NCBI GenBank assembly: GCA_036583965.1
Contig: JAZBQD010000014.1
Location: forward strand, 43,064,990 to 43,128,989
Direction of reading: 5' to 3'
Source of the DNA: Prunella strophiata
Lineage: Eukaryota > Chordata > Aves > Passeriformes > Prunellidae
Length of the DNA stretch: 64,000 nt
Below the pieces are notes generated by a model that searched no databases, had not been told where the DNA came from, and saw only the letters and a list, made by a program, of their open reading frames with translations. The position numbers and the translations under genes are program-made. Positions 1 through 64,000 of this stretch are shown here, in pieces; positions within the stretch are counted from its first letter, which is position 1; every line of letters begins with the position of its first letter.

Positions 1-1674
1 TCACATTATTTTATTTTCTATATATTTTCACTGCAATAATTTAGCGTGTCTGGTATTTTCATCAATATGATAGTATTTCCAGCATCAATGTTGCTCACAT
101 TGTGTGAACATGCCCTAGCAACACATATGCATTTTGAGATTAAATAAAGAGGTAAATTAATCTAGTTTCTGCAGAGTGGTAATGAACCCTTCATTATCCT
201 AGGATGTTTGCTGAGTAACATCTCAGCAAAAGAGGACAAGAATAATATTCTCTCTTAATGGACACAAGGAAAGCACTTTCAAATCATTGAATAGCTTGCT
301 ATCCTACTCTACAAATAAATGTTGTTTGTCATGATCACAGAGGCAACAGTCAAAGCAAATATATCCAAAGACTTTAAAAACTCTTGCCAAGAGACTGCAA
401 GCCATTAAAATGCTTTAATGGCAATAAGTAAACATTCTTATCACAAAAATTAATAAAAAAAAAAGTACACAAGAGTATTCTACAGGTACCAGGTATCTAC
501 CAGACAATACCATCAAGTGATGGGTTTACTAACATGTAATTGTTAGTAACATGGCTTTGTTACTTCACCCTACACTGTACAGTGTATTAGAACATCATGC
601 TTGTATTTTATAAAGAAACAGCATTTACCAGAACAGCATTTACAAAGTCAAAATAAGTGCAAAGTGAGAATATATTTGGGGCAGTTGAGTACTTCTGTCC
701 TAAAATAGAGCAATTAGATTGTGTCCATTGTCTGTACAGCAGGGAATGAAAAAAAAAGATGTTTCTCAGCAAGACTACCAAGAGGGGCTCAGATTAAAAA
801 AATTACTTTAGCAGACACATGTCACTGTGCTCAAAATTATGATTCAACAATTCCATCTAATCATGAAAATATCAAAAACTTCTTAAGAGCCTTCCTGTTC
901 AGCCAAAGAAATCCATAGACTACATAAGATTTCAGCAAAGAGAGGTTATGTATCTACAGTTGGTGTTCTCTGAATGTGGAATCCAGGCCCATACTCAGGA
1001 TATAGGTCTTACCACAAGCAGTGACATTTCTGTCTTGGAGATAACAGCAACAGCCATGTTCAGGCTCTGCTGAACATTCTGCCATTCTGTCATTCTGCAA
1101 GAACATACAGAACAAAATACCCACAGCTTATTTTTTTTTCACCTGCAAAATAATGCCCAGGCAATAAGACAAAGAGGTGTTGAGGAAAAAGGACAGAGAA
1201 AAGTAATGATGAGGTAAGATGAACATGAGGAAATAAGCTCACTGTCTTTCACTGATAAGGCAGATGAAGATGGCTCCATACTCTTTCACACATTCACAGC
1301 TCCTGAGCTGTGACTTTGTCTTTCCTGCAAGCAGCATTTTCAGGGCCAGCCAACACTTAGAATAAGTCTTTAATGGCAGAGGCAATATATGCAGCTGCAG
1401 AAGGAGTGCTAAGTGGCTGGCTCCGTAAACAACAGGAATGGAGATATTTCAGAACAGAATTAGTGAATGAGGTCAACAAAACACAGGGACAAAGGAGATG
1501 CATTTGAAATAGGCAAAGCTGAATTTTCTAGTAGGCTTTTGAAAAATTCCTCGTCACAGGCTTCTATGGAAACTCAACACTCAGAGCTTTAGGGAAGGTC
1601 TTTATGTTGATAAATAACTGATTAAAAGACAGGGAACAGAAGGTAAGTAGGTTAGCCAGACAGCTCTAGCAATG
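1..1674. other. Non-coding sequence, TMEM117 intron
   Basis: AT-rich, stop-dense sequence downstream of the 6705-6804 exon in TMEM117 orientation. No exon, RNA gene or recognisable repeat seen. I looked for the next TMEM117 exon here on the minus strand and did not find it. Confidence 0.5.
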
Positions 1675-2105
1675 GAGGGAGGTCATTACCAGAGTTCCAC
1701 AGGGATTTTTGAAGAGGATGCAGTTGTTCATCATATTCCTAAGCAACCTAGGAAAATGGATGAGCAGTGAGGTGAGAAAGCTTTATAATGATATTAACTT
1801 TTGCACAGTGAAAAGGATGATGGCTTGCTGGATGTGAAGAATTAGGAGAGGTGCTTATGGAAGAAAGTCTCTAGGCAATAAAATAGCAGATGAAATTCTT
1901 TGTAGTTGAATGCAAAGTGTTGCAAAAAGAGAAACACAATTCTAAGATCAAGAGTCATTACATACACAAAATTACACGCATTTCAGGAGAGCATTAGAGG
2001 ACCCTACCACATACTGTTCTTACTCCCCTGGCTGGCTTCTGCTTATAGTCACAGTTTAAGGTAGGATACTAGTCTGGATGGATTTTTGGTCTGACCAGGT
2101 GGAGG
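1675..2105 (+). mobile_element. Old CR1-type LINE fragment, 3' part
   Basis: The strand reads like the C-terminal reverse-transcriptase region of a CR1-type LINE followed by its 3' UTR. Around 1880-1925 the phrase meaning 'ATGGCAGATGAAATTC...AATGCAAAGT' of CR1-like elements is recognisable with several changes. Near 2068-2098 the 'GGATACTAG..TGGATGGA..TTTGGTCTGACC' 3' block is clear. There is no open frame left and many substitutions, so this is an ancient, dead copy. The family match is from memory of CR1 consensus sequences. The exact subfamily is not determined. Confidence 0.75.
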
Positions 2106-5100
2106 ACCCAGGCTTTTTTACAGTTGCGACCTGAGATCCGATATGGTGCATGTGACAGAAAAACATTTTGGTTTAGGCATCTACAGATTTCCTGTGTCCT
2201 TGCATGGCAGTAACCATGAACATAAACCTGTCAACTATTGATGTTAATAGCATTAAGAATTCTGAGGAAGGTTTCAGCCCTTCAGAGTATTCTTTACAAA
2301 TCAGCCACAGGCCCCTCTACTGGTTGCACTGGGACTGCCCAGGTAAAACATGTTAATCACATAAAATGCAAAAATACAGAAAGCTTCTTCACCAGAGGAT
2401 GAAGACAAAAATGTTTAACTGAGGAATGTGAATGAAAAAAAAAAAAAAATAAAAACATGGACAAAATCTATTTCTTTCACGACTAGCAAAGCCAGAACAC
2501 AAAAGGGTGTGATGTTTTGCCCTGGAATTATAAGGCTGACAAACTGAAGCTTTTATAGCTAATGCTGGAAATCTCAGAGAACAGAAAATCCTTCTTGCAT
2601 AAGATCAGATAATCTTTATAAGGGGAGGAGCAATCCACCAAAAGTTATATTTCAGAATGTCACCCAATGAAGTGACTCTTTTCCCTACAAGACTTCACAG
2701 AAGCCCAGGCAACTGTATACAGGAGTCATTATCCAGTTCCACTAATGAGGAAAGGGAGGTGTAGATTCACTACTCAGTACTAACCTTTTGAAATCCTAAT
2801 ACAGTGTCCTGACAAGAAGTCTTAGGCAGAAGGTCTCTACCTCCATATCCATCCATCCAAGTGGATATGATGTGTCTTGGTCAGCACTGGATTAGCAGAA
2901 CAATAGTGATCTCTCACTCTGCCATCCAGACTATGCTGCAAGTGCTGCTTCCTAACTTCCTACTAGTTCATCTGCTAAGATGAGGAAAGAGAAATAGTCT
3001 CAGAAGTCTTCATCGTCCCACACAAGGGAGAAGTCAAACTGAAATCAAGCAAAGGTGTCAAAAAGAACAGTCAGGAATTGCTACAATGATTCAGTTCACA
3101 TTCCTTGTGTCAAGTACTCTGCTAAAGCACGGTGATGAGAAAATTCCTGGCTTCTCTTTTTAAAAAGAATATGCTGGTACATCCACGGTAAACACTAGTT
3201 TGATGAATAATATACTAAACCATCCCTAGAGTTTATCATTGTTTCTGATAACAGGAACAGGCACAGTCTCTGCTGCTCAGTGATTTCTCAAATGTTCCCA
3301 GTTCTTTCTAGCATGGGAAAAGAGAATCTCAACTAAATTGCCATTCAGAAGGAAGGTAAATAGGAATAGGATTCCTTGTCAGGAGGATCAGCCTGGTATG
3401 GTCACAGAGATCAGTACCAGACAGTGGCTGAAGACAACTGCTTCAGCTTCTGATAATCCTAGCAAGCAATGTCTAAGAAAGATACAACAAACTTCTAAAT
3501 TTCTACTGTTTAGACTCTTACACATGTATGTAGGGTTTGTAGGCAGCAATGTGTCTTTAATGCAAATGGTAATGGCAGCTGGTAAGCAAAGCTCACCATG
3601 TGTACAAGTGTAGTTCACAGCTAAGGGACAATCTTTGTAGAGTCCAAAAAGCCATCACCAGAATGGAACAGTTTTGACAGTCTGAAAGCCAACATCACTC
3701 TGCTCTCTGTGTCACTCTTCAGAGCCACCCACTCACGCCCGTAGCTATCCTCTGAGCATACCTTACCCCACATGCTCAGGACTGTGTCCCTCACAAAAAC
3801 ACAGCTGCAGCAGGTTGCTCATCTTCACAGAGAGCCCACTCTAATCATCAGAGATTCTGCCCTCGAATCAGCTCCTTCTTCAGCCTGCTTGCCCTCTGCC
3901 AGAAGGCAGCCATAACTGCTAGTTCATAGGTTTGTCTGGGTGGAATCCAGCCTTTCTTCCAAGCTGTCCTACTGTGCAGAAATCTGTGGTTTCTGCCTCA
4001 AAAGCATTCTCCATGAGGACAATACACTTTTTATGTGAAGAGGAGAGCATGTCAAAGCAGGTACAAGATTGCAAGATGTGGCAATGGCTTCAAAGAGGGA
4101 AAAGTGCAGAGAGACAGTGTATTGAACCCATTCCCTTCTTCACAGACTTCAGAATATCTAACACTTACTACAGATTTCAGCAAAGATGTTTAGTAGTAGC
4201 AGACGCTCCTGTCCAGAGGTACAAAGGAGAAGGTTCTGTGCACCTATAACATGTCCCCATTCTCACTACACACAATGGAAATAATATTGTTGATTTTATT
4301 AGAAAGTGTGTCAGATCCTGTCACCAAACTAGTCAGTCAGCTAGGAAGTGTTGAGGAGAAAGTCTTACTTCTGCTTTTTCCATCCAAAACAGACAATGAT
4401 CCAAAAAATATTTTCCCCTTTTCAATCACTTCCCTGATTTAATAAGCCACTCTTCACTGTCCTGAGGTAATAGTATTGTTTATTGATCACCCATTTTTAA
4501 ACTGGAATCCCATCTGTTTTATTTCTGCTTATTCCCAAAGTTTCCAGTGAAATAAGGAATAAGATTCTAATGGTTCAAACACAGTGAAGTAAAGGCTACA
4601 TCTTTGTAGCTTTGTATTTATCTTCTGCTTTGGAGTCTATGAATGGATGGTTTCTTTAAAAAAACTTCTTAAACATTAGAAAATATAAACATTGCTATGA
4701 ATGGGAAGATGTGCAAAGGTTCCTTTACAGGTTTTTATTTTCTTTTCTGTTTCGAAACAGTTATGAAAACTTCATAAAATACAATACCACAGAAAGACTC
4801 ATTACTTTGACATCAATTCCATGTTGGGCTTTATATGTAGAAGGTCAAGTAAATTCAAATATAAGTAACACAGCAATTTCTGTTCATGCAGAATAAGATG
4901 GATTGCTTAAATCAGATGCTGTGGGAGATGATTTGCACCAATGTACATGTCCATGCACTAACATACATGTCCAATCTCATCTTTTACTAATTCAGGTAGA
5001 GACCTTAAAGTGCAGTGTTCCCAGGCCTAGCTGCCCTTGAACACTGTCATTTCCATTGCCTAGTTGATATACTTTGCCATGAGATTTGCATTGCAGAAGT

Positions 5101-6704
5101 AATATCACTACTCTCTTTCTCTCTGAACACCTAAACATGAATCACTACACCTCTTAATTCTCCCCATGCAATCAAAGCATGCCCTAAAACACACTGACCC
5201 TCCAATCCCATGTTCTCTACTCTTCCTGAAAGCCAATAGAACCACACTAATTTAAACAGTCTCCTCTAATCAAACCACCTCTGTAGTTTCTCTAGTGTCT
5301 CTCCCATTCTTCAGTGATAACTCCATCTGCCACAGGAATCTGCTGTGGTACAATCCAATTGTGACTCCACTGTTGAAGAGACCTGAGAGGCCTTTGAGTA
5401 CCCAGAAAATGATCAGGATTCTCATGCCTTTTGAATCAATCATTTCCATGCTTTATATACTGCTGCACAAAACAGGGGGCTTTTTTTATGGAAACAAGAA
5501 AAGAGGGACTGAAAAAACCTCACATTACCTAATGTAGAACAACTTGTCTTTTAATCTATCACTGGAGCCCTAAGTCACATATGTAGGATGTACATGAACT
5601 CTCTCAGTTCAGCTTAGTTTATGCTTCATCTCTTCTTTGATAGTGGAATAAAGGTGTGGAAGCCCATGAGAAAAAAGCAAGCTAAAGGCATTCAGAAGTA
5701 CCCATTAATTTTATCACCAATTCAGAAGAAGTTCACATTAATTGTCAACATTAGTCGAGGCACCAATTCTGTGACTTCCTTACTGTAAAGCATATACAAA
5801 TTATTTTTCTCTGTACTTGCTTTTCATGGTCACCATTTCACAGAGAACAGTTTGTCTTGGACAAACCACAGACACATACTGAACATCCTGAAAAAATCCT
5901 TGATTTTTTTTTTCCCTTCTGTCTGTTGTACAGTATATCCCAAATTTGATTTTATTATAAATTGTTAAGACATTGTTAAAATACAATTGCTAAAACTCTT
6001 ACCTATACTAATCTTAAAACCCTAATCTTAAAAAAATAATTAAATTCACTTTTTTATCACTTGGTGTTAAAGAAATGCTTTTTTTGAACAATTAAAATGT
6101 GCAGATGCTTTATTTTGTTCACAAAAATTAGCTGTCATTTTCTGGTTCTCTTTCACTAAGCTGATATTTGGCTTGCACATAGAAGAAAGCCCTTGTAACA
6201 AGTATAATCCAAGTGAAAATTTTATTTTTCTAAGTCCTAAATTAGATACAAAATTAATCAGATAGTTTCACATCAGACTGCCTTCAAATACTGGCATGCA
6301 ACTGGCTTGCTTTCCTCCTCTCATTCCATTGCTCTCTATCACATCCTTCAGTTTATTTTTTCTTCTAATTCTTCTCATTAAACTTATTTATCTTTAGCTG
6401 TTACTCACTGTTTCACAGGATAGCAAGTTGTGATTCTACTTCATAGCAAAGAAGGGCCACCATGCAGAAGCCAATGGCAAAACTCCTACTCACAAAAAAA
6501 AAACTTAAAAAAATCTCCCTGACACATTTGAACTGAAACTCCTCTGGACTGTCAACTGAATACCTGCCATTGCGCATTTGTTAACGTTTTACTTTTCTGG
6601 GTTGAAACACTTGAGTTAGAAAAACTGAATTTTCCCTCTTCTCTCTTTCTCTTGAAAGCAACAAACATATTTCTTTCCTTTTAAAATGTAATTGTGTTTC
6701 TTAC
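2106..6704. other. Non-coding sequence, TMEM117 intron
   Basis: Intronic sequence with short A and T tracts (for example A14 near 2436) and no supported gene. ORFs of 60-105 codons here (for example 3338-3613, 3932-4249) have no signal sequence, domain or splice context I recognise. The stretch just left of 6705 is the donor side of the TMEM117 exon. Confidence 0.5.
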
Positions 6705-6804
6705 CATCCACGCTGTGACAAAATCTCCCATCCAAGTCCCAACTGCAGCTACCTTCATAAAATTTTCATTCCTGATGCCCATGAAGTCTGTTATAATGTA
6801 TGCA
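6705..6804 (-). CDS. TMEM117: TMEM117 internal exon (downstream of the two in the window)
   Basis: A 100-base exon on the minus strand. It completes a split serine codon and then encodes 33 residues, starting AYIITDFMGIRNENF and ending VGTWMGDFVTAWM. This is the conserved block after the loop that follows the third membrane segment of TMEM117, a multi-pass membrane protein of the plasma membrane and ER linked in the literature to ER-stress responses. The acceptor reads TTTTCACAG|TGC and the donor ATG|GTAAGA, both good vertebrate sites. The exon ends in phase 0. It enters with one base, exactly what the phase-2 donor of the exon at 54522-54654 requires, so the two join without a frameshift. 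Human TMEM117 as I recall it has Gly where the junction here gives Ser, and DYMGIRNESF where this has DFMGIRNENF. Identification is very secure. Function is from the family. Confidence 0.95.
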
Positions 6805-8319
6805 CTGTGAAAACAAAAATACAAACATAAGATATACACATTTGCTCAACATAGTTACAAAGAACTTGCATTAGTGACAAAATGTATGATTATGTGTGAA
6901 AGGTTTCCCATTGCTTTCACAATAACTCTTCTGCTAGATCTGAGTCTTGACATAGAACTGAACCCATACAGGTCAATTTCAATTAGAATTGGAACGTGAA
7001 TCTGATTTTGAAGTCCATGTCTCTTTTGAAGGTGCTAAAATAACAGTTGGCAAAGACTTTAGGATTATGTAAAGCTTCTGGAAGTAGAAAGTGTTTTATG
7101 CTTTTTTATCTTTTTCCTTTATACAAATAGAATTACAACATTTTTTAAATCCACGACTTTGCAAAATCTTCATAAAGGAAAATAAAAATCTTTAAGGTAT
7201 CTAAAAAGATAATTGAGCTGCTTGACTTTTCACTCTATCGGTTATACAATCACTTTTTTAACACATCAGTGTAAGGAAGTTTTGTAAAATTTCAGTGAGA
7301 TATCACTGTTTCTATACTTATACAATTTATTTTCACAGATATATTTTACTTAAATCCAAAAGAAGCATTTCCATTCTGCTTAAATAATGCAACAGATAGG
7401 ATTTACAACCTCACTTGGTAATTTGATTTCAAGTTCACCAAGATGCTGTAAGGACAATTAAGAAGGTAAAGTTAATTGTTATGGATTAAAACCTTTCTGA
7501 AAAAAACACACATTTTAATATACTGATATCCTTTTCTAAAATACTTTTGTAGTGGTCAAGAAGAGGTAACTCTACTCAAGAGCTAATAATGACGATAATG
7601 AATATGAATGGCAATTGCATTTTAACTTTATAAGTGATATCTTTGTTTTCAAGACACTTGCAAACATTTTATGTACTGTTATGCCTATTTAGGAGTGTGC
7701 ATGAATGAAAGTTACATGTAGAAGTGTCCTTGAACACTTTGCTATCCATTACTCAAATCTTACCATTGTGACATACCAAATATTGCAATGTCTGGGAGCT
7801 ATACAGACCATATCTCTGCTATTGGATCAGTGCAAACTGATTCCACTCTCTGGGCCCGTTCTGTTAAAATCTAAATATCTGATCAAGATAGAAGGTCTTG
7901 CTAGCACAAATCCATGCATAGCATGGTATAATTTCTCAGAGAGAATTTCATACACTGTAGAGCAGAAATATTATTGTCAGAGAATAGTTTCATGACACAT
8001 GAAAAATTTCCTGGTGTAACAGCCCTTTTCATTATACATAATATGACCTAAAGTCAGCCTAAAGTCTCCCTGCTTCAATGTTCTGTCTCCAAGAGAGGGC
8101 AACAGCAGAAACAAAGGAAGACTGAACACAGGCAAGCACACCTCTCCCAGATATATTCTCCTAGATGCTTTAGAACTGGAAAACATTTGGAATTCCTTTC
8201 TTCCTGCATCTTGGGCATGCCATTCTTGTAGCATCTGTGAAGGCACAAAATAATCAAGTCTGCATCCCTTAAGAAGGTGTCTTATTCACAAAGAAGGCAT
8301 GAAAATAAGTGTCATTTGT
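6805..8319. other. TMEM117: Non-coding sequence, start of 47.7-kb TMEM117 intron (3' end in gene orientation)
   Basis: Polypyrimidine tract and acceptor for the exon at 6705-6804 lie at 6805 to about 6835 on the minus strand. The rest shows no gene or identifiable repeat. Confidence 0.55.
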
Positions 8320-8840
8320 AAGGAATGGCCCTCAAACACAAAGCAGATCTTAGTCTTCTCCATCAGTGGGAGACACATAGAAAACCCCAGGGTTCTCGCC
8401 TTTTCTTATGTGTACTACACATTCTCATATGCATTACACATGATTACAGGTGTATGTCATTATCAACACAGATAAGGTTACTAGTTATATCAGCAAGCTC
8501 TGAAATGTTATCTTGCTATAAAAAGTCCCATACCTTTTCACAAGTTCTGTTCCTCCCAGTGCTGACTCCATCCTCCTTCTTCACCACAGCACCACTAACT
8601 GAATTCTGTCTCTCCTCTCGTCTTGGTCCCTCCTTTTATACTACTCAATGTCATAAGGTGTACCTGTGCCCTATTAAGGGCACACCTGTTCTAAATCTTA
8701 GTAATTAGACCAGCTGCAGCTCTTTAAGGGGTGAAATTACCTTCAGCACTATCTCCCAGATGTGTACAATAAGCAAACACTTACACAACAGCCCCAGAAA
8801 ATGGGCCCCTTGGGCCATTCCTATAGCCCTGGCACATAGA
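8320..8840 (-). mobile_element. Probable solo LTR (bird endogenous retrovirus type)
   Basis: Read on the minus strand, this block has an LTR-like layout. A U3-like part includes AATTAC and TTAATAGGGCACAGGTACAC, of the kind seen in bird LTRs. Next comes a TATA box (TATAAAAGGAGGGACC, plus-strand 8624-8639), then a GA-rich R-like stretch of about 100 bases. No internal retroviral genes are seen on either side, so it would be a solo LTR. The end points are approximate because I could not place a clean TG...CA boundary or a target-site duplication. Family assignment is by memory and tentative. Confidence 0.45.
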
Positions 8841-11800
8841 ACAGACCTGCCACAGCCACCCTGACAGGCTGCTGGGCACAAGGAGGGTTAACCAAAAATC
8901 TGAGAGGTCACTGATCCCTGAACACAGGTATTACCTAGCAGAAGAGAAATCAACCCAGACATAAGTGATTCTTTTAACAGAAATTGAAATTCTCAGTGTA
9001 ATCACTTGTTTTCATGAATGTTAGAAGTAGCAGAAGGCTTGTAATAAGGCTGAATGAGCTGGATACAATACTTAAATATACAGAAAGGCCTTGAAAGCAT
9101 CACATCTTCCCAACAGTTCTTTATGTCATTTAAAACATGAAAACATCGAAAAGCCTAGTATAAATTGTTCATTCCAGTATACAAGTAATTAATGCCTGAA
9201 TTAAATATGCAAATTGAGAAACCTTTTAGTTAGTGTCAAAATAGCATATTATTATAAAGAAACCGTTAGGAATATAAACTGTGCATGTTTTAAGTGCATT
9301 TACTGATTAAAATACAGCTACAACTTTTTATGAACAGGAAGAATATTTTTAACATTGTCATCTTATTAGAAATAGTAATGAAATACATCACCATTTCATT
9401 AACTGTTAGCATTGCACCCTCTGTCTTTTATACTCTCTGCAGTATTATTTTTCTTTCAAAGCACAAAGATAAATTGTCTATTTTAAAATAGGGATCTGGG
9501 GCTGATAAAAATGAATTAAAAAAAAAAATCTAACCTTTCAGTCTTCATTTTCAGGTTTTAGTTTAAATAGGAATAAGAACACTTGACATTTTCAAAAGAC
9601 ATATTTTCCTGATGATACTAACAGGATACATATTATAACAGCACCAAAAGTAAAATTAATTCTGTTGTGGAAAATCCTCACATTTTTCTAGCTTTAGCTA
9701 GTAATTAGAGTAGTTTTCTTTAATTATTTAGTCTTCTTCCTGGCTAGGACCCATGTTGGCACCTTGCAGGAGGACTGAGGTCTGCTGGGTTCCAGTTAAC
9801 TGTCATGGTCAGCCCAGATTTTCTGTCTATAGATTTTTCTATAGCTTGTCAAAAGGCTTCTGTTTGCTTCACCACACGTGCACTGTGCAGCAAGGCACCA
9901 GCACATTGCATGAGCAGCACCAGCTAAGGAAACACAGAGTGAAAAAACACCGCGGTTACTGCCCAGAGTAAAAAAGCTCTTCTGAGACAGACAGGGTAAG
10001 TGTAACTAATTAAATCTGAGGAGCCAATACTTGTGAATATTATCGATAAAGGACAAATTTATGACTGGGATTTGGGAGCCTTTCACAGTAACACTGGAAG
10101 CTGCAGTTCCAGGGAAACTGCTCTTAGCAGGCCAAAGTCTAAGGAAGGTAGAGCAACATTTTAACAGAACAGGACAAAAGAGAGGGATCAAAAGACAAAG
10201 GAGACTTGATAGACCCAATTCTAAAACTGATTAAAAAATAAAAATCATAATTAACTGTCTACATCCATGTTGATGCAAAAGGTATGTTAATGAGTCAGTA
10301 AAAAGACATATGAGCCCAGTGTATTTCAACAGTTTCTGGAGTTAGCAGAAACTAAGTGTGCACAGAATGGATAAAGAGGGAAGCCAACCACACTAGCCTG
10401 GAGATTTTCTTCAAAGGAAGATATCAGAGCATTTTTTCAAAGAAGGATGACACTGCTAAAATGACAAAGTGTGAAAGCGAATGGAAGGTTTTAAATTTTA
10501 CATTGGATAAAGATGCACAAGTCACTGTGGTGCTATCAACACTGTTCCAAGCACTGGAAAAAATGTCATGACTGAGACTCAGTGCTGAGATGGTGCTTTC
10601 TTGACCATCACAGGATCTAAGAATGGGATTTAGCTTGCACAGAGACACTTGAATGTAAGGGTAAACCAGGAAGTCAAACTCTCTGTGGAGCTCAGTCAGA
10701 CTGGGTCAAGGATTTAGTTGCTTTATATTACTTCTTGATGGCTAGCATGTCAAAAAAAACAACATGTTCACATATTAAAAGGCATTGTTAAACCTGTGTG
10801 ACTAAGTGATTCCCAGTGAAGTGACATAACTTGATCTCCAGATGATAATCCAAAGAGCTCTGTATCTCTTGTGAGGTCTGTGACATAACTGACAACCCAG
10901 ACACATCCAAACTGAACCCTGGGTGTCCAGGGACAGCAATGAGAGCATGGACACTTTGGGGAGGTTTAAGTCGCCTTTTAAAGCAATTTTAGCAACCTTG
11001 ATGCATCTTAACTAAGCTTCAGCTGGCTCTTTATACACTCTAGAGTACTGAAGGCACTGGGCTGGCACACAGGACACAGTGCATGTTCTGTACAGAGCCA
11101 ACAAGAACTGCATCCACAGAGAGTGATAACTTTATGCTCTTTAAAAAGGAGGGGAGGCCTAGATATCTTTTATGTTGAGTAACAAAAAGTCTATACATGT
11201 TCTGCAGCCCAATATGCACTTTTCTGGGTGGTTTTATTATTTGGCCTTCCCCTTAAACAGCTGATTACCTATATGGAACTCATCTTCCTTGGTGCATCTG
11301 ACAAAGTGAAATGCTTTGACACTGGCAAACAAGTGAAAGCACAGGAGTTTATAGAGGCTGCAAAGAAGGATGTGTTTAGATGTGGCACCACAAGCTTCCA
11401 TTACTGTCAATTTAGAAGAGGCAGAGTGTGTCAGAATAACTGAAAACATATATAAAAGACTGCAGATACAGTTCCTGATCTGTATTTGTCACTCCAAAAT
11501 GACAGAATGGCAAATGAGACACTTGATAGCAATTCACTCAGCTGAAAAGCTATTCTTCTAATGTTAGGAATTGAAGTCAGAGCCACAGGGGAACTGGAAG
11601 GTGCCCAGAGACAGCAAGACCTGCTGTCTTATAAACTGGCACATCATAATGAGGATGGCATAATGCACAGCCACCAGCAAACAGCACAGAGAGCACAACA
11701 GCAATTCATCCACTCCCTAACCATCCCCAGTGCCTGCTGTAGACATACAGATGAAACTTCTTCTATGACACCAGAACAGAGAGAATTAAGAGGCACTGAA

Positions 11801-13119
11801 CCAGGGATTTTGCTTGACAAGACATCAAAGAGGTAACAGCCACAAGAGGATCAGCAGGCTAATCTCCAAGACACAAAAATCTGAGAAGAAAAACCAGCTT
11901 GGCTACAGCGAGGCGGATCCATGGCACAGTGCAGAGCACCTGAGACTGCCAGACTGATTCTGTAACTGAGCATCACTGGCTGGTAACTTATTTATACATG
12001 CTTTTTTCAAATCAGGCAGCAGAACTGTAATTCTGAAAACCTCTGCTCATCAGCCTACAGGCCTGAGGGCTGTGAAAGTTACTCTGGGGACTTTGCTTGT
12101 AAAGCTCCCAAGGCCATTATAAGTTCTGCTGCTAGGACACACAGGAGCTCCTCACTGTCACAGGGACAGGCCATTCAGTTTCTAGCTTTGCAAGCCTGCC
12201 TTCAAGACAAGGCCCATTTAAAATGCAGCAATTTCAATTGTCTGGTAATGTAGAAGAGGTATGCAACTTAAATGGTAGTGTACACATGAGATCCAGTCCC
12301 TGTTCCAAGGGACACTGATTTAATGCTCTTCAGAGTTAGAGAATTGAACCTCACTGTCATTTTCAATATGAAAAGATAATGACACAAGAGGACAAGAAAT
12401 ATGTGTTTCAGGAGACTGTTAGATGAGGTGAAACTGAAGCTGTATATTCCATATTTTCTATAAATATCATCTTTCACATATAAGAAAAATATTCCCTTTC
12501 CTTCACTTTTAGAATGATGGCACTGGTCAGTATAGGTGTTTGGATTAGAGCACAACTACAGTCCAAATTAAGGTGCCTAAGCAAATTGGGACAGGATTTT
12601 TCTACTGCTAATTGTAGGAGTTTCCTGTGTGGGTTTTGGTGGACCTTATTCCAACAAACCAAGCATAAAGCACCTGATGTCCAGTAGAGTCTGGACTTCT
12701 CTTTAGAGATCAGGTGGTATTCATACAGATTAACTTTTGCCTAATGATGAGTCTTCCTAGGTTGTCTCCACAATCAACAGATTTGACAGCAATTCAATGC
12801 AGGATTTAGATTATTTTTTCCTATGGAATAGTGATGTCATATATGAAAATGGCCAACAGCTTACATCTAAAGGAGCTGCAAAATGCAAATCATAGTGACA
12901 GACCTACTGCCTGAGGCTGTGAGAGACTGCATCTCTACTGGGAAAATCTTAGGGATCTGAAAATTCAAAAGCATTAAGGACCTCCACTATGGGAGGAATG
13001 CAGCCCCCCAGGTAAAGGTAAACTTTGGTGAGTGCTGGCACATACTTCCAGCAAGTTTCAACGACAGGATTTGCTACACCTACATTTTTGTGTGTGTCTG
13101 TCAAACCCTAAATGACAAA
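8841..13119. other. Non-coding intronic sequence
   Basis: No exon or clear repeat recognised. Slightly GC-richer islets occur near 9740-9970 and 11560-12180, the latter with several short overlapping ORFs. None has recognisable protein character or a convincing splice pair. Confidence 0.45.
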
Positions 13120-13215
13120 TAAAATTGGAGACAATGAATGAAGAAGTTGGGAATTGAACCCAGATTTCTTCCCTCAGATGAGCACCTTTTCTCCAGCATT
13201 ACATAACTGCTCTGA
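13120..13215 (-). repeat. Possible tRNA-derived SINE remnant (MIR-like)
   Basis: On the minus strand a good RNA polymerase III B-box-like string, GGGTTCAATTCCCAAC (plus 13145-13160), follows a stretch resembling 'GTGCTCATCTGAG' in tRNA-derived SINEs. The rest does not fold as a tRNA, so an ancient MIR-like insertion is the best reading. Weak, based on one short motif and its spacing. Confidence 0.35.
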
Positions 13216-15370
13216 TGAAAATTATGTACTAACCCTACAGATTTCACTACAAAGAACTTATGACAGACAGGATAGTGTGGGGAACAGCATAAAAGGTGCC
13301 TGAAAAAAGCATTAAACAAACTGATTTTTCAAATTCATTATGTCCATGAGGTATCTTTTACAAACTTTCCAGGAGTTTTGCTATTCATGTGCAAGGTGTA
13401 CCATAAAACCATATATTCTGTTTAGTCAGAAAGAAGAAAACCAAAGGCTGCAGAGTGCATTTAACATTTTTCTGCTGCAAATATAGTCTACAGTACTCAG
13501 CCAAGGATAGGTTGTAGAAACATTCCTAATTATACTGTGAACAGATGAATGCTCACCCATTCACACACAGCACAGCCTTACCTGTCCCCACCACACACTC
13601 ACACCAGTACTACAGCTTGTATGTAGCTGCTTCTGCTTTCAACTCTATGACTGCTGCATAAGTTTTTTTTTTACTAAAGCAATGACACACAGGGTTGTCT
13701 CTTACATGCCAGTTTGACACTGCAGGAGAGGATTAAGATATTTTCTCACTGCTAAGTGAATTTCTTGTTGAAAATTATCTTAGTGGATAATGAAACAAGT
13801 CAGGAGAGCTGTGACAACTTAAGAGACTCATGCCTTTTAGACTTTTTAACATTTCCTTTAATAGGCTAGTAAAATTCTGCAACTAATCTGCAACACTGTA
13901 CTATGTGCTGGTACATTAAATGACCTATTTGATTCACTCCATGTGCCTATATAGTAAGATATCAGAATAGTTGTACAGTAAAAAGTGCCAAAATGAGAGA
14001 TAAAGCAGGTGCCCTGTGGAGACAAACAAGACAAGTAGCCCTTGGGCACTTGTTAAGTGTTGTAGATATGCTTATCTTAATACACAGAAATTTTTTTGGT
14101 TTGTTTAAGAATATTTCAGAATGTTTCAGCTAGTTCAGCTACCAAAATTAAAAAATAACTGATTTGGAAATAGTATTAACATATTCAAAAAGCAACAGAA
14201 ACTAAAGATTATATCAGGCAATGGATTTATAAAGATGAAGATAGATTAGTAATTTAGGAAAAGAGATGAAGTGAAACTTTTGTTTTCTTAAAATAAATAA
14301 ATAATTCTTTGTTTTTAAACTTGGTGAGATACTGGTAAGAATGTATTTGAGTAATGCTGCACTGGCTGTACTCTACAGAAAGGGCCAGTGGCTTGCACAC
14401 ATCCATGCCTGTTTTTGACATTTTAATATGGCTAAGAAATGAAATAGACAGATGTGTAGCAATATACCCAGAAATTGAAGTTCAAAGACAAAACATAATT
14501 CACTTAAAAAAATAAAACTGTTCATGCCATCAACAGAACATAAACAAAATTAAATAAAATATTATAGCTGGAACTCTATAATTTTAACCAAGTGCTTTGA
14601 TAACTTTAAAACTTCACTGAATTACAGCAAAAGTTTGTACTTTCTATCTGTTTCAGCTGTAGGGATGACAGAGAAGTTTAAAGGCATTGTTACAATGAAT
14701 AAACAAGTAACTTGCTATTATTGCTATAAACAAGTAACAAGTATTATTGCTATTCAGAAAGGGGAAGTGTAGGACAATTTTCAGTTGTTACAAAACACCA
14801 GACAGACTCTGCTTGTAAACAGCAGTCCAATGGGGACAGCAGAAGTAGAAAAATATTTAACTAAATTTTAGTTAAAACTTGTAAATATTAGCAGATGATG
14901 CAACTTTGCATATTAATCATTCTTTAACTTACTAAACTTCCCTGAAAATTTGATTTAGAAAAATCAGGGGTTTTTATTTTAAAGTAATGAACTGCCAGAA
15001 AACTACAATAAACATGCCATAAGTTAATGAGTTGGAACAGAGGAAACACAGAAATGTTGACACAGAATCTCTGCTGATAGTATACTCAGTGATCATAATT
15101 GAAGAGAATTTGAGCCGAATCTGAAAAGAATTGTAAGCCACAGGCTTTAAAAGGGGTACTGCAATTGATATAGCTACAAATGAGCCCTAAATAAGAATCT
15201 TCTGAAGCACTTTCTCTGCAAATGGTTTGTTCTAAAACATCATCCAAGATTCTACAGCCTGCAGACACATAGCCAGTATTCTGTGGATAAATCAAAATTA
15301 ACTGGGAAACTGTCCTAGAAGTAAAAATTATTATTTAAAATTACTTACAGGTGCAAAGAGAAAATATCTT
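13216..15370. other. Non-coding intronic sequence
   Basis: Holds a local tandem duplication at 14700-14752 (listed separately). No gene seen. Confidence 0.45.
14700..14752. repeat. Two-copy tandem duplication, about 27-bp unit
   Basis: Units 14700-14726 and 14727-14752 both begin TAAACAAGTAAC and end TATTATTGCTA, with a small internal difference. A local slippage-type duplication. Confidence 0.8.
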
Positions 15371-15500
15371 TCAGGTTGGATGGGGCTTTGAGCAAGCTGG
15401 TCTAGTGGGCAGCATCTCTGCCCATGACAGGGGGGTTGGAACTGGATGATCTATAAGGCTCCTTCCAACCCAAACCTTTTTAGGATCCCATGATTCAGTT
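15371..15500 (+). mobile_element. CR1 LINE, 3' end fragment
   Basis: Classic CR1 3' UTR. It begins GGTTGGATGGGGCTTTGAGC, continues with CTGGTCTAGTGG, CTGCCCATGACAGGGGGGTT, GGAACTGGATGATCT and CCTTCCAACCCAAACC, and ends near CCCATGATTCAG. The insertion is 5'-truncated to about 130 bases, as is usual for CR1. Few differences from the consensus I remember, so it is younger than the CR1 at 1675-2105. Confidence 0.93.
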
Positions 15501-16634
15501 ATGTATATTTGGCTTTGAATCTGTTTAAGATGACTGGCTTATATCAGTCTTGCTTCAGTCTATAAAATCAGACAGAGATATAGAAACTAGAGTTGTTAAA
15601 ATAAAAATTATTTACCATGCTCACAGGTACTTTGAGAAGAAATGGAAGGAAAATGAGGCTTGACAACTCAGGGGCTGGTCTGAAGATTTGGTTGGCTTCC
15701 CTCATGATGTACTATCAGCAGCAGATTGCAGAGCAGATGGAAAAGAACTAGTCTTCAAGCAATGTACAAATTATGAAATTGAAGAGATTGTTTCTTTACT
15801 GTATTACTTGAAAACTGTATATAAAGAACAACTGTGTCTAGGGCCAGTCACTTGACAGGAGCTGGCATGTAATCACAGCAGAGAGTTTCACATGGAAAAC
15901 ACAGCAAAGAAGACAGCCTGTTCTTCCACTCCTTGGCTGCCAAAGCAAACACCTTTGCTGTGACTTCTTAACCATCCAATGGTTGATACCAGTCCAACAC
16001 TTGATATAACTTTGCTCTGTATTGTACTGACTGCTTTACTTTCTGGTCCCTACAATACTCAGCATTTCAAATAAAATTATCATTGAAATATAGAGGGAAA
16101 AGTGACAGAAGTTTTTTATTGATTTTACCCCCAAATCAACAGCTCTCTATTGCAGACTGTCCATTTTACAAAACAGCCTTCTTCTAATGTCTTGCACATG
16201 AGTTATCAGAAGACAGAAGACATCAGAACCACACACTTTTTTTGCTCCACTATCACTTGTAATACAATTATGAGACACACAAATGAAGAAAATACAGAAT
16301 TTGTGGTCTGAACTTCATTGAAAAGAATATTCTCCTCATTTTCCCTAAGGTAGTAGCACATCTTCAAACAATGGAAAGAGATAGAGAGAGATAGAGATGT
16401 ATGCACATGCCCTTTTGACACCCAGACACTAAGCTTTGATGCCTTTGGCTACATTTTTAAGGTCAGTTAGTTACAAATACTACTGAGCTTCATCTCAGCT
16501 ACAGACTTAAAAAAAAGTCTCAATTTCAGGTGGTAATTCTAGGATTCCCTGGAAAAGTGCACTTCTCTCCAGAGTCAGTGGAGAAGAATAAGCACTTTAC
16601 AGACATAACTCATCTGATTTATCTTAAACATCTG
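15501..16634. other. Non-coding intronic sequence
   Basis: Unremarkable, apart from a short GAGATA-type simple repeat at about 16377-16400. No gene seen. Confidence 0.45.
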
Positions 16635-16775
16635 CACTGGGTCTGGCTGAGATTGAGTCAATTTTCTTTAGAGCATCTCGTATGGTGCTGTCATTTAGAT
16701 TTGTGACCTAAAGAGTGCTGATAACACACTGAGGCTGTTAGCTTACCTTGTTAACATGCAAGAACACCTCTGAAT
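16635..16775 (+). mobile_element. Fragment of an ERVL-type LTR, 5' part
   Basis: The sequence CTGGGTCTGGCTGAGATTG followed by GTATGGTGCTGT, GATTTGTGAC and GTGCTGATAACACAC matches the start of a well-known bird solo-LTR family. That family begins with 'TGGGTCTGGTTGGGATGG' and contains 'GTTGATAACGCACC'. The remainder of the LTR is missing. The same family appears more completely at 18113-18543, 1.3 kb downstream and in the same orientation. The two are not the LTRs of one provirus, since no retroviral genes lie between them. Confidence 0.7.
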
Positions 16776-18112
16776 CAGATGAATCATCAGCTGGGGATTT
16801 CAGTTCCATTAAATGCAAAAGTAGTTAGTTAAATGCAAACTCATCTTTATTGGATTCTTAAACTATGAAATATGACCAAATATGGATTTTTATGTTTTAA
16901 GACTGGCACAGTTCAAATTTCTAGAGTGAAGGTCTAACATTCCTTGTGAGTCTACACCTATCCCAAACTGCAACTAAAACCAGTGACTTCAGTTAAAATA
17001 TATAGTCTGGAAAGTACCATCTTAACTGAAAAAAATTACCTTTAAACTTATGTATAAGATTGAAAAATACATTTCCAAATAATGTAAGAGATTACATGAT
17101 GAAACATTGTCAATAAGAAACCTTTAAAAGAATGAGAAAAATTCAGCTAAGATTTTATTAAAATATTATGTTAAATCTAAAGTTGAAAAGATGACAGCAA
17201 GACAGATTTAACTAAATAAACTGCAGAGTAAATATCTTAGTCTGATGCTCAATGTGGAAAACATTTCAAAATGCTGCTCTTCAATGATAATGCTCTTCAA
17301 TGATTTGATCCAGAAATAGTTTTATACTGACTGGAAGTTATCATCCACATGTTACTAGCTAAAGCAAATGGGGTCCTCAGTAAGGATACCTTGAGATCTT
17401 TACCTTGGATGTGCCCAAGCTTCAGGAACACCACCACTGTATTTTACAGTATTTCCTGAGCTCACATATTGATTATGTGGGAGATTTTGTAACTAAACTG
17501 ATATTCTACACTGATTAGTGGAAGAAGTAGAAGGCTGTTGAAAGGCTTGGCAGACCAATTCTAAACCCTCCTCTCTACTCAGGAACAACAGTGCAACAAG
17601 TCTCCCTGTCAGCTGAAGCCATCAGAATGCTTAGAAGCAGATAAGATCAAATGTAATTCTTCAAGTAAAACCAAGTATTTTAAGCCTCACACAATAATAC
17701 TTGGTCTTTTAAAGGAGAAGATAGAAATAGTAAACAGCTCACTTTTGAGCAGCAATGCTCACACCACTAAGAAGGTATAAGGCAATAAAGTAATGTGAGA
17801 CCTAATCAATAGAAACTAGCCACTACAACTAGTAGTTGTAAAAAAAAAAAACTAGCAAACTACAAGAAGAGTATGATTAAATGATCACAGTTCAGAACTT
17901 TAAAATCTTATTTTTAATTACATTTATAGACACTTTACCTTAAACTTATATTATTTTTCAAAATAAATATTTTTCTAGCTATATGTCAGATATATTGCCT
18001 GCCTTTTTTTTTTTAAATGTCTTTTTCACACACTCTCATGAACAAAAAAGTACATGCATATCTAACTACAGCTTTAAATCAGACACAATACTGCACATTT
18101 CCATTGTTACAC
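16776..18112. other. Non-coding intronic sequence
   Basis: Sits between two same-family LTR pieces but contains no gag, pol or env coding trace. A 14-bp direct repeat TGCTCTTCAATGAT occurs at 17275-17288 and 17291-17304. A12 tract near 17840. Confidence 0.45.
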
Positions 18113-18543
18113 ACATTGGGTCTGGTTGAGATAGACTTTACTTTCATTTTAGCACTTAGACAGGCAAGGGGTTTGGAGGGGACACAACTGGGACACCTGA
18201 TCTGAACTGACTCAAAAGATATTCCACACTGTATGCATCATACTCAGTCATAAAAGGGAGGGTGGGAAGGAGAAGGGAGGGATATTTAGGGTTATGGTGT
18301 TTGCCTTCTGAAGGAACTGCCATGTTTCCAAACTCCCCACTTTCCAGAAACTCACTAGATGTCTATCTGTCTGCTGGTGTGAAATGGTGAATAAATTTCT
18401 TATTTTTTTCTTCCCTTCCACACGTGACTTTTGCTTTTTGTTATTAAACTGTCTTTACCCTAATCTATGATCTTGTCCATCTTATTTTCTTTCTGTCCCC
18501 CTGAGGGTGGGTGCTGGCAGCCAGCCAAAATCAGCCCTCCACA
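18113..18543 (+). mobile_element. ERVL-type solo LTR with internal deletion
   Basis: Starts with TTGGGTCTGGTTGAGATAG as in the bird LTR family noted at 16635. It then jumps, probably by deletion of about 150-200 bases, to GGGGACACAACTGGGACACC. The rest runs in order: ATATTCCACACTGTATGC, CATACTCAGTCATAAAAGGG (promoter region), GGTGTTTGCCTTCTGAAGG, GTGAATAAATTTCTT, TATTAAACTGTCTTTACCC (poly(A)-signal region) and a terminal block ending about 18543. Every segment has a counterpart, in the same order, in the family I remember. There are no viral genes nearby, so it is a recombined solo LTR. Confidence 0.82.
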
Positions 18544-19580
18544 ATATTTTCTGTTCACACTGACTTTGTAGTAATGAAAAGAGCCCACAACCCATAAAGT
18601 AGTAAGTACTCTGATTTAACATTAATTTAAATATTCCTAAGCAGTATTTCAAATACAAATCATAATGCCAAATTTCTGGTAGGACTTTCAGAGATTCCCC
18701 AGCATCTACATTAATTATATTTATCTCTCAAATACATACTGTTAAATAAGATTAGAGATTTTTTTTAAAAAAATAATTATCTTCATTTGCTAATATCAAT
18801 TATTTACAAAACTGCTCCATAAACTTTCATTTTCACATTTTTTTTCCAGTTTCTCTTAATCTAGATAGAAGGACTGCATTCTTACATTTGGATTAACTTT
18901 GTATCATCCCTTCTGGTCACTGTCTGGGACATTTATACCATTTACATTCTCAGTTCAAAATTTATGAACCAGAAAGCTTCACAATTATATTTTTGATAAA
19001 TGTGTCAACCTAGTGAGAAATTTTAACATTACACGACAATGCAGATGTTCTATAAAAGCTCTAAAAATAAGTATCACCATGCCTGTGAGTTATCTCCTGC
19101 AATGTTTAAAGAACATTTTCTTGGATTTGTTTGAAGCCTGTTCAGTCAGTAGTCTGTCACATTTGTGAACTTAAATCCCATTTCTTGTTCTGTACTGAAA
19201 ATGAAAACAAAATCCTCTACTAGATAAGAGAAAAAAGAATGGATTTTGACACTGTCTCTTTTGATTTACTGGTTGTACAGGCACACTGTGCATTACACTG
19301 AGTCATCTCTTTAATTTCCCCAAAGATTGTATCTCAGAACTGGCAGGAGATCTCCCCCTTGCAGGAATCCAGTTCCACTTTTTCATATCCGGTTTTCACA
19401 TTTCCTATTATACTGGAGGGGGTCATTTACCAGCACTTAAAACTGGTAAATTTTACTCTTTTCTGTAGTAACCAGAACTCAACTGTTCTACAGATGATCC
19501 TTTATTCCAAATAAAAACCCAGACAAGTAACACTGCAAATACATATTACATATTTTCCCATTTTTATACTTCTCATGAAC
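18544..19580. other. Non-coding intronic sequence
   Basis: AT-rich, nothing recognised. Confidence 0.45.
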
Positions 19581-19700
19581 ACACAGAATAATTTAGGTCA
19601 GAAGAAAACTCTGGAGATGACCTAATGCAAACTCCTGCTCAACTCAGGTTTAATTTCAACCTGAGCATGTTGAGGGATGTTGAGACCTTCCCTCAACAGC
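19581..19700 (-). mobile_element. Degraded CR1 LINE 3' fragment
   Basis: On the plus strand it reads ACACAGAATAATTTAGGTCA, then CTCTGGAGATGACCTAATG and CAAACTCCTGCTC. This is the reverse complement of a CR1 3' end with many changes. Similarity fades by about 19700. The GC-richer sequence up to 19900 may or may not belong to it. Confidence 0.65.
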
Positions 19701-22700
19701 AGAGCACAGCCCAAATTGTTGCTGAGGTTGGAGACCTCCCCAGCTGCTGTGGTCAGAGGTGAGGAGTAGCACAAAGGAGAGGCACTGCTGTGCTGAAGGT
19801 GCCACTTGGGAAACTGTTTGGGTTTCACTAGGGTAATAGTACAAATATTCCTGTCCTCTTTTGCAGCTTGGATGACCAATTTCAGGAAGACTGACAGGAG
19901 CAAGAACTCCAAAAGAAAAGTTTACTCCATATTCTGCATACCTTAAATATGTTTCAACTGATCAGATTTGGAATGAAAAAGAAAAACATTATTCATCTAA
20001 ATTAATTAATTGAATTAAAAGTTATCTATCTTTTTTTTTTTTTTTTTTTTTCTTTTGTCAGAAGTGTATCAGTCTGCTATGTCTTTGGGGGGGTTTGTGA
20101 TAAGCATTTTGAACTGATGAAAAAGTGCACTCAATTTCTGAAAATTTCAGGTGCATTACATTCATCTTGGAAGCAATCATGTTGTTAGATAAACACAGTT
20201 GAAGGTATAACCAAATGTGCTAACTGGTTTTGGACAGAGAAGACCATAAAGAATTCTTGTTAATAAAGGATTTACTAACAGAATGATAAAAAGCTATAGT
20301 TTTGGATAGTTAAGAAGAAATCTTCACTGATCAGACTTTGGTCTTTGACTGAACTGCTGAAATAGAGAGCAATTATAATTTTTTTAAAGTATGTATTTTT
20401 CTATCCCCCTTAAAGGAAAACAAGACTTTGGCATTAGTTTATCACATTTTTAGGAAGCTTTCCTAGGGCTGAGAGAACTCTTTCTTACTAACAGACCCCT
20501 CAGGAGTGAAAGAAACCCTGCCACTGATGAGGAGCATATGGGTGTCCTCCCGAGGACAGCTGGATTCTTAACATGGTGTGGATATGATACATTTTCATCT
20601 ACTTTTCCAACATACTTTTTCACCTTGTGTTCTCTCTAATCTGTTGCAGGCTTGACAATATCTGGCACAGCCCCACATCCATCCTGTAAGTAGCATGGCT
20701 GGCTGTGACAGTGAGCACAGTGCTGCCTTCCTATGCAGAGATAGCTGTGGGAAGACAGCACAAGCCACATGGCTTTTTCCAGCTAGCAGAATAAGTTAGT
20801 GTTTGGAAAAGAAGTACATGAACTCTGCTGGTATCATGCCTTCAGTCTGCAAGAAAAACAGCCAAGAGAAGTTTTCTGAGGGTTTTACACCACTTTTCTT
20901 ATTGCCCTTTGTTTAGAGTCCTATCATTACATGCATCTCTCATGTCGCTCAAAAAAGATTTAGTTATTAGTGCTTCATTTTCTCACAAAATGTTATATGA
21001 CTACCATGAGAAAAAACTGAAGCCTCAAATGAAAACTTATTTACAGAAAATACATAAATAGACCTTTTTTTCCCCACAAAACAGATGATCATTAAACCAA
21101 AAAATTATCGTTCTTTAAGTCAATGTGGAAGTAAAGAAACCCTGTGTGATTTGGCCAGACTGGCAAGGTACAAAATAGCTACACTTCAGATGCACTTCCT
21201 TATCAGGGATTTGTTTTCATTTAAAAAGGTCAGGTTTTCCCTTATGGAAACTTTGTGACAGAAGTGGCTCCTCATTAAATAAACACAAGCAGTTTGCTTC
21301 AAAACAATGAAGAGAGAAGAGATTATTTTTGGAGTAAGACCAATAAGTCAATCCTATTTCTTTAAAAGCTGAATAGACTGTAGAGACAGTCAGTGTTTCA
21401 AGTCCTTCAAGAGAGAAAATAATCAAGAGAGTAGAGTTTTCTTGATGCCACCAGCAGTGCCAGTTTGGAACAAATATTAGCTTTCAATAATATCAGATGA
21501 CCTCCAGGGTGATCAGAAGAACTCCAGAGAGAGTTGAAAATGGAATGGATCCTGTGCTACTGGAAGAATTTCTTCCCCCAGATAGTCTGGGGATAAGTTC
21601 CCCAAAAGATGAGAAAGAGAAGTAATATACAGTGACATGTTTGACAGGCCAAATTTGACATGCTGACACTTTTTGTTCTTACTGTTGTAATATACTGCTG
21701 CCATATGTTTGTTAAGAACATTTGAATAACTTTTCTGAGGCATTTTCAAATAATTATAAGCATTATAATTATAACAGTCAGCTTGAATAAAATATATACA
21801 AAATGTAATGTAAAAATGGTGTCCATATCCAATATACTTCATCCTGAAATACTTCTGGCAGGGGTGCAGTAATGCAAAAGAATCTGACTGGATACAGAAG
21901 AGATCAGCTCTAAGAAAAAATTTGCAATGAAAAGGTTTGCTATCAGTCTCTCTTCTCCTGGGCAATGCAGGCACTACAGCAAACCTTCTTACTGCAAGGA
22001 GATTTTTGCCACAATAGAGGCCTTCATTATTAATTGGTAGCTCCTTCAAGAGCTGATGACTGTGGCTGCAAAAAGAAATTTATGATTAAGGCAGGCCTTA
22101 AGTGAGTGAGTGACTACTGCTTACTGGAATAAGAGCCATGAAACAATAGTGTAGTAAGTGCCAAAAAGAGAAGTGATGCTGAAAGAGAGGAACTCACATA
22201 CTTTTATTTCAGACTTTGTGTGCCCCCTAGTCTAACTCATGAGTCTTTTCTTAATGGAGTGAACCTACTCAGAGCAAATCAGTTTATAGCTGGAGAAAAA
22301 GGAATGTTCCTTGAGTTTTGTATTACTCTGACTACTACTTCCTTGCAGATGCTGCTTGCATAATTTTGTCCTTATGTGTGATGTCCACCTGAGGAGAATT
22401 TCTTTCATACTTCATGTTTTAAACTACTTTTTAATAATATTTTGTCTATAATATTTGAGTTTCAATTTAAAAATAAGGTATGTGTTGATTAGCAGTATAG
22501 TTTTTGATATATGGATAAGAACTCTTGATGGCACTTATGAACTCCTTAAACAGGAGGAGGGGACTGAGAACTTGAAAAATTGAAGTTTTGGGGATAAAAT
22601 CTTTTTAGGTTTGGTCTGTTATCCCAGCACTGACCTTTGAGAAGGTTAACAGATTAAAGGTTAGCACAGTAGATTGTCAATTTTCCAGATCAATCTGCCA

Positions 22701-25700
22701 TTTCAAGAGCAGGAATATGAGCTCTGCAGGTGGGCAAAACACTTTCAGTACAGTGGAACACCAATCTGCTACCCTTCCAGTCTCCATCAGAGAATTTTTG
22801 AGACTAAGATCCTGAAGGTAAAACTGTGAAATAGCAAAGCGAAGCTGCTGCTCAGAATGTAGGTGGCAAAAGCCAAAATGCTTTGGTTTAAAACAAATGT
22901 TTTAAAACTTTTAAAACAGATGAAGGTTCAGCTTCTGACTGGGGAAGTGGTTCCTAGAATCAAGTTCTTCTGACTGGAGGAGAACTTTGCAGTGGTAACA
23001 AAAAAATTATTTGGAAATTATATTTAAAGTAGCATAAAACAGATTTACCAAACAGCAAATAGAAATTTTAATAGCAGATATCATTATCACTGCTTTTCAG
23101 AGCCTTGGCATTTACTTTGTTTGTTTATGGGTTCTAGAAACAAACATGTTTGTTGGTCGTTGACTAGTCTCTGGAGTCCAGCTCTTTCTGTCTTAATTGG
23201 CATTCTTACAGTCTTGAGCAATATAAAGACAACTCACACGGTGATCTAAGGAGGATCCACACTAATGATGGATTTGTAAAGTTAAACCAAAAATGAAGCA
23301 AACACACATTTAATTATATTTTATAATCTAAATTACTTGAGTAATGTTCATACTTACCTTCTAACATCAGTGTGTGTGAGGCATTCGAGCCTGATTTTAT
23401 GTAAATTCTTTAGGGAAACAAGACCAAGCCACCACTGTTCAATAGCATTGCTCCCTCCTCTCCTCCTGACAATATTTTTTACAGTCTTCTTGAATGATAT
23501 TGACTACAGTGCATTTTCACTCCTTTCCCAATTCTAAATATTGCATTGCATTAATAAATATAAATCATTAAAGGCAATTAATAAATTACTCATTTCTGTG
23601 CAGGGGTATTTAAGCTCATTTCAGACTGATATAATCAAAATAGGCTTTTGTTACATTTTGGACAGAAAGGCTGTTATGACTAATATTTCTCAAAATCTCA
23701 AAACAAAAGCTCCTTTAAGACAATCCTGTACAGAACTCACACTGTTCTTGTGTTAGCAGGACAGCAACCTTGGTCATCTACAGGCAACTTCATTGGAAAA
23801 TAGTTTTGCAAATTCTGCTTTTCACCAAATCAATACTGCTGTTAACAGGAAAGGCTGAATAACATAGTAACTGTATGGGTTACTATTTAATGTCAACTAC
23901 ACTTAAAATGGTTTGTCTAATGAGTTTTTAAACAACTGCATTACATGGCCATAAGATAGCCCAAAATACCAGTATGATATTCATTAATTTATTCTGACAG
24001 GATTTCATTAGTGGAATTGAAAGGCATCATGTTACTAATCTGCTAGGCTTTCCTAAAATAACCTGACCAACGAGATTAGGGATTTATGTGTATACTTTGT
24101 CCAAAGGCTTTTATCTTGGATCCATTCCAGCCTTGAAACAGGTCCCACTGAGAATTACTTACTTCCAAACTGGTAATAGTCAATAATTCTAGAAGCTCAA
24201 TTGAACAGTTTCAAGTCCATGAAATCTTACAAATAGGTTCAAAGTTTACAGTGCCTGTTTAGTATTATAAGGTTACAGGAGTCAATAATTTTTACAATGC
24301 TTTGAAATTTTCAGCTAACCATCTTTTTAACTGTGTTCTAACCTTTTAGAAGCCTACACTCAATATCTTAATAAAACCATAACATAACTAAAATAAACAA
24401 TATTCCAGCAACTACAGTATTTCCATGGGTTTATTAATTACAAATAAGAACAAGTACTGAGACAAAATATGCAGCAGTGATCCAATGAAAGGACAGGCCT
24501 AAATTCAAGTTGCATTAAGGATGTAAGGAGAACATTACAGCCTGTAAGGAGTAGTGAAATACATAACTGGCCCCTACATTCAGGTGACTCCCAGAGAGAA
24601 CCAGAGAACTCAGGTATTTTACTAGCAGTTAGGTACTGAAATGTACTTTTGGTTTTGAAACAAATTGTGCTGCAAGCTGGCTGCTATAATCAGCTACAAC
24701 AGAACACTTATCTTCAGGTGTATCACTAAAGCTAGTTATATCAGAAAGTATGTACTTAAATTAAGCATGATTTCCTGAACCACAGTGTACTGGTAAAACC
24801 AAGTTCTTAGGAAGCAACCTAATAATTCTGGGGAAACAGAGGCTTTTTCTTATCAGTCATTACACAGCAGATGTTTCTCAGCTGGCTTAGGTGATACAGT
24901 CTGCAGAATACCCTCAGCATTCATGCAGAAGAATTGAAAAAAAACCCCAGACTTGAATAAACAAACAACCAAAAATATTTTCTAATAACTGTTACAAAAC
25001 TACAACCATTGCAGGCCTAGTTCTCCATTATTTTGTGTCATATATGTAGGGCTTCACAGAAAGTGAATATAAAGTTACCAAGGAAAGTTGTATACATTTT
25101 CTTTGGCAGATGACTGGACTACTCTCTGGATAAAAATTCCTTACACACATGGGTAAACAATACAAACTAAGAACAAGTCATAATATATAACCATGTTAGG
25201 AACATACAAAACCAGAAATAATCTCTAAGTAGGTGTTATCAACTGTAACAAAGCAAATTTAACGCAAGGTATTCATGTCAAGAATTCCATGTAGAGACTT
25301 GCTTGCAGAAAAGACAAATGTAACTGAAAGTAACAAACACTGGATCAGATAGGCAGCTAAGAAGAGCAGCACAGTTCCTTGGATTCACAAACTTAAACAA
25401 CTCATGGTTTCATCTCAGCTAGCTCTCCTTTAAGTGGACTCCTTATATTTTCAGTGTAATGTAAATTGCAAAAAGCAGCAAATCCAATTTGATCAAAAAG
25501 GGCCAACATTGAATATGGGCTTCTAAATTCACAAGTGCCATTCCAAAGGCTTTAATCTAATCAATCCAATAGTAAAATACCTATTTCTGGACCAACAGAA
25601 AGGGAAAATTAAAAAAAAATGCAGAATTCAGGACATTAATAATTAATGAAGTAGACAAGTAAGCAAAAGCAAGACATCAAAATTAAACAGTATCTGTTCC

Positions 25701-27240
25701 TGACTGATTCACTACTGAAAGTAGTTGTCAAATAAAATATTAAATTCACAGGTATAGCTGTAGTTCTATTTGGAATTGTCAGTTTCAAAATAAAACTTCA
25801 TTCATTGATATACAAATTATTTTGAATGTATTAACTGAACTGCTGCTATGTGTTAGTTTTATGAGTCAAACTAGAGCAAAAAGACTATCAATAATTTAAT
25901 GTTCAAGTATGTAATTCTGAATCTCTGCACAAGGACATGAAATACTGTAAATAGGTACCAACTGGACTGGTCTAATTTACATTCACTGATGAGCTGATCC
26001 TACCTTTATCTCGTTTCATTAAGATACATTAATGATAGAGATTATCCAGTAAAGAAAAAGAATCTCAATATGAGATAGATGGTGGTCATTAGTAGTGCAC
26101 AATACCTTGTTGTTGTACTGCATACAGATTGATCTCACCAAATGCTAGCTCTAACATATAATAGAAGGCTCAAACAATAATACTTAAGAAAATTGCTGCA
26201 AGATGAAGAATGTAATATCTACAAATTTGGGGTTATTACACATTTGAATTTGCTCTGCTGAAACATCCTCATCAGCAAAGCATTCAAGGGCACTTTTAAC
26301 TCACTGTAATTTAGGAATTAAATACAGATACTTTCTCATGCAGACCTAAAAACAACAGTAATTTTACTGAATTTTCCCTCTTTTACTGCATTTTACAGCA
26401 ATTGGCACTGTGTACAAATCTCTGTTATTAACACAAGTGTGGGGGAAATTATATTGATTCCTTTATTCACATTCCAATTCCTGAATCTTTATCTACACTT
26501 TATATTTACATGCTTATTTCTGTCATCTCAGTCTTTTGGTTTTCCATTATTTCTCTTTATGCCACCATGCCTTAGGCCTGCTTACATTGTGAGTTACAGT
26601 ACTGGAGTGTGAACCAGGAGATGCTGACACTGTAAAAATGCCTGGCTGAGGAGGAAATAATTCTGTTATGAATATCCCAGACACAGACAGACCAAAGAAA
26701 CCACATGGAGCTGACAAGAGATAAATAAGATCATGCTGCTAGAATCACTTGCCTTGCTCTAGAGAATGCCAAAATGAGAAGGGCTGACATTCCCACTAAC
26801 ATTTCAAGCTTCCAGACATAAATAGAAATAATTTACTTTAACTTCTAGTAGACAGACATTCACTCACAAAAGCACCAAATGAAGTCGAGCAATTTAACAG
26901 ACACGTTTTAAATGCATCCTAAGGCTACAGAAAATAAATAAAATATGTTGGTTCCATACATACTTGCACAGAGGTACAGTTCTAGTCAAGTTCTACATCC
27001 TAATGGGAGATGGAACTTAATGTGTTTATCTCAGAACAGTTAAGGCTGTTGCTTATGTTTTTGTAATTGATAAATTCCAAACTAATTCTAATGACAGAAA
27101 ATAATTTATGCATCTTTAGCATAATACATTTTTTATTTTCTAATAAATGACAGTCTGGGTTTCACCATCCAATGAAAAACAGCAAAGCTACACCAAAGAT
27201 CAGATGCAGTTGGGCATTTGGGAACATTTCACAGAGCCAG
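19701..27240. other. Long non-coding intronic stretch
   Basis: About 7.5 kb with no recognisable exon or interspersed repeat. It contains a T21 tract at 20031-20051. The long ORF at 21513-22049 on the minus strand is treated as chance. Very AT-rich from about 23000 to 27100. Confidence 0.45.
20031..20051. repeat. Poly(T) tract, T21
   Basis: Uninterrupted run of 21 T followed by CTTTTG. It could be the reverse complement of an old retroposed poly(A) tail, but no gene-like sequence is recognisable on its right flank. Confidence 0.9.
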
Positions 27241-27925
27241 AGAATCACAGAATAATTTGGGCTGGAAGGGACCTTAAAACCCATCTGGTTTCAACCCCCC
27301 TGCCATGGGCAAGGACAACTTTCACTAGCAGGCTGCTCAAACCTCCATCCAACCTGACCTTGAACTCTTCCAATAATGGGATATGCACAACTTCTCTGGC
27401 AACCTGTTCCAGTGCCTCACAGCCCTCATCAAAAAACAATTCCTCCTTCTATCCAATCACTTTCAGTTTAAAAGCATTGACCTTTCTCCTGTCATTAAAG
27501 GCCTTGGTAAAAAGTCTTTCTCCATCTTTCTTATGATCCAACACCGATACTTTGCTGATGGTGCTGTTCCAGTGGAGCCAATTCAAACATGTAATAGGCA
27601 CAAATACTGAAAGGCTTCTATAGGGTCTCCCTGGAGCCTTTTCTTCTCCAGGCTGGAAAATCCCAACTCTCTCAGCCTGTCTTCACAGGAGAGGCACCAC
27701 AGCCCACTGATCAACTTTGTAACTCTCCACTGGACCTGCTCTAACAGGTCCAGTGTCTGTCTCTAACTGCAGCCCCACAACTGAACTCAGTATTCCAGAT
27801 GGGATGGCAGGAGAATTGGGTAAAGGAGCAGAATCAACTCCTTCAATCTGCTGGCCACACATCTTTTGATGCAGTCCACAGTAAGACTGGCTTTCTGGGA
27901 TGCATGTGCACATTGTTGGGTCATG
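27241..27925 (-). mobile_element. CR1 LINE, about 685-bp 3' fragment
   Basis: The plus strand begins AGAATCACAGAATAATTTGG, the reverse complement of the CR1 3' terminal repeat (ATTCTGTGATTCT). It continues through GGCTGGAAGGGACCTTAAA, CCCCCCTGCCATGGGCAAGG, CAACTTCTCTGGCAACCTG and CCAGTGCCTCACAGCCCTC. It then passes into the end of the ORF2 region (CCTGGAGCCTTTTCTTCTCC, TTCACAGGAGAGGCACCACA). It fades near 27925 (CACATTGTTGGGTCATG). The reading frame is broken. This is a 5'-truncated copy with its 3' end on the left. Confidence 0.95.
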
Positions 27926-30669
27926 GTTTTTTGGTAATGAAAGCATTTTTTTTTGGTAATGCAAGAAAGGAAACCCAGAGACCTTTCTCACATTTTTATT
28001 TACAAAAATGTCTAGCTTTAGAGCTACTAACAGCAAAAAACTTTACAAAAAACTAAATACAGATATGCTTCATACAAGCAACAGTGTTAATGAACTGTTT
28101 GCATTGTTTGAAGCAGGTTAAGACTATCAAGCCTTTGTTGCTGCAAAGTATGGCAGATAAGTTTCTTATTTCCCTAAGAACTTGTCACAGTGTCTCATGG
28201 TAAAGATGTTTTTACATTCTCTAGTCATTGTTTAGTAAAAAGTATTTGCCTGATACCACTAACAGATTATACATATCACCTGTATGTCAGCAGCTTAAAA
28301 GTCTGATTTTATAAATGGTCTATAGCTTAAAGATGACTAGTTCTCCTCCTCAGTGCTTAAGGGCCTGAACCTCACCCCAGCTTCCTGGTTGTGCCTTTTT
28401 TTAACAAGCCAGTGAATGCCCTGCCAAGTCTTCCTACAGCTGCTTGAAAAATTTATGCATTAGTCAATTAACTTTATATGCATGTTTAAACTGGCAAAAA
28501 ATATAATTTTCCTATTTTTAATAAATTAATTATTTCAATGCTCATTTTTTCCCTGAAATAGGGGCAAAACATTGATAACAGAAAATTTTCTGATGGAAGA
28601 TGGAGTCTAAAAACTCAGTTCCAAACTTTAGTTTTGAAGAACTATCATCTATGCTGTGTTGTGGACTGTCCTGCTACCAGAGAAGATTCACTACAATGTA
28701 AAGTTATATTGGTGACAAGGAATTATGAAGACAGAAGTTATCCAAACTATACTTCCTATAATCCCATAAACCATCACAGTGACCTAGATTTATGCAAGCC
28801 ATAATGGAAAACCCTTTCAAAAGCCACCATTTTTAAACTATTTTTCCTTAAAAGTTAAAAAAATAGCATATTTTTGAAATTTTAATTTATCAGAAAATAC
28901 AGTTTCTGTAGAAAATTCTTAATTAAAAGTTTTATCCAACTGTAATACAAATTAATGAGGGTTGGTTGGTTGCTTTTTTTCCCCTGTGTGGAGTACCAGA
29001 TTTTGGTCAAACAGCACACTTGAAGAGCCACAGCATTTTCCACCTCAGTTTAGCTACAGTTGTCTTGACAGCAGACGTCAAGAAAAATCTGCCGCAGGGA
29101 AATCAGACACATATGCAGAACAAATTTGGGGAAGACTTCAGGAATGGCAATGTGCAAACATTTTTAATGACATACTGCAGGAATGCTGAAAACTAGTAGT
29201 TCAAGAGTTTCAACCCACTGTTGAAGCCAGTAACTTTTGTAAATACAGACACATCACCCAAATTCTCTGCCACAGTTTCTGCAGTAGATTTAGTGGCTGA
29301 TAGAAGATATAGCTACATAAAGGATACATCTCCTTGTAGCTTAATGAAATTGCATAACTTCTAAAGAGAATTACTTTTATTACTACAAAGTTTATTTATT
29401 AAGAGATTAGAATTACTTAAAGTTGCTGTAAAGCCTTATTACTAAGGTATCAGTAAGAAAATATAAGCAGACCTAACCTTGGCGTTTTTCCCACTCCAGT
29501 GGTCAAAATGAAAATAAGTAAAAGCAGAAAATGAGGTATTTTGAACATGAGTATCTACAAGGACATGTGAAGTTCTATTACATGAACCCCGATTTGGAAA
29601 TATTTATACTTTACTATTTCCATTTCTCCTCTCTTTGCTCTTGGCCTCACATAGTTACCCTCTCCTAGCTTTCAGTGCCTCAAGTGGCTTCTCAAGAAGC
29701 TTTCTATCCTCACTGTTTTGCAGCTGCTGACGCCAAAACTCTATGTACATAAAGCATGAGTAAGACTCTCAGCAATGTGCACAATTAGATATAAATGTAC
29801 CTTTCCTTCTCCTGTTCCCTCTCCTGAATATATAAAGCCACAGACAGATGCTGTTTCTTTTCTTTCTCAGTGGTCCACAGGCAGGAAGATATCCTTGGAA
29901 TGGCAGTATTTTCAGTCAGACTGCCCCTTTCAAAGCCTTCACTACTGAGCATCAAATAGAAAAAAGCCCTGAAGTCTTCCTGCAAAACTTCTAAAAAGAG
30001 GACATACCTTGCAAAATTAATGCTTTTTTTGAAACTCAGTCATCTGATGTGCTTGCACAGAGCTACCCTGGTCTAAGCAGAACTCATCACCAGCTTCACA
30101 GAAGTCCATACTGTATTTTTACTCTACAACACTCTGAACTATTAACTTCATCTCAGTTTCAAAATGGTAACAGCAGTACAGTGTTACCCTTGAATTTCAC
30201 TGCCTTGTACCATGTTCAAATAATTTGTTCATGTAAGTTTCTTGTTGCCTTCAATGGTTTCACCTGCAGGCATCAAGATCAAATTCTTTAAAATTAATAT
30301 TCTGGGATGATATAAGCAGGTGGGGAAAAGCTTTTGGTGTAGATATCACCACTATGCAAACCACAAGAAGTAGGTCACATTTTGGGGGCAGACCTTTAAT
30401 TCGATTAACAAATAGATTGAAAAATATTTTACAATGTTTTGAAAAGAAGCAAAAAATTCCAAGTTCATGTGGCTTTTGTACATTTAAAGTTGGAAATGAG
30501 GGTACAAGAGATGAAAAGCAAACAAAATATTCTTTGAAGTGCTGCTTTCAATGGGAGCATTCCTCCCTGGGTCAAAACAGCACTGCTGTCCAGCAGATTT
30601 AATAACTCAGTTTTAGTGATGATGAGACAAAGGACAAATATGAGAGATTATACAATAGAGTAAATATGC

Positions 30670-30687
30670 AAAAAAAAAAAAAAAAAA
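30670..30687. repeat. Poly(A) tract, A18
   Basis: Eighteen consecutive A. No recognisable retroposed body next to it. Confidence 0.9.
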
Positions 30688-32307
30688 TTATTTGCTCTTC
30701 TTTGCTCCACTTCATTACTATTTGGGTGTAATAAAAATCCTTTTTCATTGACAGTAAGCAGAATTTTACCTTTCTTTTGTTAGGTGTCTGGTGCCAGCTA
30801 AATTGCTGTTCTAATACATAAGGAGCAATAATAAATTCTAAGAAAGTTACCTGCATATAGATGTAACAAAGGGAAGAAAAATGCAGACTGGGACAATTTA
30901 GAGAATCCATCTATCTAAAGTCTATGAATTTCCTTTTATTGTGTTTTCTTTATTTTATTATATTTTTATTTTGCACGTCCCAGAAAATAAATTCCATTTT
31001 ATATGCATTTCCTCATGGGATTCTTACTTCACTGTAAACTGAAATCTCACCTGGTGCTGACCTTGTAGGCACAATAACATCATTAATTCAAGATGGCCAT
31101 TGTCCTCCCTGTCCTCATCCTGCTTTTTTTTTTTAACAAATTAGTCCCCATTTCTGTTTCCTGGATACCACTGAAGATAATGCCATTTTTGAGGCTTAAG
31201 TTGAGCATTTAAGAGAAAACAAAGTAAACAGCAGCAAAAGACATATAAGAAGAGGATTATAAATTACAAAATTTTAAAAGGAGAAAGCATATGAACAGAG
31301 GGTGTTATTAAATCTGTCTCCCAATACAAAATCTAGGAAATATCCAATATAATTATCAGGAATTTAAAGTAAGTATTTTCCAGAGTGTTTAATGTAAGCA
31401 AAAAATGCAGGTAGTTTGAAAAAAGTGGAATTCTAAATTAATGTTAAGAAAACCCATACTACTGTAAGTAGTATTAGCTAAAGTAGTATTAAGTACCTAC
31501 TATATAGGTCCAGAATATAGGTCTGAAAGCTATAAAAAATAGTTGAAGTTTTTATTGTTTCTGGGTCCCAGTGAAAACAAACATGTTGGAACAGTGTTTT
31601 ATTTATGTATATGCTGGCAGCAACATTGACAAATAATTTAGTAATGTCTTAATGTTCCTCCTGGTACAACACAATTTCATCCAAGGACACTTTGGAAAAT
31701 TCCACAGAGCAACTAACCACTGCTTGTTTGAAGTGCAGACAGTTTCAGAACATTTTTTTAACATGTTGTGGTACCACTGTGCATATTTTAGCCCATATTC
31801 TTTTCTGCAGTATTGCATCTAAAGAGTCACTGGTTTTCAGATGTCTCCTTTTAGTGACCCACAGAACTTCAGAGAAACAGCACAAAAGGAAATTATTACA
31901 ACCAGCCTAATGGCCTGGAAGCAAGGTGCTGCCTTACTTATCCTGAGACAGAACAAAACTGGAGCTTTCACTGCAGGTGATCAGATCTGTTCCACATCTC
32001 TACAGAACATCTGTTTGTTCACAACACAAATCATTTTCAAGGCTCCTGTGCAGCATGGTGCTGTTTCGGATCCTAGACATCAGCTGCCTCCCAGTGGTAA
32101 GGAATATAGGAACTGACTGGAAAAAAATTGAAACTGAAAGGGAAGGCTGACCACTACTGAGGTCCCAGCTTCCTACCTGGCTCCCACCTTCCGTGCTCCT
32201 GCAGGGGCACTGCTGTTTTCACTCCAGCACCAGACTAGAGCCAAGCTGAACCCCCTCACACCCCCCAGAGCGCATGTATTAAGGATGCTCAGTCCTTAGC
32301 ACCTCTC

Positions 32308-32328
32308 TTTTTTTTTTTTTTTTTTTTT
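32308..32328. repeat. Poly(T) tract, T21
   Basis: Twenty-one consecutive T at the right edge of a GC-richer segment (32150-32300). The arrangement could be a minus-strand retroposed tail, but its expected body on the right is not recognisable. Confidence 0.9.
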
Positions 32329-35300
32329 ACAGATCTGATCCTATTTTGCTAAGCAACTTGCTAACACAAATATAGGCTGCACAGGTCCCTCTTGACTAGC
32401 TGGAAGACCAGTCTGTGTTTACTCTCATCCTTTTGAGAAAGCTAGCAGTCAATCCTAGCTTAGCACAGAGCCTGTTCTTGTCACTTTCACTTCATCAAAC
32501 TGTGAAAGAGGTTATGTTCCATGACTTTTCCTTTTCCAAGCAAGGACAAATTTTGACCTGACAAGATAAACTGGGAAAAATTATTTTGGAATAGATATAG
32601 GTTCTCAACAGAAAAAGGTTTTGATACCCAAGGTCAAAAAATATATACTACATAAGGAGGTAAGTTTTCACAGTGAGTGTCACAATAAGGGCCAGTTCTT
32701 TGGGAATGGTAGATCCCACCCATGCAATGTTGAGTCCATGACATAGAAGCACAGCAGGACCAGCCTGAGCTCTGCTCTTCTGGAAGATGCAAACAGATGT
32801 GGGGAAGCAGAAAGAAAGGCTCCATCAAATAAGTAACAGTAAGGAACAAGACAATCCCAGTATCTCTTGACTGTGCCAATTGAAGTGGTCCTGTGAAGAT
32901 AACACAGGCCAGAGCACATCAATAAATTAGGCTATTCATGTGAAACACCTATAGATAGTAATAGATATTTATTTTTTCTGCAATATTGACAAGGAGAAGA
33001 GAATCAAACTGGTGGCCCTGAAGTGGTGTCAGAAGAGAAGTCAGACCAGAGTCCATCATGTCTATAAGAATTCAGCTACATTTAATGCACCAGACACTTT
33101 TAACTATTTGAGTACATAAGAAACATTTTTAAATCCCTTCTTCTCTTGAGGTGATGAGCAAATTTTCTGAAGAATTTGTACCTTGTGTGGTCTGTGTGCA
33201 GCTCTGTAACCTGGATACTCCATTCAAATTTCCTGCCTAACTGTTAGGAGGTGGTGGCAGAGGGCTGTTTCTCAGGCTCTACTCCTTTCCCTCTTTGAAT
33301 CTCTTTTTCCATTTTTCAGGTGGAAAAGCTCACCTCTAGCCAGAAATGAAAAAAAAGGCTTCAAATCAAATAATCCTCAGTACCTCAGCCTGTCCCTGCT
33401 CCTTCCCTGAACCTTCCCTCAAATACTTGTCTCCTAAAAGGCAGGGCAATAACCAAACCAAACCAAATGCTCAGCAGTCTGAAGGAAATTTCCAATAAAA
33501 ATGGCAACTCATGCACAAATAAAGTCAGACTCCAAGGAGGAGCTAACAAGGCAAAAACAGATTTCAAAACCAGTACGGGCACATCTCTGTAATGTGCTTC
33601 AAATTGCTTACTACTGAAGAAAATCTGTGGCCTGGAGACTTGAACTACACTTGTAGGTCTCCCACAGATATTTTCACTGCCCAGCTATGCTCATTGTTCC
33701 TGTGATACTATCATTTCTAGCTAATGAATTAATTGCTTCCAATTAATTGACAGCAGCCTCATACTGTATTACCGAAGGATTACAAATTAAATATTAATTA
33801 TGCTTCATTGTGCAGAAGAAATCAAATTAAACATAATCACACTCCATTATGAAGTAAGTACACTAGACATTTTCCAGAACAGATGCACACTGTCCAAATT
33901 ATAGTCAATTCTGATATATTGTAAACAAGCTAAGACTCATTTATTAAACTGAAAGTATCACACCTCCCACACAAAAATGTATGAGACAAATGTTTAATGC
34001 TTCAAATTTTCACAGATGGTAGCAAGGAGAAAACACTCTTATAAGACAAGTATTCCATACCTGCAGTCTTTAGCAGTCACTGGTATTCCACTGAAAGGAA
34101 AAGAAAATTCCCAATATAGTTTTTCCCATACCACAGTATCAGTAAAATTGCTTACTTGCCACTGTGAGTTTGGTCTGACATCATGCAGAACTTCATCCAC
34201 AACCATGGGTTGCCAGGTACCTAACTCCAAATTGCTAAAAAGACATGTCTAAAAACAATTTTAATGGTTTTTCAGGGAAGAAAATATGCTTTTGCAATAA
34301 GGGCATCTGAGTTTGGAAAAACAGAGAGAGAAGAGAGCTGAGAGAAGTGGAGTACATCACTCAGGAAAAGGGTGTCTTCATCAGTGTGGTGCCTTGGAAA
34401 GGACAGCTCTGTTTTCCTTCTCATGTTCCCTGAAACTTCACCCGCTCTGGGAGAGCAAGTGGAGTATTTTCAGAGATAGTGGGAGGAAGAAGGATAAAGG
34501 AGACACAGATATCTCCAGAGCAACATTTTTTTCCCTCAAAAGATTGACTTCAAAACACCTGATTGACAGCTTACCCAATGAACGGAAAATTTATTACAGA
34601 AGCTGAGCCAGATCCTCAGCTGATAAAAGTTTATTTAGCTCCACTGATTTCATAAGAGGAGAGGTGAGGTCTCAAGGAGCAAAGACAGCACCTTTCTCAA
34701 CAACATTGCCTATGGTCTTGATTCCTTTTAAAAAGGTACTCTACGCAAAACAGCTGAGTAAAATTTTCAACAAAAAAAACCCAAAACAACCAAGAGAACC
34801 AAAACAAAACAGGATCCATAGTTTAAAAAAAGGCTTCCAGTAACTTTTTAGTCATCACTATTTCACTCTATCAGTTATCACTAACAACCTGAAAAGGACC
34901 ATTTCAGCACGTGATAAGACTTCAGGTAGGTAAGTATTCTCAAAATACTCATGCAGTTGAGTCATCTCAAAAATTCTAATTCAAGAGCTCCACCAACTAG
35001 TGGCCACCTAGCAAACTCATGCATCATGCGTGGCAGCAAGAGGATACAACCCTTTAAATTGATCACATCTGAATGCAAAAACAAATCAATTTTTCACAAG
35101 TGATATCTAAAAGAATGTGCAGTGAATTATTTTGCATTATAAGATGCAGTCATGTACATTTTGTTCTGGGGTCCTACAAGATCAGCTGTCATTGACCTGA
35201 AAACACTACAAGTTTATTGTGAAAAAAATTGCAGATGAGACAGAGCTATACTGAAAAGCAGATGCACAATTATGTCATCTGTATCATTTACAGATGTGTT

Positions 35301-37724
35301 CATCCACTACACATTACATTGTGTTCCTTCAAATAACATTTCAATAGTCAATAAAATAATCCTAATCTGGGAAACAAGACTGATATCATCTGCAAAAACA
35401 CACTATAAGCATCATCACTGCTAACAAAACACAAGGTCCTAATGCAGTATTACAGCCTAATGGATAACAACATCCCTGGGAATATAAGCAGAGGAATACC
35501 TATCAAGACTTCAATGATGGTATTCCTTGTCAATATGGAGGTATTTTTGGACAGCATGTATATTTTCAGAGTGCTGTTTTGGGTTCTGATGCTCTGAAGT
35601 AAAACACCAGCAAAAAAGAAAAAAAATACATACAGTGGAGCTACTAGATAATCAGAGAGCTGTAAATCCTGCCTTACAATGACAGACTTAAGAATTTGTG
35701 TCTGTCTGATCAAAGCAAAGGTTAAGAGGGGACTTGATTACACCACACAAGTACTTACATGGGAGATTATTCATAGTAGAGAGCTCTTTAATCCAGCCAA
35801 AAAGCAAGTACCATCATAAAATTATGGAAAGATTAAGTTAAATACCAAAATAGAATAAAGGTAGCAATGTTTTACTATTAAAATAATTAATCTTGGAAAT
35901 GTCCTGGCTCCAAAAGTCTATGAATTATATATGACATAAACTGGCAGAATTTATGATGGAAAAGAGAGATGCCTCCCATGCACCTAAGTTCTTAAACCTG
36001 CAATTTTTTTTAAGAAGAGTATGAGTCAAAAAGCTTTCTGACATTCTGGTATAATGAACAAAAATAAAGAACACTTTAATTTCATCTGCACTTCTCTAAT
36101 ATTTTACTAATCCTGTGTGTTTATATTATACAAGTGTAGCTAAAATTTAATTTATATATTTATTCCTGCTCACGTAATCCTTGGGCTCAGGCACGAGTTT
36201 CTGAAAACATAGGTACACATTACTAGCAATACTGAAATACTGCTTTTCAAGACCTCAAATTTTCTATGTGTTCTCTAGTAGGAGCAGAACTGTTGATATT
36301 CTTTCTGTGAAGTAATATCATTTACTTAAGAAACACAGGCAGGCCGCTAACTGCAGGTCACAATACTGTCACCAAGTCTTCATGGAAGATTTACAGCAAC
36401 ATGCACACAGGCATGTCAAAAGGTAGTACATGCACACTTCATAATTGGACTATTGATGACAATTTTTCAGCTTGCAACTTCAAATGTATTCATCTTCAGC
36501 TCTCACATGGGACTGCAGTCTATTAAAAGAAGCTGCTTTATGCATACTGCAGACATTTCACTGTCATTTAGCAGTCTGACAACAAAACCAAAATTATACT
36601 AGTGACATGAAACAAAAATGTGTTACCTACAGGATTTGTAAAAACATGACCATAATATGTGTACACTTGTGGTGATAAACAGTATAAAAATTGCAAATAT
36701 AGGGACAGGATACTGATCTAATTTAAGGATTTGAATGTTTCATGTGATCCACGACACATGCGCATGTGTACGTGTGGGTGTCAGAGAAACTGAGAGGAGC
36801 TGATTTATGCTGTCAAGGTTTCCAAGTGTTTCCTTCTTTGGATATTTATAACATGATGTCACTCTTTAGGGTCAGGGTAGTGATGGCTTATTTAGCTAAT
36901 AATTTATTAGCTAGACTGTAGAGAAAACATTTGAAAATATTCAGTCCAGTGTCTGTTAGGTGCTGTATGAGTGAATGAATGAACTGAAGACAGACTGAAT
37001 GAGACCAGCACCTTGTCTTTAGCACAGATTTGTTAACAGGAGGATTTAGACAGAACTAGAATATAAAGTGTACCCCAATAAATGTACAATGTTATCTCTG
37101 CTGTACCACAAAAAAAAAAAAACCTTAAAACACCTTTCTGGTTTTACTTTTTTAAGTACATGTTTTGCATGTTTCTTTCACTAACAGTGTCTTTTAAAGG
37201 AAAGAACAAAATTTTATACTAAAGGAGTAGTAAACAGTCTGAGGGAAGTAAATTGATAGGTTTGCTGACAAAACTGAAATATCTTTATGAAGCATTCACC
37301 ATCCTTTGATCTCTCTCTCACATAACCCTTTAGCAATTCACAATCTCACATACTCTTTTGCAGCTTTGTTACATTTTGCATATGATCCTTCCTCTGTGTT
37401 TAGCAGCATTTGAGAATGACAAAATACTCATTCCATCTCTGATGGATATTTAGTTAAGTTTGATACACCAGCCCTGTACTTGCTGCAACTCTTAAATAAT
37501 ATATACTGAATCAAAAGCTAATATTCCAAATAGAATAGCACAGAATCAGAATCCCAGATAGCATTAGACATACAACCAGAGTATCAGATGGATAAATAAA
37601 CACAGGCCAGCATTTTTAACCAATTTTCCAATTTGTAAGTCTATATACATTTCTTTCCCCACTTTCTTGCTAAATTTCCTTTCAGTGCCAAAGCATTTCC
37701 AGATTTTTAAGGTCATCACTCCTT

Positions 37725-37825
37725 ATGGTATTTGGAAGAGAATTTCTAGTCTTTCATGACATCTTTCATGACATCCTTCATGATGGTATCTAGAAGACAA
37801 TTTCTATCCTTCATGAGATTACTTA
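37725..37825. repeat. Local nested duplication around TTTCATGACATC
   Basis: TTTCATGACATC occurs twice in tandem at about 37753-37776, with a third imperfect copy (CTTCATGATGGTATC). The larger phrase ATGGTATTTGGAAGAGAATT recurs as ATGGTATCTAGAAGACAATT about 60 bases later. A small duplicated cluster. Confidence 0.7.
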
Positions 37826-38244
37826 GAAGAAACTACAAAAAGCATCAATTTTGTGTTCAGAGAATGGTAGAACGTTGGAGATGTGATCTGCAACATTCTT
37901 CTGTGTGTTTTTTACACAGCTTAATGCAAACATAACTTTTTTTAAATAGCTCTTTTATTATGATCAAACATTTGAGAGACACACACTACCAAAGCTATAG
38001 GATATAACAATAATGGCTCTACTTTTTCCAAACACCTGTCTGTCCCAATATTTCACCCCTGTAAGATGACCAAGGAAAGTATTAGAATAGAGTAGGTGAT
38101 ACCTCCCCATTACCAGACTACCAGATGGGAGGACTTTCAGGGAATTTCTCTGGACAAGGTGATAACATTCTGTGTAAAAGTCTAGCATATTCTTGTTCCA
38201 TGAGTTTATTAATTGCTTTGGCATCTACACAGACATCTGCAGTT

Positions 38245-39110
38245 TTCTGTGGCAATGAGTTCCACAGCATGTTTTTTATATGATTTGATATAGTCTAAAT
38301 TTTATAGCAGGATAAGCAGTTTAATTAGTTAATTCTCTCTGTGCCATCCATGAATTTATAGACCTTTTCATAGACTTTAGTCTACTTCACAGCTTATAAT
38401 ACAGAAGGCATTCCTTTGACCATTCCTTGCTTGCACTTCTTTATGCATTCTTGATCTCTTTGTACTATTTTCTGAAGGGGGAGCAGAACCATGTATATTA
38501 TTCAAAATGCATGAGCATTAATGGTATGAGGAGTTGCCCAATAATTTCTGCTTTGTTCTAAATGCAATTCCTCATTCTCTGCTCTTTTTCTAGTAATTCT
38601 TTACGTTCTCTTCCTTGCCCACTGCTCACCTTTGCACAGACAGTTTTTATACGACCACCTATATCAGCTCTGAGCCCTGTGTCCTGAGAGGGAATAGCTT
38701 GTCACCTGCCATTTTGTCATCTGCTAACTTAGTATTGTGAAATCCTTCTGTATCTCTTCAGTGAGCTTTCATTTGTGCTACACTGAATTAACTTGGGACC
38801 ATCAAAACCTTTGCCATTTTGCTCCTTTCCAGTATATTTCTCCAGACACCAAGCAATGCAGACATCAACACTGACCCCTTTAAGACACTCCAAATAATAT
38901 ATTTTCATTTCAGAACTATCTGGAACCTGTCAGAATACTGGATTTTTAATGAGTTTAGTAGTTTAGGGCCACTTTTAATTATTATAATGCAGCAATCAGA
39001 ATTAATGAGTGTGTCTTCATCTACCTGGGAAAGACTTTTATCAGTGTAAATCAGACTTGGATCTATCCTGCCTTTCAAGCCATCTATTTGACTATGATGC
39101 ATAAACAAGG
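38245..39110 (-). mobile_element. Ancient CR1/L3-type LINE fragment
   Basis: The plus strand carries a degraded reverse complement of an old CR1/L3-type LINE. From left to right: TGGCAATGAGTTCCACAGC, GAATTTATAGACC, a GAAGGGGGAGCAGAACCATG block followed by TATTCAAAATGCATGAGC, TTTTGTCATCTGCTAACTTAG, and CACTGACCCCTTTAAGACAC. Order and spacing agree with the family as I remember it, but divergence is high and there is no open frame. It is much older than the CR1 copies at 15371, 27241 and 51439. Confidence 0.72.
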
Positions 39111-42100
39111 AAAGAACAGGTGCAAGAGAAGCTAGTTTCTCTACATTTGGTCTTATAATACCTAGATGTAAAGTACATTGTCACTAATGACACAGAATTA
39201 TTACAGGGATGAAAACTGCTTGCTGGGCTAAAAGATTATCAAATAATCAAAATAAAAGCAATTTTCAGGTTTCATTACACGTACATGAAATCACAGTTAA
39301 AGTAGTCACAAAAAATAACTGCAGAGCAATAACTCTCCTGGTTCACATTAATTTTCCTAAATAATAAAGGCAAACCAATTCTTTGTAGACTTCTGGTATT
39401 ATACAAAATTACACTTATGAGATACGTGTTTTGCAGAATGAACTGCTAGGAGGACTTTTATTTAAAACATGCACTGTACTGAATCCCTGAGTTACTCTTG
39501 TTTTGATCTTTATACCACAAGACAGAGGGGAGTCAAACAAGTTTCCTGTTGGACAGAGGAAGGTACAAGACAGAAAATCAATCCATTGTATGTTAAATTG
39601 CCTCAAACATAGCTTAGAATTGACAAAGCATTAATATAGAGAGTTAACTTTTACCTTAAGACTCTGGATTTTAATGAGAGGCATCAATTATCCTCTCATC
39701 AATTGCCAGGGTAGTTTCCCTGTAATCTAAGGATTTGAGCAGGTCAATCTGATTTTTTCATATCTACCTCAATAAACATTCATTTCTTTTTCATGGTATG
39801 TTATACAATTTTCTCACTGAAAGTAAAGAACAACCAAACTGATAAGGATCAGCTTCAATTAAAACTACTGAAGGTTAATATGGTATAAGATCTTAAAAAT
39901 CATTAATTTAAACCATTTGTTTAAGTCAGCACAGTGGGTTCCAATTAACATTTTTAAAGCATACTTTCTGCACTAGTCAGAGAAGTAGAATACCAATAGG
40001 GTGACAGGAATTCAATATAGATATTTAATGTTTGCAAGCCTACTGGAAATTCAGACGTTCTACAGGATATACTTAGTGCTGCTGTAAAGGTGCAGACACA
40101 CATTTTTCAATGACACTGGAAAAAAACAAGTCCAAAAATCAGGAATAGGCTCAACCATTAGCAGCCCAACAAGGAAAAAACTTACTCCCTTAGGACAGAA
40201 ATCACTTTCTCTTTGCCTTAAGCATGCATTCAAGTCACCAATAAACCCAAGACCAATAACTGGCTTCAGCTGTTTACCTATACTGTCATCTCCCTGAATA
40301 AAACAGAGACAAAAGAGAGGAGTTGAGTCATGGTGCAGCTGCAACACCCAGCATGAAACTAATCCCAGCTGAACTGCACAACTGATAATAGTTACCAGCA
40401 CACACCCAATTAGGTGGGATTAATAAATGATTCCATCAAATAGATGATGCAATTAAATAACAGCAGTTAACTGGTATGTGATTTATGTAGATAAAAACAT
40501 TCAGACATATCAGATGTAAACTTTGCATTAATGAACCTTATGCATAGCCATTTTGCATCCTGATGAAGTTTTAAGCCAAGAACTCTGGAACTGTGAAAAA
40601 TAATGTTATACATCCTTTGATTTTCAACATTTTGATCCAGAAAGCAAAATCTAGTGCTCTGAATCACTAATTTTAAATTTCATCACAGCCTTACACGTCT
40701 CAATGCACTTTTCTGTATCATTCAGAAACATAATTTGTAAAGATTACATATTTTCTCCATTAGCTGTGCATGTATCACTTATGGAGCAGAGATTACCTTG
40801 TGATTTAGTGTGGATTATCTGGCACCAGAATGATTAATTTTGTAGCAGTTTAGCTATGGCCAGGCTTGGTGTACTTTACTCACATGAGAACCAATTCACA
40901 GTAGGTTGTTCTACTGGTTTAAATGAGGTCACAGGAGAGCTAAGGCATTCCTCAAAGAAATCAATACAATAGAATCTGACTCTAAATCCAGCCTTGTATG
41001 TTCAGAAGTTGCCATTCTCAGTAATTCAAAGTCTGGAATCTTTCTTTGTTAAGATTTCCAAGACACATATTTCTCACAGCTGAAATATTGCTAGTTCTGT
41101 GTGAGGGAGCTGAGCAGGTTACAGAAAATTATTACTGTTTTACTTAGTTTCCCAAACATTCAGACTAATGACCAAATAAACTCAAAAAGCAATATTTTAT
41201 GTACTGCACTGAATTCCTCCTCAGGGAAGCAACTTTTGACATATATACCAATATCTCATCTGTCACTTATTCACATATATAAAGATTTTAGTATAACATA
41301 TATAACCAACTTCCTTAAAAATTATTTATCAATTACACAAATGTGAGTAATGGACTAGAAGATTTCAGCATCTGAAAATGTGCAGATGGTACTGTAAATA
41401 ACCATATAGTTTATAGCCAACATATTCTTCTGTGGGACTTCAATAATATTCAGTTCTGTATATTTTTGTCTCTTCATTCAAAAGCTCATGAAAGACAGAA
41501 ACAGCATTTTTACACTAATTTTAATGTATTCTACATATGACAAAAGACATGAAGGGTAACTTTAAAGCTATTGTTAATTCAATTTACAGTTTATGTCTGG
41601 CAAATAAATCAGGTTTTGTTAACCAGCAGATTACAAATGTTTAGCCACAGTGCCCTCTAGCTGTCCTTAATTCTTATTTTACAATTTCAGTGTAGTTTTC
41701 ATGGAAGCAAAAAATCTCTGAATGAACCACATTAGTTAGAGAGGATTAGGGTTCCAAAAACCACAAAGCCCAGAGCTCCAGGAACACTGCATAGGCAAAA
41801 GGCATGCCAAGGGGAACACAGAACTGCCAAATCATGGCTTCCTCCACAGCTTTCCACTTGGCACCAGCCTTAGCCCAAGGCTGCTTTCACTGCTCTGCCT
41901 AGGGCTGGGGTTATGCCTAGGTATTGCCAGCTGTGCTCCATCTACCCAGTTTTTCTTATCATGATGACCCACCCACCCCACTCCCAAAAAAGCCTTTCTC
42001 TAATATCCAATGAACAAAATGTATTTTTCCTATTGAATTTCCCAGCCTGAAAATTATAGATCAGGAATCCAGTCTGAAGAAAATAAAAACTGATTTGAAA

Positions 42101-43896
42101 TTTTCATTGGGACCCAAAAAACCCTCAACAGATAGAATGGGTTTCTACCTTTCACTGCTTTTTACTTCTGTGTGCAATCCATGCTGTTTGTTTTGAATTT
42201 GAAGCACCTGGTAAAGAGCCGCACGTTTGGGCACACCTGGAAAGGTGGGCTGGTAGATAAGAGAATGAAGGCCAGGCTCCCTTCTCAGATGAAACCAGCC
42301 AGCTGCAAACAGGTAAGAGGCATTTTATAATGCATTTTTCTAATCCAGCTGGTTTAGGGAACTGGCTGACTTTTCAAAGACTGTGTCTTCCAGAAACACT
42401 CTCTGATGGACACTTGATATTCTCTTGCTTCTTCCTTCTCCTGAGACTACACTTTGCCCATTTCAGACCTCTTAAATCATACTAAAACCTGATTCAACTA
42501 AAACCTGATATACTCATTGTCATAAATACTCCTTCACAACTTTATTCTCTGTAACAAGATGCACTCAGCTGCTTTCTTAATCTTTAATGGACAAGATGAC
42601 TTACAGACAGGAATTTTTTAACCATGGTCACTTTTGTTTCAGAAAAACACCAGGAAATTTCAGACCTTCACAAAATAAGGATCTATTTAAACTATTTTGC
42701 AATGAATCATCTTCAGCAGTGTGCTCCCAGTCCCTCGGTAATCCTGAAGTGTGACACAGCAAAGTTCCTTCCTTGGCTTTCATTTTCCAGGAAAGGTGAG
42801 AAGGGGTGAAATTGGAAAACTTAGGTTAAGCATCACAGAGGTCCTAAAAACATTTCAAATTTCTACCCCAGCCTACTGTAATTTTAATGTATAAATCCTG
42901 AGAATAATTTTGTAGTAAACATTTTTTTTAATAGCCATTTTCACTCTGTTCTCATTTTACATGAAAAGCAGCTGGAACTAGTAATACCAGATGAGAACAT
43001 TCAACTCTTTGCAATGTTCAGAACTACAAAATTCAAGAGTATCTCTGACACTGGGTGCACTCTGCTCATTTAATGCTTATGTTGCATTTATGGAGCTGCA
43101 ATATAAGGCAAAACAAAACTGTGAGAACTTGGATCTTAACATGCACTGTGTAGAAATACTCTGGGGTAAGCCTCTGGACACAGGATGCTTTCAGCAACAG
43201 ATTAAAAACAAGGTTTTCCTCAACCCTACCAATATGAGAACTGAGAATTTACTCCACAGTTCCTTGAGGAGGTAGACAGTTCTTACTTGAAAAAGTCCAA
43301 AACTGAAATATCTAAAAAGATCAGATGTTTCTGACTCACAAGAACTGATCCTAGGTGGATGGCTTGTGATGGTGTCTATAAGCTCCAGCTTATAGAATTT
43401 TGGTGTTCCCATGTACCAGGCAGGGGGTTTTTTTCCTTCATTTTTCCTATCCTAATTCCATTCATCTTATTGTACGCATATATGGAAATTGTTTCAGCAT
43501 GGAATGCTTCTAGTAGGTAAATGTTGTGAGAAAACAATTCTGAAAAAGACTAGAAAATATCTGTGTGGCCCCAAGTGCTACATGATGCTACGTATGACCA
43601 GAGGTTAAGAAGAGTATTTTCAGCCCTGGAAAATTTCAGGCTTTTGTGACATGTTTCTTGAAGTCTGTAATCTGGCATTTCTTTTTTGTTATTGTTGTTT
43701 TTGTTTAGTCCCAAGCCAGTCTTGGAAGCTTCAGTATTAAGCCCAGGAAGCACAGCACACTCATAGTTTTGTCACAGTCACAATTGCAGGTTTCTGTCTC
43801 TGCTGTCACACTGCTCCAGGGTGGACTTGTCACCCAGGGAGTGCACACAGGATCCAGCCTGCACCCCTCTAGGACAAAAGCAAAAGCGCTCTGTAA

Positions 43897-43931
43897 GGTG
43901 CCTCACTGTGCTTCATACAGAGTGAGGCATC
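43897..43931. repeat. Hairpin-forming inverted repeat
   Basis: GGTGCCTCACT and AGTGAGGCATC pair over 11 positions (one G-T wobble) around a 13-base loop. The loop also allows an alternative inner CTGT/ACAG pairing. No function assigned. Confidence 0.7.
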
Positions 43932-45166
43932 ATCCTCCTGCTACTGCAGAGTACTAAAGGAATATTCCCTTTCTTACCCTCACAATGCATTTTAAAGCTA
44001 GAAAAAGGTTTTTTTGAGACTATTCTCCTTTATTCATCTCTGTAGGACTAATTTTATATGTCAAATGCTGCTGTTACCTAGCACCAATTTATGTTCTCGG
44101 TTACCATTATGTGTCAGATAGATTTGAGGTATTACAATGGGTCACCTGAAAGAACCTATTGTGCATCTTGACTCTACTTTTCAGAGCATGTGTCACTGAA
44201 AGTCATTTTATCACAATTATTTTACAGGCTGATTCCATTTAGATAGGTTCTAACCGTGTCATTTTCAATGTTTCATTATAATTTTTACAACCAGCAGTGC
44301 TCTCCATCACGGTCATGCTGATTCTCTTACAGTAAAAATAAATTCCTATCCTATGGTTTCCTAGGTGAGCACTGGTAAGTGGCAAAACATTTCCAACCTA
44401 TACTTAGGGATTTTCTGTAAGAAATCTTTGCATGGAGAATTTTGGATTAGAAAATGTTTGTATCCTAAGTTACATTAACTTTTTTGCATGCCTATATGAG
44501 TAACACTTCAGCATGCAAATTCAGAATTCTTGCACTCAGCTATTTTTAAGTTCTTTCACTTCTACAATGGTGCATTGCATTAAAAGTTTTACATACTTTA
44601 AAAAAGGAGAAAAATTCTTTAAATAACTACAGCCAGCAATTCATTTATGGAAAGCTATATGCCTACAGAATTAAAAGAATATATTTTCATTTTTTTCAGA
44701 AACAGCAATATATCACAATTCCTCTGAATCTACATATATCAAACACATACTAAAATATACTGTCCATTCCTTCTTTCACAGAATATTACTACAGAATGGA
44801 CAAGAATGGATGTAACTATATTTTGTCTAAATAATACTGAAACTTTCACACTAATTTTAAAGCTATAACACTAAATTTAATTAATGAATGAGAACATGGA
44901 GAAAGATTTTGGCACATTAATTATAAAAAAGCTCTTTAATTTAGCAATTTTTTTCTGCCATCTGGTACTACCATAAGTAGTTACAAGTATATTATTCAAA
45001 ATTATTTTTGAATTCTTGAATTTTAGACTGCTTGTTAACTTTTTTACAGCAAGTATTCAATGTTTTATTGAAACTATGTGCTTCAATTTGCTGTAACTAG
45101 TGCTTTGGCTACTTATTTGAATGTGAAGTTCCTTTGGGTGCTGAAACTACAGAATAAGAAATTCTG

Positions 45167-45168
<2 letters not shown>

Positions 45169-45197
<29 letters not shown>
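45169..45197. repeat. Poly(A) tract, A29
   Basis: Twenty-nine consecutive A, the longest homopolymer in the window. The preceding 100 bases are an open frame by chance, and I see no recognisable retrogene or LINE body before it. Confidence 0.95.
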
Positions 45198-45200
<3 letters not shown>

Positions 45201-46488
45201 AGTAATTCCTGCCTCAAAATTTTGTACACTGTGTACACTGTTACTGCAAAGCAAATAAAAGCATTTACTTCAAAACCTATAGATAAGTGTAGTAGGGAAA
45301 TGCTTAAAATGTGTAATGCTGTGAAAAACACTGAAGATATTCTAAGACACTATTTCTTGTTAACACGCAAAAGAAAGTGGAGGGCTGCAGCTACTAGCAA
45401 GCAAAAAAATCCTGGATCATCTAGTGCATATTCTAACTAAAGAACTCAAGATTTGGCACAAAGACTCACAGAGAGAGGAAAAAAAAAAAGCAATCTGAGT
45501 AATCAACTGGAAAAAAATTAATAAAGCAAGAAAGCCTTTAAGGTCCTGAGTACTTTTGTAGATTAATATTTCTTTATCAAATCTTGAAAAATCTCTCCTC
45601 CCTCCACAAGTTTACTGTCTTTTTTCCTGTTGGGGGGCCTAGTATGAAGGTTTCTCCATACTATGAGTATTGCTAAGAGAACACTAAGGATTCAAGTCCA
45701 ATTTCATAGTGAAAATATTGCTAGGTTCATTTTAGATTAACTTAGGTAAGTTTCAGATAAAATAATGCAAGTATCAGAAATGAGATACAGTATCTCTCTA
45801 CCACATTAATTTTTGCCCTTTGCCATCTGGTAACTATTTCCAATCTGTCCATGTCATTCATGGAGATTAAAACACTTGGATATTTTTAACCTTTTTTTTT
45901 TCTCACTGGAATATACCTGATGGTTTTCTAGAAACTCAAAAACTGTTCATAGCTTCCCTTTTACAAACAAAATGTTAGAATTCATAAGCCTGAGTGAAAA
46001 AAAAAACCCAGAAGACTTTCATAAAAAAAACCCATATTTTCTAGTTTGGAAAAAGGTAGTCCATTTTTAATTGACATCAAACATTTATCACTTCTTATGT
46101 ACTAACATATCTCTTAGTCTGCTGATTTGTAGAGGTATGAACATATTAATGAAGAGGTGTCACCTAAAAGTGATATCCTGTTTTAAAAAAATGCATTAAC
46201 CATGCAGGTTAATCACTAAAGCACTGTTTTATTTACATCACACTTAGAGACTATTTTTAAGAAGACCTAGAAAACAGGCAATTGCTGAAAAGTGCAGGTA
46301 AATATTTTTAAATTGACTACTTATTTTTGTTACAGTTGTGTTTTTAGGGTGATTGACAGTTTCACCATCAGATAAAGCAATAGGCAGACAGGCATTATTA
46401 CTTGCTAAATTCAGACATTTCTATAAAAATGTCTGTGCAGTAATTTTTCAAGATGACAATAAAATGTGTCATACAAATGCATGTACTT

Positions 46489-46499
46489 GGGGGGGGGGG
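46489..46499. repeat. G11 homopolymer
   Basis: Eleven consecutive G in otherwise AT-rich DNA. A likely length-variable site. Confidence 0.9.
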
Positions 46500-49400
46500 A
46501 CTGTAATCTTAAATGTTTTCAATAAGCTCAAGTCATATTTTCTCAGAAAGCAAACCTGGTTTTCTATTTTCTTCCATTATCCCCTGTACTACTAAACAGT
46601 GAAAAAGCCAGATACTTCAAACTGCCCTCTCTTATGGCATTAGGGCATTAGGGCCACAATCTGACAAGAACTACCTCAAATGCTCAGTTTAATTCACACA
46701 AGCAGTCACCTGCAAACACAAGGCAGTGGATGTACCCAGGACTGTCAGAAGGGCAGAGCCATCATCTTGTGTTACCCATGGGAGCTGAAAGCACCACGTG
46801 GGCCAAATCTCTCTGAATCCCATCAGCTGCTGCCACTGCTGCTGCCAGGGGAGACCAAACACCTGCAGAATTTCTTCCTGCACTTTCCAATCCTTTCTCT
46901 TCCCATGCCATGGCTTTCATGTTCAGCAGCCTCCAACACAACTGCAGCCTCCCCTCCATCAGCCCAACAGGGCTGGGAAACAGGCTGCTCCCCCATCTGC
47001 TGCCACCACCTACCTCACTGCTGGCAGGCATGCTGGGGACAGGTGGGCTCTGCTACCCAGTTCTGCTCTGGTGACAAAAAGGAGAATACAGCAGCAAGCA
47101 AATGTCTCACTAGGGTGGCAGCTGGGCTACAGAATTTTCTATTCCAGGTGCTTGGTATCTTCAGGGTTTTCAGCCAAAATGAAGAAGGATAAAAAGTGTC
47201 AAGAAGCCTTTTCTTCTTAAAAAGCTGATTTTTATGGAAGTTTTCATAATTACATTTCTATTTTTAAAACAGTGTTTATCTCAATGTCCTCCTGTAAGAT
47301 AAAAGCAAACAATACAGTAACCAGCTCCTCAGGTAATGGAAATTGGCAGTAGGTCTCTCAGAAAATAAACCTCAATTTTAGGTTTCCCTGGCAAAGGAAA
47401 AACCTCTTAGAAGTGCAGATTGCAGCTTTACAGAATTTCTGGTTCAAGGTGAGGTGACCTAAAGACATGATATCCTACACAAGAAGAAACTATGCTTTAC
47501 TTGGACCATTCCACAAGAACCATATCCTAACAGGCCTCAGGAGGTTTCTTTGGACCTTCCACACAGAGATATTACCTACAGACATGTGGCCTCACCTCAT
47601 GAGCTGCAAACACAGGGCAACCCACTAGCTTGTTCCCCAGATTGTTTTTCTCTTTGGAACTCAATAATCTGGGTTAGAGAAAAGTATTTTTCAGTCTTCA
47701 GGGGACCCAACTCGTGAGTTTCATGGGCAAAGAAAATGAGAAACCAACACAGCAGCAATGCCATAGTTCCTGAAATGGCAAAAGAGCTGCTGGAGTGGAG
47801 CATTTTCACGTAATCCTACTGGACAATGCCACAGCAGCAAGGTTACTGTGGTTAAGGGAAAACACTCTCAATGTCTACATGTCAGTTCAGTACAGAGGGG
47901 TAGGAAATAAGAAAATTTGTAATAGCACTATCAATTAACTTTTGCATAAGGTTTAACAATACCGGGCTGTGATCAATTTACCTAGTCATTTATCCCTAGC
48001 ACTGGAAAGGATATTTATTTGAAAGGAGGAAAGGGGAATCAGTCTATAAAACCCTAAGACATTCCCACAGTCACATCAGTCTCACCATGACAACACCACA
48101 GGACAGCCAGGACACAGTCACAGGGCTACTTGTCCCTCTGTCCTGGGTTTGAGCAAGACCCCTCTGGTGCTGGACATGCCTTTGTCTCTCCCATTGCAGC
48201 CTCCAGCATCCTCTGTAGTTGCTGCTCACAGCTAACAGGTCTGGCTGTGCTCAGCACTTGCAGTTCTTCCCTCTGGCATCCTTTATCAGTGACAACCTTC
48301 TTGGAGCCAGAGTCATTGATTTTGGGCAATAGGAAAGAAAGCTCTTAGAGGAAGGGGGGTTTACAACAGTGCTACAACCATAATTCTTACCTAAACACTT
48401 ACAAGTACCTGAGACTAATTCAGTCAGCCCACATAACAAGTACTTTACTCCCAAGCTGTGTCTTCTGCCTATATATTGACAAAGAACTCCTTCCAAAACT
48501 GGTTTGTGTCACTTGAGATTCTGTGGTTTGGCCTTTGCCTGTAAGCTATCTGAAAGAGTTTACAGGAAAATAATTTGGCTTTGATTTTTTTTTTTCCTCA
48601 CTGTTTGGTGTTCTCCACAAATTCCTATTAATTTCAGTCATTCTATCCAAGTGATTAACATTGCTCTCACCCTGATTGACCTGCAATACGAGAGAGCCAA
48701 TTATGCCACAGGAGTTTTGTCAGCCTTTGATACCAACAACCAGCAGGTAGTCCTGGAACAGCTCTATGGATAAGAGAGCTCTTTGGTGTCCTGGGACACC
48801 ATCCTCCCTGGGATCTCTGATGATTCTGTGCCAACTGTTTTGTGATGTGCAAGACCTCCTTTGCCTTTTCTCTGCAGTGAGTGTGATTTGGGGAACGAGT
48901 TTCTTGGTCGTTAAAAGGTTTGGGTTTTAATCTTGTAATTACACCTAAATTAAGCATTTTATATTCTTTGTCATTTCCTTGCTCAGAAGAAGGAAAAGTC
49001 TGATGAAGTCTACTTCACAGAGGACAGAAGCAATATGGCAGATTTATCATATGGAGAGATACTTTTTGACCAGGGAGTAAGTTTAGCTATAAAGGTTGAA
49101 ACACCATGAACTAGCATGGAATTTTCAATTACTTCGAGCTTCAGGTACTAATCCTGGCTCAAGACACTTTCCAATCACAGTGACTTGGAAAATACAGTTT
49201 CTATTGCCTCTGTGATCTCACTAGACACCTGTGTCTTAGGATCCCCGGCTGGGAGGACAACCTGCAATAAAAAGGCCAACTTGTAAACCTCTTACAGACT
49301 GCATTCTTAGAGCAATATTTTATATCCATAATTTGTATAATCATAATATAATAAGAAATAATAAACTTTCTGCCTCTATATATTTTTACATAATGTAAAC

Positions 49401-50771
49401 CTGTCACAGTTTTTGCTGTTTAGAATCTACAAATATTCTAAGGGGGTTCCTGTTTTCCACGTACATTTTGAGAAAGAATGATGGCCCCAAAGGATTAGTG
49501 TCTGAGAGGAGCACAAAGACCTTACAGATTTGGAACCATTCCTTCCAGCAGTTTACAAAAGCTTGCACTTTCTGAAGCTCACAGTATAACACTATAATCT
49601 TTGCCAAATATTAAGCATGACTAGGGTATAATTACAGCAGCTACACCAAATATACACAGAGGATACATCAAAATAAAGCCCACAAACATATGGCCAGGTA
49701 GACACAGCTATGAAAGTACACTGGAGGCCTAATATAGATCCACTGTGTGCCTCACAGTTCTGCAGAATAGTATCCACAGTTAGAAAAACAGACCAAATCT
49801 TTGTTGTCCCTAAATCTTCTTCTAAAATTATGCTAATGATGACTAATCCTTGACTCTAATGAGCAATCAAGCAAACTAAAGCACAGAATCCTGAACAACA
49901 TTTAGGTTTAAAGCTTTGAGTAAATACACATTTCCAGGGGCACAATAATCTGTATCTTGGGGAAGAAGGCAAAGGAGCAGTAACTAATTTGGATAAGGGT
50001 AAAGTATCTAATAGAAAGCTATTATTGTGGCTTTAAAATATATAAATAGCTGTTTCCTTGTCAAACAAAATTCAAGCCCTCTGTACAGGCATTTGTGAGA
50101 TTGTAATTGGGTCCAAATCCACTAAATCACTTTAAGTATAATTAATTAAAGTTGCATTGTTATTCCTAAGGAATTTCTGCAAGTAATGTAAAATGTATTG
50201 AAATTTCACACTTTTTCTGCAAAAGAAATGAGCAGTAAGAGAAGATAAAGCTATACCAAAAAATATGTGCTCTCTCCTAGTGCTTAATAAGAATAACCAA
50301 AACTTTTTGACAGCACAGGTAATAAATTCACACCAAAACCTCTTCTGACACATGCAACACTCAAAGAGGACAATCCCAACAATTTGTATTACTGCTGCAG
50401 TGATGTGACAATTTGCAGCTAAAGAGAAAATGGGTTTGTGTCTGTTATTTCAATGACACTTTACAGTGTTGAATAATGATGCACCTGAACATCCTTAGGA
50501 CAACTGAAAATCTCTTCATCTAGGACAAGACAGCTGACATTTGTGACACAAGCAGTCACAACTTTGATTTTTGGACATCATATGAAAAGTACATCACTGT
50601 GCTGTAATGTTAAACATCAAAGCATTATTTACTGATGCAGGCTCCCAAAGAAGAAAATGGGTTTCCTTTTGGTGATATTTTCTCTACTTAAAGCAACACA
50701 GTTGGGAAAATTTCAATGTGAGTAGGTACAGACTTGGAATACCTCAGTATGTCAAGGGTACAAATCACAAA

Positions 50772-50796
50772 TCACTTATTTGTCACAAATAAGTGA
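50772..50796. repeat. Perfect 11-bp inverted repeat, 3-base loop
   Basis: TCACTTATTTG and CAAATAAGTGA are exact reverse complements separated by TCA. Just left is a short direct repeat ACAAATCACAAATCAC. No transcript or regulator can be tied to it. Confidence 0.85.
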
Positions 50797-51438
50797 CAAA
50801 AATAGGGGACAGTCCCTGGACATTTCCAGACCTGACATTCCTTTAAAGAAAGAAATAATAAATAAAGGGCTCTGAATTTGCTTGTGGCACAAAAAAACCC
50901 AGAAAAAAAGTTTGATAGCGAGGTTTCCCCGAACACTTTCAGGCGATTTAGCTTCTTAAACTGTGCCTCTTTGCTGCCACCACGTGGCCTTGCTGCAAGA
51001 CACTTTTTGATACAGAAGAATAAAAGTTTCCTCCTTTCATTTATGTCTCAAATACAGCCTTTTATAAATAAGCCATGTTGCACATCTGTTACACAGCTAA
51101 AAATCACTGCTTAATTTCAAGAATCTAAATGACCTTACTATAACAAATGAACACTCAAGTCCCTCACCTTTTAAAAAATATTCAATGGTATTTTGATAAC
51201 AGATATAGTCACCAGATATTCACTTCTGACTACAAGAACAGTGACCTTATGTATAGTGGATCAGTTCCCTACACTGTGAAGTACCTAAAAGGAAACATCA
51301 CTGAAAAAAAATTAGTGACTTTAGATTTAAAAAGACACATTCCAATTGGTCACAAAACTTTTATTTCAAATAGTCATGCTTTCACCCAGCAGACAGCTGT
51401 ACAATGTAATTCAAATACCAACAACTTGTTCATATAAT

Positions 51439-51955
51439 TATAGAACTGTTAACACTGGAAAAGACCTCCATGGTCATCAAATCCAACTGTTCACTGAAAA
51501 CCAGTGTACTTACCACTAAAACATATCCCCAAGAGCCACACATCTTTTGAATCAGAGACTGTGATTCCACCACTTCCCTAGACAGTCTGTTCCAATGCTC
51601 AACAACCCCTTCTGTGAAGTATGGGGGTTTTTTTTTTTTTTTCCCAATATCCAATACACACCACCCTGGCACAATGTGAGGCCATTCCTTCTCATCCTGT
51701 CAGTAGATGCCTGGGAGAAGAGATGGACCCCATCTCACTATAGCTTCCTTTCAGGTCATTGTAGATGGTGACAGGGCCTCCCCTAAGTCTCCTTTATTAC
51801 AGAATACACAAACCCCAGCACCCTGAGCCACTTCTCTTATGACTTCCTTCACCAGCCTCATTGCCCTTCTCTGGCCATGCTCCAGCACCTCAGTGCCTTT
51901 CTTGTAGTGAGGGGCCCAGAATTGAGCACCATATTCAGCTTCTGCTCTTCCCTGC
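51439..51955 (-). mobile_element. CR1 LINE, about 520-bp 3' fragment
   Basis: The plus strand shows the reverse complement of CR1: CACTGGAAAAGACCTCCATG, then TCTGTTCCAATGCTCAACAA, CCCAATATCCAATACACACC and CAATGTGAGGCCATTCCTTC. It ends CTTGTAGTGAGGGGCCCAGA. Translating the minus strand near 51963-51850 gives AQFWAPHYKKGTEVLEHGQR, the C-terminal end of the CR1 ORF2 reverse-transcriptase protein, now interrupted. A T-tract near 51629-51643 sits where CR1 normally has a short T run, so it has expanded inside the element. Confidence 0.93.
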
Positions 51956-54521
51956 AAATTCAAATCCCTACTGCTACATTTTGCTAAGGGATATATTCAC
52001 ACTTTTTTAGGTTTGCTGCACTAAAACACATGTGAAATGTCTTTAAAAAATACTTTTAAGAAAAACCCCAAATTTTGGCAACTGTAAAATGTACCTTTTT
52101 TAAATATGGTTATATGACAGAGCTTTCAATCACAGGTTTCTCAAGCCCTCAAAAGGGCTTTTGCTCTAGTCATCCATGCTGGCATAATGCAGGATGTATG
52201 ACTTTCCTACTTGTGTGCCAGAAAGGGATTTTCATTGATGAGACCAAACATCTGACATAAAGAAGCTTGTCAGAATCCCTCTGGTGCCAGCACCCACGGA
52301 AAGGTGATCCAGAGACATTACAAGGAGAAAACAAAAAAAAGGAAGAAAAAAAGAATGTTTTTCACTAAAGTCTTATAGACAGGAAGGCTTTCATAGCTGT
52401 TGTACTGAACTACATGTATGTAATCTGGGATGCCTGTTTCCTGTGTATGTTTCCTAGGAGCCCACAGGCTCAAAGGTCAGTTTCTCTCCACAAACACCAT
52501 AACCTTCATGCAGGCAAACTCTGACCTTCATCCTGGAAACCAGTCTCTCTGGTGACAATCATTTCAGCAAGGCACTGTGGTAAAAGATATAGACATAGCT
52601 GTTCTTTTGCACAGAAGTGCAAACCATAAAGTGAATAGCTTTCATAAGGATTACATTTACTCAGGAGAAAAAAAATGCACTCCTTGACTCACTTCATTAG
52701 GGCAATATGGAGCAGTTGGCTTTGATGATGTTTGTTGTAGAAACCCTCTTTTCAAAAGTACTACACATTATTCCACCCCAGCTTTGAGAGGACTGATCCA
52801 AGAGCTCTGTTTTACTGATGATTGAAGTCCTGTTGTTTGAGACTGAAACTGTTCCATATGCTTTCTTGCTGGAATGGAGAGCCAACATGTCTGTAATGAG
52901 CCCTCAGCCCACTTTGAAAAAAAGCCATGCAATTCCATGAGCAATTATGGTGAACCTCCCAAAAGAATCACAACACATCTAGAGCTGGGGCATAAGCTCC
53001 AGGAAAGGAGAGGCTTCACCCCACAGAAAGCAAGAGGGACCCCACATGGTCTGGCACAATTATTTTAGTACTAGGCTGTGTCTATTTCCATGGATGTGGA
53101 TGCTGACGGCCACACAATCTCTTCAGTGCAGCTAATGGGAGCTTGTAACAGGGACAGGAAGCAGGAATGTGGACGGACAAATGAAATCTGATTTCCAGAC
53201 ATGAGTCAGGCTTTCAAGATTCTTAATGCCTTGTCTAACAGCTAGCTGGTTTTAGTTTATGGAACATTAGAAAGACCAAATATAAATCTTAACATGATAC
53301 CAATAATAGTATGACTACGTAAATAGGGAAGCCAGAAACCTGCAATGCTCCCTGCCTCCTCATCCTAATTATCCCACCTGTTATTGAGTATTCAGATTTA
53401 CCACATCATTACTGTCATCGTTTCATTAAACAGTCAATGACTCTGCTGCTTTACCTGCCTGCCCCAAACCAATACATTCAGTCTCCATGTCCCAATCTCA
53501 TGATTATTCCAGCTGGTCTGTGCTTATGCTCATTCAGTGACAGGCAGTCTGCCTCCTGCTCACCTTTGGCTTTATGTCACATTGTTTACAGGACTTTGAA
53601 CACTGCACATTTTTGTTGACATGCTTAAGATCTGTAACACACCACACCACAGCCCATTAAATAACTCATCATCAGTCTGTTGGTATGGCTCTGATATTCT
53701 GCTAGGAACAAGGAATTTAATTACTTGCATTGTTCTTCAGTTCATAAATACTTTGGATTTCTTGTTCCTTGCTGGGAAGTCCTTAGATGCTATCTTGCCT
53801 TTCATAAACAACATTGCTTGTGGGTTTTTCTGTCCAATGAACTCATTTTGTACATATTAGATGACTAGACAAATTAGATGACTATATTGTACTAATATAT
53901 AGGTTTTCTCAGGAAAATCAACACTTAAAAATGGTGTTAATTTTGAGATAATAGGAGAAAGCAGGGTTTTAGACAGAAAATTAATATAAACAGGTCCATT
54001 TAAAAGAAATCCATATATAATAGACAGCTATTCATCCCTCAGCCAAACACAATTTTGCTCTCTCAGAGAACCTCATTAGAAAAAAATACGAATATTCTAA
54101 ACAAACTGGATCAATCAGCAAATATTGTTGTACATAACCAAAACAGAACTATACTCCCATTTAATATCCATGAGCTTCCTCAAATTTAGATGTTTCAGTT
54201 ACTTTTAACTCTGAACTTCCTCCCCAGGCACAATAGTAACGCTTAATCTTGTAAACCACTCAGCCCTAACTTCTAATCAAATTTGTTTAGCTATAATTTT
54301 AAACTAAAAAATATATATATATAATGTTCATTACTACCATGATTTTACAGTTGCTAACATTAGTCTAGGACTCAATTTTTTATAACTAATACCTTTATCC
54401 TCTGGGCTAATTAACCAATTAAATTACTATTCTATCTAAATTCAGAAAGGAGGGGAATAAAAAAGTTTACAGTAAAGTATATTCTAGAGCAAAAGAGACA
54501 AAAATAAACTCTGGAACCTAC
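51956..54521. other. TMEM117: Non-coding intronic sequence, 5' end of the large TMEM117 intron
   Basis: Contains the donor of the upstream TMEM117 exon at its right end. A short TA repeat lies near 54308-54322. No other exon seen. Confidence 0.5.
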
Positions 54522-54654
54522 CTCATATTCCCTGCCATAATGAGGAACAGGTTATAAATGTGAGAAAATATGAAGAGGAAGAGGATGGTACTGAAGAACA
54601 TCGTCATCCAAGACCCATGGTCCTCTCGAAACATTTTCAGACGGAGCAATTGAC
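54522..54654 (-). CDS. TMEM117: TMEM117 internal exon (upstream of the two in the window)
   Basis: A 133-base minus-strand exon. It completes a split Gly codon, then encodes 43 residues starting QLLRLKMFREDHGSWMTMFF and including FLFIFSHIYNLFLIMAGNM. This is the conserved cytosolic segment (REDHGSWM) plus a transmembrane helix of TMEM117, close to the human protein as I remember it. The acceptor is TGCCATAG|GT, with a poor pyrimidine tract. The donor is ATGAG|GTAGGT. Entry phase is 1 and exit phase 2, which joins exactly to the exon at 6705-6804 across a 47,717-bp intron. The initiator methionine and first helices must lie on exons to the right of this window. Identification is very secure. 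Confidence 0.96.
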
Positions 54655-57600
54655 CTATGGCATGAAAATTATGAGAAGGCATATTTTAGTCAGTCAGTAA
54701 ATACATGTTTACATCATAATAAAACCAAAATAAATTACTAAACTGTATTTCTTCCTATATCCAATTATTCCGCTGTGTGTGAGGAGGATGTACTTGGCAT
54801 CATGCAGATGAACTACCCTTCTGTAGTTCAGCATGAACAGATATTTTTGCTACAAAATTACAAATTACTTGAAATCCAGAGGGAGGAAAAAAAGAGAATG
54901 CAACAATAACTTATTAACAGCAGTATTTTTAATAGATTATGGGAACAACCATGGGCCATAACAATGCATTTCAAGTGCTAAAAATGGTTACTGATTCATA
55001 CATAATTTTCCTTTTTCATGTCCAAGACAGCTTTTCATATCTAAGACAGTGTGAAGTATTTGAGGTATGTCCACTGATAAATATTATTTGCTTTCCTAAT
55101 TTAATTTGGTAATCAAATTATGAGTCTGTGTAGAATCTTTCACTCTATGTTTTTCTTGGACCTAATCACTTTAATCATATGATATGGTATCATATTTTAT
55201 TCTGCAAAGAATACCTTTTTCCAAAGAATCCTGGTGCGTCTTGCCCCTGGAAAAGAAGCTCTGCTTACTCTCACCACTGGTGTTAAGTGAAACTTTTACC
55301 ATATTTTTGCCCCAAACATATTTTTCCTGGGCTGGCTTTTCTTCTCTGCCATCTCTTACCTTTAGAGAATTGTTTGAGTATTGAAAACCTCACTAGCACA
55401 TGAGACGGGAATTTGCTTTGCAAGGCTGAGTGCCACAGCAGAAGCCAAGAGAGGTTGAAGGAAGACAATGGATAATTCAAGCAGCAAGGTAAAGGACAGC
55501 ACCTAACAAAGAGACAGTGCAGTCTGGTGCTAGAAGATGTGAAAACAGGGAAAACAGAAATAATATGAGGAGCTGGACACTAAGTGTCAAGAGAAGTGAT
55601 ATAGCAGACTGAGATGTGAAATGGTCTGGGATGGAGGCAATTTTTCTCAGTTGGTTGTTGAGCTACCAAGTCCACATTTAGCATTGATTAGGGCTGGACA
55701 CAGAGGGAAGCTATAAAGTGGGAGAAAATAACAAAAAATTTGAAATGCTCACTAAGGTAGACAGGAAGATTCCAGGACTGGTATTTGCTGCTGGAGATGG
55801 AGATGCAGGTTTGGGAGAGGAAGACTTGAGGACCTGGAGCAGACATGGGCTATGGGCTGCAGAGTCAGGATGTGAACTCTGGATTAAGCAACTGGAGGAT
55901 GAGAGTTCTTTGAAAAGCTGAGACTTTGTAATGATGTGGGAACCATGAGGCAGGAGAAGTGACAGGTACGTATAGGGGGGCTGAATGAAGCTCTACAATG
56001 GGACAAGAGCAATACAGGTCTGCAGACCAGCCCAGCTGTACGGCAGCAACAAGGCTTCTGTGAGTGAAGAAAAGTGAAGAAAGGGAAAGTGTAAACACAC
56101 ATACACATGCCCTAAACCCCTGTACTCTTCAACACTTTCACTGCTGGAAACCATGACAGCCCCAGGTCTGGCTAGACTGAGGATGTCCCATAAGCCTGTC
56201 CTTCCCTAAAGAGCAAGCAGAGGCTGCTATGGCAATAGCATATTATCCTGACTTACTGAGAGGAGGGGCTTAATGATAGAAGATATTTCCCTTGCAGTTT
56301 GATACCTGCTCTCTGAACAGCTGCCATTGCATATGGAATGCTACCAAGACCTTGGATAATAAGCAGTACTTGCATAATAGAGTTGTGATTTCAGGAGGTC
56401 CAGATTAATGGAGAGAAAGAACACAGCCTGGAATCTAGACTTCTGTAAAACAGATAACTCCAACTTTTCTAAAACAGGTAAGAGAAAGATTTAATAAATA
56501 TTCATTGCACCTGTACTCTTCAAAGCAATGCTTTTTCCTATTTAGTTATTACACACTGATTAATACCTACTAATATGTATAAATATCATATTCTTAAAAT
56601 AATATTTTCATAAATACTGTCCTCAGTAGGCAAATTCTTCCACTTTAACTTTCCTTCTACTGTAGCTTGTATTTGCCATATACGACTTCATTAACTCTCA
56701 AGCAGGGTTCATCAACATAATTTTTTAATTAACTTAATCACAATACTGATATATAAAAACAAAAGGAATTGGATATTATTAGCACAATTCTTACCTAACT
56801 GCATACAAATGTCACAGATGTTACTTATTGTTCCCACTGTACCAGTAATTGTAACATGCTACATGCAGTTAAACTAAAATATGTTCAATGATCCACGTAA
56901 TGCTCACATTGCTTTATATATCCTTTCACATCAATTCAGTTGAAATAAAAATGGGTGATTAGATGATTGCCTAACAGGTAAGTTGTTAAAGTAAAAATTG
57001 CAAATAATGCTTATTATTTTTATGACAAAACCTAGGACTCTGTATAAAGCTTTGTATTTACAAAATGAGCTAAAATGTTACACTTTGAAAACACACATAA
57101 CAGAAATATTAAGGGGTGTGAATGGTCAGAAATTTGGAAAAACCTATCTGGTAACTGGAATAGATTGCACTAGATTAAAATATAATTCAAAACAGCCCAA
57201 CAATACTCTCAGAGTAATTCCAGAAAAATAAAACAGTTCATGTAAAATTAGGGCTTTTACTATAAAGAATAGCAAGGGGAAAAGAGAGTAGATAAGGAAT
57301 AATAGTACACAAAGCTTTTGACTCAACCTTCTTTTATTTTTGGGTGGGTTTTTTTGTTGGTTTTTTTTTGGTTTTTTTTTGGTTGGTTGGTTCAGTTTGG
57401 TTTTTGGTGTTTTTTTGTTGTTGTTGTTTTGGTTTTTTGTTTTTGTTTGTTTGTTTGTTTGTTTGTTTGTTTTTGTTTTGGTTTTTTGTTGTTTTTGGTT
57501 TTTTTTGTTTTTTAGTTCAGGAAAAATTACTTATTATGAACTTGCTAAAAATGTAAAATAACCCCCAACAGGTATGACAGAGAAGAACATGGTTATTAGG

Positions 57601-60600
57601 ATATATTTACACATAAAAAAATATATACTTAAAAAAACCCAAATAAATGTGTTAAGCCTAGTGGACCTTTGCAAATGCCAGTTAAATGCCATATGAATGC
57701 CTGCCAGTGACAAACTGTGAATTAACTATATACAAAAATCAAGATTCTCCTATCATAATGTTTCCTAGCTCCACCAGAAGTTTCCTCAAAATGTAATTTC
57801 TTACTGGAAACAGGTCTTTTTATCTGCTCCAAGGCTTTGGAGAGCACATCAACAGTACTAGGGGAACACAGAGTAGCAGAGATGTCAGCGTTTAGGGTCC
57901 TGCAACAAACCAGGCAGTAACCAACCAGTATCTTTTTTTTTTCAGTCCAAGAGAAAAGACAACTCAATAGGCAGATACAAAAAATTGAGTCAAACAGGTG
58001 ACTTTTTTTAAAAACTGAAGTTTTTCCAGTATCTTTAGATAAGACAGTTGCACTCATTAAACTGCAGAAGCAGAAACAAGAGAAACAGTAAGTTCTTACC
58101 CATGCATTTAGCATGCTTTCTTGTCTTAATTATGAGGGATGGAAACCATAAACTTCAACCATTTCCTGGGCATATTTGTCATATTCTAATACCAAGCTGT
58201 TCATTGAATCAGATGTATTCCCTTAATTCTGGGTGCACCATCAAAGGATTGCTCTCTCTGCCTACTTAGTGCTCCAGGTCATCTTCATCTATGTCTGAAA
58301 CTGTTCAACTGAAAAATTAACCTCAACAAATGGGAAGTATTTTTTAACCTTGAAAACCAATTCTACTTTCATTAAAGTTTGGCAAGTGTTATTTTAGTCA
58401 GTACTAAAAACATATGCACACTATAATGTCATGGTGCTGTTGCTCATTCCGCCCCAATACAATATGCATATGTGTGTTGGCTGGCTTTGCTTGAGAATAC
58501 ATGGACTTAGCAGTGAATGCTGCAATGTTCAGAAAAATAAAGTTTTCTTAAAGTACAGATGCAAAATTTTGGATCCAAACTGTGAAGACAATCTAGTCAT
58601 ATCCTGTAGCTTGAGTTATTCTGTTGGGGCTAAGACAGTAGACAGAAAACTTGCTATTGTCTGATTTTAAAAAATGTCACTTCTGAAAATTATTACAGCA
58701 CATATCTTCTGGACATCAGGGTAGCTCCAATGGCTTCAGCATAGAGCAGGCCATGCTGCCTGTCCTCCTGCATGCAAACTGCATCCATCATTGTGTAAGG
58801 CTTTAAATTCTTCTGATGGAAGACCAGGAGATCCTGGAATAGCACCAAGCTGGGGGTCAAACTCCTTATGTTTTCCTCTTGCTTATTAAGTTATCTCAGG
58901 ACAGGTTCTTTTTATCTCTGCACCTGTTCCCCTGTGTCCACCCTCTAAGTCACTCACTTCAGTTGCAAAGCACAGCTTCAAGAACCTAATCTTATTTATG
59001 GTCTCTAAGCTCTACTACAATACAAAGAATTAACAGGAGACAGCAAAAATATTTTAGAAAATTCACACAGGAATCCCAAGGTAGACATGTGGGAAATGGC
59101 TACACAGACAGACATATTTTCTAATGACTCTCAGAGCTTCAAATGCACCTTACACAAGCTGGGCAGCTCCATCCCCTTCAGCTACAAAACCAACTTCATA
59201 CAGCTCAGCCCTGAGTGCAGCCCAGCAAACTGAAGGCCATGAAGGACATAAGGGGTTTTGTTTTGTTCAAGTCTGTGACTGTCCTAACACAGTTACAAGG
59301 CTGCACATCCTGACTTTATCTGGCCAACTTGGAGCAAAGCAGAGCAGGTGGCACAGCTGTTTGCCTCCCTCCATTTAGACCTACCTACAGCCCTTGACCA
59401 GAAACTTAATAAGATTGGGAACCTGGCATTAAAATTCCCTTGTGCAGTTATGGCCATACTGTTTGTAGCCAGTTTAGGACTTATTTATACTGCCATTTGT
59501 AAGTCCTGAAAAGAAGGCAGAGAGGTAGGAAATGCCATTTAATTCCAAGAAGACACAAACTCTAGCCGAGAGTATTTTAGGAAAATATAAATTTCTATAC
59601 CTATTCAAACTACTTTTAATTGAAAATATAATGAGAAAATGTTACTTAACTATCTTTCATGTTTTAAAGGATTTACAGGGATATATTTATAAAAATGTGA
59701 GAAGAAAACACACAGTTTGCGTAATTTTTTATATTGACAAAGGCTAAGGAGCAGGGAAGGTATAGCTACCTTAGGTTAAAGTCCAGTGCTTCAATACTTT
59801 AAAAAATACATTTATAGAACAAACACTCCCCACCTGTGAAATACACTGTGAGTAGAACAGATGGTTTTCTATCTACATCATTTCCTGGAAAGTCATTTGA
59901 CTGCCTTTGTTGCTGAGCTTCTAGAGAAACCACTTTCCTTCCTAATTTTGTTAAGTGCAGTCTAAACCAGCTTTTTGTCAGGTAACTGAGTGGACTATAA
60001 ATTTGCAAAGCACAATAATGCAGTCTTTATTTAACAGGTCTTCACTGCAGCTTCTGTTTGTTATAGTTTGACCCCTGTATGTGAACATACCTTTGGAAAA
60101 GTCTTACTGTATTAAGCTTGACATGAAAGCAAAGCATTATGTTAGGAAAAAAACCCACTATTGCCACCTCAATGGTTGAAGATGTTTCAGAATTTTCAAG
60201 GAATAAATAACAGTCTGAAAAGTTCCTTTCTTCCACTCAAAGTGTGGCCTGAACTGATGAAGATTTTATTCTTGCATCCTAGCAAGCACTGTAGTGGACT
60301 CTGATTTATAAATTGCTGTTTGGATGATCTTCATCCAAAGCTTCTACTTGGACAGACCTCACAGTTTGGCATCATTTGGAAATTTTCTAGAAACATAACA
60401 AACTGCAGTTGGTGACAGCTCATTCTAACAGAATATTCCAGCCTTTGGTTTTATTAGAAGCTTAAAAATCATTAGAATTAAGCATAAGACTTAATAAGCA
60501 TTAAAAACTTCCTTTGAAATAATACACAGCAGATCTATATTCCACATATTCCATAATGGGAATTGATACAAAGTAGGCCATAAAGTCAGATGAAAAGAAT

Positions 60601-61008
60601 ATTCTCTAACCCTTCCAAAGCACAATCTTTTAATCCTGGGACAAATATTTACAGAAAATAAAAGAAAAAGGTCAAAAAAAGTACTTTGTCTAGCGCCTTA
60701 GATTGAAAAGTTTCTGTGGCCTTCACTAAAAGCAGAATTTCATCCTCATTTGTTTTGATGCTGTTTTCTTTATCTCAGTCACAGCTCACTGCACAGCTGC
60801 CCACATGAAACTTGCCCCTAGGCCCCATATGGATGCTCAAGGCAATCAAAGCAATGATGGAATGAGCATGGGCAATTACTGTCCTTCTGTCACCTCCTCT
60901 GCTTTTTCCAAAGATAGATTAGTGGCCAAGGGACAATGCTCTCACTTGAGAGTGCGCACTTTTTTTCTCACATCCATTGTATACTACAGTAAATAGCAGA
61001 GAGGAAAT
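54655..61008. other. TMEM117: Non-coding sequence, preceding TMEM117 intron
   Basis: No further TMEM117 exon was found. A purine-rich, slightly GC-richer block at about 55390-56100 has no recognised content. A T/G simple repeat lies at 57331-57513. The receptor-like block and a small ORF follow at the right on the opposite strand. Confidence 0.5.
57331..57513. repeat. T/G-rich simple repeat with (GTTT)n core
   Basis: About 180 bases made almost only of T and G, with a regular GTTT array near 57439-57472 flanked by irregular TTG and GGTT runs. It opens long artificial reading frames of Phe, Val, Cys, Trp, Leu and Gly that are not genes. Likely length-polymorphic. Confidence 0.95.
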
Positions 61009-61010
61009 TA

Positions 61011-61016
61011 TATAAA
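61011..61016 (+). promoter_or_regulatory. TATA-like box upstream of the receptor block
   Basis: TATAAA lies about 260 bases before the receptor's start codon. A possible short first exon ending at AGA|GTAAGC (about 61069-61077) could splice to the acceptor at 61254-61255. Such motifs are common in AT-rich DNA, so this is only suggestive. Confidence 0.2.
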
Positions 61017-61272
61017 GCTTTCCATATAAGTTCATGAAGATCTGCTTGTGTGGGTGTTGTAGAGTAAGCTGTGTTACCTACTTGGAGTTTACATTTCTTT
61101 CAGCTAGAGGAGAGAAGTTGTACATTATTCTATGTTCTGAATTCTTTTGCCAGTTCAAACACACTGAATCTTAACTTACAATTTTTGAATTTTAAGTGCA
61201 GTGTATCCAACTCTATTTTTATTTTAATGGCTGTTGGTCTCTCTTTTCCCTTCAGGTGTACTCCATGGACAG

Positions 61273-62279
61273 ATGATGAATGGTACATGCATTATTTTCA
61301 TTTGCAACAGAAATCCTAAGCTGGAGTGGTACTGTTATTTGCTGATTCTGGTTTGCCTTTTCACTTTATTAACAGGATTTCTAGGCAATATACTTGCACT
61401 ACGACACTATGTTTACTGCATGAAGACATGGACTACCAATACCATATTTTCTCTTTAATTTGGCACTGTGTGACTTTACTTGGACTCTCATGGCACCTTT
61501 TTCAGTGTATCATAATATCCAGAAGTTTGCTGTCTATTTCAGTCAAGCGTTTTATCAGATCATAGGACTATTTTTTAGTATTAATATCTATGGAAGTGTG
61601 TATTTCCTGACACTCATCAGTTTTGACAGATACATAGGTGCTGTTCATCCCATCAGCTCATTAACATGGTGGGACAAAGAAAAGGCTGTGTTTTGCACCA
61701 TTGGGGTATGGATCTTCATAGTGATTGCATCAGGGCCTGAGATTTACTACACAGTTGCAGCCAGAAGACAGCATGACATCATAAATTACCTGGACAGCAC
61801 TGAAGAACCATTACAATTTGCTGTGCCATTCACAGTCTCCAAAATTGTACTGAGACTCCTAATTCCAGCCACAGTCATCTTTACATGCTATATGTTGACT
61901 CTCAAAGCATTACTACAATTCAGTAAACGTCAGCAAAGAAGGAACAGACTTGTTAGGCCTCTGCTACTGATTTCAGCTGCTATGATTGTGTTTGCTGTTT
62001 CTTTCATACCTTACCACGTTATGATGATGGTGATACTAATTTACAGAATTAATTGTCAACCACCCTGTGGGAACATAAGCACATTAAGTGCCATTTACAA
62101 AGTCACAGAGATCATCTGCAGCATCAACAGCTTGCCTTGACCCAATCATTTTTACAATAGCAAATAAGACATTCTATCAAAGAATTAAAAGTATAAAATG
62201 TCATCCCAAATGCCAGTACTGCTGTTGTCTCACAGGAAGGGTAAGGGAAATCACTCTGTCCCTGAGAACAATGACTTAA
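61273..62279 (+). pseudogene. P2Y-type class A GPCR, frameshifted coding block
   Basis: A single-exon, 334-codon receptor (conceptual) with two one-base insertions: an extra T in 61454-61456 and an extra T at 62132/62133. Ignoring them gives a seven-helix class A receptor. It has N-glycosylation site NGT near the N-terminus, TM1 GN (39), TM2 NLALCD (62-67), TM3 ending in DRY (118-120) then VHP, TM6 FIPYHVM (244-250) and TM7 NSCLDPIIF (285-293). The pattern NIYGSVYFLT...DRYIGAVHPI and FAVSFIPYHVM is closest to the P2Y1/P2Y11 purine-receptor branch, with SUCNR1/OXGR1 as relatives. A splice-acceptor-like TTTTCCCTTCAG ends at 61255, 17 bases before the tandem ATGs, as in GPCRs with a non-coding first exon. 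The conserved TM3 and ECL2 cysteines are absent (Tyr94, Asn171), as are the basic TM6/TM7 ligand residues (Met251, Glu279). It lies within a TMEM117 intron on the opposite strand. Pseudogene is the plain reading, but assembly error is possible. Confidence 0.85.
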
Positions 62280-62573
62280 ACACCAGTGCACAAAGACTTG
62301 CATCTCCAGCTGCTCATTTGGCTTCGTGTCATTACACCTATTTCATATTAGGTCTCCCATATTGTACAGATATCTCTCAAATAAGCAAGAATACACAGAA
62401 ATGCAGAGCAAAACTTAACATGACAAGAAATACTAGCAGCTCCTAGCTTTACACAATTGGCATTTTAAACATTGTTGTCATACCCATATCATTGTTGTCA
62501 ATTTTAAACATTGTTGTTGAAATTTATTGTAAAAGAATACTTCTATCTGTACGTACATGCAACATGTAATAAA
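62280..62573 (+). other. Probable 3' UTR of the receptor block with poly(A) signal
   Basis: AT-rich sequence after the stop codon, with AATAAA at 62568-62573 as a plausible cleavage signal. It contains an imperfect 39-bp tandem duplication at 62462-62520 (ATTTTAAACATTGTTGT, twice). There is no transcript evidence, so the UTR assignment is an inference from position. Confidence 0.4.
62462..62520. repeat. Imperfect tandem duplication, 39-bp spacing
   Basis: ATTTTAAACATTGTTGT occurs at 62462 and again at 62501, with a third ATTGTTGTCA between them. Confidence 0.8.
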
Positions 62574-63150
62574 AAATGATGAAAAGTTCTAAGTAGCTCC
62601 TTTAATTCCGGGAGAGAAAAATACAGCAAGATTAAGAGCAGACAGTGTTGAGAAGCCTCCTTATAGTTTCTGTTAATTATTTCTTCATCTGTTTGTAAGT
62701 GCTGCTGTGATTGTGATTGTGCAATTAATAACTGTCAGAATGCTTACAGCTGAACTGCTTGAGCATTTGCAGAGGCTTTCTACAAGTACTTCATTTTAAT
62801 GCTGCTTGCTCTAGAGTTCCACTGGCAGTGGAACCTCATTAACCCAGGAAAGTGCAGCACATTCCCAAAACAAACAAACAAAAAATAAATAGTATGATAA
62901 AGTCCCTGAGGATAGTCAGAGCCACAGTGAATCTGCTCGTGAAACAAACAAGCTTGGATTAGAGAGCTGTGCTAAGTCTTCTCCCAGGCAACAGGGGTTC
63001 CCTGCAAACCCCGGGCAACCACAGTTGTTTGTTATTAGTGCTCTGCTTCAGGGGAGCCTGTGTTCTGCCACGAACTCTGAACTCCTCAACAGGGAGAAGT
63101 CTGCACTGGAAAAGCTCTGAAATAAAAAGATGGCTGAGCTGCAAGAAGAG
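62574..63150. other. Intergenic-like sequence between the receptor block and the small ORF
   Basis: Contains a 19-bp near-perfect palindrome at 62816-62834 (GTTCCACTG, one base, CAGTGGAAC). From about 62960 there is a GC-richer segment that could be the 5' UTR of the ORF at 63157. Confidence 0.4.
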
Positions 63151-63156
63151 TAAGAG

Positions 63157-63498
63157 ATGCCACAACACAGAATGCTGCTTCTCCTGCTCCTTTGGGGTCT
63201 TAGCATCACAGTTTTGGGACAGTCCAAGATAATTACACTACAATACATTTTAGTCATTCAACCAGCACAACAGTCAGAACATCCACCTTCAAGAGTCATT
63301 AAATATGTGTTCTTTCATCACACTGTAGGGGCAAAACAATCATGTTCCAATAATCAGCCACCTGCTGACTTGTTTTCATGCCAAGTTCCACACATTACCT
63401 TGTTAATTATGAAAGCCCATGTATCAGTGAGCACATTAACTTTACTTTCAAAGTTACTGATGACGAAGTGGATTTTAATATACTTTGTACAGTCTTAA
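63157..63498 (+). CDS. Unrecognised ORF with N-terminal signal sequence
   Basis: A 113-codon ORF directly after an in-frame stop (TAA at 63151), so its ATG start is well bounded. Residues 1-22 (MPQHRMLLLLLLWGLSITVL) form a textbook signal peptide: a short basic n-region, a Leu-rich core, and likely cleavage after Gly22 in VLG|QSK. The remaining 91 residues are not recognisable, have a hydrophobic C-terminal stretch, and show no domain. One possibility is a first coding exon that splices out, for example at CA|GTGAGC near 63428. The ORF tail would then be intron. A poly(A) signal AATAAA lies at 63945-63950. Same strand as the receptor block, opposite to TMEM117. It could also be chance. Confidence 0.3.
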   Translation: MPQHRMLLLLLLWGLSITVLGQSKIITLQYILVIQPAQQSEHPPSRVIKYVFFHHTVGAKQSCSNNQPPADLFSCQVPHITLLIMKAHVSVSTLTLLSKLLMTKWILIYFVQS

Positions 63499-64000
63499 TT
63501 CTTTAATTTCCAAAGTTTTAATATCATTTTCTCCTTGTATGTATTAGAAAACTATTCTATTCTACATGGGTATTCAATCTCTCTTGTTCTGTTTCAATTG
63601 TATTGACTAAATACATACGTATAAAATCCAGAATTTTTTTAATTGTCTGTAACTGTAACAAGAAAAGAATCCAGTCCTGATAATCTGAAACACTTTACAA
63701 GTGTTGGGATGTTACTATTACACTCACAACATCCCACAGAAAAATTGCATGCTTTATGTGTACTTACCTCATTCTAAGTACTGCTTCTTTCCTTTGATAT
63801 TTCTTAATATTTCAATTTTTCTTACTTTAAAAGAAAAATATTCTTTTTTTTTAAATTTAATTTTCTATTGGAAACATGCCTCTATGTCTGTTTGCCGCCA
63901 TTGTCTGTGTCCACAAGTTCTATGAAGCTCATTAATTATCTATCAATAAAGCCATCTATAACAGAGGTCCCAAGATGCTCACACACATAAGAAAAAAAAG
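63499..64000. other. Non-coding end of window
   Basis: AT-rich, with AATAAA at 63945-63950 that could end a plus-strand transcript from the 63157 ORF. No other feature seen. Confidence 0.4.

Follow-up and report, generated by a model that had tools for sequence, protein, structure and literature searches.

The window, the whole 64,000-nucleotide stretch of Prunella strophiata DNA analysed here (C49:43064990-43128989), encodes on its plus strand (61256-62279) a predicted class A G-protein-coupled receptor (GPCR) nested within TMEM117, and the avian copies of this receptor lack both cysteines of the TM3-ECL2 disulfide. This loss is the most unusual feature of the receptor and was overlooked in an earlier sequence-only reading of the same DNA. 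The TM3-ECL2 disulfide is treated as near-constant in class A. In this gene, C3.25 occurs in all the non-bird rows and in no bird row examined while the signalling core of the receptor is unchanged, and the two groups thus form a before/after pair for the function of the bridge. The receptor is also an orphan with no mammal among the matches listed, and its database name implies a ligand that its pocket residues oppose.

The class A GPCR block proposed by the sequence-only reading was confirmed at this locus. Its middle frame piece matched Pfam 7tm_1 (PF00001; 4e-35, residues 5-236 of 238), and the best PDB sequence match of the receptor block was P2Y1 (4.5e-31); the two outer frame pieces, searched alone, matched no Pfam family. 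The SFDRY and DPIIF motifs, the AG splice acceptor and the AATAAA signal noticed earlier were all found in the sequence. However, the gene is not the single-exon gene that had been described, as a first coding exon with a GT donor had been overlooked, and the start placed at 61273 is an internal Met and not the start of the gene. The features of the receptor and of the TMEM117 exons in the window are as follows.

56408..56477, plus strand: coding exon 1, MERKNTAWNLDFCKTDNSNFSKT and the first base of a Gly codon, followed by a GT donor at 56478-56479
56478..61255, plus strand: receptor intron of about 4.8 kb, GT...AG, predicted from orthologous proteins
61256..62279, plus strand: coding exon 2 including the stop codon, with N-terminal tail, TM1-TM7, helix 8 and C-tail, in three frames
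61440..61460 (near 61448), plus strand: first frame change, in the TM1/TM2 interval, adjoining pieces being in different frames
61625..61633, plus strand: intact DRY motif within SFDRYIGAVHP, read from the sequence
62125..62135 (near 62130), plus strand: second frame change, in TM7 before CLDPIIF
62568..62573, plus strand: AATAAA poly(A) signal, read from the sequence, about 290 bases 3' of the stop codon
54521..54654, minus strand: TMEM117 coding exon, profile positions about 88-134 (PF15113, 5.4e-15), with AG/GT splice sites and an open frame
6684..6812 (extent of match), minus strand: following TMEM117 exon, profile positions 132-174 (C49:43071673-43071801)

Exon 1 was located by tblastn with the intact Motacilla protein (E 6.7e-15), with which it shares 24/24 residues. 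The intron begins with GT at 56478 and ends with AG at 61254-61255, and its phase agrees with the 363-aa orthologues. From these data we infer a gene of two coding exons flanking the predicted 4.8 kb intron. When the window is read across its three frames, the class A core (D2.50, (D/E)R3.50Y, P6.50 and (N/D)P7.50xxY/F) is present. Among the matches listed, the nearest named proteins were those of Anomalospiza and Vidua (97%). In one Anomalospiza entry (P0001, isoform X2), exon 1 is spliced to a site within TM1, skipping part of the N-terminus and of TM1, which is possibly a prediction artefact.

A profile match over the whole genome (1.05 Gb, 838 contigs) gave seven exon matches for TMEM117, all on the minus strand of C49. 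One of them, covering profile positions 1-128, lies 14 kb beyond the window (C49:43142948-43143325) and overruns its exon, and the match around the exon inside the window (profile positions 88-135) extends over 54518-54661. With minus-strand exon matches on either side, the receptor lies antisense within a TMEM117 intron of about 23 kb, in agreement with the nesting proposed from the sequence.

Only one match of high identity to the receptor was found in the genome, and the next best was 34% identical. Two trees containing P2RY1 and SUCNR1 were built, as the sequence-only reading had proposed, one with 39 rows (17 nested genes) and one with 42 rows (15 nested genes). In both, the nested genes formed a clade of their own (100/100) apart from P2RY1, P2RY2/4 and SUCNR1. 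The nearest group was SUCNR1 (95/89 and 89/78), a join that may be false given the long stems, and the nested clade lies outside the SUCNR1 clade, of which it would be a sister at most. In the second tree, four loci of this genome (L002, L003, L021 and L020) fell with P2RY1, P2RY2, P2RY4 and SUCNR1, respectively; L004 adjoined P2RY1, and L006, which we take to be P2RY6, adjoined P2RY2/4. The names of these loci are not taken from an annotation. Two identities considered for the nested receptor were rejected: canonical P2RY1 is found elsewhere in the genome (L002, C204), where it groups with the P2RY1 of other vertebrates, and SUCNR1 is likewise represented here by a different gene, L020.

The nested clade includes ray-finned fish, amphibians, squamates, turtles and birds. 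No mammal, no crocodilian-labelled row and no coelacanth was named among the matches listed (best 120 of 191; best 120 of 226). The lineage is separate from P2RY1, P2RY2/4 and SUCNR1 and, with its range from ray-finned fish to birds, old. In a further tree of 78 rows, the 45 bird rows that were entered, emu and tinamou among them, formed one clade at 100 on a stem of 0.27, and the sauropsid rows formed one starred group (98, 63 rows). P0082, which carries no label, lies near the turtles. The sequence-only reading had suggested an undescribed or lost lineage of the P2Y/SUCNR-like group. Its separateness and its position near P2Y1 and SUCNR1 were borne out and many sauropsid orthologues are present, but the lineage is not undescribed, as many orthologues carry the automatic annotation 'P2Y purinoceptor 1-like'. 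The word is also at odds with the clade list of Rinne et al. 2019 (PMC6504862), which holds candidate clades without human orthologue in matching species.

The ligand pocket does not fit the database name. Ballesteros-Weinstein positions were assigned from motifs, and the relatives compared were the best 120 of 895 matches, comprising P2RY1, SUCNR1, P2RY2, P2RY4, unlabelled rows and PDB constructs. These relatives carry Arg at 3.29 (120/120), Lys or Arg at 6.55 (120/120) and Arg at 7.39 (119/120), residues that hold the phosphate or carboxylate ligands of P2Y1 and SUCNR1. Among nested rows with a letter at 6.55, a basic residue is found in 0/132 non-birds and 2/86 birds, a hydrophobic residue standing there instead. 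Position 7.39 is Glu in 124/131 non-birds and 76/84 birds, with Lys in 3 and 5 rows, respectively, and position 3.29 is Lys or Arg in 124/132 non-birds and 53/86 birds. Therefore, two of the three anion-holding residues are replaced in nearly all rows. The window has Gly at 3.29, Met at 6.55 and Glu at 7.39, and the basic triad of P2Y receptors is absent. The Gly at 3.29 (residue 127, window 61565-61567) is shared with Vidua and Anomalospiza and occurs in 17/86 bird rows.

It could be argued that the receptor is a P2Y1-type nucleotide receptor, as it is called in the databases. P2Y1 leads both the PDB sequence matches and the fold matches, and the basic residue at 3.29 is still kept in most non-bird rows. 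However, the true P2RY1 of this genome lies at another locus and the nested clade stands apart from it with full support, and the replacements at 6.55 and 7.39 contrast with the nearly invariant basic residues of the best 120 of 895 relatives. We consider a P2Y1-type receptor very unlikely.

The cysteines were compared in an alignment of 220 proteins, each representing a 90% cluster, together with the window. Birds (n = 89) comprised 76 named rows, the window and a further 12 rows that carry no label and were assigned by similarity; the four of these entered in the tree fell among birds. Non-birds (n = 132) comprised 86 rows with a taxon name and 46 without. C3.25 is present in 132/132 non-birds and in 0/86 birds (three gaps), which have Tyr (76), Phe (7), His (2) or Asn (1) in its place. 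C45.50 is present in 128/131 non-birds (one gap) and in 0/87 birds (two gaps). The pattern is the same in named rows only, with C3.25 in 86/86 non-birds versus 0/74 birds and C45.50 in 82/85 non-birds versus 0/74 birds. In the window, both positions are Tyr, and the cysteines of the TM3-ECL2 disulfide are thus absent. By eye, the alignment of turtle and bird sequences is ungapped near both sites. A cysteine of any kind in ECL2 was found in only 2/89 bird rows. Both cysteines are kept outside the clade, by the best 120 of 895 relatives (C3.25 119/119, C45.50 120/120) and by every one of 27 further class A receptors inspected in this genome (of 75 other matches). As no crocodilian-labelled row was listed, the loss is dated to the avian stem or to an earlier point in archosaur history. 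At C45.50, the three non-bird exceptions are P0199, with Trp, and the geckos P0083 (Heteronotia) and P0088 (Sphaerodactylus), with Gly and Lys. These geckos, which keep C3.25, are half-way to the bird state.

Birds carry instead a pair of cysteines in ECL3. At window residues 290 and 294, Cys is found in 82/87 and 79/85 birds versus 1/132 and 0/130 non-birds. Counted anywhere within residues 288-298, there are two cysteines in 80 of the 89 bird rows, three in one, one in four and none in four, and one cysteine in 4/132 non-birds. A Cys is aligned at residue 294 in 120/120 relatives (best 120 of 895), and it therefore looks to have been lost by the non-bird nested genes and regained by birds. 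The second ECL3 cysteine is missing in turkey and three unlabelled turkey-like rows. In turkey P0075 and in P0078 and P0079, which lack it, a Cys stands one place before the first. Single losses of the N-terminal and ECL3 cysteines occur in a few birds, with no co-variation between them.

The signalling core and the helices of the avian receptor are strongly conserved. Its core residues are kept in nearly all bird rows (D2.50 84/85, D3.49 86/86, R3.50 85/86, P5.50 86/87, P6.50 86/87, P7.50 85/86), and over the 89 bird rows the mean entropy falls from 1.1-1.4 for the extracellular loops and the N-terminus to 0.38-0.63 for the helices and 0.29 for ICL2. We compared divergence among 68 birds (of 76 named, eight short rows being dropped), 13 squamates and 29 chosen teleosts. 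The ratio of ECL2 to TM divergence was 2.95 in birds, 1.77 in squamates and 1.12 in teleosts. The corresponding ratios in birds and squamates were 2.64 and 2.24 for ECL1, 2.08 and 1.39 for ECL3, and 2.27 and 1.78 for the N-terminus. As these regions also diverge faster in birds, freer evolution fits a freed ECL2 and is not special to ECL2. The predicted flamingo model has a mean pLDDT of 69.8 (moderate confidence), with ECL2 below 50 at residues 196-209, and the tortoise model has a pLDDT of 77.8 with values below 50 at the two ends only; the two models come from differing alignments, and the contrast between them is therefore weak. In a Foldseek search with the flamingo model, P2Y1, SUCNR1 and P2Y2 led the matches and OXGR1 ranked 13.

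The window copy itself is interrupted. With the Motacilla protein, tblastn read exon 2 as pieces in three frames (61252-61449, 61448-62131 and 62130-62276), where the sequence-only reading had taken the block as one open frame and overlooked both changes. Owing to these two frame changes, no uninterrupted reading frame over both exons was found in the assembly. As controls, 27 receptor loci were examined from among the 75 other matches in the genome (7 and 20 from two listings). Of these, 22/27 were matched in a single frame over most of the profile, 4/27 (L005, L021, L023 and L032) were matched in two frames, and for L031 only part of the profile was matched. The frame changes of the four broken controls suggest assembly indel errors or real losses, and an appreciable proportion of genes in the assembly is thus broken or carries frame errors. 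An initial argument that the control frames were open and the window breaks therefore real was dropped after the break in L005 was found and then 4/27 controls proved broken.

At this rate, the window copy may reflect either recent loss or assembly error. We give an even chance to the explanation that both breaks are assembly errors and the receptor gene is intact in P. strophiata. Breaks are found at other receptor loci of the same assembly, including the one that groups with P2RY4 (L021), and amino-acid changes have not accumulated in excess in the window protein, whose end branch is 0.011 versus 0.013 in Anomalospiza and 0.017 in Vidua. On the other hand, contig C182, and not C49, accounts for three of the four broken controls, and at four breaks per 27 genes the probability of two in one gene is about 0.01 (hand calculation, Poisson). 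A broader form of loss would be a decay of the gene in birds from their stem onwards, the cysteine loss reflecting relaxed constraint and the window copy its end point. Besides the two frame breaks, two other bird entries, P0077 (Morus bassanus) and P0101 (Leptosomus), are marked LOW QUALITY PROTEIN, which hints that the gene is broken in other birds as well; broken copies are under-represented in protein databases, and every extracellular part has a higher ratio of divergence to that of the helices in birds than it has in squamates. Such decay is nevertheless unlikely in view of the conserved core motifs, ICL2 and helices described above. Moreover, 12 named bird rows from several orders have exactly 363 residues, and the gain of ECL3 cysteines that are then mostly kept is not predicted by decay. 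Hidden paralogy, in which the bird copy would differ from the copy kept by reptiles and fish, might be read from the long avian stem (0.27). We regard it as highly improbable, as this genome has a single copy, the sauropsid rows fall in one starred group, and the avian cysteine pattern occurs in no row of the 132 non-birds.

The reading that we prefer, and consider likely from the sequence comparisons, is that of a separate old GPCR lineage with a non-nucleotide ligand whose extracellular lid is held anew in birds by N-terminal and ECL3 cysteines. The nested receptor would still work as a G-protein-coupled receptor at the cell surface, and its ligand would be other than a nucleotide or succinate. 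In birds, the N-terminal and ECL3 cysteines would replace the TM3-ECL2 bridge in a melanocortin-like manner, and such an arrangement may result in a more open ligand entrance. More tentatively, at somewhat below an even chance, the TM3-ECL2 disulfide was swapped on the avian stem for a melanocortin-type N-terminus/ECL3 cysteine scaffold, by which the entrance was opened and the ligand or the basal activity changed. If true, this would be a datable rebuild of class A extracellular architecture inside one orthologous gene.

Among receptors with a solved structure, P2RY1 comes nearest in both sequence and fold, at about 30% identity when the folds are aligned, and shares IP(F/Y)HVM in TM6 and DPxx(Y/F) in TM7. 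It differs in belonging to another clade and in having a basic 6.55 and R7.39, the former missing from the nested clade and the latter from most of it. It also has HRY where the nested receptor has DRY, and it differs from the nested bird copies, which are without the TM3-ECL2 cysteines. SUCNR1, the nearest group in the two trees by a join that is unsure given the long branches, shares the DRY motif; however, neither the basic residues nor the two cysteines are lost in SUCNR1, whose bird orthologue is L020. Melanocortin receptors, MrgD and CB1 belong to other class A branches. According to one report, the C3.25-C45.50 bridge occurs in >90% of class A receptors and is thus typical but not universal, MrgD, CB1 and melanocortin receptors being without both cysteines and the pocket of MrgD being solvent-exposed (PMC9287403). 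MC4R is described as having no TM3-ECL2 bridge, with one bridge in ECL3 and another between the N-terminus and ECL3 (PMC8563958). On this description, MC4R is the closest parallel to the bird receptor, the TM3-ECL2 bridge being missing in both. Unlike in MC4R, MrgD and CB1, the loss in the nested receptor is confined to the bird rows of one orthologous gene.

Open-licence literature, as judged by titles and abstract openings of the matches listed, gave no recognisable study of the TMEM117-nested locus or of the avian cysteine loss. The receptor is thus known from databases, and its nesting and the avian disulfide loss appear in none of these matches. The survey of Rinne et al. 2019 gives 142 clades without human orthologue (PMC6504862). 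Two of them, NPSR1L (placed near P2RY1) and GPR205A, have gar, other fish, coelacanth, amphibian and sauropsid members in its list, a range that fits the nested clade except for the coelacanth (among our matches listed). In the list these are names without analysis of locus, residues or disulfides, and we liken them to the nested clade by range and position; the clade is probably already in the 2019 list, possibly as NPSR1L or GPR205A. A search for NPSR1L, P2RY16, GPR204 and GPR205 as whole words found no other open-licence paper. A possible lead on expression comes from one report (PMC5420122), in which LOC100550971, a turkey gene annotated as P2Y purinoceptor 1-like, is given as up-regulated at 33 °C in the muscle satellite cells of one turkey line; this gene may be the nested receptor in turkey.
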